Of a stretch of 64,000 nt of DNA, positions 1 through 64,000 are shown one piece after another. The DNA is from Bolinopsis microptera (Eukaryota; Ctenophora; Tentaculata; Lobata; Bolinopsidae). Under the pieces are notes generated by a model. The model worked only from the letters and a program-made list of their open reading frames with translations, was not told the origin of the DNA and did no database searches. The stretch is taken from NCBI RefSeq assembly GCF_026151205.1, contig NC_087076.1:12447675-12511674 (forward strand), read 5' to 3'. Made by a program: the position numbers and the translations under genes. The first letter of the stretch is position 1, and the number at the start of each line of letters is the position of its first letter.

Positions 1-921
1 TCTCTCCTCAATCCTGATCAGCTTATAAACTGCCAGTAACTCCACAGTGCCACCCTGATCCCGCGGCTGGTGCTGTGTGACACCAACAAATAGCCTCAAA
101 AACTAATAAGATCACATGTAGGAGCAATCAGGGGAAGGTGTGTCGGGTAGACACCGGAATCCGGATGTGAGCTGAGATCAATGAGAAGGATAATGAGGGC
201 TGGAGCCCTATTAGTGCTCAACACTTTCTATAACCCCTCCTGATATGTCTTTCAAAAACCCAGCTCCCTGATATGTCTTCAGCACACTGTTGTTCTTACT
301 TTCTCACTGCTCTGTCGTGTTCAAACATACTTTCCAAAGTGCTGTTCTATAGAATAAGCATAACATTTTTGTTGTTGTTGATACGCTTAATGCAGTGCTG
401 GTGTGTCCCCTGTACTGTATATATATATATATATATATACTATATAGTATACTGATTGATACCTGTTAATTAGTAGAACACGCAGGAACCTTGCTCCTCT
501 TATTACATAATTATGCGAGGTATCAACTCCTAACTGAATTAGGATCTAGAAATATTGCAACTGAGCGTTCCAAGATGGGTCTACAGATTCGGGTGATAAC
601 AAAGCGGTTTTGTCTGATCCAGTCCGTGCAACAATGTGACAGACTGTACTACGGTCAACAGAATACGTGCAAACTGTGCGGCAATGATACACCAGGATCG
701 TTATTGTAAGGAATCGTTACTTTGACATTCAACTTCCCTTATTCGTCGCCCGTTTCTTGGACTTGCAGACTCTCTGTCTGATTAGCTGTGAGATAAGATG
801 ATTACTTTTAATGCAATATTATGCAGATTAGTTAGCTGTTGAACATTTCCATGAAGGCAAAAGGGGCTTAATGAGTCGATTATTTTAACAAAGTATGCCA
901 ACCCCTCACCCGGGTCTTGAA
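1..921. other. Gene-free stretch with a TA microsatellite
   Basis: I see no conserved coding sequence here. The only distinct structure is a short (TA)n run at about 416-440. The short open frames look random. Confidence 0.6.
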
Positions 922-2909
922 ACTCCAGGGTAACAATATCTCCAGAGTAACAATATCTCCAGGGTAACAATATCTCCAGGGTAACAATAACTCCAGGGTA
1001 ACAATATCTTCAGGAACAATATCAGGGTAACAATATCTCCAGGGTAACAATATCTCCAGGGTAACAATATCTCCAGGGTAACAATATCTCCAGGGTAACA
1101 ATATCTCCAGGGTAACAATATCTCCAGGGTAACAATATCTCCAGGGTAACAATATCTCCAGGGTAACAATATCTCCAGGGTAACAATATCTCCAGGGTAA
1201 CAATATCTCCAGGGTAACAATATCTCCAGGGTAACAATATCTCCAGGGTAACAATATCTCCAGGGTAACAATATCTCCAGGGTAACAATATCTCCAGGGT
1301 AACAATATCTCCAGGGTAACAATATCTCCAGGGTAACAATATCTCCAGGGTAACAATATCTCCAGGGTAACAATATCTCCAGGGTAACAATATCTCCAGG
1401 GTAACAATATCTCCAGGGTAACAATATCTCCAGGGTAACAATATCTCCAGGGTAACAATATCTCCAGGGTAACAATATCTCCAGGGTAACAATATCTCCA
1501 GGGTAACAATATCTCCAGGGTAACAATTTCTCCAGGGTAACAATAACTCCAGGGTAACAATATCTCCAGGGTAACAATATCTCCAGGGTAACAATATCTC
1601 CAGGGTAACAATATCTCCAGGGTAACAATATCTTCAGGGTAACAATATCTCCAGGGTAACAATTTCTCCAGGGTAACAATAACTCCAGGGTAACAATATC
1701 TCCAGGGTAACAATATCTCCAGGGTAACAATATCTCCAGGGTAACAATATCTCCAGGGTAACAATATCTCCAGGGTAACAATATCTCCAGGGTAACAATA
1801 TCTCCAGGGTAACAATATCTCCAGGGTAACAATATCTCCAGGGTAACAATAACTCCAGGGTAACAATATCTCCAGGGTAACAATATCTCCAGGGTAACAA
1901 TATCTCCAGGGTAACAATATCTCCAGGGTAACAATATCTCCAGGGTAACAATATCTTCAGGGTAACAATATCTCCAGGGTAACAATATCTCCAGGGTAAC
2001 AATATCTTCAGGGTAACAATATCTCCAGGGTAACAATATCTCCAGGGTAACAATATCTCCAGGGTAACAATATCTCCAGGGTAACAATATCTCCAGGGTA
2101 ACAATATCTCCAGGGTAACAATATCTCCAGGGTAACAATATCTCCAGGGTAACAATATCTCCAGGGTAACAATATCTCCAGGGTAACAATATCTCCAGGG
2201 TAACAATATCTCCAGGGTAACAATATCTCCAGGGTAACAATATCTCCAGGGTAACAATATCTCCAGGGTAACAATATCTTCAGGGTAACAATATCTCCAG
2301 GGTAACAATTTCTCCAGGGTAACAATAACTCCAGGGTAACAATATCTCCAGGGTAACAATATCTCCAGGGTAACAATATCTCCAGGGTAACAATATCTCC
2401 AGGGTAACAATATCTTCAGGGTAACAATATCTCCAGGGTAACAATTTCTCCAGGGTAACAATAACTCCAGGGTAACAATATCTCCAGGGTAACAATATCT
2501 CCAGGGTAACAATATCTCCAGGGTAACAATATCTCCAGGGTAACAATATCTCCAGGGTAACAATATCTCCAGGGTAACAATAACTCCAGGGTAACAATTT
2601 CTCCAGGGTAACAATATCTCCAGGGTAACAATATCTCCAGGGTAACAATAACTCCAGGGTAACAATATCTCCAGGGTAACAATAACTCCAGGGTAACAAT
2701 AACTCCAGGGTAACAATATCTCCAGGGTAACAATATCTCCAGGGTAACAATATCTCCAGGGTAACAATATCTCCAGGGTAACAATATCTCCAGGGTAACA
2801 ATAACTCCAGGGTAACAATAACTCCAGGGTAACAATAACTCCAGGGTAACAATAACTCCAGGGTAACAATATCTCCAGGGTAACAATATCTCCAGGGTAA
2901 CAATATCTC
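922..2909. repeat. 17-bp minisatellite, about 116 copies
   Basis: An uninterrupted array of the 17-mer CTCCAGGGTAACAATAT. Variant units carry AATAACT, AATTTCT or ATCTTC. A run of variants (CTTC unit, normal unit, TTTCT unit, AACT unit) recurs near 1630-1690, 2277-2335 and 2412-2470, so part of the array was copied as multi-unit blocks of about 136 bp. The unit lacks stops on the minus strand and 17 is not a multiple of 3. All three minus frames therefore stay open and give the same 17-residue pseudo-protein repeat, which is not evidence of coding. Confidence 0.97.
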
Positions 2910-3743
2910 GGTAAATTATCAATCATAATCGTACGATTTTGTAAGATGATCGTCCCAGATTTCTTTCGCCGAACACCAAATTTTGCCAGGAACGAGTCAA
3001 CAGAAAGTGGTTGTTCCTCTTTCAATTAAAAAAGTGAAAGTATTACCATTAAGTAAATTGATAAAGGTTACCGATGATAATTGATAAATCGAATTGAATA
3101 ACCGTAATCAACAATAGTAATTACGGACAATAGCATTGAATGATATGAATGAACAATATAAAATATCAACGTCAATGTCATGACTTATGTAGCCTCGCCA
3201 TCAATCATGCTAAGGAACGAGGTATCCTTCATACTTGTGCAATCTTCTATATCCACTTTTTTTAATTATATATAATTATATTTAATTATAACTTTGACGT
3301 CAATTAAATATAGTTAGTACGCTGTTACTAATGTCAAAGCTTTCAAATACGGCGTATTTACAAACTCAGAAGAATTCTTATTTTTTAAGGAAAATAAGAG
3401 CTTAATCATTTGTACTTTATCCTCGCAAGTGCGAAATATTCTTGATCCGACGACACATGTTTTCAATCATTCTCGTTGAGATAGAACCTTTTTTTTATTT
3501 TGTAGCGCCAAGGTTGTGTTCCTTATTCTAAAGTTAAAGAAAATTAAAGGCTCGCTTTTATATATGAAGATATGATATACCTATTTCTTTCTAAGTCAAC
3601 TGACTCTATTTGATATTCGTAATTTGCGGTACGAAATATGTTGATGACGTCAGCATCAAAGTATCAACAATCAAGGCTCATTATTCTAATCCAGATTTGA
3701 TGACGACATATCTGTGATGACGTCATATCTGCAACATTTCGCC
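2910..3743. other. AT-rich intergenic stretch
   Basis: AT-rich sequence with no open frame resembling a known protein. Two TGACGTCA-like motifs lie near 3645 and 3718. Nothing else supported. Confidence 0.55.
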
Positions 3744-4031
3744 AGGGGCTAGGTGGCTGAGTGGTTAGAGCTTCCGCCTTTTGCGCAGAAGGTCCAGGGT
3801 TCGAATGCCAGTGTCATCTAATCTAGGGAGATAGCTAAGGATCCGTTGGATCTATCCGAAGTTACACATTTGTGTAATGTATCCTCGGTTGACTCAGCCG
3901 AATGATCGGAAGACCGTGATTCAGGGTTAAATGAGGAGGGGTCCTGCCAAGAAATCAACTAGAATCTTCTTCAGTACATCTACATTGTAGTGTACTTTAA
4001 ACATACTACTATGCTATACTATACTATTTCT
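3744..4031 (+). mobile_element. tRNA-derived SINE
   Basis: The head carries an RNA polymerase III A box (TGGCTGAGTGG, 3754-3764) and, 33 bp after its end, a B box (GGTTCGAATGC, 3798-3808), the spacing of a tRNA gene. The region between can be drawn as a degenerate anticodon arm, but the tRNA is not intact: the 3' half is followed by about 200 bp of unrelated body ending in an ACTATAC-rich tail. This is the layout of a tRNA-derived SINE rather than a functional tRNA. The 3' end is estimated; no target duplication was found. Confidence 0.7.
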
Positions 4032-6307
4032 GAAAAACTCTACTCTAATCCCCGGTATTTCTTAGCTCTTTTGCATAACTTCCTTTTACTTTTTACTGAC
4101 TTATAGTCTGTAACCTAGACCCTGCAGCGACAACAACCTCCTCAAATCTACTTCCTAAAGTTATGTCACGTGACACGTCATTAGGCAATCAAATTCCGGC
4201 AAACGCTGAAATATCCCGCTATCAGTAGGTTTGGGTCTTCAGAAGACAAACAAAAATCTAATTAGATGTAGAAGATACCCCAGCGAGGGGCAGCATATAT
4301 AATAGTGTTTGCGTCAGTTTTGTAGTCTTGTGCTATATTTATATATATTAACCACAAAACCGTACTTTTGGTGTTAAAATTGATGTCGCTAGTGTGCACT
4401 GTGCACGAATGTGTACGTTAGGAGTGGTAATGTATCAGAAATGCATACTGTCGTGGTTTTCTCTGCACCTTTTATTTTCAGCCGTACAATGTCCGATCGA
4501 TCATGTAGCTCGCTTTTGTCCTGGACTGCGTATGATGCAGAATCCGTAGTTTTGTGGGCCTTTCCCCCTTATTCTTCGGAGCAGGACCTTTTTGTTTAGG
4601 CATGTGACACCTGGGGATGTGTGCTGGCAATTCTAGTGACACCTCACTAGAAAAAAAGTGCGATCTGAGTTCTTTTCTTCTTTTCATTCGAAAAATCCAA
4701 TTATTAATCAGTGAGTTTCACGACGTTAACCTCACGATTTCCAGTCTGAGAGAAAAATTAATTTATTACATTTTAACACGCCGAGTACTCGAACATTTCG
4801 CATAAAGATAAGAGATATAGAGGCGATTATTCAGGCTATTCAAGTTATTCATTTTGGCCATAGATGCAGCCATAGTACTAGACATGATCCTACGTACAAC
4901 TCAAAGCACCAATAATATGACTGTGTGAAAGGCTGACTTAAGCTAAATGCTGACTGCATAGGAGACAATTCCGTTAAGTTAAGAAAAATGTGCACTTCTA
5001 AAAGCTTGACGTAGCTATCATGCAGTCTGGTTTAACTTTCGTGTCTGTAATAGTAAAAATAAAACCAGAGCTTCTAGAAGGATGAAGATATGAAGCAGGG
5101 ACTGCAGTTAATCCGAGTAGACTGGCGATTGTTCAAAGCATGTCACGAGTTGTCCTGTGCTTAATCTAAATATGGTGGCACGTATCGTTTCTATATATGG
5201 TAAAGATTGTATTGATGGTGTTTAATTGTGAAGCGAGTTTGGAAGTATATTTTACGCGCTCTATTGCTTTGTTCGTTTATTGTCGGACTCCGTGACGGAC
5301 GTGACTCCTTGCTTTATCGTTTTAACTATTGTGGATTATTCGTTCCTATTAGCACGCGTTCTGAGGGCTAAATTTAACTTCCATGTGATCTAAATTTAGA
5401 CGGACTAAGGGGGAAGTTGTCAAGTTGTGGTGAAAGTTTAATAAATAACGTTAATTGCCATGGTACTGAGGAAGAGAGAGCTTGAGCCACTTGCAGAGAT
5501 GCCTGCTTGACAATCATGTGCCGGTTTATCTCCACTGACATCAACAAACGAGAACAAACATGGCTTCATGAAACCAGGAACTCCCAGTGAGGGAAGCAGG
5601 GGGTAAAGGGTGAGCGATCCTTACCAACTGTCGGAAGTGACACGTTATTTTGGTGATATAACTCACCAAATACTCACCCCACTCTCCGGATAAGAGGTGC
5701 CGTGACGTCACATGAGCTGAATAATGAATTGATCTCCTGTGCTACTCGGCAAAACAGGTGTGAAGCTGCGGGCTTTATCTATAAAAATGGCGAAATTTTC
5801 TAGAATAGACAATTATTTCGTGACCGGCCCGGTACGCTTTACAATCACATCTCCGATCTTGGGCTCCGTGCTACACAGCCGCAAATATCCAAGGATTTTG
5901 AATTCGAATTGTTCGTGTCGTCTATTGTCTGGTATTCCTCAATTCTGCAGAAACGGTGTTGACTCTTCTCCAATGTAACCTACCCGCATCTAATTGGTCG
6001 TGTACATCACAACATTGCCAGGATAGTATCAATGTGGACTATCTTTTCACTTCCTTTTTGATCATTTTGATTTTGTAATAATTCACAGTCAAAGTGTGCC
6101 AGTCTTTCGTTTCATGGAAATCTGCAAATGATGTTGATCAAGCCGTCAGTTCTAAAGCAAGATTTCCATAGTTAAAACAGCTGATTCTCGTCTGAACCCA
6201 GCCAAACTCTCCCATTCACAGAAGACATATTTCTGTTATCAAACTTCTCCAGAAGAGACCTTTAAATTGAAATTAATGCACCACCTTATACCCTTCCACT
6301 TCCGCAC
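4032..6307. other. Intergenic, no gene seen
   Basis: No frame here resembles a known protein and none has convincing splice-linked partners. A 79-codon open frame near 5739-5978 has no family resemblance. A transcription start or 5' UTR exon of the downstream convertase could lie here, but I cannot point to it. Confidence 0.5.
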
Positions 6308-6570
6308 TTCCCCCGCACTTGTGTGAATTCAACATGAAGTTACATGATTCTTACCAACTATAGCTCCCCCGCACTTTTGTGAATTCAACATGAAGTTACC
6401 GGATCCTTACCAACTATAGCTCCCCCGCACTTTTGTGAATTCAACATGAAGTTACCGGATCCTTACCAACTATAGCTCCCCCGCACTTGTGTGAATTCAA
6501 CATGAAGTTACCGGATCAACTATAGCTCACCCGCACTTTTGTGAATTCAACATGAAGTTACCGGATCCTT
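6308..6570. repeat. 56-bp tandem repeat, about 4.7 copies
   Basis: Five successive copies of a 56-bp unit containing CCGCACTTNTGTGAATTCAA and CCGGATCCTTACCAACTATA. The fourth copy has lost 8 bp and the last is truncated. Lies about 600 bp before the convertase start codon. Confidence 0.9.
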
Positions 6571-6912
6571 AACTGCTTCCCTATTAACAGCAGGCCAAGA
6601 ACCCCACACTTGTACAGTTTGACTACCAGTCCGGCAATCAATGATCTCCCCTCTTGTTGGAACGATGTGCGCCTTACAGTGACTTGTACATAAAATCGGG
6701 ACGAAGTTCAATAATAGGTGGGTCGGTGTGACAGTGCCCACCCAAAGCATAGAACGGCTCGATACCCTGTCTACTTCAAGATACTGCAGTCCTTTGCGTG
6801 TTCTATCTTCCCCTGCCTCAACCCTTGCACTGCTCACCTCGCTATTTGGACTTTTGCCAGCCGTTTAGTAGTATATCACCTTCATTTTCTAGCTAGCTGT
6901 GTTAATTTTGTT

Positions 6913-7040
6913 CTTATATTAGGACGCAATGAAACTAACGGACCACGATGTATGGGGACTTGCCTGTGCCACCCCATGGCAACATTAAAATATATCGACT
7001 CTGTTACATTGTTTCCTGTTAACACAAAACTCCGTTACAA
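6913..7040 (+). repeat. Interspersed repeat, copy A
   Basis: About 128 bp that reappears in inverted orientation at 31728-31848. The two copies differ by scattered substitutions and a 6-bp insertion here. Dispersed repeats of unknown class; no terminal repeat or coding capacity visible. Confidence 0.8.
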
Positions 7041-7194
7041 ATTGAACTTGGATCTGGCAATACTTTACTATTGCATTCCAAAACCAGCCGATCGTATTTA
7101 TTCTCTTCTTGCATTCCATTATAAAAGTTGTAGTTAAACTTAAACTTAAATTTAGTATTCCGGTAATTACTAACATATATTGCTCTTACAGGTT

Positions 7195-10100
7195 ATGAAT
7201 AGGCTAGAATTGTCGATATTGCTGTTATTAAATGTATTTGTATCTACTGTATGGTCGATGGGTTGGCTCATTGACCTAAAACACGGCGGCCACAGGGCTG
7301 CTAACAAAATCGCCAATAAATATAACCTAGTTAATAGAGGAAATGTAAGTAAATTCTACATTTTATACGCTGATCATATTTTTGTTTCTCGTCTATCATT
7401 TAAAATTATTCGTCTAAACTTTAAATAGAGCCGGCAGTTCGATTACTGTTCTAATTTTGCCGTTTAGATCATCATCAATATGTTTTGACAAAATGTCCAT
7501 ATTTTTAAATAGTCAGAATTTAATTAACTGTCCTAGTAAACTTAAAGGAGGAGAAAGTTAACTTTTGGACAACTTTTAAAGACCATCTAAAAGACCCCAT
7601 CTTAGAATTTGATCATGTTTCAGAGAGGTGGTCTACGACACATATTCCTCCTCGAAACGAAGTCTGACGACTATAGAAGTAGACGGAGAAGGGATACATC
7701 TCTTCCCTACAGAAGTAGAGATGAAATGATTCATGACATAACAAATCAGATTTTCCACGAAAAAAATGTGGTATTTGCCGAGGTTAACAGGCAGAACCTG
7801 AGCAGAAAAGTAAGAGGAATATACCATCCTGACTCGAGAAGACCGGGAGGAGGGTCCAGTAGACACACGAGAGGAGCGTTCAATCCTGACGAGTGCTGTG
7901 ATTTTAACGATCCGGAGTATAATAAGCAGTGGTATTATGTAAGTAGGTTCTTTCTTTCTGGACAGTACTTACTTACTTACTTGTACTTGAAAAGGTCTCC
8001 TCCTAGTCGTTGGAGTGGCCTGCACCACATAGTAACTCCTTTTTTGCTGCATCCTCCCGGACACATGACAAATAGTTTTTCCGAGGTCTACCTCTTGACC
8101 TTCTGGACAGAGAACCTGGACAGAGAACCTTTAAAACCTTAGTTATTAGTGCCATTAGTGTTGACCCCTTTAATTGCCATGTTGTCGAGAATCCTCGCGG
8201 TGACATACTATACAAATTAATACGGTTATCGGGTTATAGGTTCAGAATCAAGCTAAATAAAATAGTCTCTTGTCGCACTTATTCCAGGGTGTCTTATAAT
8301 TTCAGCCACAGTAACTGTTAGAACTACACGACCAGCTGAACAGATATATTCCTTAAATGTACCAAAAGGGGATGGAAATAATAGGTGCTCATCCAGGATT
8401 ATTCTAGAACGCGAGCCGTTTGAACTTAGATGAATTGATCTTCCCTTTTTAAGGATTATAAATTATCTTTTCATCCTATAATAAGCGACGTCATCATGGT
8501 GACGTCATAATACTAGTGACGTCATAATACTAGTGACGTCATCATGATGACGTCATCATAGTGACGTCATAAAACTAGTGACGTCATCATAGTGACGTCA
8601 TAATACTAGTGACGTCATAATACTAGTGACGTCATAATACTAGTGACGTCATAATACTAGTGACGTCATAATACTAGTGACGTCATAATACTAGCTACAT
8701 TTACAGCGCAGGTAATCCCATAGCCGTGACAGGGTGCAAACATTCAATTTTCCATCTCATTGGAGATAGGATATCGCTTAGCACGGTCCTAGGACAGAGA
8801 CCTACCATAAAAAACATGATTAGATTTGACCAAAGCCGGTAACATGCTTTATCGTATCACCAAAACCGAGCTCATTCGTAGTGGTACGGCGTAAGGGAAT
8901 TACAACTAGTAAGGGGATTACAACTAGGCTAGCTGTATTATTATACCCTCTCTCTGATAACCAGTTTACACTAACAGAACTATCTTGCGGCCAGGCCTGA
9001 TTTCCTGTCGTTACGGTAAAGACATCACCGGACGTTCAGGACAGATTAAACTTGTTACCGAACACAGAGCCAAATTATCAACTAATAAATGTTGTGGCGG
9101 AAGGACAAATTATGGTCATAAAAACTAGCTGTCAATATCTAGTTATTCCTGAGATTTTCTTACAATTCTTTGGTTTTATTTCAGCGTAACAATCTGAGGC
9201 TTGACATGAACATTGAGGGAGCGTGGAAACAAGGGATTACTGGAAGAGGAGTTAAAGTTACAATTCTAGATGACGGTGGGTAGGTTACAAAAACAGTAAC
9301 ATTTACTATGGAACATTTGACAGTAACTTAAAGTCTGTTCAGATTTCTGGAACATCAGCTTTTTTAAATACCTACAAAATTATAATTTTAAAATGATAAA
9401 TAAAGTAAATAAATAAGTATCTAGATAATTCAACTAAAGCAGAGATTCTTTAGCCTATAGAGAGCATGACGTCATGCAAGGGCCCATATCTACTGTAATT
9501 GTTTAGTGTTATACGTTATTACCCTACCATTTTTTTAATTATATATATATATCAGTAAATTACTTAAACAATAAACTTGTGGCATGTTGCTGACTGTCCA
9601 TTTAAACCACAGGTGTAGAAAGAACGCACGATGACCTGAAGGATAACTGGGACGCAGATGCCAGCTATGATTTCAACGATAACGATTTGGATCCTTCCCC
9701 TAGAATGACTGACGACTCAGAGAATATGTAAGTGGTAGAAATCTTTTCACGTTTATCATTCCTATTTTTAACACTATCCTTAACCATCAACGTAACGCAT
9801 CGAGGAATCCGATTCATTCTAAAGTAAGTAAGGTCAAAGTGTTTGACCCTGAATGATTGTTAAGCTGTTAATGTTAAATTCTTTGATGTAGTATCATCAG
9901 GACTCTGGTCCCCAATTACTGGAACCAAATGATGCCTACTGAAGAGACTTTTAATGCCAAGATTTTGAAAGTCAAAGGGTATATTCAATCTTCATTTATG
10001 GGTCACTTTAAATGGGCAGCAATAGTGATAAGCACTGTGCATTTACTTTGCAATTTTTTAAATTAGCAGATAAGGGCACCTTTAAAAGCATCTCATTAAC

Positions 10101-13100
10101 CACGTACGGTAGTAGATTGTGGTTAAACTTTAAGAATAAATCGGAGCATCTTAAAAGTTTAAGATGCTCCGATTGAATGACCATTCAAAAATACCTCTGG
10201 GACTTTAATACCAATCTAACCGCCAACTTAGCCTTTCAAAGCACCATTTATTCTGCGTTACCTCAACTTGAGCAATTTATATCCGATAGCTTTTAAAGTA
10301 AAAATAGCATGTGCTTGCCATGGTTTTTCGTAAAAACAAAATCCGCGTGGCGCGTGCATAATAGAATGCATATAAGAATAGTGTTACTTTAAATAACAAC
10401 CAGATTGCCTGTGGAGCAGTGTTTTAAAAATATGTGTCTGGAATGATGGAAGATTCTCCATTTAGTCGAGCAATACACACTAACTTGTTAAGCCTGCTAA
10501 TATTTAACTAAAGCTGCATACTTTATTGTTAAATAAAGAGGTAACTACTTTTAAACTGGGACAATTGAATATAAATAGAGCCGCGTTTTCCATTTATAAA
10601 GCACATACAACTCATTAAAAGAGACGTTTTTCCGGTTGAATGGGATAAATTAAATGTTATATAGGTTTAAACACCCAGCAGTTTATTTATTCTAACGAAA
10701 TGTTTTGTCGGCAACGAGGGTAGCCATGCTAAACTATGACTAATATGTGTGATGGAAGCCTCCAACACTTTCACTTTCACTTTCACTTTCACTTGGAGAC
10801 TAATAGCTATTAGTTATCTCATGTACAGGCACGGAACAAGGTGTGCAGGACAAGTTGCAGCCTCGGCTAACAACACTAAATGTGGGGTGGGGGCCGCTTT
10901 CGAAGCAAACATAGGAGGTACGTTTCAGCTGCAACAATTTTATAATAATGATGAAGAATGCCGTTTATGTTAACGGCTTCATTTTTACTAACAAACTATG
11001 CAGATCTGTATGTTCAGATGTTACAAATGCGCTAAAATATGTAAAAAGCAGTCCATCTATATCTGCTCCTTTAGAAACCATATTGTAACAATTCAGGTAT
11101 TAGGATGCTGGATGGTAGAATATCCGACGAGGTAGAGTGTGATTCCATCGGCTTTAAACGAAACTACATTGATATCTACAGCATGTCTTGGGGGCCAGAC
11201 GATGATGGGAAAACTGTGGACGGTCCAGGAAGTTGCACCAAGACTGCTCTTAAGGAAGGTGCAAGAAAGGTACTTTTTTTAATACTCAAATTGAAATGAG
11301 ATAATGTAGAATTTGTGTTACTAACTTTATAGTGATAAGTCGTTTTTGCCAAGTTAGTGAGAATAATTCTCCGAATAAGGGAGCTATATTTAACTTGTTG
11401 AAAAGTATCATCAAAGGACTGCTAAGTAAAAACTCTCAGGGAAGACACGGCAAAGGTTCCATCTTCGTTTGGGCGAGCGGCAACGGCGGGAAAGCAAACG
11501 ACGACTGCAACCTAGACGGTTACGTGTCGAGTATCTACACCATCGCCATTAGTGCCATCTCATCGAGCGGGCTCTCGCCTTGGTACAGTGAGTCCTGTGC
11601 CTGCACCCTCGCCTCCGCTTACTCGTCCGGGTTTGGAAATGAGGATAAGATCCTGACGACAGATGTCCACAATACTTGCACTGATGAACACACAGGCACC
11701 TCCGCTGCAGCACCACTAGCAGTGGGCGTGCTCGCTCTAGTTCTTCAGGCTAAGTGAGATATTTAGCCTTAGAAGTGTTGTTTTACGATTAAACTTACTG
11801 GATATTTCATCGTAAGACAAGGGTACCCAATCTTAACCACAATTTGAGGATTAATATCGGTCAAAATTTGTGAATATTTCCGAGCTTTAGAATGAGGGGT
11901 TTAATCCATATAACCTGCAGTCCCGAACTGACGTGGAGGGATATGCAACACTTGATAGTGCGGACAGCCAGCAGGGTCTCCAATGACAGGGACAGTCAAT
12001 GGACTCGGAACGGAGCCGGTCACGAGTTTCATCCTAAACTCGGCTTCGGAGTTCTTGGTAATTTCAAATCATAAAATTTAGACTAGCACGTTTGATTGGA
12101 ACTTTGATATGCGCGAAGCAGTCAAACTGTGAAAATATGAGGTTAAATTATTGACTAACTGGGCCCACTTTGCTTCAGACGCAACAAAGATGGTAAACAT
12201 GGCGCGAAACTGGACGACAGTTCCCCAGCAGCGAAAGTGCATGGCCCTCAAAGTCAACCACACAAAGTAAGCATAAATCTCATCCTACGTTCAACCTTGT
12301 CCACGCATGGAACTAGGGTTGACAAATTTTAAAACGTTGACAGTTCTCCAACTATCGTCCCCAGGGTGGTACCACCGCTACGGATACTCAACATGAGGAC
12401 AACCATCCACCCCGAAGACTGCATGGACAAGTCGACTGGCAGATTTGGTAAGGACCACCTGAGCAAGCTCGAGCACGTGCAACTGTTCCTGACGATAAGT
12501 ACGCCCACCAGGGGGGACCTCTTGCTAAAGTTAGTTTCTCCAAGTGGAACAACCAGCAAACTTCTCAGCATGAGGCCTGAAGACAACGCAGAATCCAGTT
12601 CCAGGTACGTAGCACTTCGTTGATCAGAATGAATTTTCTTTATTAGATTTTGATTTGAAATTTAACAAACGGAGACAGCATGGTATAATCCTTTAGACAA
12701 CCCGACACTCTACAGGTTCTACAATAACAGGTCTGGCTTTAAGAATTGGGGCTTTATGACTGTTAATTTTTGGGACGAAGAACCCTATGGATGGTGGCAA
12801 TTACAGATCATCAATGCGAATGGAAACCCAAACCATAAACATACTCAGTGAGTACTAAACATAGATGAATAGGACTGGGAATTTATACCGATTACCTCGT
12901 AAGTTTTTATCATGGAACATGTTTACGATCAAGTCTTGAATTAAAACCAAATACAAGCCAAAATAAAGTACAGTTTGATGAAATCTAACATTTAAGACAC
13001 CATGTACGTTCTAGTTACAGAAGGAAAATTTCAGGATGCAACCAACCAAGCTTAAGAAGTTCAAGCTGATATTCTGGGGCTCCGGGGGAACATCCAGTTC

Positions 13101-13680
13101 CCACGAACAAGAAGCAGATGAGGACGAAGAGGAAGAGCTGGATGAGATAGTTGATCAGGACGAAGATAATGATAATGTGAGTTTTCAGATCGTGCAACAC
13201 ATAAATGAGATAGGAGATAAGTGGAGTGGTGAGCACGGAGATAGCAGCCATGACATGGTTATCCCTTACAACAAGGGTTGAGACGAGTGTTGTTAATTCT
13301 CGGGGATATTATTGACAGATTTGCGACAATTCTTCATTCAATTCTTTACAGACTCTCTCTTTAACTATCTTTGTATCATGTACCTTGCTCATATAAACTC
13401 TCCTTCTCTTGGGACCGGACAAAGCATGCAGTATCTAACTTTTATGAGTAACTCAGTTTCGTAAGTGTTACAATTCTTTCTTGACACGTGACGACATTAT
13501 GCCTTCACGTGACCCCTTCTTCAAGTTCAAAGCACAAGTCTGAAATGATCCAACTTTTAGAGTGGTGAAGTGGAGATGGACACAGACGAAACTCTAGTTC
13601 ACAGACTGGACACCATGGTATCCCGCAGCCCTACCACCGAGCCTCCGATGGAGCTGCAAGACATTCACTTCAGACCCTAA
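7195..13680 (+). CDS. Proprotein convertase, subtilisin/kexin type
   Basis: Secretory-pathway serine protease that would cleave precursors after basic residues. I read 13 coding exons: 7195-7344, 7624-7938, 9185-9275, 9613-9727, 10829-10917, 11097-11269, 11440-11753, 11921-12057, 12179-12266, 12365-12604, 12716-12847, 13035-13176, 13561-13680. Phases agree throughout, giving about 701 residues. Order: signal peptide (1-20), prodomain with RSRRRRD and RKVRG candidate autocleavage sites, [12 protein letters not shown] start of the mature enzyme, S8 domain with Asp184 (ILDDG), His225 (HGTRCAG), oxyanion Asn326 (WASGNGG) and Ser399 (GTSAAAP), then a P domain with TRGDLLLKL and an acidic tail. Asn326 is the furin/PC1 state; PC2 has Asp there. 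No transmembrane segment or Cys-rich region follows, so a soluble PC1-like or PC4-like enzyme is likely. The start follows an acceptor-like TTACAG by 3 bases. Confidence 0.94.
8003..8125 (-). mobile_element. LINE reverse-transcriptase C-terminal scrap
   Basis: Within convertase intron 2, the minus strand encodes [20 protein letters not shown] followed by a stop. This resembles the R-GRP-x-x-x-W-x-x-V-x-x-D motif that ends many non-LTR reverse transcriptases. It is a short, isolated piece, so the assignment is tentative. Confidence 0.4.
8486..8693. repeat. 17-bp tandem array of TGACGTCA sites
   Basis: Thirteen units, mostly TAGTGACGTCATAATAC, twelve carrying a perfect palindromic TGACGTCA octamer (CRE/CREB-ATF consensus) and the first one CGACGTCA. 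A minority of units have TCATCATGA spacing. The array lies in intron 2 of the convertase gene. It may be only a minisatellite, but it is also a dense cluster of bZIP consensus sites. Confidence 0.93.
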
Positions 13681-15198
13681 CGAACTTAGACTGGGAATAC
13701 CTTATCGGCCCTAGTTTGAGTGGACTTAAATTTGGCCAGCCCCTTTCTCTGAACGGGCCTTTTTTTGAAAAGGTGTCATTAGATGCTGCACTTTTACTTG
13801 ATTCGCTGAAGTTACAAATTCAGATGAACCGAGTAAGTGGAGTAAACAGTCATTTTGAAACATAATCTATTAATAATTATATAATTAATGTAATTATTTC
13901 CATTTACACATAGAATTAGATTCAAACTATAGCAATATATTTAGCAACTTTGATAGAGCCTATTTAACACCTACTGTCTAAACGGCCTTATTATTAGTAA
14001 ATGGGCTACACGGCCCTTATTAAGACCTTCCAAATACTCAAATAAGGGTCGATAAGGTGGCAGAACCTCTCCACAACCTAACAGACGGCACCTGAAGCCC
14101 GATCTCAGGTGACAGACGGCATGTCATTGTCACCTGGAGCTCGACCATATGACTAGCCTTGTCAAGCTGGACCCAGATGATGCCGACCTCCCGATCAGAG
14201 CTACCAGAGGACATCGTCTGAACAGAAAACATTAAAACCTAACAGTATAGGCATCTCAACTAAAGACTAACCGTGCTACGAACATTTTCATTGCGCTAAA
14301 CTACTGCCTGTCGTGTATACTGTATAGCAACTTAAGATTTCTAAGAAATTACCATTATACTAATTGTTGCCTAAAATAGGATATATTTTGAATATTCAAC
14401 GACTGTTTTCGTCATGATTCTGACGTCATCATCATGACGTCATCAACCTGTTTTTGTCATCCCATTAGTCTGTGTTTTTAGATAATTATTTTATACGAGT
14501 TCCGGTTGTTATGAGCGAGTACATGGTATGTCAGAACGATTTATTTTTGTATATTTATTTGGATGGTGATGTTGCTGCCAGCTAAGGAAACATGAGTAAC
14601 TATGTTTGCCTGGCTGATGTATAACGTTATAGCCGACTTATTTCAATTATGTGGGAGGCAAATTTATTAAGCTAACCCGATGTAGTGTCCGTGCGATGAA
14701 TTTATATTCATGTAGGGTGCTTTCATTCATCTGTTCATGCAGATTTCATTTGTTTTGTATATCGAGCAATCTTTTTAAGTAGGAATTTGCTGTTTGTATT
14801 CTGATGTTCACACATTTTGGTTCGAATATCCCTGATATTTTGTATGTCCCATTTCTTGATCTAGAGACCGTGTATTGTTCTGAGGTAATTAGAAAAGATT
14901 TTAGAAATGACAAGATTTTGTTACACGGAATATAATCGTCTAGACCATTGCACGGGCCTCTTTGCAAAGAGCAGACAGTAAAACTCCAGGATAGACTACA
15001 ACGCAATTAGAATATATCACTAAATGTGAGGTAAAGATAAGCCTATAGATTGTTGTCTAGTTTTTTAGCCGGGATAGAATGGCCCCCTGTACCTCAAAGA
15101 GGAGGGTTTGCGTCACTTGGTACTGCCTGCCTCCGTTTCTTCGTCATGATACCGCACGATACGGGCTGTCTCTGAACACTGCGGAGCATTTCTTGTCT
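13681..15198. other. Intergenic between convertase and FMC1
   Basis: Convergent 3' ends of the convertase (+) and FMC1 (-). No supported gene. TGACGTCA occurs twice near 14423-14445. Short minus-strand open frames near 14038 and 14746 have no recognisable similarity. Confidence 0.55.
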
Positions 15199-16539
15199 TC
15201 AGTTGGGATCTTGATGGGGAGGCAGTGTCGGGAGCGCTAATCCTACTTTAGCGGCAGCTTGCTCCGTCGTTAGCTCTCCTTTCCCGTACTTTTCTATTAA
15301 CTCCTGCAATAACAAAGATGAGTTGTATGTGATGAACAAATATGTAGTTATCCATCACCCTGGAAATCAATCACCTTAGCGATAAAATAACACCACTACG
15401 TCATCCAAGTCTTTGCTGTAACATCGCTTGAAGATAAATTCATGTACTATAAGAAGACGCGGCAACTTTTTCCAAGATATTCGTAAATAACGTAAAAAAG
15501 GTAGACAGGAAAATTGATAGAAAGATGAAGGTTGGTGCAAGGTACGGCTGAGCTCCAATCTGGTGTTTTTCTCCGAATTACCGCGCGGCTTTCCCGGCTT
15601 GTGCAATGCAGTATCACGTTTGTGATGGCAACTTGATAAGGAAATTGGTAACGCTGATTTGATTTCAGGAGAATAAGTTTGGTTTATCATCTTTACTAGA
15701 TCCAGATTACTCACCACGTAACACTAACTATGTTACAATACAGATCGTTCACACATCACGTAAACCAGATTTTGGCTATTTTGGACTGGTTGCCTCTACA
15801 GTTTCTGCTCGTGATATTTTGGCAAAATTTCAAGGACAATTTCTTGTCTTATCACTACCAGGTTTGTGGGTGTCCCTATGCTATGTAGAATGCAAACTTG
15901 GGAATTGACTAGAAGCACACATAACTTGATAAAAGGTTAAAAAACCCAAAAACCTGCTGAATCCTGATGTTTTTGAGGAGAGTAAGGTAGTTGTTAGCGA
16001 CAGCGAACCTCTCATTCAGGACGGACAAGTCCTGAGTTTCTGACTGAGTTTTCGTGCTTTCTTGTACCTCGTTGTACATTCTCCGAGTGGTCTGAGTGAC
16101 ATTTAATTATTGATACATTTTTGTATTAAATACTTTTCAAACTTGATAGAGTACGGCAATTATAACGTATCAAATAAGAATCGAATAAACTATTGCCCCC
16201 GTCTGTAAAATCTGACGGGAAACCAAACACTGTAATGCACAGAGAACTGTGCCCTCAATAACATAGGCCCGTTTTAACAAAACATAAATTTAGACGGTGA
16301 AAACTGAACTCTCAGTTCTCCTATTACGAAGGTTATCAGCTACTTTCCTAATTTAGTGGAACACCTTTAAAAACACAGATCAAATGCAGAAGTTATTTCG
16401 TTACACAAAATGTAACAATTTAAATTACCTGAGACAGCTGACCATTGTGAATAGCGTACAGCTCTGTGATAAGTCCCTTGTACGTCTGTTTTACTGCTCT
16501 TGATGCGAGGACTGCCGAATTAGCGTAAGGTGATAACAT
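15199..16539 (-). CDS. FMC1: FMC1-like mitochondrial ATP synthase assembly factor
   Basis: Three exons on the minus strand: 16429-16539, 15954-16091 and 15199-15303, all phase 0, giving 117 residues (human FMC1 has 113). FMC1 is a small LYR-superfamily-like mitochondrial matrix protein needed for F1 ATP synthase assembly. Recognition rests on the C-terminus, GKGELTTEQAAAKVGLALP, matching the GKGERSVEESAGLVGLKLP region of the human protein, and on helical segments YKGLITELY and NYLTLLKNIR. Exon 2 uses a weak GTTTTT donor after CAG. The start codon lies 7 bases after a CTAG acceptor-like site. It lies 510 bp downstream of NDUFA9 on the same strand. Other small helical assembly factors were considered; the C-terminal match favours FMC1. 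Confidence 0.8.
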
Positions 16540-17048
16540 GCTAAACCTAGTAATATTGAGCTGTTTATTTCATGATCATTGTTATAGTTATAGATTGAGT
16601 TGACAAAGCCTTTTTTCGATTTAACAACACCAAGTTTTCGACATTTCAACACTAAGTTTTCCACATTTCTTAGAAAATTGGATTTTGGGTAAGTTGCTAC
16701 TCTCCAGGTAACATTTGCAATTAAAATGCTTTTAATTATTTTATTTATTTATTTATACAATGAAACAGCAATAATATTCGTTACAAAATTTTAACTTACT
16801 ACCTCATTAATTTACAATACTTCTTCAAATCGAGTAATTTATAAATCTAGATAAGTAACACTATCATAGATTTTTTAAAACTCGATGGCTATTATAGCTA
16901 TTAACTTATTAAGGTTGCACGAAACATAGGAAAGTATCAGTCCGTTATGCGTGAGAGTTTCAAAATTGGCTAGTTTGAATTAAGTTTTGATAGTTCAATA
17001 TGACTCTCTAAGAGCTCTGGGTGTGATACTAATCTTATCTCCTCCCCA

Positions 17049-19538
17049 CTAAAGGTTCTCCCCGGTACCCATGGAGTTGTTATAGATATCAGATTTCTGA
17101 CCATCCAGTGGGTCCCAAGTCTGCCAGAATATTCTGTAGTTCCTTAGCCAAAAGAGGGCTTCATCCTCGAAGACAGAGGGTTTAATACCGAGATCTTCCA
17201 GTCCAGGGAGGCCGTTTATGGGTTTATCAGTTACCATCTGGTACTAAAAGATAGGTTAATCAGAGGGAAGTCGTTAAAGTTGTAACTGACGTACCAGATT
17301 ACTGAAGGTTACTTAAGGTTGCTAAAGGTTACTAAAGGTTACTAAGTTTACTAAAGGATACTAAAGTTTACTAAAGGTTACTAAAGGTTACTAAAGGATA
17401 CTAAAGGTAGTGTAGGTGAATGCATCAAGAACAGAACAGTTTTATCTTGCTGCCAAACAGTTCACATTTCAAATCACAAATCGTTATCATGTTTATAATC
17501 TGAGAATAACAAATAAAAGTGTATGTTTCTTACCCGAATATAGTTCTCATATCTCGCAATGTTGGCCTCAACAATGTGCCGTACAGGGTTGAAGATCGGT
17601 TGGTACATACGGAAGGTAATGTCCGTGATAGACTGCATGAACTCCTGTGGTAAGCTCGAGTAGAAAACGAGTTATTTTAGGATCAATTTATAAATTTCAT
17701 CAAAAAATAATAACAGTTTGATTAGGGGTCGTTCACAATTCACATATTACGTAATCACTTTTTGAACAATTTTTACCCCCCCCCCCCCCCCCTCCCGATC
17801 CCCCCCCCCCCCCCCCCCCCTCCGTTATCAGTTTTACACATAGCTAATGCTATTGTGTCAAAATAATATGTGAACGACCCTTTACACAGGAAAAAAGAAC
17901 CCCGTAAAATGGCGATCAATAATAAGATCATGTTAAACCATGACGACAAAAAAAGTTACGAAAGTAAATCTTTATTCATTACGTGAAGAGAGTAGAGTTT
18001 GGGGCCGACAAACTGGTACAATCTTTGCCTATCTTGGTCAGGTGTAGATATAATTCTGGCCACACCTTTCATCACGTCAGGCCCGAACACTGGTTGTTTG
18101 TACGTGAATATCCCTCTCTTGTAGATCTGAGTACGTCCTAGGAGATATTATCTTTTAAATCATGCTTTGCAGAATGATTTCGGTTAATCTTCTGCACTCC
18201 ATTTCTCAAATATCAAACTGATCTTCAAACAAAGTGGGGCTTCCAAAAAGTATCTTCTAACAAAGTGGGGCTTCCAAGTATCTTTGATAACCAGAAACTT
18301 CTAGGGAACCTTACCTTTTTGCACGAGTCGTTTGCGAGAATTTAGACGTGCAAGATAGTGAGTAAAGTCGTCCCAGGCGTGGAAACAGTCGGCACTACGA
18401 ACTATAATAGCAGAGTTGGGCAGCTCGTGGAGCACAATCTGACAAAACGGGAGAACGTAAGTATAATTAATAACCACTCTTAACAACTCTTTTTCAGAGT
18501 TAATCATCATCTATAGACAGCATGAGAGTAAGCCCTGCCATCTCGATGTAATAATAACCAAACTAATAAATTATAATCAGCGCTGTAGTCAACACGATTA
18601 ACAACTTTAAAATAAAGCTTCTATATCGAATAAATTGATGCCAATTATTATTAAGAATGTTTCATCTTGACAGAAAACGTGGTGCCCACCTCCTCAGAAA
18701 GTGCCTTGGTTTTAAGGTACTGTGACGGTGAGTCATAGCTAGCGTTGATGTGAGACATGTGGATGAAACAGGGAGTCCCGACGTTCTTGCAGGCCCGGGC
18801 TATTTTGTGGGTCAGGGTCGCGTTACTGTCTTTGAAACTGTGGTGTAGTCTCGGTCGGTGTGATCCTGAGAGTGTTATCAAGAACGTGAGAAAGGGTTCA
18901 AAGAACGTATCATTATAATACTATAATATTTTCGCTTCTGAGTGCTGAGCGCGATAATTCCCGACAGCTTGCTGGAGGGAACGCGCGGGCACGAAACAGC
19001 GAAGGTATTATAACAGTGAATCAGTTTGTTGATAAACAGTTTAAAATTCTGTTCACCTGTAAGGTTGACAACTACATCAGAATATTTAACAAGATCCTCA
19101 AGATGAGCCTCATCGTTAAAATCAGGAGTATAAACTTGATGTTGTTGTCCCAGATCACTTGCCATCTGAAATATCATATATTGCGTTATTGTGACGGGAA
19201 ATATTATTCAACGGATGTAAATCGTAAAGGATCTGGCTGTTCATCTGATCCAATGTTCGCCAATATATCTCAAATCTCCTCTGTACGTTTCAATTGATTA
19301 CCTTCAATGGATTGATGGTGTGAGTGTCACATCTATGTGGCAGAATAAGCTGTGACCCAGACTGCCCCAGACTGTTTATCAAGAAGCGACCCATTCTCCC
19401 GGTCGACCCAAAAACAGTGACAGTATGCGAGTTGGTGGAGGACCTACCACCCCGACCAGTAGACACTGTGACAGGAGAAGCACTCAGGGCTCTCACACCC
19501 CGCACTGCCATACCGGACGTTTGTAGACTCTTCAGCAT
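17049..19538 (-). CDS. NDUFA9: NADH:ubiquinone oxidoreductase subunit A9
   Basis: Atypical short-chain dehydrogenase-like accessory subunit of mitochondrial complex I; binds NADPH. Seven minus-strand exons: 19302-19538, 19057-19165, 18690-18865, 18315-18438, 17983-18137, 17534-17644, 17049-17237; phases agree and give 366 residues (human 377). The N-terminus is basic and serine-rich, as in a mitochondrial presequence, followed by GRGGRSS and the Rossmann motif VFGSTGRMGRFLIN. Later landmarks are SDVVVNLTG, FIHMSHINAS, YLKTKALSEE, KQPVFGPDVMKG and the C-terminal GLPGLEDLGIKPS, all in family order. Exon 5 begins at CTAG/GACGT, chosen because the nearby CAG/ATC acceptor breaks phase. Intron 6 holds a decamer repeat and intron 5 a MITE-like insertion. 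Confidence 0.95.
17298..17410. repeat. 10-bp tandem repeat ACTAAAGGTT
   Basis: About eleven imperfect copies of ACTAAAGGTT/ACTAAAGGATA within NDUFA9 intron 6. Confidence 0.85.
17722..17884. mobile_element. MITE with inverted ends and poly-C core
   Basis: The ends are inverted copies: TTAGGGGTCGTTCACA at the left and TATGTGAACGACCCTTTA at the right. The left arm continues into ATATTACGTAATCACTTTTT, which is shared with the smaller copy at 60627-60687. The core is two long runs of C (about 17777-17820) separated by TCCCGAT. No coding capacity. The TTA/TAA ends suggest a TA target duplication, as in Tc1/mariner-type MITEs. Lies in NDUFA9 intron 5. Confidence 0.8.
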
Positions 19539-19894
19539 CGTTTAGTTCATTCCATCCTATTGATTAAAACAGGTTGAGGAAAGTATGAGGATAATTTATT
19601 AGAAATCAAATTGTTAATAATGTTTTGCTTTTGGAAATCAAATGTGTCGTCGCTTTATTTCTACACATATTGGGACATTGCCACTAGTTTTTGTAAATTT
19701 GAAATGCTTACCTAAGATAAAAGTATCAGGGAGGGAGATAAAATATAGTTTAATTAAATTCAATCTGATAATTCAGTCAAAGGTCAATGTATAAATAGCA
19801 CAAGTACTGTGGCAAACCAGGCTCCGCAATTGATAAAATATGAACAAGATAAACAAAATACTGTCCGTTTTCTTTTTTCAGCATGAATGTCCGC

Positions 19895-22800
19895 TCATTT
19901 CAGTTCACCCATATATATAGATTTGTCACTGGATGCTGTCATAAGGATGGGCTGAGTGGGATGGCAATCCACATCGTTCACCGTCCCCGTATGACCAGGC
20001 AGTTTATAAAGGAGCTTCCGAGAGGAGGTGTCCCAAACGTACACCATACGATCTGACGAACCGCTCACTATCTGTAATATAGGGGTTAGTCTTTAAATCG
20101 GCAACTTTCGTATTTCAGAGGGACACCATAAACATTGGCCATTTCTGATTGCAACGAAACAAATTGTGCCAAGCTGATAATTTATGTTAGTTAATAAAGT
20201 GATGATCGTCAATTAATACAGCAACAAACAAGTAAGCTTACCTTGGTGCCTTGGGGGGACCAACAACATCTGATAAGATTCTTCTCGAAGTTGTGTTGAG
20301 CACCAACAAATGCTTTGAGACATCGGTTTGCTGGGGCGAAGGGTCTCACGTCCCACATCCTGACTGTATTGTCCATGGAGTTGGAAAGTACGAAGTTTCC
20401 GTCGGGTGACAAGGATAAACAAGTGACCGTGTCACAATGTCCCTTCATTTCTAGACTGACCTGGCAGTTTAAATGTGATGAGAATTCATGCTTCATGCGT
20501 GATAGTCAAAAATTTCTTGTAACGAAATTGATGTAGATAAATTTCTAGGGTCAAAGTAAATGACAGAGGAAGGATGAATAATGTAAAGATCATATCGCGC
20601 GCGGGTAACGTAAGAACGTCCGTTAGCAAATGCTATAATAATAAGAAATGCACAAGCGCGTCCTACATTGCAATTTTGAGAAGACCTTTCTGAAAAATGA
20701 TGTCCGAAAGGCAAATTTGAAAGTCTTACCTCTCCATGTTTTAAGTCCCACATTTTGATATGATTATCGATGCCGCCGGACATTATGTTATCTGCTTTTT
20801 CGTTGAAACAAACCGCAGTAACCTGAAATATACTGTATTATAAACCACTTTTTTACCCCATTATTATCCGAACATTCTGTAGCTATAGGTATAAATATCG
20901 TTAGAATCCGACTAATTACACATTACTATATTTGTTTTGTAGCATACCAATCATTCTATTGGCAGACAATAGATATCAGTAAAATTTTCTAAATCTATAG
21001 ATCAATTTATATATTAGATTAAATTATAATATTCAATTATACATATATATATATTTGACCAAAACCCATAATCATGGGTAGAGTGGACCGCTGCCAGTAT
21101 CTCTCTTTCCCAAACAAAAGGAAATGATATTAATTTGATTGACCGTTTTCAAATGCAAAATGATACCGAGAATGAAATCGGTCGCTCGCTTTTCCCATTC
21201 ATTCACGGCTTACGAATTGTATAAATAAGTTTCGATAAATTACATCGATCACTGTATGCTGTAATAATTTATTTGGGTTGCGTTCGGGTCGTTACCTAGT
21301 ATTTCGGGATAAGGGTGGTAGTTAGTGAATTAGCTGAAGTTAATTGAATCTTTATTGCCGAGTACAGCTATCTTCGGGTATGGTAGTTCTTCTTAATCTA
21401 TTACATTTGTAATTGTAAATGAATGGGAAAAGCGAGCGACCGATTTCATTCTCGGTATCATTTTGCATTTGAAAACGGTCAATCAAATTAATATCATTTC
21501 CTTTTGTTTGGGAAAGAGAGATACTGGCAGCGGTCCACTCTACCCATGATTATGGGTTTTGGTCAAATATCATCTCTTTTTGATTAATGTCAGGGTACTT
21601 TATAAAGTCGAAATATAATGTATAAACTGATATCTTCATTAATAAGGAGGAAGTTTTAACGATTTCGAAATTTTTCCTTTGAAAACATTTCCTTGTGTTT
21701 GGGTAAGCATATCGGTCGATCACTGACTGAATTTGCCACTTTATACTCATTCAAGTTGGCATTAAATTTATATATAATGACATTGAACTGTCGTGGTAAA
21801 GCAGAATTTGTTCGAAATCACGAATGAGCAAAATTATCACCTTTCGCACGTGCAAACTATGAGCGGACGTTGCGTGCGCATCCAATATTGAATCGCCGTA
21901 AATTTTTGCGTGTTGGTGTTTTATATATAGTTTGATAAGCATGCAAAGTTTTAAAGTATTTCAAGTAGAACTGTAATCACAACGGCACTCTAAAGTTGAC
22001 AGAAAATGACGAAAACAGCAATTTTCAGTGATTTTAGCGATTTTCTATCAATTTGGGCGTGTCCCCACGTGTGCATCTTTTCGATTTTTAACTTTAAAAC
22101 TAGCCTAATGCACAATTTATACCTATAAGAAGCAGAACTGAGCTCCACAACCCAAAGGATAGCCCAACACCAGAGATTACTAAATCGCAAAATTGAAGTT
22201 TTTATAAAATAATTCTTCAAAAAAGCACTAACTTCAATGACAAATATCTTTATGAAGGAGCAAGCTAGAAAAACTTTCCGGTAGATTTTCAGAATGCTTG
22301 AACAATTATCTAAGATGAAAATTTCCTCAGATTTTGAATAAAATTACTCCTTAATGGTTAAAAATTAATTTTAAAAGTTATTACTTTGTCAAAAATCAAG
22401 TTTTAAAAACGGTTAACTTGATGACGTCATCAAGGGGTGTTTATGACGTCATATAATTTTGTTATACAATGTAAACTAAAGTATAAACAATTATTTGCAA
22501 GACCTGTGGTCGGAAATGGCTGTATCTTTTTTACTTTTGAATCTATGGACACTTAAATACAGGCTACAATTGACTGGCAAAGCGTCTATCCCTGAATATA
22601 TGTATGTATGTATGTATCACGACAATCTATCGTAAAACAGGGGTTCTGGAAAACCCATTTCCCGATGCTCCTGAAACCTGAAACTTTTTTTGCAGTCGAT
22701 TTGGTCAACGTCTGTTTGTTTGTTTGTTTGTTTATAGAACCCGTCCCCAATCTCGTATCGGAAAATGACTAAACTCAGGTCTGAGTTGAATCGGTGTACC

Positions 22801-25800
22801 TGAAGGTTCATTAAGATTTAGATTCGTAATTGCATTACAATTGTGGCTAGAATATTTTATTCAGACAGATAGGTATCAGTAAAATTTTCTAATCATGCTT
22901 TCAAATTTGATTAAATCTATAATAAAATTATCACATATACATTTGACCACAACATCCATATCATGGTAGTGGCACCGTGCTAGTATCTTTTATCGCCAGA
23001 CAAGCAGGACAATGAATTAATCTGATTGATCCGTTTTCAAATGCAACATGATACGTAAACTCGCCGCTTTTCCATACATTTCACGCACAATGTATGAATG
23101 AATTTGAAAAAAAGATACGAACTTAATAAATGGTTGTTCTATATATTATAAGGTTATAGAATTAGCTGAATTAATTGTTATTGCCGAGGTAACTTTATCT
23201 TCTGGAGTTTCTAACATACATCTTGTAAAAAATAAAAAATAAAAGCGAGCAGACCAGATTCCCGGTATATTTGCATTGTAAAACGGAAGTAATTATCATT
23301 TCCTGTTGTTTGGGAAGGGTCTTGCAGAGGTCCACTTTACCGAATGGGTTTTGTCAATTCTCTTTGACTAATGTCATACTCAGTAAGTCAAAAAGCAAAA
23401 CTCTTCCTTAATGCTGAATTTAATCGTTTCAAATCCTGAAAAAGATTCCTGTGTTGGAAATAGTCAGAAATACGTGCCGATATAACAAAGAGCTTAAATA
23501 AAAACATTGAATGTGCGGGTAAACAAACTCAAGGAAATCACGAATTTAGAGCGTAATAAGAATACCTTCCAACGGATTTACTAAGTGAGCGGAGTTCGTA
23601 TAATTAGAGCGTAATATTTGCCGTATGGTTTAAATAAGACTTATATAAGGAATGCAAATTTTAGATTTCAATAAAAATCAAAACGGAATAAATTGAAGAT
23701 AATAAAACAGAAACAGAAAGTTTCAAATATTACCGTTCTATAATTTGCGTCCCCAAAACATTGCTCTTTATCGATTTTAATGTAAAATATAAACAATTAT
23801 AAACTATAAAAAGAACGGAGCTCAAAATCCAAGGATGAACCAGAGAGTACTTAAATCGCAAAATGAATTTTAAATAACTCAAAAAGGTACTAAATTAATC
23901 GACAATACTTATGAAGGATCGCTAGAAAAATTTTCCGTAGATTTTCAAAATGAAAATACTGAAGATAAATTTTCAGATTATGAATAAATACCTTAATGTA
24001 AAAACTAAAATTATACTTTCAAATCGTTTCAAACAATGTCTCCTTGTATGACGTTTCAAGTTTATGTAGTCAAAAATTATAAAATAATAAAGCTATAAAA
24101 ATATGAAACCGGGTCGGAAATCTGAGATTTTGAACTGAGGTCTTTAATTACGGGCTAAATGATGCAAAGCGCATCCCACTAATGATGTATGTAATGTATC
24201 CGACATCTATGCAAAACAGGATACTGTAAAACTGATTATAACATCTGAAACGGAAAACTTTTTTGATATTTGGTCAACGTCTAGACGCCCTGAAAAATTT
24301 CGGATCTGTAACTCAATTTTAACATGGTTTTTAAGGCACCTGAATATGGCGATTTTGGGTTTTTTACCGAATTTCGTATAACAGTGCTGGCGAGTATTTT
24401 CAATTTTATGCAAATTTCTTAAAAATCTCAACATAACTATTTTTTATTCCTGTTATCTTTGACATCAAATTAGAATGTTTTGAACTAAAAATAAATCTGC
24501 TGAACGACTTCCGATGAGTCTTAATGCCTGAAAAACTCCTACCGGAGGCGGTGGCCTTCGGCCGCCGCCTCCGGCCGGAGTGCACGCTTCGCGTGCACGA
24601 AAGAGGCTTGTAACGTGTACCAAAGGGGGTATAATAGTAAAGGGGGTATAATAGTAAAGGGGGTACATAGTATACCCACAATAAATGCACCGGTCGTGCT
24701 TGCCAGCACTGTGATAATACAGTGAAACAAATTTTAGTGAAACAAATTTACATATTACATAATTTACATATAGGTATTATACATATATAATACCTGATAT
24801 TTGCTGTTGAGAGTTTTGACACAATGCCGTCTCCGACTGTCCCAAAGTCTGACCGTCCCATCATCACTGCCACTACAGATCATTGTGGGGTTGTCCGACA
24901 CGTCACAACTGTTTACAAACGACTGGTGACCTTTAAACCGCCTCACTCGTACACCTAAACAGACAAAGATTATTATTATAATGATGTTCATGAAAGTAGA
25001 TGTTGATATATTTATTTGTTCGTGTAATTAACTTGAGCTACCTATAACATCAGAAGACTGTAATGAAGTGATATTTCATGATATTAGTAAAGGAGGTGGT
25101 CCGCAGATTGCGTGATGACCGTGAAAATGCCTACTTCTAAACCTCTCAATAGGTTCAATAGGTAGGATGACCGTGAAAATGCCTACTTCTAAACCCCTCA
25201 ATAGGTTCAATAGGTAGGATGACCGTGAAAATGCCTACTTCTAAACCTACCAATAGGTTCAATAGGTAGGATGACCGTGAAAATGCCTACTTCTAAACCC
25301 CTCAATAGGTTCAATAGGTAGGATGACCTTGAAAATGCCTACTTCTAAACCCCTCAATAGGTTCAATAGTAGGATGACCGTGAAAATGCCTACTTCTAAA
25401 CCTCTCAATAGACTCTAACGTTACTTACCAGCCTCTAGATCCCACATTGCCATACTCTTGTCAGTTGAAGCAGAAACTAAATGCGTCCCGTCCTTCGTAA
25501 AACATATTTGAGAAATGGAGCCGGTGTGCCCTGTGAATATAATTGTTACTAATAATAGGTTGATTAGAAAGCGAGACATAAATTACATACTTGTTGTCTA
25601 AAATTCCTATATTTTGGTAACTTTGCCCCTTTTTAATAGACATCCCATTTTGTGATGTTTTAAACATAATTTGAACAGTTGACATATCTCTTTACATGAT
25701 AATGAGATTCCATCTGACCTGGTAAGCAAGCAATGTTCTCACATTCACCAAAAACATTCCACAAGAATATCTGCCTATCAAACCCGGCACTGGCTAAGAT

Positions 25801-26259
25801 ATCACCGTAGGGGCCGAACTTGCAACAGAACACCTGACAGGATGTTAATAATTGTGTGACTTGCATGATTGATATCACTTGAGCACTTTCTTGCTAGAAA
25901 GCTGGTGGACAATTTATTGTCATTAATTCAAGGTAGTTTTTGTTATTCTCTCGGATGAGATCATTGAAAAGCGGAGCTCTCAAAATAGGATTCGACGACC
26001 CCATCAAAAACTACTGTAACTATAATTAAAATTAATTATGTCAAGTGTGTATGTCAAGTTTCATGGTCTAAATAAAATGGCGATGTTGGTCCCTCACCTC
26101 GGCTGCATGACCGGTAAGATGCATGATGGGAGCTGTCAGGTCTGAGGTTCTGGGTGGTAAGGTATTGTCAGTTGTAGTGGCAAGTGCGAGGTCTTGTTTC
26201 GTGCGCTTTGCTGCAAGTTCCAGCTCATCCGGCGCTCTTTTCAGTATTTCAATAGACAT
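19895..26259 (-). CDS. SNRNP40: U5 snRNP 40 kDa WD40 protein
   Basis: Seven-bladed WD40 scaffold of the spliceosomal U5 snRNP. Exons on the minus strand: 26098-26259, 25719-25833, 25429-25530, 24794-24954, 20730-20822, 20242-20460, 19895-20071. Phases are consistent; 342 residues (human 357). The N-terminus has a basic [17 protein letters not shown] tract, then APIMHLTGH opens blade 1. Diagnostic blocks include [56 protein letters not shown] and the C-terminal SASSDK-type [13 protein letters not shown]. The start codon is 3 bases after CTTAGCAG. Intron 4 is about 4 kb, far longer than the others, because of repeated elements; intron 3 carries a 52-bp repeat. Confidence 0.97.
20950..24290. repeat. 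Ancient tandem duplication inside SNRNP40 intron 4
   Basis: Two units, roughly 20950-22720 and 22860-24290, share the same landmarks in order: ATCAGTAAAATTTTCTAA at the start, an inverted-repeat block, CACGAAT tracts, a TGATGACGTCA-type segment in unit 1, and an end with AAAACAGG, CTGAAAC and TTTGGTCAACGTCT. Unit 2 is shorter and shows many small deletions relative to unit 1. The boundaries are approximate. Confidence 0.75.
21051..21570. repeat. Near-perfect 154-bp inverted repeat
   Basis: Arms at 21051-21204 and 21417-21570 are reverse complements with at most a few mismatches, separated by 212 bp. The transcript of this intron would fold into a long hairpin. A decayed version of both arms occurs in the second unit (about 22930-23080 and 23240-23370). 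Foldback-type transposon is one reading; no terminal duplication or transposase was found. Confidence 0.9.
24540..24660. repeat. GC-rich hairpins and a 20-bp triplet repeat
   Basis: GGCGGTGGCCTTCGGCCGCC and GTGCACGCTTCGCGTGCAC can form two adjacent short stem-loops, next to three copies of AAAGGGGGTATAATAGT. The block stands out in an AT-rich intron. Confidence 0.65.
25110..25411. repeat. 52-bp tandem repeat, six copies
   Basis: Six copies of a 52-bp unit beginning GTAGGATGACCGTGAAAATG in SNRNP40 intron 3, ending 18 bp before exon 3. The fifth copy has a C-to-T type change (GACCTTG); the sixth has lost one base. Confidence 0.95.
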
Positions 26260-26892
26260 GATCTGCTAAGTAGAGTAAGGTGTGAAGTATAATACATGGA
26301 TGAATATTGAGGGAAGTAGTGTCACCAGAACACATGATTATAGGTCATTATTAACATTATTACAGGCTATACCATTCGGAAATACCATCCTGGCGATATT
26401 GGCTTATGTTATGCTGTACAAATTATATTATGAAATAAGATCAAATCATCTAAATTTAAAAAGTTCGAAATATAAACTATAGAGTATTACTGAAAAATTT
26501 CCAGACTTCAAAATTCGAAAAACAAAAACTCAGTAACCAAATCAATATTTCAAAAATATCGTCAAATTATCCATGATAAAAAAATTCAAATCTCAGAACA
26601 TGCTAAAAGTAAAATGTATTAATTGCCGAGATAGACAAATCAAATCATCGCTAATTTTAACTGTTTTTTTAACCGTTAAAAACATCTCAAACTTTTCGAA
26701 ATTCTAATACTGTACTATTAGAAGACCATGATATCTGTGAAATGATAATGATTTCTAAAAACTGCCATAAAAAAACCTTCTAAAAACTAATTTTTATAGC
26801 TCATGCAAATAGCAAGTAAGCAACAAGAGATATCGAGTTTACCTTTACACAGCACAGTCACAACACAGTTAACACGTCACAACATATATCGT

Positions 26893-27294
26893 TCATTTCA
26901 ATATAAAGTCCAGGTCCCGGACACCTAACCCAAATAGAAGTATACAAGCAATATAAGATGTGACAATAAAATAAGTAAAGACTTTAGGACTAATCTTTGA
27001 AGAAAGATTCAGCCAGGCTAATGTTTTGTGCGTGTAGAGATGATAAAGCAACCCCAGAGAGCCCAAATATCCGGGAAATACCCAATAAATAGACCCATAG
27101 CACAAAGGTAACCAACATTTGTCGAAGGTAGAACCGGATCTGTACATCCCACCATATCGCACACCTCGCGCGATAACAGATCCAAATGGTTTGTAAAATA
27201 GAGCTTCCACCACCTCAACACCAACAGAAAGTAACGATAGATACACAACCATGTTCATCCTATTAACTATCCTCTCTCTTCTAAAAGTGCCCAT
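26893..27294 (-). CDS. Small membrane protein ORF behind the LRAT-like gene
   Basis: A 133-codon frame opening with ATG four bases after the stop of the LRAT-like frame. It has hydrophobic segments near residues 16-32, 75-92 and 107-126, so is likely multi-pass. I do not recognise a family. Either it is a separate cistron, or it is the last exon of the LRAT-like gene. A donor GATGAG/GTAAAC at 27341 and an acceptor AG before 27277 would join the two in frame with a 63-bp intron, which is shorter than any other intron I read in the window. Confidence 0.45.
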   Translation of the reverse strand: MGTFRRERIVNRMNMVVYLSLLSVGVEVVEALFYKPFGSVIARGVRYGGMYRSGSTFDKCWLPLCYGSIYWVFPGYLGSLGLLYHLYTHKTLAWLNLSSKISPKVFTYFIVTSYIACILLFGLGVRDLDFILK

Positions 27295-27298
27295 AAAA

Positions 27299-28948
27299 TT
27301 AAAGAATCACTGGATACCCTATATACTGGTAGTGGTTTACCTCATCCTCTGTGCTCTCCTTGAACAGAAGATATACATCGTAGTAAACAATTACAACGCC
27401 TAGCAACCGCAGTAGTCCATCGAACCCAACTTTACTAAGGTATTTCAATGGGCTTGTCCAGTCAATGATGGTATCGAACTTCCAACTTTCTACCTTTGCA
27501 AACTTATCAAAGAATTCTTTAGCAAAGTGTTGGCACTGGCTTTCAAGAGGATTGTATGTATTTTTCGGCAATTTGCGTTCCAGCCAACCAACCACATCAC
27601 CAAGTGAAGAAGTTGACTTGTCCATAATTAGTCTTTTTACAGGTTCTGGGCGTTTTACTCCGTTAAAGTAAAACACAACAGAGTCACGACTTTTACTACA
27701 ACTCACGTATATTCCGTCTGTCATCTTATCAACAGCCCAGCACATCCCATCAATAGATTCCGCAATTACAAAAGCATGGTAGTCGAAAGAAAGGTATTGT
27801 TGCTGCAAGTAATCGCAGAAACCTTGTGTAGAACTGCTAAATGGACCAGTTAAGGGAGTGCTGCAGACTGCAACACGTTCTAGGTTAACATCCAAATTCT
27901 GAGAACAATTTTCAAAAAATTGCCTAACGTTCTCAGCTTCGACCTTTTTAGTCCTCCACCCAATTAGTCTTCTTACATCAGTGATGGTATCCAACTTCCA
28001 ACTTTTCTTCTCTGCAAACTTATCAAAGATTTCTTTAGCAAAGTGTTGGCAGTTGCTTTCATAAGGATAGTATGTATTTTTCGGCAATTTGTGTTCCAGC
28101 CAGCCAACCACATCACCAAGTGAAGAAGTTGACTCGTCCATAATTAGTCTTATTACAGGTTCTGGGCGTTTTACTCCGTCAAAGTAAATCACAGAGTCAA
28201 TACTTTCACCACAACTCACCCATAATCCGTCTGCCATCTTATCAACAGCCCAACACAACCCATCACTAGATACCATAGTTACAGAAGCATGGAAATCCAC
28301 AGAAAGGTCTTGTTGCTGCAAAATGGAACCGCTAAATGGACCAGATAGGGGAGTTCTGCACACTGCAACACTTTTTATTTTAACTGCCAAATTCGGAGAA
28401 TAATTTTCAAAAAATGGCCTAACGTTCTCAGCTTCGACCTTTTTGGTCCTCCTCCCAAATGGTCTCTCAGTAGGGGTATGAAGTATCTCAGGTCCCTCAT
28501 CAACGTAGCCAACAGCCAACAGGAGAAAAGCTGAGAGGAGATGGACCGATATAACCACTATCTCCACTAAATTTGATCTGAAATAATTTGTTCAAATTTA
28601 AATTTTATTAGCGTACTCGTTAACTGTGTACTTCTATTAAGGTAATTTAAATGATCACTAACACCCCACGGTTATCATTATTATGAACAGCACCAATTAG
28701 GAACTGACTGGAATCGGATATCCGAATTTAATATCTGGATTCCAAGAATTTGGCTGGATATTCAACCGGAAACTGTTTTTAAATGTATTTCTATAATGTA
28801 ATATTGAGATAAAACATCGGGAACTATCTGGCTGTTTCTGGTCAGGCAGCCAAAACCCCGGTCAGTTCCTACTTTCTAGCACCAACGTGACAACTACTTA
28901 CCCTGACCATGTGTATGCATCTTCCCATATAAGGAAATCCCGAAACCA
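27299..28948 (-). CDS. Tandem LRAT/NlpC-P60-like domain protein (5' incomplete)
   Basis: The main exon runs from 28577 to 27299 and encodes a hydrophobic segment (VVISVHLLSAFLLLAVG) and two copies of one domain. Each has a His (DFHASVTM; DYHAFVIAE) and a Cys in SNCQHFAKEIFDKF or SQCQHFAKEFFDKF, about 95 residues apart. This is the His...NC-HF arrangement of the permuted NlpC/P60 fold of LRAT and PLAAT acyltransferases and related thiol hydrolases, so an acyltransferase or hydrolase is possible; the substrate is unknown. The two copies are very similar at DNA level, so the duplication is recent. The frame has no ATG at its head (it opens at GTG). A 47-bp exon at 28902-28948 joins in phase, and further 5' coding sequence must exist upstream, perhaps near 29054-29245. 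A C-terminal membrane segment (LLGVVIVYYDVYLLF) follows. Confidence 0.65.
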
Positions 28949-29053
28949 CTGTAATCTGAAATGTACTTAAGTTTTCAAAGTGGTTCCAATGATTTTGGGT
29001 ATTATAAATTCTAGAAGTTTGTCATCTAATTCATAGCACATTACGTCTAAGAT

Positions 29054-29316
29054 TTACAATTTTCTATAATACAAATACTCAACACAATAAAAAAGGACAC
29101 GCAAATCAAGTACTTCTAGATAGACACAGGATAGTCTCGAGTGAACATTTCTAAAACTTGTGCATATTTTATGATTTGAACTTGAAGCCACAACATAAAG
29201 CTTGTAACTAACCCAATACCATAGTAGAATAAGTAGTGGAAACACAGTACAAGTGTAACAGACAGGAGGAAGATGCGTGTTTTAGTCATATTCTCACTCC
29301 GTAAGCGTTTTCTCAC
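29054..29316 (-). other. Candidate 5' exon or small membrane ORF
   Basis: Two overlapping minus frames with hydrophobic stretches. The frame from 29245 (MFPLLILLWYWVSYKLYVV) reaches a possible donor CTAGAA/GTACTT in phase 0, which fits the 28902-28948 exon and would supply a start for the LRAT-like gene. Not conserved enough to be sure. Confidence 0.3.
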
Positions 29317-30048
29317 AATCTCACTGGTTCAGCTCGAGAACAATATGAAATACAGCAATATTGAACAACCAATGCTGAACTTCACCAACTTTGCCAAATC
29401 TGAAAAGCAATTTAACAATTAACATAGCAAATAATTTTGAGATGATATGTTATGGCACACCATAATCTAATGTGTCTAGATTTAAGTACATTTAAAATTT
29501 TTAACAATACAAATCAAGTAGAAAGTCGGCCCTAGATCTAAATTATAAGTTTATGATGTTTTTTTTCTGAGGGTTTGCAATACTGTCCCAGAAAAACAAC
29601 TCACTTGGTTTCCACGGTAAAACGAACCACTTCGACCTCTACCTATCCTACAGTTAAAAAGACAGTCAAAATCTGTAATATAATACACACCTTGGCCGTT
29701 ACAATGAACTTGATCCTAAGCAAAGATATGAGATTGAGGTTTTTTAAATAAAGATAAGTTTACGTTGTTCCACACAACTATCTTTAAGACAATAAATTGA
29801 TGAATACAATTAAATATGCCAAAACATTTTCGAAACATTATTTAATAAAAAATAAACATGTGAAGCTGCAAATCAGATAACATTACAATTAAACTCTAAC
29901 TCAGATTTACTGGGATTTTTGGCAGAACGTTTATCTGGAAAATCAAACAATCCCAGTACATACAGTTTTCAGATACTCCTCTTATCAAGATGTTAAATGC
30001 ATTTATATGTTTTGATAAACAATTGAGTCTAGTAGCCAGTTCAATTTA

Positions 30049-30996
30049 TTAAAGATAGAAATCAGTCTCATTTGACTGACATAAAGAACTCCCTTCTTGT
30101 TTTTCTTTTCTTTCTTGAGGCACATGACAATTTAATTCATTCCTGATAGTAAAGACAAAAACGAAGAATGAAGCTAGCCACAGCCACTGACTCACATTGG
30201 ATACTGCAAAGTAAACAAATCCTCCGTCTCCATTTCTCCAGTTATGATTTCGTTCAGAACAATTTTTAAATGCTTGCCACAAGACTATCTCTTCCTTAGA
30301 GCAGCTAACAGATGGTTCCCATTTTATTCTTCCAATGACTGTTAAGACAAACATCCCAAAAAGGCTGATAGCACCAGCAATTGTAACAGTAACTCTGAGT
30401 TTGAAAAGGTAAGATCTCTGAGAGAGCTGCATTATACCATCAAGGAAAGCACGGGAGTTAATTGTGTGAAGAGTGGAGTAACTGTATCCTGCAATTACCA
30501 TAAGGACAAGAGGCACGTAGTGAAGAACTGTGGAGTAAGTAACTTGAAAAGTTCCAACTCCTAGTGCCCCCACTCCAGTTAAAACACCACAACACAAGCT
30601 GAGTTGATTGAATTGATGGTTTTTTCTGTATTGCAGCTTAAACTTTTTTACTGCTGAAGAGTCTGACAGAGAATTAATTCTTTGCAAGCTTTCAATGTTC
30701 TGCTGATAAACATAATTGGCATAGGTCTTCATTGCATAATAAGTCGCATGGCTAATGAGTATTAGGAGTATTGCAGCCATCCCCAAAGTAAAACTGAATA
30801 TCATGCTTGCTGGAGGGAAATTCCCAGTGTGACTAATTCGAGGGAATATAGGACTTACATCATGCTGCAGAAATGCAGCTAAGAGATAGCTAGTAAGAAG
30901 TCCTGTCGTGCAGAAGACAACAAATATGACTGGGAGTAAAGATGGTTGGTAATATGAGCTGCAGAAATCTACAATTTTCAGTAGTGTTTCTATCAT
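30049..30996 (-). CDS. DRAM/TMEM150-family membrane protein
   Basis: Single-exon 315-residue protein with six predicted membrane segments. The family signature is clear near the start: LTSYLLAAFLQHDVSPIFP, RISHTGNFPPASMIFSF, matching the loop after the first membrane helix of DRAM (SDTGTTPPESGIFGF). DRAM proteins sit in lysosomal or plasma membranes; vertebrate DRAM1 promotes autophagy after p53 activation, but I infer only membership of the family here. The C-terminal tail is charged (ERKEKQEG). The ATG directly follows CCAAATAG, an acceptor-like site. It is longer than human DRAM1 (238 residues). The single-exon structure contrasts with intron-rich neighbours and could mean a retrocopy. Confidence 0.82.
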   Translation of the reverse strand: MIETLLKIVDFCSSYYQPSLLPVIFVVFCTTGLLTSYLLAAFLQHDVSPIFPRISHTGNFPPASMIFSFTLGMAAILLILISHATYYAMKTYANYVYQQNIESLQRINSLSDSSAVKKFKLQYRKNHQFNQLSLCCGVLTGVGALGVGTFQVTYSTVLHYVPLVLMVIAGYSYSTLHTINSRAFLDGIMQLSQRSYLFKLRVTVTIAGAISLFGMFVLTVIGRIKWEPSVSCSKEEIVLWQAFKNCSERNHNWRNGDGGFVYFAVSNVSQWLWLASFFVFVFTIRNELNCHVPQERKEKQEGSSLCQSNETDFYL

Positions 30997-31324
30997 CTAT
31001 TTGGGGACAAGTGGTCAGATATCAAAAAGGCTATACTATTTTATACAAATGGGCTAGAAAACCATTTGTATAATGGGAGGAAGCTAATAGTATTCTTTGA
31101 TAGTCAGTTTTTATCCCATGTAAAAATATCAACCACAACCAATAATAGAAAGATACGACCCATTAAAATTGCACTGAGCACAACGTAATAATAACCACAA
31201 AACTGATATTAATGTATTATATATAAATATCGACTGGGTCTCTTCAATTTAACAACGCTGGCAGAGCAGCGAATATGATTATACGTGAACAGTAAAATAA
31301 TTTAATTGGTCTGTAGAGATTTAG

Positions 31325-31478
31325 ACCATATTGGAACAAACTTTCTCCGGACGTCAAGAGCTCAGAGAGCTCTAAGTTTTAAAGTTAAAAAGAAGATTAA
31401 AGAAAGATATGAATTCTAAAAGTTTTAGCTATTTTTGGAATGTTTCGGATGAAGTTTTAAGAAAAATTGAGGTAATTT
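31325..31478 (+). mobile_element. LINE 3' fragment, frameshifted
   Basis: Plus-strand translation gives PYWNKLSPDVKSS and, in a shifted frame, KSFSYFWNVSDEVLRKIE, matching the last part of the LINE reverse transcriptase at 33417-33794 (IPYWNKLLSDVKN...DFYFWNVSNEVLGKIE). It is a separate, 5'-truncated copy of the same family in opposite orientation. A near-identical 60-bp piece (GAGGTAAT...AATGTTATTAATAAAG) is repeated just after it. Confidence 0.75.
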
Positions 31479-31727
31479 CAATAATGTTATTAATAAAGAA
31501 AAGCGATATGAATATAATATCTAAATCTAAGGTTTGTTTTAGGAAAAATTGAGGTAATCAATAATGTTATTAATAAAGAAAAGCGTTATGAATATAATAT
31601 CTAGATCTAAGGTTTAATCCCCATGTTGCTAAGAAACGTTTTACTACCTTTTACTTAAATCTAGTTATACATTACTTTATCATATTTTATCGAACTAAGG
31701 TGTAGTATTGCCAGATCCCAGTTCATT

Positions 31728-31848
31728 TTGTAACGGAGTTTTATATTAACAGGAAACGATGTAACAAAGTTGATATATTTTAATGTTGCCATGGGGTGGC
31801 AAGTCTCCATACATCGTGGTCCGGTAGTTTCATTGCGTCCTAATATAG
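31728..31848 (-). repeat. Interspersed repeat, copy B
   Basis: Reverse-complement copy of 6913-7040, about 121 bp, including the shared core around CATGGGGTGGCAAG and GCGTCCTAATATAG. Confidence 0.8.
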
Positions 31849-33229
31849 TACCGGAAAGTATAATTAGGTAGATTTTAACTGGGTCTTTGAAACTAGAATG
31901 TTATTTAAATTTTAGTAGAAATATTCATGATGATGTGTGATCTGAGTTTGTGTCGTTATTAGCTCTAATATCTAGGTTTTGGGCTTTGGCACTCTTTCAA
32001 CAAACACAAAAACTTTAATAGGTTCAGCCGTAATGCTACATTTTTGTTTTTTCTGATCTGTTAAAAATGAAACATGGTAACTAAGCGGCGATTTGTTTCA
32101 CGTTGTGACACACACGGTCGTTCCACTAGGTGCACGGCGGGTCATACAGCGTATGAAAAGCGGCGCTCTCAATTAATCGCTCGCCCAAATTAAAAGAAAA
32201 CTCTTGTGAAAAGGCCTTGAGGGTATGAAAGTAATTTAATTGAAAAACCATAAAAACCAAAGTCATGTGATAATTTTTGGGCGAGCGAATTAGTAAAAGC
32301 CGACAAGCGGCGATCAACTTATCATTTCGCAAAATTTCTATGTTTGGGCTAAATGAAAAAAGTTCGGATGCTCATCATGCATCGGAAGTTAATGTGCGGG
32401 TGGCAAGCATTCACGTGATCGTGTTTAATAAATTGCGGTCTCGAAAAACACGTGCACGCTCACTGCCAATTTAAAAAAGTGAAGTATACGCTATTAGAGC
32501 CGCGCGCTGAGTTACATTGCATTGACAATTGTAAAGTTTGATTATTGGATTGTAAAATCGTAAAACGTGCCTGCTTGCGCGTTTGAGAGGGTTCAAAAAT
32601 AATACGTCATGGCCAGGTTATGTTTATAAACATATAATAATAATAGCTTGGGGTCCCCAGGTAACATTACATACATTACATACATATTTAATAAACGTTT
32701 TTTACAAAATATTTATTTAAAGATTTTGAAAAATATCTACTATCAATTATTTGATAGTCTATTGCTTGTTGCTCGATTCTCTCACGTCCATGAAGCTTGT
32801 AAAGAGCGCCGCATACATGAGGATAAGCGTGCCAAGTGATCAATTGGAGGACTTCGCCGCTTCGACGCGCCGCGCAAACTAGCATTCTTGTTTCGCATCG
32901 TAGATGACAAGATCGTTGCTTTGCTTTGCAGATCAACGATCAGGAAGGGTTGACATCGTCAATAAACGTGATCAATTATGACAAAATTGCTCTGATAGCC
33001 AGATATCGGCGAAAAACTGTTTCGATTTCGTGATATGATTACATATAGAGAAAGTATTCGACATTTCACGTGATATATAATAATAGTCGAGTGTAAAGTA
33101 ATTAATAATCATCTTTATGTTGTGTATTAATTATAAATTATATCCTTTCTAGTTATATTAGTTGAATTAATAAGTGATTTCTCTACTATACGTAACGGGG
33201 AGAGTCGAGACAGAGGTGCTAAAAAGAAC
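31849..33229. other. Intergenic, short inverted repeats only
   Basis: No gene seen. A foldback pair AATCGCTCGCCCAAA (about 32173) and TTTTTGGGCGAGCGAATT (about 32276) is present. A GTAA microsatellite at 33239-33259 may be the 3' microsatellite of the adjacent LINE. Confidence 0.5.
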
Positions 33230-33416
33230 TTTGTTGATAAGTAAGTAAGTAAGTAAGTAAAGATTATGACATTACATCATCACAAGTGTCTAAAAATATC
33301 ATTGCACTAAATAGAAAAATAATTCAAATAGACATATTCTTCCATCAACATTAATAATTTATTAAATTCAATTTTATTAATTAATAAAATCTAATGCATT
33401 ATATATAAATAATTAA

Positions 33417-36400
33417 TTAAAACTTCCCAGTGGAATAAAGATTTATAAAACGTTTCTTCGCCACAAAAGGATGAAACCAAAGATATTCATTATGTGTCTC
33501 CTTATTGCTTAAATAACTGGGTCCTTCAATTTTCCCTAAAACTTCGTTCGAAACATTCCAAAAATAAAAATCATTTACACTGTTATTAGAAATCATTTCT
33601 TTCTTAAATCCTTCCAACCTAACTTTAAAGCTTAAAACTGTCGAGCAGTTCTTGACATCTGAAAGGAGTTTGTTCCAGTAAGGAATGACTCGCTCCGGAA
33701 GAAAAGAAGACTGGAGATTCTTAACTTTAGTTACACTCTTACTACACATATTGGTTGAAACTAGATTAAGACCAGATCTGCTCATTCTGAACAAACCCTA
33801 TCCATATTCAGTCAAACCACTAGTTACTTTAAAAGCTTCAATAAGGTCCCCACGTATTCGCCGCTCTGCCAGCGTTGTCAAATTGAGGATATCCAGTCTA
33901 CGGCTGTATGGAAGAGTACCCACCTCATCAATAAGACGGGTAAACCGCCTCTGGACGCTCTCCAGCTCCAAAACAGTCCCCCAACTTCCATGAGCCGCAG
34001 GTGGATTCCACAATTGGACACAATACTCAAGATGAGGTCTTATCAAAGCTTTATAAATAGCTATCATTACAACCTTTTCTCTAATAACTAAGTTCCTTAC
34101 AATCCAGCAGATCATACGATTTGCTTTAGAAATACATGCTTTTATCTGTTCATTCCAAAGCAAGGAGCTATGGGTAATAACCCCCAAATCTTTTTCCTGT
34201 GCAGATACTTCTAGTTCTACTCCATTTACAATATAATTCGAGTTAGGATTATTATTCAGATTAATATGGACTACTTTACACTTGGCAAGATTGAAGTTTA
34301 AGTGCCATATACTCTCCCAAATTTCGAGTTCTAAAATATCATCAGATACACTTTTATGGTTAGCTGCATTACAAACTAATTTGAGATCATCTGCAAATAA
34401 TTTAATCTTATTTTTAACATTGTCAGGTAAATCGTTTATATAAAGAATAAATAACAAAGGACCTAATACTGATCCCTGGGGAACACCAGATAATACGTGT
34501 TTCACCTCAGACCATTGACCTTCTACACAAACCCTCGTGGTTCTGTCTGTCAGAAAGTCTTTTATAACATCTAAAACTTTTTGTAAAACAAAATTTTTTT
34601 TTTTTGTAAAACAAAATTTTTATTTACCACAAAACAATCAATACATATTTAATATTATTATACATTTACAAATAAATCTAAATTTAAATTCAGCTATAAA
34701 CACAATACACAGCCCGCCGCGCAGACAGCCACACATTGCTGAGAGATTCTCAGGTGCAGATGTAAGCGCCGCGCGCGCGAGGTTTGTTATTTTACAATTA
34801 CATGTCACGATATATTATTAATTATCAGAGAATTTTAGAAGCAAAATAATAATTGCATATTGGGAAAATTTTGGTCGTTAACGCAGTCTTTTCCCTTGAC
34901 CCCAAACCCCTCCAATTTAGATAAAAGTCTAAAGTGGGGGACTGTATCGAAAGCCTTACTAAAATCAAAATATAAAAGATCAACAGGAGCACCTTCATCT
35001 AAAATATCAAGAATATTATCAAATGTCTCTAAGAGATTAGATAGACAAGATTTACCCTTCACAAATCCATGCTGATGCTTTGAAATTCGTTCTTCTAAAT
35101 ATGTTAATAAATGTGCCCTCACCAACTTTTCATACACTTTGCACAAAATACAAGTTAATGAGACAGGTCTATAATTTAAGGGATCAGATTTAACACCCTT
35201 TTTGAATAATGCTACAACAGATGCTGTCTTCCAAATGTCAGGCAGGACTCCTGTTTCTGAACATTTAACAAATAATTTAGTAACAGCTTCAACAAACATT
35301 TCATCGTATGCTAAGGATTTCAACAACTTTGGATGAACGCCATCCGGACCAGAACTCTTAAAACATTAAGCTTTAAAAGCTGCTTCTTGATATCAGAACT
35401 GCTAATTTCCATATCATCAATCACCTCTTTGTTATAACTCTCATTTTGGGGAAGAGGGCCAGGTGGTTTACGCACAAACACAGAACTAAAGGCACTAGCA
35501 AGTACCTCAGCTGACTCAGATGAACTATCTGTGCGTGTACCATCTCCTCTATCTAAAGAAACAACACTTGATTTCACTTGACGTTTATTACGCAAATACG
35601 AGTAAAAAGATTTACAATTCTGTTTTAAATTAGATGTAATCTTCTTTTCATAATTTACTTTAGCTTTAATCTCTGCCACCTCAAAATTATGCTGCTTGCT
35701 ATTTGCACAGCTCAAGTTAATATACGAAGGATTAATATCAAATTCAGCCCATGCTCTGTCCTTGTTCTTCCTCATTCTTTTAAGTGCAGTTGTACTCCAT
35801 GGCAACTTGACAGGTCTGTTGTCGAGATAAACCGAAGCAGCTGGGACAGCTGCAGCAACAGACTCCAATTTACCATGTAGTTCAACCCACATATCTTGAA
35901 CATTACTTTTACAACTATAATCCCAGTCAATATTATTCATACTAAAGTTAAATAACTCTTCTGAGGAAATCTTACCCCAAATAGGCTTTAAAATCTTTTG
36001 TTTGGGACTTTTGTTAGTATTGGGCGAAACAACCAGTTCGACAAGTATGCCAACATGATCACTTTTGCCAAGCGGAGAAACGATCTTACAACCGTTGACA
36101 AGAGCATCATTTGTATACAAAACCTGATCAAGAAGACTCTCCTGGAGAGTATCTTTCACAAGCCGTCTTCTGGTTGTTTCGTTAGTAAAGTACCACGTCA
36201 AACCACTGTCATTAAATAAATCAATATACTTTTGTTGAATCATTAAAACCTGATTCTTACTAGAAATACCACTATTTACACTACCAGTTTCCCATGATAC
36301 ATTAGGTAGGTTAAAATCTCCTATGATAATGGTTTCAAAAACATTCTTTTCACTAGATATGTTCTTGATGCAAGATAATAACATATTGTTCTGTTCTAAA

Positions 36401-36765
36401 TTCAAAGAAGTAGACCTATAAATACAGCAAATACTAATCAATCCACCAGAGGTATTGACATTAATAGCTAAAGAGTCTGGTGCTTTTAAAAATGAGCTCA
36501 CTAATGAAGCATTACAACTGTTTTTAATATAAATAATAGAACCTGCACCTCCACTTATGTTGCTAGTGGAGTTATCGATTTTAAAATCTCTGTCTTTTCT
36601 AAACATACTAAAACCTTCAATAAAAATTTCAGCATCTAAAATATCACTATTAAAATGAGTTTCTGTAATGCAGATTACATGAATAGATTTATAAACTGAT
36701 AGAATACATTTTAGTTCATCAATTTTATTAAATAGTCCATTAGCATTAGTATAAAAAATATTCAT
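33417..36765 (-). pseudogene. LINE ORF2: endonuclease-reverse transcriptase, broken
   Basis: The endonuclease part (36765 to about 35355) shows APE landmarks FYTNANGL, ITETH, IIGDFNLP and SDHVG. The reverse transcriptase follows with FKKG, YRPVSLT, HGFVKGKS, YFDFSKAFDTVPH, GVPQGSVLGPLLF and the catalytic FADDLKLV. Three lesions inactivate it: a frameshift near 35355 in the linker, just before the GPDGVHPKLL motif; an insertion of about 305 bp between the GFGVKGK and VLDVIKDF motifs; and an in-frame TAG at 33798-33800 near the C-terminus. The catalytic motifs themselves are intact, so the element died fairly recently. The start lies 29 bp after the ORF1 stop. Confidence 0.9.
34583..34887 (-). 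mobile_element. Nested A-tailed insertion in the LINE
   Basis: About 305 bp that separates two pieces of LINE coding sequence which read on from each other once it is removed. On the minus strand it ends in A-rich sequence (AAATAAAAATTTTG and a run of 12 A). AAAAG borders both sides and could be part of a target duplication. It contains a short GC-rich block (GCGCCGCGCGCGCGAGG on the plus strand). Probably a small non-autonomous retroelement; class uncertain. Confidence 0.65.
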
Positions 36766-36794
36766 GGGCTGACTACATTCTTTGTTACTGCTAT

Positions 36795-37766
36795 TTACTT
36801 CTTCTTCGCCTTCTTCTCTGTCTTTTTCTTCTCTGCTTCTTCCCGCCTCTTCTTCCTCTCTTCTCTGGCTAAAAAACGGATCTCTCGGTCTGCTCTGCAG
36901 AGATCCAGATTTATCCAGTATGATGACTCTTTCCAGCCCTTGCCATGGTTGGAATAATAGTTAACTGACTCCTGGTCAGCTGTCTGGATGATCAATGGCC
37001 GACAGGAGTCTGGCTTGTCTGAATCCACTTTACCTGCACGATGGCAACTGATAAAGTCACTTTTTTCAATCTTTAATGTCTCCTTGCAGAAATTCGAGTC
37101 CTCTTCCTGACGTAGCTTGGAGTTAGCTTTCTTGCTCTCTGGTACATTCAAAACACACAGATTGAGCTTCCTTAAATTCCGCTCATATGCATCAGTGTGC
37201 ATCTTTGTCTGAACTTTACTGACAACACTTTGTGAAGCTTGCTGTATGCTCATTTCTTCAATAACTTTCTTTTGACTATTTGCAGTCACATCTGCCCAGG
37301 ATTTGAAAGCCTGGTTCACTATTTTTGTTATTTCTTTTGGTTTTTCAGATGAATCATTAGAAGAACTGGTATGACTCACAGAATCTTCAACAATTCCTCT
37401 AATACACGGAGTTAGGGCCTCAAGTTCTTCTCTAATAACATTTCTCAGGGTCTTGGTTTCTTCACTGTCTGGATTTGTGGACTGGCTCCTCGTGCCCTTG
37501 ATGTGGGGGGAGATAAAGCAATTTTGGCAGCGCCAGTTAGTCAAGCGGTCACCTTCTTCCTGCGTTAATCCTGTAAGCCCAACACAGCAGTAGTGCCAGT
37601 ACATTTCGCAAGTTGCACATGCCAAAGAAAACTCCTCCTCAATATATTTTCTACATTCACAGCTGCGATCTTCTTCGTCGTCAATTTCACCATTATCTGT
37701 TGTCCCACCGATCTTTTCTGGACTTCTCTTGACATTTCTGGATCGTGTACTCTTTCCGCGTGTCAT
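36795..37766 (-). CDS. LINE ORF1 protein with PHD-like finger
   Basis: Intact 323-codon frame. A C4HC3-type zinc finger (CECRKYIEEEFSLACATC, then WHYCCVG, then WRCQNC; residues about 35-83) is followed by a coiled-coil-prone middle, a NLCVLNVPESKK segment like the RRM-type core of LINE ORF1 proteins, and a lysine-rich tail (KKTEKKAKKK). PHD-finger ORF1 proteins are typical of CR1-like elements; the role is RNA binding and particle formation during retrotransposition. Confidence 0.85.
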   Translation of the reverse strand: MTRGKSTRSRNVKRSPEKIGGTTDNGEIDDEEDRSCECRKYIEEEFSLACATCEMYWHYCCVGLTGLTQEEGDRLTNWRCQNCFISPHIKGTRSQSTNPDSEETKTLRNVIREELEALTPCIRGIVEDSVSHTSSSNDSSEKPKEITKIVNQAFKSWADVTANSQKKVIEEMSIQQASQSVVSKVQTKMHTDAYERNLRKLNLCVLNVPESKKANSKLRQEEDSNFCKETLKIEKSDFISCHRAGKVDSDKPDSCRPLIIQTADQESVNYYSNHGKGWKESSYWINLDLCRADREIRFLAREERKKRREEAEKKKTEKKAKKK

Positions 37767-37800
37767 ACCTCAAATTATTTGTTATATAGTAGTGTTGAAA

Positions 37801-39182
37801 GTATTAAAACTGATATAAATGGGTTAGATTTGAATTTGGAACCACAATGTCAAGGGTGATTTTTAAATGTTTCTCCCAATATTTGAGATAGGGAATATTT
37901 TTATTTTTTGAAGGGTTGTTTTTATAAAGGGTCATTGTGACAATTATGTGTATATTGTTTGGATAATTTTGATGTATAAAAAAAGGTAAATCAATTTTGA
38001 TCAAGCACAGTTGCTCGTTTTATAATCCCTTTGCTTTGCTACAACTATTATTTTTATTTTATGTCCTGGTTTCCTTTCCTTTGTCAACATTTTGAAAAGC
38101 GCTCATACTTCATCGGTATATGTAGTTTACAGTATAAACACAAACACTTTAATTTGAAGGAGGGTCCTTCCGTGACTCAGGATTTTTTGGCAAGGCCCCT
38201 TTTTATTTAATCCTTAATCTAAATGATTTTTAGATGGGGGGACCCTTCCGAATTGAAGACGACGAAACTACAATCGAGTTTGGATTAAACCTGAGCTTTT
38301 AGTCTATTTCAATGGGTGGCCAGTCTTTTCTTGGTCGAAACCTTTTCATTTTTTCCTTTTTAGCTTAAAAACTCCTCCTGTATGCCCAAAATTCATTTTC
38401 TTAACAGACAATACAATAACTCCGCTTGTATCCGCTTTTCCCATGATATCTAAACTTAAACAAATTTACAATGCTTCCGTGACTTACATTAATTCCATAT
38501 CTGGTTGGTAAAGACTCTTTTCTCGTAGGCACTTCAGATCGGTTATTACAAGCACTAGATCTCCCAAATCTGACTACTTCCAAGAGAACAACAATTTCAA
38601 GAAAGGTGGATTCCGTTAATGTACCATTCGACTTGTGATACTTGATACCATGATACTGTGAGCATTCAATTCGTATGCAATAGTCTATTTACAGGGGTCG
38701 CATTTATAAGAGAATCTCTTCCCACTGTTCGAGTTAAGCCAAATCCTCTCTAATATTCTCAACATTATCAACATTAACAATATGTTTCCTTGGATGGGAA
38801 CAGTGGCAGAAAAATCCCATGAACCGACATTTAGCAACGCAAAAAAAGAAGGAATCTCTACAATTATGCCATATCTTACATTACTAAAATAACACAGCTT
38901 CTGCCTTTGAAAAATTGCGGTGGCTTAAGATTGAAGAGGATGTACTTACATTTTACTTGATATCTATATTTCTCCTTTTGTTCTATTACAATACATCAGA
39001 ATATACTATGATTGTTTCCATTATTTATTAAGTAGCGCAACGGCCTCCCTATTACTAGAGGGATCAAGGAGATTTTGTTTTAAAAGCTTTCAAATATCTG
39101 CTACTTTCTAGCACATGAAGTGTTGATTGTGCTTAATCTGTACTGACAAGTTTTTAACATTAACTTGCTACTAATCTCAGGA
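37801..39182. other. Divergent intergenic region
   Basis: Lies between the LINE and the first plus-strand gene of the right-hand block. No coding sequence recognised. It must hold the promoter of the zinc-finger gene at 39183, but no core motif can be assigned. Confidence 0.5.
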
Positions 39183-41130
39183 ATGGAGCCTAGTAATTTA
39201 CAAGACTTACAAGACTTAATCATATCCACGGAATGTCCTGATCCAGAAGATAAAGCTTGGTCCATCCCGGTGCAAATATTGATAGATCAATATGAATCAA
39301 CGAAGTACAATGATGCTCTTTGTTTAGGTAAATTTGTCTCTATATAATCAGAAAAATATAAATACGTGTTAAAAGCCAAAGATTAGAATGGATCCAGCAG
39401 GGATTAAAAAATTTGGCCTAGACAAAACAAAACAAAAGGGTCTTGATGAATTTGTTTTGATCCTCAAAGACTATAGCCAAGATTGAATGACACTGGGTGA
39501 TGTTCTAAATTACTAAATGTCCTCAATTTGGACAGCATAGTATATTTTTTAAGCTGCTGTACTTTTGACACTCTTACATTTATTAATATCATTTAGAGTT
39601 CATTTATAGCTTATTGAAATGCATTTCATGGATTCGAGATTATCATTTCTGTTACTATTGATACAAAATCATGTTAATTTTCAGGGAATTTCTCATTTGT
39701 GTTGCAGTCTGAAGAAGTACCCACTCCCAGTCAACCATCCACATCTGTGATCAAACCTAAACGCAAAGATGCTAGAAAATCAAAAGTACATAAGTCACGT
39801 GGAACATCAACATTCCATTTCTGCGAAAAATGCACTAAGGAATTTGGGTCTAAAACATTGTTCATTAGACATCTGAAGTCACACTCAGGTTTGTCTGTAC
39901 CTTGATTCTATTCATTTATTGCTCTAGTAGTTCTTTTTTCTTTTAGTTGCAGCTGTGCACCAAACACTGCAATGACTAAACAGAAATTTTGATAGTTCAA
40001 TGTGATCACATTGTTTTAAAATTAAAAGTGATGTTAATTTGTGTCAATTACAATATCAGTTAATGACAATATAATGTTTACTTTACAGATGAGCAGCCGT
40101 ATCAATGCCATCTATGTAGCAAATCGTTCAAACACTCCTGGTTGAAAGATAAGCATATAAAACTAAATCATGCTGCTATGTTTGGCAATTTGCAAGTCAC
40201 TAATGACAACAGTAAAGGAGGGAACATTCATATATGCAAGATATGCCATAAAACGTTTCCTTATTGGAACACCTATCTTGATCACGTCAAGGCCCATAAA
40301 GGTATACTATGAACAAAAATGCATTATTTTAACATTGTTATGAAATTAACTATAATTTAGATTGTTACACTCTCAGCACAAACCAAGTTTACTGATATTT
40401 TTAATGATTCTTGCAAGTATCTAGTAAGTAAGCACAAATCACTGGAATTATAATCAAACTGTATCAGAAAGTTATGTTATAAATTAATATTGTCAGGTGT
40501 AAAGGACCTAACGTGTTCAAAGGACAACTGTACAAAATCATTCAGAACCGTCAGTCAATTAAATGATCACATTAGGGGACATGAAAATGGTTTTGGATGT
40601 CGATTTTGTAACAAATCCTACAAAAGCAGAAGTGCCTTGAAATCGCATGAGCAAAAACACACAGAGGAAACTATTGAGAACAAGTGCACTATTTGTGCAA
40701 AGGAATACAATTCTAAAAATGCACTAAAGATGCATGAACGAAGTCATTCAAACCAAATATCGAGCCATAAAATGGCTAGTTCACACAGTAAGATATCTCC
40801 ACTCAATGTACCTGCTCAAAAGTCAACCGAAAGCAGCAACCAAAGTGCCATCTATTATGAAGAGGTGATGTAATTAGTAGTTTCTTTATTATTATAGTAT
40901 ATTAATTACATTTCAAAATGTCTGAACTCTTGTCGTGTGGTTCCCCTCTTACGCATTTAAAAATAAATTATTCTTTTCAGGTTGACAATCAAAGATGGTT
41001 CAGATGTAAATTATGTCCAAATATACGATCAGCTGATATTTCCACTATAATGTCTCATGTTTGCTTGACACATTCATTGGACACAGTTTCTAAAAAAGTT
41101 ATCACCAAAGACAACAAATATATAGTGTGA
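39183..41130 (+). CDS. Seven-finger C2H2 zinc-finger protein
   Basis: Five exons: 39183-39327, 39685-39888, 40089-40301, 40497-40864, 40981-41130; phases 1,1,1,0 agree, giving about 359 residues. After a non-finger N-terminus and a basic KPKRKDARKSK stretch (likely nuclear signal) come seven C2H2-type fingers: FHFCEKC..HLKSH, YQCHLC..HIKLNH, HICKIC..HVKAH, LTCSKDNC..HIRGH, FGCRFC..HEQKH, NKCTIC..HERSH and a last divergent FRCKLC..HVCLTH. Linkers are not the TGEKP type, so targets cannot be guessed. Probably a nuclear DNA-binding regulator; no ortholog recognised. The ATG is 2 bases after AATCTCAG. Only 288 bp separates it from the next gene. Confidence 0.88.
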
Positions 41131-41418
41131 TGATGATAACCTTACAACGTAAATGGGAATTTTACCTGATTCTTTTTACCTGATTCTTTTTATACTGTGC
41201 ATAAAACTTCAGTTGCTTTTAAATATTAATAAGAGTCATAATTGTTAAACATAAGGCCTTAATTTTTATCTTGAAAATTTGTATGTTTAATGCATATTTT
41301 GATCTAGTGTTTGGAGTTTTATTTATTCAATAACTAGAAGAAGACATTTTTGCCTTTTCAGTAAATATAATGCATGCTATTGTTTTGACATGACACTGTA
41401 CTGTGGAGTTTTGTTAGG

Positions 41419-42687
41419 ATGTCAGTGGGCCGATTGATAGCATCCAGAACGGCCATGTTCTGCTGTGACATGCAGGACAAGTTCAGACCTTCCATCAGAC
41501 ACTTCCCAGCTATTCTGTCCAATGCCAACAGAATGTTACAAAGTGCAAAACTTCTTGACATTCCCCTGGTAGTTACAGAACAGTACCCTAAAGGTGAAGT
41601 GGGTAATATTACCGAGTTTGGCAGTTTTAAGGCTGAACTAATTAATAAACAAAAACAATTAACTTATAATCGTTTTCAATTTCAAAATATGTGATTGATT
41701 TAATCCGCAATTAATTCCTGAATCATGGAGCAGTAGCAGCTACCTCGAATAAAAGCTTCTTTTTGTCAGGTTTGGGAAGCACCTGTTCTGAGCTGGATAT
41801 AGACCACTGCTCTATCAACTGCCCCAAAACAAAATTCAGCATGATGATTCCGGAAGTTAAATCTTATCTTGAAGAAAAAAAGACCCGAAAATCAATTGTT
41901 CTTTTTGGTATAGAGGTATGTAATAATCTACAACTGTATTTATTAACAGATTGCCACTCAGACTTTGAATATATAATAATGATCTGTGCCTACAATTGAT
42001 CTTATAATTACTGTAGCGACAAGCGTTGATAACGATCATAAAATTCTCTGATAGGCTCACGTGTGTATACAACAAACAGCTATTGATCTGATATCGCTCG
42101 GTTATGAAGTTCATGTTATCGTGGATGCTACTTCCTCAAGAACTGACACCGACAGAGTCTTTGCTTTTCAGGTTTGCAATTTTAAAATCATATAAGTACT
42201 TTTGGTTCTTAAATTTGTTACTAGTATATTCATATATTAAGTATCTAGTTTTTGGATTATATCGCAAAGCCATCCGCTTTGACATCGGCAATCTTTATTT
42301 GCTTGTTTGATTGTTGATATAAGCGGGATAAAAATACTTTATTTCATTTCATTTCATATTCTTATGATTTTATCCATTATATAATATAGATTGTTATATA
42401 GATTACAGATGCTTATAGTAGTGTTGTAAATTTGATCACATGTACATTTTACAATATTATTAACTCTATTTTTCTAGAGTTGCCTTCAACACATTCCAGA
42501 AAAACTAACATATTTATAAATATTGTTCTCACAGAGAATGAGGCAAGCAGGGGTGTTCCTAACTACAAGTGAGAGCATGATCCTAACTTTAGCGGGAGGT
42601 TCAGACCACCCCCAGTTCAAACAGTTGCAGAAAATCATCACAACTGAGGCGGAGGACACAAAGTTACTCACCTTTCCAATGCTTTGA
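41419..42687 (+). CDS. Isochorismatase domain-containing protein
   Basis: Cysteine-hydrolase fold protein of the ISOC1/ISOC2 group. Exons 41419-41593, 41770-41915, 42055-42171, 42535-42687; 196 residues. The triad is visible: Asp17 in [10 protein letters not shown], Lys78 in CPKTKFSM, and nucleophile Cys111 in [12 protein letters not shown]. The segments [15 protein letters not shown] and [11 protein letters not shown] follow the ISOC order. Animal ISOC proteins occur in mitochondria, peroxisomes or cytosol and their natural substrate is not settled; isochorismate itself is not an animal metabolite. The start follows TTTTGTTAG by one base. A plain read of exon 1 would run into the intron (GEVGNITEF), so the donor at 41594 was set by homology and phase. 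Confidence 0.93.
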
Positions 42688-43150
42688 AATCGATGATCTA
42701 TAAACTAAAAAAATACTAACAATTAAAGTAGTGGCTTTGTTTTTTACTTTGTACTCTTGTACAATGTACAATGTACATGTACAGTGTACAGTTTACGGCA
42801 AGCAATGCCAAGCTCAGTTAGAGTCTAGCTCAAAATTTGGGGCTAAGGACGAGCATGATACATTTTTAAAAATAATTTCGTGTTGCTGTTTTTTCAGAAT
42901 TTGCATGGATTTGGGTTAAACAAAGTTTGAAATGTTACAATATCTCATTTATAATTTCTAAGTTCTGCTGTTTTGGAATTAAAGTATACTGTTTACAAAA
43001 CAAGATCTGATTACACTTTGATAGTGAATTTTTTCTATTTCTCGTAATATTTTTATCTTTCTTCAAATCAAAGAGGATTCAGAAAAAAGGCACGCTCATA
43101 TTGAATTCCTTACGAAATATCATAACATTATCATTAACTGATCTGTAGCA

Positions 43151-45030
43151 ATGAAGATAGGCATCCTCGGAGGAACCGGGTTAGACGATCCCGACATACT
43201 ACTCACTAGATCAGAACTTGTCTTTGATAAAAGTGCTACAAGAACAGCTGCTAATGGACTACCAGCGGACTATGGGGAGCCCCTAGACAACCTGGTCTCT
43301 GGTACTAGGATATTATCTTTACTTTACTTATAAAAAGCTTGTCAGGATCAGCTCACTGATTCCAGGTTGGTCAAACAACCTCCACCCTTGACTTTTAGAA
43401 TGCAGACTTCTAGAATGCCCTGCGATAAATAATTTAGATCAGTGCTGGCAGTTCCTCTGGATCCATCTTTCTTACATAAAATCAGCCTTTTTAAATTGTT
43501 GATTTTAAGTTCATAACAAAACTTTTATTTTGAAGGAGTTATAGAAGGAGTTGAGTGTGTAATTCTAGCGAGACATGGCCGACAACATCAATGGAATCCT
43601 AGTAATGTCAACTACAGAGCAAACTTTCTAGCTCTTAAACAAGCAGGTTTGTTCTACAGATTTGTAAATTTTTGTTTCCATTCTCACAGTCTTGTTTACT
43701 TGTATGTACTCTGTTTAGAATTCGGTTGAAAAAGTTCAATATCAGGGATAAATCATTAAACCTTGACATCTCGATTCAGTGTCTCACAATATCATATTAT
43801 GGTAGAAGTGGTGTAATATATCTTGTCTCCCCAGGCTGTGACTTAGTGATAGCTACTCACAGTGTAGGTTCGCTGGTTGAAGAATATAAACCTAGAGATT
43901 TCATTCTGCTCGACCAGGTCATTGACAGGACACAGAAGAGAAACTTGACGTATTATGACAACAAGGATACAAGTTTTAAGGGCGTGTACCATGCTTCCTT
44001 TGGAGACCCTTACGATACCAAACTTAGACAGGTTTGTCTCCGAATTTTCTTTAGACTCTAAGTTGACATAGCTATGTTAACATTAGTCTTGTGAAACTAT
44101 TGCGTACCCACCTAGATCAGATGAAGTCTGAAACGAGTTTCATCTCTTTTCTCCATGATCACTCGTGAAACTATTATAATACCTTAAAAACTTGACATGT
44201 TTTAACCGTTTTAGGAAGTTAGGTAATTATGAATACCAAAATACAATGCTTTATTAAAGTTTCAACTGTTAAGCTCATGGTTTGTGATGATGACAAAGAA
44301 ATTCAATAGGTTATAATAGATTCGAGTGAAGAGCTAGGGTTTCCTCTTCACCAAACTGGAACGTGTGTAGCTATTGAAGGACCCAGATTCTCTTCTAGAG
44401 CTGAGGTTAGATTAATTCTTTATTTGTTCATCAATGTTTTGTTCAGTTTGCCAGAGTACCATGACCATAGATTTTACTTCATAATTTGAGGTGGCAAAAG
44501 TTTGATATCATATCAGAGATGAATTGGGATTTATATCACAAATTGATTAAGAGTTTTATTGATGCCTCTCTTTTAGAGTCTGATGTTCAAGCAGTGGGGA
44601 GCAAATCTAGTGGGGATGACACAAGTCCCTGAAGCTCAGCTGGCAAAGGAGCTGAACTTGCCTTTTGTTGCTATCGCCATGGTTACAGATTACGATGCCT
44701 GGAAACAAGATGCCAAACCTGTTACTGTTGAAGAAATTGTCAAGGTTTTTTGTCACTCGTTTTTGTTTTATTGTAATGCACGTTAGTGTCTTAAGTCTTA
44801 AGGTTTGTTACGGTTGCGGAAGTGACTTTGAACAAATCGACTTGCTCCAATGCCGTAAAATAACACCATTTAACAGTTGTACTGTAACTTTGCAGACGCT
44901 GAGGAGTAACGGTGACAAGATGATAAAGTTTCTGAAGCGGATAATACCCATGATAGCTGCTTCTAACGATTGGAAAGTAGAAACCAAAGCTGACGAGGGA
45001 TTGATCACACGCCCTTTGCCAACTGAATAA
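43151..45030 (+). CDS. MTAP: S-methyl-5'-thioadenosine phosphorylase
   Basis: Converts methylthioadenosine and phosphate to adenine and 5-methylthioribose-1-phosphate, in polyamine/methionine salvage. Exons 43151-43301, 43536-43646, 43835-44031, 44310-44405, 44577-44744, 44896-45030; 285 residues (human 283). Landmarks: [13 protein letters not shown] (phosphate loop), [62 protein letters not shown] and VTDYDAW. The residues of the Thr/Ser-rich ATHSVGSL loop replace the usual TTACGSL, a notable change in the substrate-side turn. The ATG follows TCTGTAG by 2 bases; the gene begins 463 bp after the ISOC stop. Confidence 0.96.
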
Positions 45031-45374
45031 TAACCTTTTTGAGGAAAATTAATTTATTAGAATTTTGATTTTGAACCTAAATTGATTGACGACCTTTATT
45101 TTAAGAGGTTTTTATTATTTTTTAAGTTATTGATTTATTAATATGAATTTTGGCGCTGTGGGTATAGTATAGTAGTTTTCCAACGTTTACACCAGTAAAA
45201 TACTTCTAATTTTATATTCGAACTCGTTTCTGTGTTTTATCCATTCACACATCATCACAGCTCAAGGCGAAGATCGTCAAACTCAGTTTCATCAACATTA
45301 CATTTTAATATCATAAACATATCTAATCCCACAAGATATGCTATTGAAAAACAAACATACATACTTCTTAGTAC

Positions 45375-45480
45375 TTACCCCTCTACTTACCCTCACTTAC
45401 CCTCACCCCACTACTTACCCTCACTTACCCTCACTTACCCCACTACTTACCCTCACTTACCCCACTATTTACCCCTACTC
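45375..45480. repeat. Short tandem repeat of CTTACCCTCA / CTTACCCCACTA
   Basis: About ten alternating copies of CTTACCCTCA and ACTTACCCCACTA between MTAP and TMEM267. It is followed by two copies of a CTCTCTGTAGAACATGATATT segment (45478 and 45556). Confidence 0.85.
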
Positions 45481-45593
45481 TCTGTAGAACATGATATTGT
45501 ACAACATCTGATCCCACAAGTTATTGACAAACACCGCATACTGTTTACTTAACCTCACTCTCTACAGAACATGATATTGTGAGTATTACGGTG

Positions 45594-47524
45594 ATGTACC
45601 TCAAGATTTTATCTATTGGTATACTGGTAACATCGTGTTATTACGGGGACTTACTGCTAAACCTCAACTCAAGTCATGTAAGTAAGTTTAAGTACATGTA
45701 AGTCGTGTTAGTAAGTGTAAGTAATGTAAGTAATTTTATGTTAGTTTAAGTACATGTAAGTCATGTAAGTAAGAGATTTAGGGAAGCACCACAGATTCTT
45801 ATATAATTTTAAATGTATCAAGATTTGCTTGAGGAGATAGCAATTGTAAGTCGTTTAGTGTCTAGATTCTATTTTTGGAGAGGACGGTAGAGAGGGCCCT
45901 AGATATTGATCACGTGATCTTGGAATCATTGACTGGGTGGCAGCTATTAGTACGAGTGTTTGGTGACAACATGTTGTTAGTGCAGTGGGCACCTTGACAT
46001 TAATACTTGAATAGTTATTAGTTTTAATAATTAAGAATAATAAATATGTAAGACGTAAGTGATAGTTAGTGTGCGTGTTCTGCAAATATAATAAATTCTT
46101 GCAAAAATGAATATATTTGCAAAAACTTCGGTTTCCAGTAAGTTTCAATAAAGTATATTGCAGCTAACTTGACAGGCTGCTTGTTTGTCAGTATGTTATA
46201 TAGTCTCTCTATTTTTCAGGGGGTGTTACTCCGGGCCATCACAGACAACCTTGTACATGGCTCTCTGGCGGTTATCATCTGGTTGCTAGGATACATGAGT
46301 CACGTGGAGTGTTGCCATAACGATGCTAAGTCACGTGACAATGTGGGTAACGGCCTGGCAAAACACACGGTTGTTATTCTGCAGAGTGTTGCGTGTGGGA
46401 TCGTGTGCTGTGCCGTGGATTTGGACCATTTTATCGCTGCTGGCTCACTAAATCTTCAGGTACAGCCTGATCTTAATCAAATGTAGATTTTTCTAGTTCA
46501 TTTTATATTTTACTAGCTTACTCTAGCTCTGACCATTACAAAAACCTCTGCTGTCATGAAATTCTCCACACACGATTAGTTAATTAGTATTAGTAATGAG
46601 ACAATCAATTATTGATAACAACATTACCAAGAAGTCCTAACCCCGACAGGACGCGCTGCACGCGCCATACCGTGGAGTACTGCACAACAGTGTCCTCCTG
46701 ATAGCACTACTAATGTGTTACTACTACAAACCTAGATCTAGTCTGGTTCTTCTTTCAGTCGCCATATCTTCTCATCAGGTACTTCATAAATAATAGAAAA
46801 ATGTTATTTCAAATCTGGACACGAGTCTTGAAACACCCTGTAGCTGTATTTGGTGTGGTCTAGGGAGTGTTTACCAGGATTATTGTGGCAACTTTGATAA
46901 TTGGGTAGAAAAAACCTTAACCTGTACCTGGTTACCTTGTTGAATGTTGCCTGCATGTAAGAGCAATTCTAACTCTGCACAAAATATTATGTTATCAGCA
47001 CACTAGACTTTTCTCAAGGCATGTTTTGTTAACTGGGCCCAAGCTAACTGTTTCACTACCGATATAATATGTAGTGTTGATCAGAGTTGCCTTTTAAATA
47101 TAATATGTGACACAAATCTATGAAATGGAGCTGATAACCTCTAATACGGGGAGCAGAACCTTTGCTTCTAACTAGACAAAACCTTTATAAAGATAGCAAA
47201 CTTGGTTATGTGTACAACTTTTAACTAAATCTGGAATGATGATGCTAAACCATTGAGCCCAAGCCTGCTCCATTGTGAGTCGTAAACAGGTCCTAATTTG
47301 TTTTGGCAAAATTCCAATTGTCATAAAAAGTATTTGACCAGACTTTCGTTTAGTTACGGGATGGTATAAGACGAGGTTTATCCTTCTCCCCTCTCTACTC
47401 CTCCCCGCCTCTTCCCTACAAGCTCTACCTCTTCCTCATGTGCGCTGTGATGCTGTCATTCAGACACTTCCTTCCTACTTCCAACCGGACTATCCACAAA
47501 CATCCTGCTTTCAAAAATGTTTGA
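45594..47524 (+). CDS. TMEM267: Transmembrane protein 267 homolog
   Basis: Small multi-pass membrane protein of unknown function. Exons 45594-45677, 46220-46459, 46650-46778, 47354-47524, all phase 0; 207 residues (human 215). Diagnostic pieces: LRAITDNLVHG (human LRALSDNAVHC), VDLDHFIAAGSLNLQ (VDVDHFFLAGSMSLK), APYRGVLHNSV and SSHQLRDGIRRGLSFSPL (TSHHIRDGIRHGLWICPF). The DxDH and H...RDG motifs resemble metal-dependent membrane hydrolases of the LexA-binding/YdjM-like group, but that link is inference. Exon 1 is the weakest call; its ATG lies 26 bases after CTCTACAG, with another ATG in between. Intron 1 holds AAGTAAGT-type repeats (45665-45775). Confidence 0.9.
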
Positions 47525-47923
47525 TTAATTTAAAGGTAATTCGATAATTAGCATGTTAGTTAGATTTCAGAAATTTGGTTCAAGCACTTCGTGGTGTTTG
47601 ACGGTAGACATCACGGGCCGTGATATGGTTTGAAATTTTGTTGGGTGACTGAAACTTTTCGGTTGAGAATGTCAGACGTTTTCGGTGAAATTATGTTATA
47701 TTTTTGGATGAGCCATTTTCTATTGTTTATATTTTTTGTAACCGATGTTATTTGTTTAAATGTTGCGATGATAATTTTTAATGCTAAACTTGTTATGTTA
47801 TTATTTGGGTCCGGGCTTCGACAATTATAAAAATGTACTGCCATTAAATTTGTTTTAAATTAAAAAGATGCCCGACTTTTTCATTGTTTTCGTACACTTG
47901 AAATTAAAAACATTGCCTGTCAG
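47525..47923. other. Intergenic after TMEM267
   Basis: No gene or motif supported beyond the TMEM267 3' UTR, which must lie here. Confidence 0.5.
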
Positions 47924-48257
47924 ATATCTCATTAATTAGTTTATATATCTCATTAATTAGTTAATATATCGGGGGGGGGGGGGGTGTCACGTCCGTCTAT
48001 GTCCGCTTGTCTCATAGAATCCAAAAAGGACAGGACATAGGCGGACATAGGCGGACATAGACGGACATAGGCGGACATAGACGGACATAAGCGGACATTA
48101 ATGGACACCTAAATTGCTAAATAAAATGTTCAATTTTTGCTGTTAAATAGGGGATCATGTTTTTTGTCCGTTCGGTACCCTATATTTTCAAAACGGACAA
48201 AAAATAGAGCGGACAAAAATGGACAAAAACGGACAAAAATGGAAATAACATTTAGAT

Positions 48258-50417
48258 GCTTCCTCCTCCTACTCTTCCTCCTCCTCCCCCTGGGTCTTCC
48301 TGATCTTCCTCAGTCCTCTTCCTCCTCCCCTCCTCAGTCCTCCTCCTACTCCTCCTCCTCGTTCTCAGTCCTCCTCCTCCTCCTGAGTCCTCCTCCTGGG
48401 TCCTCCTCCTGCACTGGGTCCTCCTCCTCCTCTTCATCCTCCTCCTCTTCCTCCTCAGTCCTCAGTCCTCCTCAGTCCTCCTCATCCTTCTCCTCAGTCC
48501 TCCATCCTCTTCCTCAGTCCTCCCCCAGTCCCCCTCCTCCTCCTCCTATTCAGTCCTCCCCCTCCTCCTTCTCAGTCCTCCTCAGTCCTCCTCCTCCTCC
48601 TCCTCCTCCTCTTCCCTCTCAGTCATCCTCCTCAGCCATCCTCCTCAGTCCTCCTCAGTCCTCCTCAGTCCTCCTCCTCAGTCCTCCTCCTCCTGGGTCC
48701 TCCTCCTCCTCTTCATCCTCCTCCTCTTCCTCCTCGGTCCTCAGTCCTCCTCCTCCTGGGTCCTCCTCCTCATCCTTCTCATCAGTCCTCCTCCTCCCCA
48801 GTCCTCTCCCAGTCCCCCTCATTCTCCTCCTCCTATTCAGTCCTCCTCCTCCTCCTCCTCCTCAGTCCTCCTTCTCATTTCTCCTAAGTCCTCCTCCTGA
48901 GTCCTCCTCCTCTTCCTTCTAAGTCCTCCTCCTGAGTCCTCCTCCTCCTCCCTCTCAGTCATCCTCCTCAGTCATCCTCCTCAGTCATCCTCCTCAGCGA
49001 TCCTCCCCAGCCATCCTCCTCAGCCATCCTCCTCAGTACTCCTCAGTCCTCCTCCTTCTCAGTCATCGTCAGTCCTCCTCCTCAGTCCTCCTCAGTCCTC
49101 CTTCTCCTCCTGGGTCCTCCTCCTCCTCCTCCTGGGTCTTCCTGATCCTCCCCAGTCCTCTTCCTCCTCCCCTCCTCAGTCCTCCTCCTACTCTTCCTCC
49201 TCGTCCTCAGTCCTCCTCATCAGTCATCAACAGTTCTCCTCCTCCCCAGTCCTCCTTCTCCTCCTGGGGCCTTTTCCTGGGTCCTCCTCCTGGGTCCTCC
49301 TCCTCCTCCTCCTCCTGGGTCCTCCTGGGTCTTCCTGATCCTCCCCAGTCCTCTTCCTCCTCCCCTCCTCAGTCCTCCTCCTACTCTTCCTCCTCGTCCT
49401 CACTCCTCAGTCCTCCTCATCAGTCCTCAACAGTTCTCCTCCTCCCCAGTCCTCCTCCTCCTGGGGCCTTTTCCTGGGTCCTCCTCCTGGGTCCTCCTCC
49501 TCCTCCTCCTGGGTCCTCCTGGGTCTTCCTGATCCTCCCCAGTCCTCTTCCTCCTCCCCTCCTCAGTCCTCCTCCTACTCTTCCTCCTCCTCCTCAGTCC
49601 TCCTCATCAGTCCTCAACAGTTCTCCTCCTCCCCAGTCCTCCTCCTCCTCCTGGGGCCTTTTCCTGGGTCCCCTTCCTGGGTCCTCCTCCTCCTGGGTCC
49701 TCCTTCTCCTCCTCAGTCCTTCTCCTCCTCCTCCTCAGTCCTCTTCCTCCTCTTCCTCCTCCTCCTCCCTCTCAGTCATCCTCCTCAGCCATCCTCCTCA
49801 GTCCTCCTCCTTCTCAGTCCTCCTCCTGAGTCCTCCTCCTCCTGAGTCATCCTCCTCAGTCCTCTTCCTCCTCCCCTCCTCAGTCCTCCTCCTACTCCTC
49901 CTCCTCGTCCTCAGTCCTCCTCCTCCTCCTGAGTCCTCCTCCTGGGTCCTCCTCCTGCACTAGGTCCTCCTCCTCCTCTTCATCCTCCTCCTCAGTCCTC
50001 AGTCCTCCTCAGTCCTCATCCTTCTCCTCAGTCCTCCATCCTCTTCCTCAGTCCTGGGTCTTCCTGATCCTTCTTCCTCCTCCCCTCCTCAGTCCTCCTC
50101 CTACTCCTCCTCCTCGTCCTCAGTCCTCCTCCTCCTCCTGAGTCCTCCTCCTGGGTCCTCCTCCTGCACTGGGTCCTCCTCCTCCTCTTCATCCTCCTCC
50201 TCTTCCTCCTCAGTCCTCAGTCCTTCTCAGTCCTCATCCTTCTCCTCAGTCCTCCATCCTCTTCCTCAGTCCTGGGTCTTCCTGATCCTTCTCCTCCTCC
50301 TCAGTCATCCTCCTCAGTCATCCTCCTCAGTCATCCTCCTCAGCCATCCTCCTCAGCCATCCTTCTTAGCCATCCTCCTCAGTACTCTTCAGTACTCTTC
50401 AGTACTCTTCAGTCCTC
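48258..50417. repeat. 2.2-kb polypyrimidine minisatellite
   Basis: Variants of CCTCCTCAGTC, CCTCCTCCTGGGT and CTTCCTCCTC, nearly all pyrimidine on the plus strand apart from AG and GGG steps. Larger blocks are repeated: the GGGTCTTCCTGATC motif recurs at about 48291, 49133, 49328, 49521, 50046 and 50274, so the array grew by copying segments of about 200 bp or more. Mirror-symmetric stretches could form triplex DNA. Confidence 0.95.
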
Positions 50418-50419
50418 AA

Positions 50420-50592
50420 AATGTTTGTCCGCTAATGTCCACCAATGTCCGCTAATGTCCACCAATGTCCATCCAAGTCCGCCAATGTCCGTCCGGGTCC
50501 GCCAATGTCCGTCCGAGTCCGCCAATGTCCGTCCGAGTCCGCCAATGTCCGTCCGAGTCCGCCAATGTCCGTCCGTGTCCGCCAATGTCCCA
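50420..50592. repeat. 20-bp tandem repeat CCAATGTCCGTCCGAGTCCG
   Basis: About eight copies, the first few degenerate (CCACTAATGT type). Open in several frames on both strands but only as a repeat artefact. Confidence 0.9.
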
Positions 50593-50822
50593 AAAAACAC
50601 GTCCGTTGTCTCATAGAATCCAAAAAGGACAGGACATAGGCGGACATAGACGGACATGACACCCCCCCTATATCTCATTAATTAGTTTATATATCTCATT
50701 AATTAGTTTATATATCTCATTAATTAGTTTATATATCTCATTAATTAGTTTATATATTGTAATATTCTATCAAGATAAAGTGGACGATAAAACAGTCTAA
50801 TCCAGAAAGTATCAGCTTGACA

Positions 50823-51837
50823 ATGGATGCTGATACAGTTGCCTGTCAAAAGATCATAAACGCTGAAACTCCTTTCGAATGTTTTGAATTACCCACTGAA
50901 GAAGTGGACCCAGAGTTAGTAAGGAGCCTTTATCTGAAGATAGCTGTTAGAATTCATCCTGATAAGAACAAATCTGATCTTGCCACACAAGCTTTCCAGG
51001 TATACAGTTGGTGTTCAATTTGGTGTTCAATTTGGTGTTCAATTTAGTGTTAAACAAGACAAAAACACGTTTCTTTCTTAACAATGCGCCTACATCTACT
51101 AGTTGTAAACCTAGGTATATTTCAGCGCTAAAGTATAAATATATAATATAAAGAATACTAGAATAACAGTCCATGAACCCTCCTAGATCCTATCCGAATC
51201 GTTTGAAGAACTTCACGACGAGTACAAACAAACCCAGCTACTCCGCAAGACTTCCCAATCCATCCACCCCCACCAGAAACACACTCGTCGCAAGAGAAAA
51301 AAGAGAAAACCCCAGGATATAGCTGATCTAGTGCACCAAACTGATAAGTGGTACACTAAAGACTGGAAGGATGTGGAGGAGGAGATAAGTAGAATGACTA
51401 ATGAGTTTAAGGAACATCTGGCTCGCAAACAGGAGAAACACGAGAAGCAGTTGGAGAAGAAGAGTGAGAGAAGAGAACGGAAAAATAAGAGGATAAAGAA
51501 GAATTTGAACTTTCTGTATGAGAAATATGGGATAGATCCCAGTGATTCGGACTCGGACAGTGATAAGAACACTTATAATTACGTAGCGTATGTTCCGGAG
51601 GTTCAGGCAATTGCAGATACCGTCGAGCCGACCCCTTCAGAACCAAGTTCAGAAGTAGCTTCTACTTCAGCTTCTTCAAAAGAATCAGTTTGTTGGGTGT
51701 GTCGGAGAAGCTTTCAATCTGAAGATATGTTGAAAATCCACTATGAGAAGTCAGAATTACATAGAACTAACGTGGAAAAAGCAAATAATCCGTCGCTCAG
51801 ATTTAAGAATAGTTTTTCTGAAGTTAAAGATACTTGA
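50823..51837 (+). CDS. J-domain and C2H2-finger protein
   Basis: Two exons, 50823-50999 and 51187-51837, phase 0, 275 residues. The N-terminus has a J domain with the HPD tripeptide (LVRSLYLKIAVRIHPDKNK), expected to stimulate an Hsp70. A lysine/arginine-rich region (HTRRKRKKRKP), a long charged coiled coil (about residues 115-175), an acidic DSDSDSD patch and a C-terminal U1-like C2H2 finger (CWVCRRSFQSEDMLKIH...H) follow. J domain plus this finger recalls DNAJC21-like co-chaperones in RNA biogenesis, but the order and lengths do not match any I can name, so no symbol is given. A 14-bp TGGTGTTCAATT repeat starts just after the exon 1 donor. Confidence 0.85.
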
Positions 51838-52416
51838 ATTGATGTTTTTACTTTATACCAATTCTTTGCTGTTTCATGTACGTTTTTAACGTAGTAACTA
51901 TGTTATGGGCAGATTACTTGGCATTTTCGCAGTTTGTGGATTTTGTAAATTTTAAATGATGGCGTTGAGAATTAAGTGAATGTTTATTTTCAGAAAATCA
52001 ATGATGTTCCTACTTTACACGGGCATTATCTTTTTATGACCGTGTAATTTGTGTTATTGTGTGATATATACGAACTATGAAAGATGTTGAACTTCATTTA
52101 TACAGATAAGCGGCGAAGTTTAGCCAACATGGCTCATTGCTGCTGCATTTTGCTTGCTCAAAACCATCTAGACTGTTATCTTAAAGTTATAAAATTTAAA
52201 TTTAAAGACTTTCCTTTTAAGATACCTCACTATCTTCACGCTTACAGACTTTCCTGAAATGTTACACGTTTTCTACACTTTACCACCCTTTTTACCAACA
52301 CCCATCAGGCTAAAAAAGTAAAAAATGATCATTGATTTACTAATGTTACCAAATTAAATTGATAGATCCCGTCTCCCCATCTCCCTATCTTGCTAACTCA
52401 CACTTTTGGAAAGGTA

Positions 52417-53210
52417 ATGAACCAGCCGATATCAGGAGACGAGTTATTGAACTTCTTCAAGACGCTAGACGATTACACGCCCACCCTGCCGGACTCCCTT
52501 ACAGCACACTATCTCTCTCAGGCAGGACTCCACACCTCCGATCCCAGGATTGTGAGTACCTCTGCTGCACGTGGGCGCTGTTTGCACGTGGGCGCTGTTT
52601 TATGTAGGCTTCGATGTTTGTCAGCCCCGTGAAGTAGTTTCTACTGAGCTGAGTTTCACTTTTGGTATTTCATATTATATGTTTCATCTTCCTCGATTTT
52701 ATTAATGAGCAAGATGGGCAGTGCTCACTTATATTCTCCAACAACAGGCCGAACAGTAGATCATGTTAAATTATATCTATATTTCTAACATTTCGTTTAC
52801 TTTTCCTTCGCTAAATATTTGTAACCACGGAACTTTCTTCTCAATTTCAGATAAGACTAGTGTCACTAGCAGCTCAGAAGTAACTTTCTCAATTTCAGAT
52901 AAGACTAGTGTCACTAGCAGCTCAGAAGTAACTTTCTCAATTTCAGATAAGACTAGTGTTACTAGCAGCTCAGAAGTAACTTTCTCAATTTCAGATAAGA
53001 CTAGTGTCACTAGCAGCTCAGAAGTTCATCACAGAGGTAGCTTCAGATGCTCTGACACACTCTCAAATGCGGGGTAACCCTGCTGGTGGGTCCAGTGCTT
53101 CCGGCAATAAGAAAAGTAAGGAAAAGAAGAATTGTCTGAGGATGGAGGATTTGCAGCCTGCACTGGCCGATATGGGCATTCAAGTCAAGAAACCAGCGTA
53201 TTACATGTGA
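52417..53210 (+). CDS. TAF10: TFIID/SAGA subunit TAF10
   Basis: Histone-fold subunit shared by TFIID and SAGA. Exons 52417-52551 and 52995-53210, phase 0, 116 residues. The core matches throughout: LLNFFKTLDDYTPTLPDSLT (human LMQLEDYTPTIPDAVT), YLSQAGLHTSDPRI, RLVSLAAQKFITEVASDAL, RMEDLQPALADMGIQVKKP. Human TAF10 (218) has an extra disordered N-terminus; here coding may extend 5' of 52417 if an acceptor at 52365 is used. The exon 2 acceptor lies at the end of a fourfold 48-bp array; only the last copy continues into coding sequence, since the first three run into TAA after AQK. Confidence 0.93.
52833..53024 (+). repeat. 48-bp tandem array of TAF10 3' splice sites
   Basis: Four copies, each with CTTTCTCAATTTCAG followed by the first 30 bases of TAF10 exon 2 (ATAAGACTAGTGTCACTAGC onward). 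Acceptors fall before 52851, 52899, 52947 and 52995. Copy 3 has one substitution (GTGTTACT). Confidence 0.97.
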
Positions 53211-53723
53211 TCTGGAGTGAAGTTTCGTGTGATTCATGTGATTTCACGTGATCTGGCCGCGATTACATTTCGTTTAGTCGTTTGTGTTGAAGAAAGCTGG
53301 AGTTGTCAATCCTGTTAAGACGGTTCAGTTTTAGAAAAACAAATCATCTGTTGTTGTTGTTACTGTACGTGACGTCTCACTGTTGCTTTGTTTAATCACT
53401 GATCAATGACAGTTCTATGTTCCCATACTAGTGTACCTCAAGTAGATTGGTATTTAGATAACAATGAGTTAATACCTGATCACTTCAAGACAGTTTTCAG
53501 CTTTTTAGTGCTTCCTGTAAAGTGGTTTGTTTGTTCTTTTTTAAGGTGGCGAGTTCGGCTTCATTTGGCCTTTTGGGTTCCTAAGGTGACACATTTTTAA
53601 TAGAAATTAAAGTTCAATTTATGATATGAAAAAAAAACTCAGTTCATTCAATTATTTCGAAAATAATTCTGTAAATTAAGATTGGTTCTATTTTATTCAA
53701 TTGGAATACTTGCTGTTTTCTCA

Positions 53724-54153
53724 AGGGCAGCTGGTCAGCCGGCACAATGTCACTCCTCTTAAACGACATTATTAGGTAATAAACGACATTATAATCTCTT
53801 AATGACAATATTACAAGATAAACGGCATTATATTCTGTTAATGACAATATTACGAGATAAACGACATTATATTCTGTTAATGACAATATTACAAGATAAA
53901 CGACATTATATTCTGTTAATGACAATATTACAAGATAAACGACATTATATTCTGTTAAAATGACAATTATATTGCAAGATAAACGACATTAATATTCTGT
54001 TAATGACAATATTACAAGATAAACGACATTTTATTCTGTTAATGACAATATTACGAGATAAACGACATTTTAATCTCTTATCAAAATTTAAACGACATTA
54101 TTGCCAAAAGCGACGATATTCGTGGGAATTGCGCCGGCTGACCAGCTGCCCCT
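53724..54153. mobile_element. Short TIR element with a 39-bp minisatellite core
   Basis: Terminal inverted repeats: AGGGCAGCTGGTCAGCCGGC on the left and GCCGGCTGACCAGCTGCCCC on the right. The interior is about eight copies of a unit built from GATAAACGACATTATATTCT and GTTAATGACAATATTAC. No coding capacity. Target duplication unclear. Non-autonomous DNA element of unknown superfamily. Confidence 0.82.
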
Positions 54154-54279
54154 CAACTTAAATAATGAAGATGGCTTGCAACCCTGAAATAAAACATTTC
54201 TCTCTCTAACTGAAAACAGCACTGATATATTCGATAACGTCCTTTTCAATTCCCTATAATTATGATGTTTACAAATAAC

Positions 54280-54350
54280 ATTCCACTGCTAACATTCCAC
54301 TTGTTAACATTCCACTGCTAACATTCCACTGCTAACATTCCACTTGCTTG
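54280..54350. repeat. 15-bp repeat AACATTCCACTGCT
   Basis: Five copies of TAACATTCCACTGC / TAACATTCCACTTG ending at the DENR start region. The last copy runs into GCTTGCAG, the acceptor-like site before the DENR ATG. Confidence 0.85.
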
Positions 54351-54354
54351 CAGT

Positions 54355-55487
54355 ATGGCCGTGACAGAGTACCCAGTAAAAGTGAACTACTGCGGAGTTT
54401 GCTCCCTTCCCCCAGAGTACTGTGAACATGGGCCACTGTTTGACAGGTGCAAGGAATGGATGGAGGACAACTTACCTGATGACTTTGCCAGACTCATCCT
54501 CAATAAAACTCAGGTAACTAGGTTACAGTTACTAGGTGATACACTTTGCCAGACTCATCCTCAATAAAACTCAGGTAACTAGGTTACAGTTACTAGGTGA
54601 TACACTTTGCCAGACTCATTCTCAATAAAACTCAGGTTATTAGGAAAACACAAATAAAAACATCTTTGTGCATTTGAATGCTATTTGGGTTTTTATATAG
54701 TGGAAGGGGCCTTGATAACTTTGGACACTTTGGCCTACATTCGCAACGTACCATGCATGGCCATGGTACGTTTTTATTAGCAATTAGCATGCTATGGTAA
54801 GAGTAAGTTCGACAATCGTATTAATAACAAGAACAGCTTTAAAAATGGATTAAATCCCACTCATCCTGCTTAGGTGTGGTGCAAATGAAATTATTGTTCA
54901 ATTAACCAACAATATGAACAGTCCACCTTTTTAAAGGCCTTGTCAAACACGTTTTGCACCTTAGACGCCATCCTAAAATAACTCAAGAATATGATCGGCA
55001 AAACAGGAGAAAAAACAATTTAATTTTCTATCAGTTACACTTGCAGCCTGATTCCTGAGGTTATATATTGAAAATAGGTGTTATATATTGGGTATATTGA
55101 AAATAGGTGCTGAAAATAGTCATACTATTTCAGGAGGAGTTAGAAGCAATGTCTCTGAACAACAGTAAAAAGAAACAAACGAGAGGAGGTAAAGCTATGA
55201 AGAACATCACTAAAAAGCAAGAACTACCAAGACAGGTCATAGTGGGTCGGTCCATGAGAGCTCGGAAGAAGTACGTGACCCTGGTCAGGGGACTCAAGAC
55301 GTGCGACATGAACCTCAAGAAATGCGGCAAAGCGTTCGGTCAGAAGTTTGCGTGCGGATCGTCCGTGACGGGAGACGATGAGATCACGGTTCAGGGCGAC
55401 GTAGTGGACGAGATGATGGACTTCATTGTGGAAGAGCTGGGTATTGAGGAGGACCTAGTGGTGGACGGGGGTGATATTAAAGATTGA
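54355..55487 (+). CDS. DENR: Density-regulated protein (re-initiation factor)
   Basis: Partner of MCTS1 in translation re-initiation and 40S recycling. Exons 54355-54513 and 55134-55487, phase 0, 170 residues (human 198). The N-terminus has the cysteine cluster VNYCGVCSLPPEYCEHGPLFDRC (Cys positions as in human YCGVCSLPTEYCE). The linker is lysine-rich. The SUI1 domain runs from VIVGRSMRARKKYVTLVRGL to FGQKFACGSSVTGDDEITVQGDV. The ATG follows GCTTGCAG by one base. The exon 1 end and its donor are tandemly repeated downstream. A polyadenylation signal AATAAA lies at 55592-55597. Confidence 0.96.
54482..54640 (+). repeat. 61-bp tandem array of the DENR exon 1 donor
   Basis: Copies of a 61-bp unit covering the last bases of exon 1 (ACTTTGCCAGACTCATCCTC) and the donor CAG/GTAACT. 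Donors follow 54513 and 54574; the third copy reads CAG/GTTATT at about 54635. Reading through to the second donor meets TAA at 54565-54567. Confidence 0.96.
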
Positions 55488-55591
55488 TCATTTGTTTTTG
55501 GGGCGTTTTGTAAAGTGGTTGTTTTGTAGTGCACAATTCGCGGGAAGGATTTGAATGGCTTGGAATTTTGTGGTCATTTAACTTATTGTAG

Positions 55592-55597
55592 AATAAA
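55592..55597 (+). terminator. DENR polyadenylation signal AATAAA
   Basis: AATAAA 105 bp after the DENR stop, followed by GT-rich sequence (TTGTGG), as expected of a cleavage site. Confidence 0.55.
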
Positions 55598-55603
55598 AGC
55601 TTG

Positions 55604-56207
55604 TGGAAAGAATTTTGAACAGTTGAGTGCTGAGCGAATTTGTTAGTTACGTTCGGATGTTAAGACTTCGATTTACTGAAAGTTTTTTCATGTGTCAATT
55701 GGTTTTGTTCATTTAAACTTTCGGTGAAAGTATCAGAATTATGAGAGTAAGTTTGTCTGACAAACGTTCAACAGTATCTTGAATCTTCATCTGATTTAGT
55801 TTTTTACACGCACGAGGCTGCAATATGCTTGAATAATGTACGATTTCTGTCTTTTTGTCTTGGTAAATTGAAAGTTGATAAGTAGTTTTATTATCATGAT
55901 CCGCATCATATCAGTCATATAAACAAAATAATATTTGGGATATAGTAATTTAAATTTGATAGATTTTGATTCTATTGTTGTAATTTGTCTCATTGGTAAA
56001 TATGAAGATTGCTGTTCCGTTGGAAAATTTTATTTATTATCAATGCTCGATTAGTTACTGCTACAGCTGTTTCCAATTAACAAAATTATCGTATATTCTC
56101 AGACAATACAATCTCACTTTTTGATCACCACATTAAAGTATTCTAACTGTACCGATTGCACAAAGTATCACATTCTGTACTGAACTTGACCTCTTTTCCC
56201 ATTTTAG
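55604..56207. other. Intergenic, DENR to zinc-finger gene
   Basis: AT-rich with no gene seen. A 5' UTR exon or promoter of the next gene may lie here. Confidence 0.5.
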
Positions 56208-57269
56208 ATGATGGACATGGAGCAGGACACCTCACCTCTGGACAACGGCGCTAAAGCAGTCCCCGATAAAGTGGTGAAAGATGAAAAGGAGGTGACGGCT
56301 GGTGAGGTTGAGAACGATCAAAACACCAACAACACCGACGAACTGGATGAAGAAAAGGAAGATGTTAAGACAGACGATAAGAGGGAAGAGGAAGAGGAGG
56401 ATGAGGAAGAGGACGAGGAATGTGTAGAAATGGAGGGAGATGATCAGCAGTACAACATGGACCAGGAAGTTGGACGCGAGATCACGCTGGATGATCTCAA
56501 GGACATGGATTACAAAACAGAGATGAACACGACGAAAGAGTACCAGCCGTATGATGAGAGCATGGTGGAGGGTGAGTCACTCGGAGAAGAGGACGATGAG
56601 GAGGACGACTTTAATGAGGAGAAGATAGGCGCCCGCACCATTAACTATACTGGACCTGAGACAGAGCAGGAAATGACAACTGATGCGCCTGGTAAAGCAG
56701 AGAAGGTCAAACCTAGCGATACGGAGAAACCTGCTCCCTACCCAACTAAAAAGAGAATCACATACAAGTGTTCTGTGTGCAAACATCGGACACTCCACAA
56801 ACCCGACATGATCAACCACATGAAGGTCCACAAGACTCCTAAGGTCACCAAGAACTACCGTTGTTCAGTTTGCAATTACAGCTCCACCGATAGAAATGTC
56901 CTGGTGAAGCACATTGCTGTCCACAACGGTGGGAAACCTTACCAGTGTAGATCCTGTAACTTCGAGACAACCCGCAGTTCCCACTTAGTAGAACACTGCA
57001 AAATCCACTCCGGTGACAAACCCCACAAATGTCCGCTGTGCGACTACAGCTCTGCACGCAAGTCCGACTTAACTCGGCACAATCGCATCCACACTGGCGA
57101 AAACCTCTACAGATGTCAGCACTGCGACTACACCACCATCCGAAACTCGGATCTTGTGAGGCACACTCGCATCCACACTGGGGAGAACCTCTTCCGCTGC
57201 AAATATTGCGACTACAAGAGTGTCCGTAACTCGGATCTCATTCGACACACTCGCACTCATACTAAGTGA
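56208..57269 (+). CDS. C2H2 zinc-finger protein, acidic N-terminus
   Basis: One coding exon, 353 residues. The first half is strongly acidic (runs of Asp/Glu near residues 50-75 and 125-140). Six C2H2 fingers follow, of a uniform type: C-x2-C-(D/N/E)Y or F-x-(S/T), for example CPLCDYSSARKSDLTRH, CQHCDYTTIRNSDLVRH and CKYCDYKSVRNSDLIRH, with HTGEN-type linkers. This pattern is common to CTCF/REST-like and many invertebrate fingers; no ortholog is recognised. Likely a nuclear DNA-binding protein with an acidic regulatory region. ATG directly follows the acceptor CCCATTTTAG, so 5' sequence is spliced on. AATAAA at 57579-57584. Confidence 0.88.
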   Translation: MMDMEQDTSPLDNGAKAVPDKVVKDEKEVTAGEVENDQNTNNTDELDEEKEDVKTDDKREEEEEDEEEDEECVEMEGDDQQYNMDQEVGREITLDDLKDMDYKTEMNTTKEYQPYDESMVEGESLGEEDDEEDDFNEEKIGARTINYTGPETEQEMTTDAPGKAEKVKPSDTEKPAPYPTKKRITYKCSVCKHRTLHKPDMINHMKVHKTPKVTKNYRCSVCNYSSTDRNVLVKHIAVHNGGKPYQCRSCNFETTRSSHLVEHCKIHSGDKPHKCPLCDYSSARKSDLTRHNRIHTGENLYRCQHCDYTTIRNSDLVRHTRIHTGENLFRCKYCDYKSVRNSDLIRHTRTHTK

Positions 57270-58312
57270 AATAGTGCTCTACTCTTATTGCAGCTGTGTG
57301 AGAATCATTTCTCGCGCTCTAGCCGTTATCCTCATCGCCTCGGACTATCATTTTCAGCGGATATATTGATTTTTTGAAACTTTATCAATACAAATTTAAA
57401 TTGGGAAAAAATGCCCAAAATTGATGTAAAAGTGTTATAGACTCCCCGATATAGTCTTAAATAATTATACATACTATCAGCTTTTGGTATGTAGTGTGGA
57501 GTATACTAGTGATCTGGCTAATTCTTGTTTAGTTGTTTGGCAGCTGTGTGGTAATTAATAACTACAGTACAGTGAAGCAATAAATTGGTATAACTTTCAT
57601 TTGGTTTAAATCCGTATTTTAATTGCATGTTGTCTGTTTACGTGGCCAAGTCACGTTTGATTTAAGTTTATGACATGACATCTGCTGTTTGCTGTTTCTT
57701 TAATTTAATTCCTTGAAACATTCAACTTGAAAATCGTTGCCAATCCAATTATATCTCATCATATCAGTTGCCTCAAATTTTCCTTCGCTCCATTTTCATG
57801 TAATTAACCGTTTATACTTCATCAATCATCATGATACCATGCGACTTTGGCCTATGATCGTTCTAGTTTGAGTCAGTAAAATAAACCCGCTGTTTCAAGA
57901 TGATGAACTATTCTTTTATTTTTAGCAATTAAAATTATCTTTTAATCTACAATTATAATTATATAAATGGTATGTTATGAATACTATATTCCCATTTCCC
58001 CGCCAGTACTCTTGAATAGTGATAATACAGCTACCGTGTGAGTGATTACAGTAACAGTTTCTTGGAGCCCACATAGTATGTATTTATTATGTGTTAAAGT
58101 TATATTATTAAGAACATTGTGTTTTATTGCTCATATCGACATTAATAGACTGCTTTCACTGTTCAGCTCCGATCTGATAAATCAAATAAATGATATAAAC
58201 TTCTAAAGGGGATGCCCCGCGAATTTCTTATTAAAATACCAGTATACATTTAACAAATACTAGTATACAATATACATCTAACATTAACCTGCTCCCAGAA
58301 TGCAATAAAGCG
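57270..58312. other. Intergenic between paired zinc-finger genes
   Basis: Contains the 3' UTR of the upstream gene (AATAAA at 57579). No other gene or motif supported. Confidence 0.5.
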
Positions 58313-59266
58313 ATGGAAGTGAGAATTCCCCAAAGTGCACCATTAGACCCCCACCACCACCTTCACTCGGCTCAGGTGGCACCATTAGACCCCCACCACC
58401 ACCTTCACTCGGCCCGGGTGGTGGAAGAAGAGTTCTTGGAAGAAGAAGAAATACTAAAGGGAGATGAGGAGATAATAGAAGAAGAGCAGATGGTGCATCT
58501 TGAGGATGTACTGGATCAGATTGGATCAGAAGACGATTCTGCTGAACTCCAGATGGAAGAGCAGAACGTCTCGTACGAAGAGATGCCCGAGAAAAAGGAA
58601 TTCCAATGTGAGTACTGCAACTATTCCACAAACCGTCGGAGTGATCTAACAAGACACGTGCGGGGTCACACCGGGGAGAACTTATTCCACTGTGTGAAGT
58701 GTGAATACAAGACAGCTCGTAAATCAGACCTGAGACGGCACCATCTGCTTCACGCGGGAGAGAAACCTTTCAAGTGTGGGGTATGTAACTACACCACATC
58801 CCGCAAGACGGTGCTGCTCAAACACATGCACATCCACACTGCTAACCTGCCCCGCTGTAGAGTCATCTTAGTTCAGGTCACTAAAGAGGGACAAAAAGTG
58901 ATCAACAACAACGCCCTGGCCGACCTTCCTTCCTCTTCTACCGTGGAGACCACCACCTCTTCCTCATCATCCCCCAAGAAACGCAGAACCTCCAGTGCTT
59001 CTGTCAAAATGTACTCGTGCGACAAATGCGACTTTGTGGCCGCTTGTCGCAAGAACTACCATGAGCACCGCCTGAGCCATGGCAAGGAGCAGAAGTGGAA
59101 ATGTCCAATGTGTGGCTATATGACAATCAGGAAATCCGACATGACAAGGCATTTCAACATCCACATTGACAACGTCTTCAAATGCAACCTGTGCGAGTAT
59201 AAAACAGTGAGACACTCGGACTTCGTCAGACATAGCAAGACCCATAATAAACACAAATACCAATAA
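58313..59266 (+). CDS. C2H2 zinc-finger protein, paralog of the previous gene
   Basis: One coding exon, 317 residues. The N-terminus has a 42-bp in-frame duplication (APLDPHHHLHSAQV / APLDPHHHLHSARV), then an acidic region. Three fingers (CEYCNYSTNRRSDLTRH, CVKCEYKTARKSDLRRH, CGVCNYTTSRKTVLLKH), a Ser/Thr-rich and basic linker (SSSSSPKKRRTSS; possible nuclear signal), and three more fingers ending CNLCEYKTVRHSDFVRH. Finger style and acidic head match the gene 1 kb upstream, so the pair looks like an old tandem duplication. ATG lies 14 bases after CTCCCAG. Function not assigned beyond nucleic-acid binding. Confidence 0.87.
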   Translation: MEVRIPQSAPLDPHHHLHSAQVAPLDPHHHLHSARVVEEEFLEEEEILKGDEEIIEEEQMVHLEDVLDQIGSEDDSAELQMEEQNVSYEEMPEKKEFQCEYCNYSTNRRSDLTRHVRGHTGENLFHCVKCEYKTARKSDLRRHHLLHAGEKPFKCGVCNYTTSRKTVLLKHMHIHTANLPRCRVILVQVTKEGQKVINNNALADLPSSSTVETTTSSSSSPKKRRTSSASVKMYSCDKCDFVAACRKNYHEHRLSHGKEQKWKCPMCGYMTIRKSDMTRHFNIHIDNVFKCNLCEYKTVRHSDFVRHSKTHNKHKYQ

Positions 59267-60112
59267 ACTACATGAAGCTGCGTGTTTTGATATCAAATAC
59301 TTGTTAAATGTGATAAATTTGTACAAAGAGTAAATTTTTGGTTATTCATGGCAATTTTACGTGGATCTTTGTTGTGTTGTGCTAAATTTTGATGGCACCT
59401 GTTAACTTGATAGAAGAAATTCCCAATTTAATTGCCTCTAGTGACCGATTGTCTACTTTTGAGAGAGGTAAAGCCAGTTAAGTATATTTATGTTTGAATT
59501 TCAGTTTATCTATAACCTTTTGTAAACCTTATGCGGATTTCGATATGTGGTTGTTGTTACTTGTTTATTTTGAGGTAGCTTTTAGGCCCAGTGATTGTTT
59601 ATCGTTTGAATTAGCTAGGGCGCCAAAGTGCTGGACCTTGCCCGGTTGTGGTCAAACTAGGCGTCCGGCGCGGACCCCGAATCGCAGCCGTGTGTTGAAA
59701 TAGCACTGTACCAAGCCTTTGAAAAAGTAGTCACACTATTGCGTACGTATGAATGTTCGTGCGCTGCGCGGGATTCTGTTCTGGTGGCAACAATTATAAT
59801 GCAATTATTTGGGGCCCGGTGCATATGATGTTATAGTTTTAGGTCGCTAACATATCTTAAATCTTTTATCTTTCTAAGCCTGCTGCCGTTACTTGCTTGA
59901 TAGGAACATGTAAAGCACTCAAGGATGACTTTTCAACGTAGCACCATCAGCTAAATTGCTGACTAGGGGCCTTGTATCGCTAGAGATAATAATTTGTGAT
60001 TCCTTTAGTCTTAAATCTGCGAGGCTTCTTGTAAAGGTGTTGCTCACCATATATCTCAGGCATTCTAGAATGATGTAAAGTGGGACGAACTTTCAATCGG
60101 AGACGATGTAGC
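59267..60112. other. Intergenic before GPATCH3
   Basis: No gene supported. A GC-rich patch (CCGGCGCGGACCCCGAATCG, about 59664) sits in an otherwise AT-rich sequence and might mark a promoter; no core elements assigned. Confidence 0.45.
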
Positions 60113-62702
60113 ATGTCCTACTTTGTTGTGAGCAACATACCAAAGTGTTATAGATCGGCTGACTTGAGGAAACATTTCAAAACTTTCACAGAAAGGGGGC
60201 ATTTCTCCTGTTTTCATTTCAAGCACAGGCCTGAAGAAAGACCAGTTGCTGAACAACCAAAAGCAGGATCATCAGAAACACCACAACCACAGGTATCTCT
60301 AAAATTGTATTCTAAGACTTTTTGGCGGGAAATTCCTAGCCAACATTTTAACAGGAATATTGATGGTTTTGGCTTTTCGTTTCGGCGATTATGGATAAAT
60401 GCAACTTGCTCTCAAAAAGGTTACTTATCTATCTTGTGATACAAATACTGTTCAGACATTTTGCTGCGTGGTCAGACTAGAAGAATCTTTGAGCGACGAG
60501 TTTTCTAAAACATTTCACCACAAAAGATGGTCCAGTGAACTGAACAGTGATGGTGCAGAATCAAATATTGGTGTCGCAGTCATCATCAGAACTAAAATAA
60601 ATGGTGAAACTTGCAATAATTCTAGATTAGGGATCGTTCACATATTACGTAATCACTTTTTAATACTAATATGTGAACGACCCCTAAGCAGCTCGAACTT
60701 AAATTTCAATGTATCAGTAATTTGTATCACATTTTGTGAGATCTTAAATCTTTTACCATCGATGAAAACCTTAAATACTTAAATAGTGAAACCCTAGATG
60801 CGCTGAAAAAGTTGCCAGAGTTAAACCCTCCGAAAGTGATGCCAGCTGGAAACGTAGGAACGACCACTAAATTATTTCTGTCCCTCGTTAACAAATGCCT
60901 GTTACCCCCAGCTATTATCAAGGTACACTAATCGCAGGTAGTACTTACTTATTGTACTTCCAACTATATTATTGTTAGCTTGTTACAGCAAGAAAATTGA
61001 ACTTTCAGTCGTAATTTTTTCATGCCGTAGGGAAAATAATTTTACTCTTTTCAGTAGAAGCTTCAATTGGAATTTCCTCGAACAGTTAAAAGACGGCAGT
61101 ACAGCGCAGTTGCCCCATCTGACCTCTACCAGAACCGCCGATCAAATATGAAAAAATTGAAAAAGTTTAAAAGCTTAAAAACACCCAATAAACCATCAGA
61201 CTCCTCGAATTGCCCAAGTACATCGAGTAGCGGGGAAAGCTTGAGTGGTAACAGCGGTAAAAGCTCGTTTTGGAGTGAGAATGAGAGAGTTGAAGATCAC
61301 GACGGAGCTGAGGACTGGGAACGGCACGAGTCCTTCAACAATGACGTTGGAACTCAGGTTCGAAATAAAATAATTGTATAGGATTTTATTTACCTTCAGA
61401 TATTTTCTTAAAAGAATCATCAAATGAAACTCAATACCACTACACAACTTAATCAGATATATTCTTCCCTTAAGTAACCATATTTCTACAACGCTTCATT
61501 ACTTGTTTCAAACAAAGTTACAACGAATTCTTCATGTAGTGCATCCTGGGTTTGGACAGGATATGCCCGTTTAAAATATTTCCATCACGTTACATAATTA
61601 CATAATTCTCAATAAATGCAATAGATTTGTAGTGTTGTAATTAGTATATTACCGCACCCTAGGATCGTACGAAAGAGCGAATGTACGAGGAGGATATGGA
61701 GATAGTGTGGGACAAGGGTTCCAGTGGCTTAGTGTTCTACACTGATAGCAACTACTGGGCCGACTTGGAGGGAAAAGGTGCGTAATTTGTTTTAAGCTAA
61801 ATGTCACTACTCCTGCAGATTGCAAATGAACGTTTTGGCTGACAGTTTTCAAATTCTTCATCAACGATCACAACATGATTGGTAATAGTAACTACAGTAA
61901 CTATAGTAACTATGGTTATTATATACGTTGCTGGATCACAACATGATTGGTAATGGTAACCTTACTTTTGCCAGACACGGACGGGTTATGGGCAGATGAG
62001 TGGGATGTTGATATGGGGGTATATGAGGGACACCGAGGTGACAAGGATGCCAGGGACTCCCAGGATATGAGGAATGCAGATCAGTTTAGGAAACATGGAG
62101 ATGTGGAAGAGAAGATAGGTGACTTTGAGAAACACACTAAGGTTTGTGATTCATTAACTTGCTAAGAACTTTATATTAGGTTTGCTATTCCGGAAAATAT
62201 CCACACAATTTTCGCTATTGACAGATGGCAGTATAAGGCTCAAATGGTTAGGATCTCCTCGATGTCTGTAATCGACTGTATTCTTATCTTTGTTGTAGAG
62301 CTACTAAAATAACATTGGTTTGAGCCACTGTATTTGGCAGGGTTTCGGGGGTAGGTTGATGAGACAGCAAGGCTGGACAGCAGGTCAGGGACTAGGAAAG
62401 TCGTCAAAGGGCATGTCAGAACCAATGTCCACTGAAGGAGCTCAAAACTCTAAAGATAAAACTGGTCTTGGGTTAGTAATTTAAAGGGCTATTATTATAG
62501 GGTCTAGAGCTTTTGCAACAGTATATGTTTTGGAAGTAGATCAAATAAAAAAAGGACAGATAAGATTCATAAATGATTGTAACTTAAACAATATTTAATT
62601 AGCACATTCATATTCTTTCTGCGAAACAACTTTTTTTACTGTCATCCATCATCAATCATCATATGTTGCTCTTTGAATTGCAGAATCAAATATAAATTAT
62701 GA
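60113..62702 (+). CDS. GPATCH3: G-patch domain protein 3
   Basis: Exons 60113-60292, 60456-60603, 60741-60922, 61058-61357, 61663-61777, 61975-62141, 62341-62471 and probably 62684-62702; about 413 residues (human 525). Landmarks in family order: YFVVSNIPKCYRSADLRKHF, CFHFKHRPEERP, FCCVVRLEE, LPELNPPKVMPAGNVGT, DWERHESFNNDVGTQDRT, WDKGSSGLVFYTDSNYW, EWDVDMGVYE, GDKDARDS, then the G-patch GFGGRLMRQQGWTAGQGLGK. G-patch proteins activate DEAH helicases; human GPATCH3 is nuclear and has been linked to dampened antiviral signalling. A MITE sits in intron 2. The last exon (7 residues) is supported only by phase and a GCAG acceptor. Confidence 0.92.
60627..60687. mobile_element. Minimal 61-bp MITE
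   Basis: Inverted ends TTAGGGATCGTTCACATATT and AATATGTGAACGACCCCTAA with a core TACGTAATCACTTTTTAATA. Same family as 17722-17884 but almost reduced to its ends. Sits in GPATCH3 intron 2. Confidence 0.88.
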
Positions 62703-63184
62703 AACTAAATTTTATATTCGTTTAAAAAAATGAAGTACATCCAAAACATTTTGGAATTTGGACGCAAAAATTTTTTGGGGCCTAAATAAAAATCCGTTCA
62801 CAAAATAAGGTGAAAATGCGATTCCGAAAATTTCATGCACAAATTTTGAAAACTGACTGAGTTGTTTCAACTTGAAATTTTAGGAAATCACTTGAATTAT
62901 CAAACCAAATGTGTCTATAAACTTTGGAGTTCCTAGCCCAAAGTGTTCTCACTTTGTGGCGACAATAGTGATTAAGTATCCACCAGATCTTAAAATGATC
63001 ATAACTCGGCTTAATTACTTACTTTGTAAGAGGGAGTGGCGTGCCACACTCTCTGTAATCAATGAAATTTTGCGAAACTTTCAGAAATTCTAAGTTTGAC
63101 CCATATCTATATTCTCTGAAATTTTTGTCAAATTTTGACACGAATAACGTTGCGTGTGGGTAGTTACTTTCGGGCCACCCTGTA
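62703..63184 (-). mobile_element. Probable mariner-type transposon remnant
   Basis: On the minus strand, 63184 begins TACAGGGTGGCCCGAAAGTA, the style of terminal repeat seen in many Tc1/mariner-like elements. The following AT-rich sequence has no transposase frame and the other end was not found, so the element is truncated or decayed. Left limit is arbitrary. Confidence 0.4.
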
Positions 63185-64000
63185 GTAGGATTACCTGTCT
63201 TTTCACCTATTGAATGAGAGGAATGCTAAATGTCAATGAGGTCGGCTAGCTGACAGTCACTAATTTTTCAAAAACATCGTACGGAATATGTTATCGGGTT
63301 GGCGCTACGATGATGACAGAAGGCTGCTCCTTCGAAATATAGACCACTCCCCTTCAATTATGTGGATAGGAGATATATAATTTGCTGCGCGTGACACCGG
63401 TCATGAGTTAATTAATTACGCCCGAAGTTGTTTACGCCGCAAAGTTATTTTGCCCAGTTTTCCGGTTTTATTTATTATTTGTGCGTGGCGCAATTTTTAC
63501 CGTGCACGGATCCCACTCATTTATGGAAAATGTAGCATGTAAATATTCTGCACAAATGAAAACACGATTGTCAGGTACGCCAAACTTTTCACTTGAAATA
63601 ATTACTGGTACAAGTCCACTGTAGGGAAGACCGATCGTGCGTGGTGTAACCGCGGCGAAATTCTTGTTAAATCTATCTGTTCATTTGTTAATTTGTCGGA
63701 ACAAAATTATTTAGTGTTATATCGTTCTCTGAAATTGAGAAGAATATAAAGAATATATAGCTAACATTTTTTGTTTATATCAACGAAACATTTTAGTACT
63801 TAAATCTTCATTTCAAATACAACTTAACTGATCTGTATGAAACGACCACCAAGCAAATAGAGAACAAAACACTACATTTTGATACTGTCTTAAAAGAGAC
63901 ACGATTAAGTCTACCTTAATAAAGTCTACCTTAAATACCCAACATTTGTATCACGGAACTCTTTGTCGCTCTCCTTAGATTCAAACCTGCGTTGTTATGG
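63185..64000. other. Terminal intergenic stretch
   Basis: No coding sequence, repeat array or RNA gene recognised to the window end. Confidence 0.5.

Follow-up and report, generated by a model that had tools for sequence, protein, structure and literature searches.

The window, a 64-kb stretch of contig C5 in an assembly of 264.65 Mb and 232 contigs, carries a two-exon gene in which a short tandem array lies across the boundary between intron 1 and exon 2 (Table 1). Joining exon 1 in phase to the sequence after the fourth acceptor of this array yields a product of 116 amino acids, which scores 127.4 bits against the Pfam TAF10 domain PF03540, exceeding the gathering score (cut-off 28), and aligns with human TAF10 at an E value of 1.3e-34, the match reaching residue 217 of 218. 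These protein matches identify the gene as a genuine TAF10. Searching the genome with the TAF10 protein, at E values up to 0.1, scored 8 candidates and left 2 matches, which are the two exons of the present gene. A further TAF10 that could serve as a backup was thus not detected among the 8 scored candidates, and that idea was rejected. The gene next to TAF10, whose second coding exon carries the SUI1 domain PF01253, is presumably DENR.

Several other features were recorded in the window. A 39-bp minisatellite of 7.6 copies occupies positions 53779-54080 between TAF10 and DENR (TRF), and a near-exact in-frame duplication of 42 bp at 58337-58421 lies within an open frame that encodes C2H2 zinc fingers. 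At 923-2909 a 17-bp unit is repeated 117 times with 97% matches (TRF); the minus strand is open in several frames there, so the long open reading frames of this repeat are probably not genes. A TCC-rich simple repeat of about 2 kb spans 48261-50354 (TRF), and the interval 48001-52000 exhibits strong strand asymmetry, with a GC skew of -0.43. On the minus strand, open frames at 33417-37769 resemble, by eye, a broken non-LTR retrotransposon with reverse transcriptase and endonuclease-like stretches. Also on the minus strand, the open frame at 27302-28591 consists by eye of two similar halves and matches the PPPDE peptidase weakly, at 25.8 bits and under the cut-off of 29.2.

Table 1. Coordinates of the TAF10 gene parts, the tandem array and the associated splice motifs in the window.
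Feature	Position	Strand	Basis
Coding part of TAF10 exon 1 (45 codons in phase 0), with GTGAGT as the adjoining donor	52417..52551	+	Translation and TAF10 matches; start codon inferred (in-frame stops upstream)
TAF10 intron 1 to acceptor 4, 443 nt (299, 347 and 395 nt to acceptors 1-3)	52552..52994	+	Sequence only
Acceptor 1 context: branch-like TAAC, A at 52824, 26 nt from AG	52822..52850	+	Motif only; branch-site role inferred
Tandem array, 48-bp unit, 3.9 copies, across the 3' splice site	52838..53025	+	TRF, repeat finder, alignment of copies
Donor-like GTAACT at repeat junctions	52880..52885, also from 52928 and 52976	+	Motif match
Acceptor 4 context: junction-made branch-like TAAC, A at 52979, 15 nt from AG; likewise acceptors 2 and 3	52977..52994	+	Motif only; inferred
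TAF10 exon 2, coding part from acceptor 4 to TGA stop	52995..53210	+	Translation
ATTAAA, candidate poly(A) signal of exon 2	53606..53611	+	Pattern match only

The unit of the TAF10 array comprises 18 intron-end bases and the first 30 bases of exon 2, and it occurs four times, with 98% matches (TRF). The preliminary description of this DNA had reported a 48-bp unit present four times over the intron end and the start of exon 2, which TRF, a repeat finder and the alignment of copies all confirm; the acceptors it had listed were likewise found, as AG/ATAAGA directly before 52851, 52899, 52947 and 52995. The repeat finder placed a 92-nt reference, nearly two units long, at 5 places with spacings of 48, 48, 48 and 48; the inner three agree at 99-100%, against 64% and 62% for the outer pair that reaches into the flanks. 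Copies 1, 2 and 4 are identical across 44 aligned bases, and copy 3 carries a single C-to-T difference. In copy 1 exact sharing is limited to the last 13 intron bases of the unit; the part preceding it reads AACTTTCTTCTC, as against AACTTTCTC in copies 2-4, and the pyrimidine tract is TTTCTTCTC in copy 1, three bases longer than the TTTCTC of copies 2-4. A donor-like GTAACT is created at every one of the three repeat junctions; neither these sites, nor the longer tract of copy 1, nor the amino acid change caused by the variant base of copy 3 figured in the preliminary description. The locus thus holds what a tandem duplication over a splice site would leave, namely head-to-tail near-identical copies each with intron end, AG and exon start, and four near-exact copies of 48 bp in this arrangement are not a product of chance.

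Short near-identical repeats are prone to miscounting, and the real copy number could differ from that of the assembly through an assembly or sequencing artefact. We regard this as quite unlikely, given that copy 3 is marked by an internal variant and copy 1 by a different tract, that the 188-bp array would be short relative to a long read of any kind, and that a DNA search of the genome with 52833-53210 gave one place, in a search that skips simple repeats and scores best candidates only.

The coding outcome depends entirely on the acceptor. Exon 1 joined to 52851, 52899, 52947 and 52995 translates into 55, 55, 55 and 116 amino acids, respectively, bearing out the earlier claims that full-length TAF10 comes from the fourth acceptor alone and that a TAA follows the tenth exon-2 codon in copies 1-3. 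The in-frame stop is made at the repeat junction, AAG/TAA, and the unit length of 48 is a multiple of three. Of the 102 positions in PF03540, the 55-residue protein from acceptors 1 and 2 spans only 3-46, so that the whole domain is not retained; the product of acceptor 3 is one residue apart, the base change in copy 3 replacing Ser with Leu within its truncated frame. Full intron retention gives 71 amino acids. Enumeration of splice paths, confined to the exon-1 donor, the four acceptors and the three GTAACT array donors, produced 21 paths, 4 direct and 17 via array donors, and the 116-residue protein arises solely from the direct jump to 52995, while the other 20 of the 21 end in 55 amino acids. 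Rescue through the array donors was rejected as a candidate, none of these 17 enumerated paths being full length.

Exon 2 completes the TAF10 protein, reaching the equivalent of human residue 217 of 218 before the stop at 53210, and no later coding exon exists. Junction-dependent NMD needs an exon junction after the premature stop. An early stop without a coding exon junction downstream does not provide one, and junction-dependent NMD of the products of acceptors 1-3, judged by coding exons, is therefore not expected.

The junction-made donors raise the prospect of a nascent small intron, in which a GTAACT would pair with a downstream copy that provides both tract and AG. Such introns would be 19, 67 or 115 nt long. 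An intron of 19 nt is below the size for normal splicing. All 17 enumerated paths that use array donors give 55 amino acids, leaving no usable frame, and although the same type of duplication gave rise to an intron in the potato RdRp gene (PMC4974935), we hold an emerging intron at the TAF10 array to be very improbable.

The potato gene is nevertheless a direct precedent for the array as a structure, by analogy with what is reported for it: a segment spanning the end of intron 1 and the start of exon 2 was duplicated in tandem there, and 106 RNA-seq reads support the new intron that resulted (PMC4974935). Both loci combine a duplicated intron end, pyrimidine tract, AG and exon start with a GTAA-type donor activated at the junction (PMC4974935). 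They differ in that the potato case is reported with two copies and an RNA-supported new intron, whereas TAF10 has four copies and no frame-compatible intron among the enumerated paths. Introns are known to be gained through tandem genomic duplication, and imprecise outcomes of this process are described (PMC3443670); the likeness to TAF10 is that local copying makes new splice sites and that the imprecise outcomes described there include coding-altering ones (PMC3443670). The classical intron-gain model, as presented in this literature, duplicates an exonic AGGT, whereas in TAF10 a genuine 3' splice site has been copied.

The four acceptors compete in unequal surroundings. Pyrimidines fill 13 of the 17 positions from -20 to -4 at acceptor 1 and 11 of 17 at acceptors 2-4, while in the narrower interval from -15 to -4 all four acceptors have 10 of 12. 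The branch-like TAAC lies 26 nt from the AG at acceptor 1 and 15 nt, as a junction-made motif, at acceptors 2-4; the AG-free stretch upstream is 89 nt for acceptor 1 and 16 nt for acceptors 2-4. Simple splice signals, read as motifs, would favour acceptor 1. The complete exon 2 is joined only to acceptor 4, which could favour that acceptor. Reported experience with acceptor choice points both ways: in two minigenes, an AG pair set a few bases further apart led to nearly exclusive use of the upstream AG (PMC2875228), and a preference for the downstream AG in many cases is also reported in the cited acceptor-choice literature. A structured RNA hiding the decoy acceptors was considered and rejected, the fold of 52800-53080 having no excess stability (z 0.06; 101 of 200 shuffled sequences equalled or exceeded its stability).

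Since the motif-based signals favour the wrong acceptor, the array probably costs the gene some TAF10, lowering output to some extent. In mouse, early embryos die upon germ-line loss of Taf10 (PMC8564675). With a single TAF10 found here, full tolerance of the array requires that acceptor 4 be used well; given the lethality in mouse, acceptor 4 must be used sufficiently unless the assembly represents an impaired allele of a heterozygote. Such an allele would be a strongly impaired or null TAF10 allele opposite a single-copy haplotype, and the favoured context of acceptor 1, together with the 55-residue outcome of 20 of the 21 enumerated splice paths, is in keeping with it; the assembly has one TAF10 gene, hence the other haplotype would be absent from it. 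Prediction of splice-site choice from motifs only is unreliable, however, and the exclusive link of acceptor 4 to the complete exon could tip the balance the other way. We consider such an allele unlikely, though the most plausible of the alternatives.

A background sample places the array in its genomic setting. It consisted of 20 stretches of 10 kb at regular places on contigs C1-C5, amounting to 200,000 bases, of which 100 were N. At a period of 30-100 and at least 85% matches, it held 23 arrays, or 11.5 per 100 kb, a density counted irrespective of splice sites, with 5.0% coverage; two long arrays (L004 7200-9999 and L016 4050-7438) account for about 6.2 of the 10.0 kb covered, and without both the coverage is about 1.9%. 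The 64-kb window held 8 arrays by the same limits, at 2.5% coverage. Arrays with at least 95% matches numbered 8 in the 200-kb sample and 4 in the window, where close-copy arrays are therefore somewhat denser. Arrays like that of TAF10 are common in the present genome.

A second array of this kind lies in DENR, where a 61-bp unit in 2.7 copies extends across the first donor at 54482-54644 (TRF). Use of the donors after 54513, 54574 and 54635 gives 170, 70 and 70 amino acids, respectively. Donors 1 and 2 are identical (CAG/GTAACT), and the two downstream donors run to a stop, so that full length comes solely from the repeat copy attached to the exon body. With its array over a donor, DENR would represent the mirror image of the TAF10 accident in an adjoining gene.

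The same geometry accounts for the dependence of full-length TAF10 on one copy of the array. Whenever a 3' splice site is duplicated in tandem, a single copy stays joined to the remainder of the exon, and for that reason only the last copy works. The preliminary description had raised a possible nonsense-mediated dosage switch, in which acceptor choice would determine the amount of functional TAF10; as a regulated splice switch, use of acceptors 1-3 relative to acceptor 4 would set the dose. Full-length protein from one acceptor only would suit such a device, and the acceptors are so near-identical that small changes in trans-factors could shift the ratio. The claim nonetheless finds no support here: geometry suffices to explain the pattern, junction-dependent NMD would not be predicted for early stops in the final coding exon, similar arrays are common (23 in 200 kb, and DENR), the near-identical copies suggest a recent origin, and the RNA has no special fold. 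A regulated switch is accordingly rated as highly unlikely. Its heritable variant, a rheostat in which the copy number of a splice-site minisatellite differs between individuals and sets the full-length TAF10 fraction, hence TFIID and SAGA dosage, appears more doubtful still.

We favour instead, as the probable explanation, an unselected accident of the minisatellite type, tolerated or mildly hypomorphic and not a regulatory device. The tolerated duplication that had been offered beside the switch fits better than the switch does, with the amendment that the splice signals favour the wrong acceptor and some loss of TAF10 is to be expected. The array may have begun when about 51 bp spanning the end of intron 1 and the start of exon 2 were duplicated in tandem, after which the new copy would have lost three pyrimidine-tract bases; the 48-bp unit would then have been amplified to four, probably recently, and copy 3 would have acquired its single base change. 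The TTTCTC shared by copies 2-4, unlike copy 1, agrees with a single duplication event and a later expansion of the 48-bp unit. The near-identity of the copies suggests that the array is recent and that its copy number may still differ among individuals, although homogenisation of an older array could give the same near-identity. Under this unselected-accident explanation, units 1-3 would be decoy 3' splice sites within an obligate intron, and functional TAF10 would derive solely from transcripts joined at acceptor 4, whose use we infer.

Minisatellites are head-to-tail arrays of near-identical units, tens of bases long, whose copy number is likely to vary. The TAF10 array resembles them in its type of unit and differs by straddling a splice site. 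It also resembles tandem acceptors of the NAGNAG type, in which neighbouring AGs compete for one exon, as described in PMC2875228; NAGNAG choice is a 3-nt wobble, whereas 48 nt separate neighbouring TAF10 acceptors, and each of these has a tract and a branch-like motif of its own. Among the listed titles and abstract openings on tandem duplication and intron gain, on acceptor scanning and on TAF10 splicing and loss, no such TAF10 array is described, though one may still be in print.

The TAF10 array amounts to an experiment of nature on spliceosomal choice between near-identical acceptors distinguished chiefly by their upstream and downstream context, and it lies in a conserved gene found once in the genome. 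If RNA showed efficient use of acceptor 4, exon context would outweigh acceptor order and branch-site context; otherwise, the array would be an example of a minisatellite-rich genome placing duplications over splice sites.
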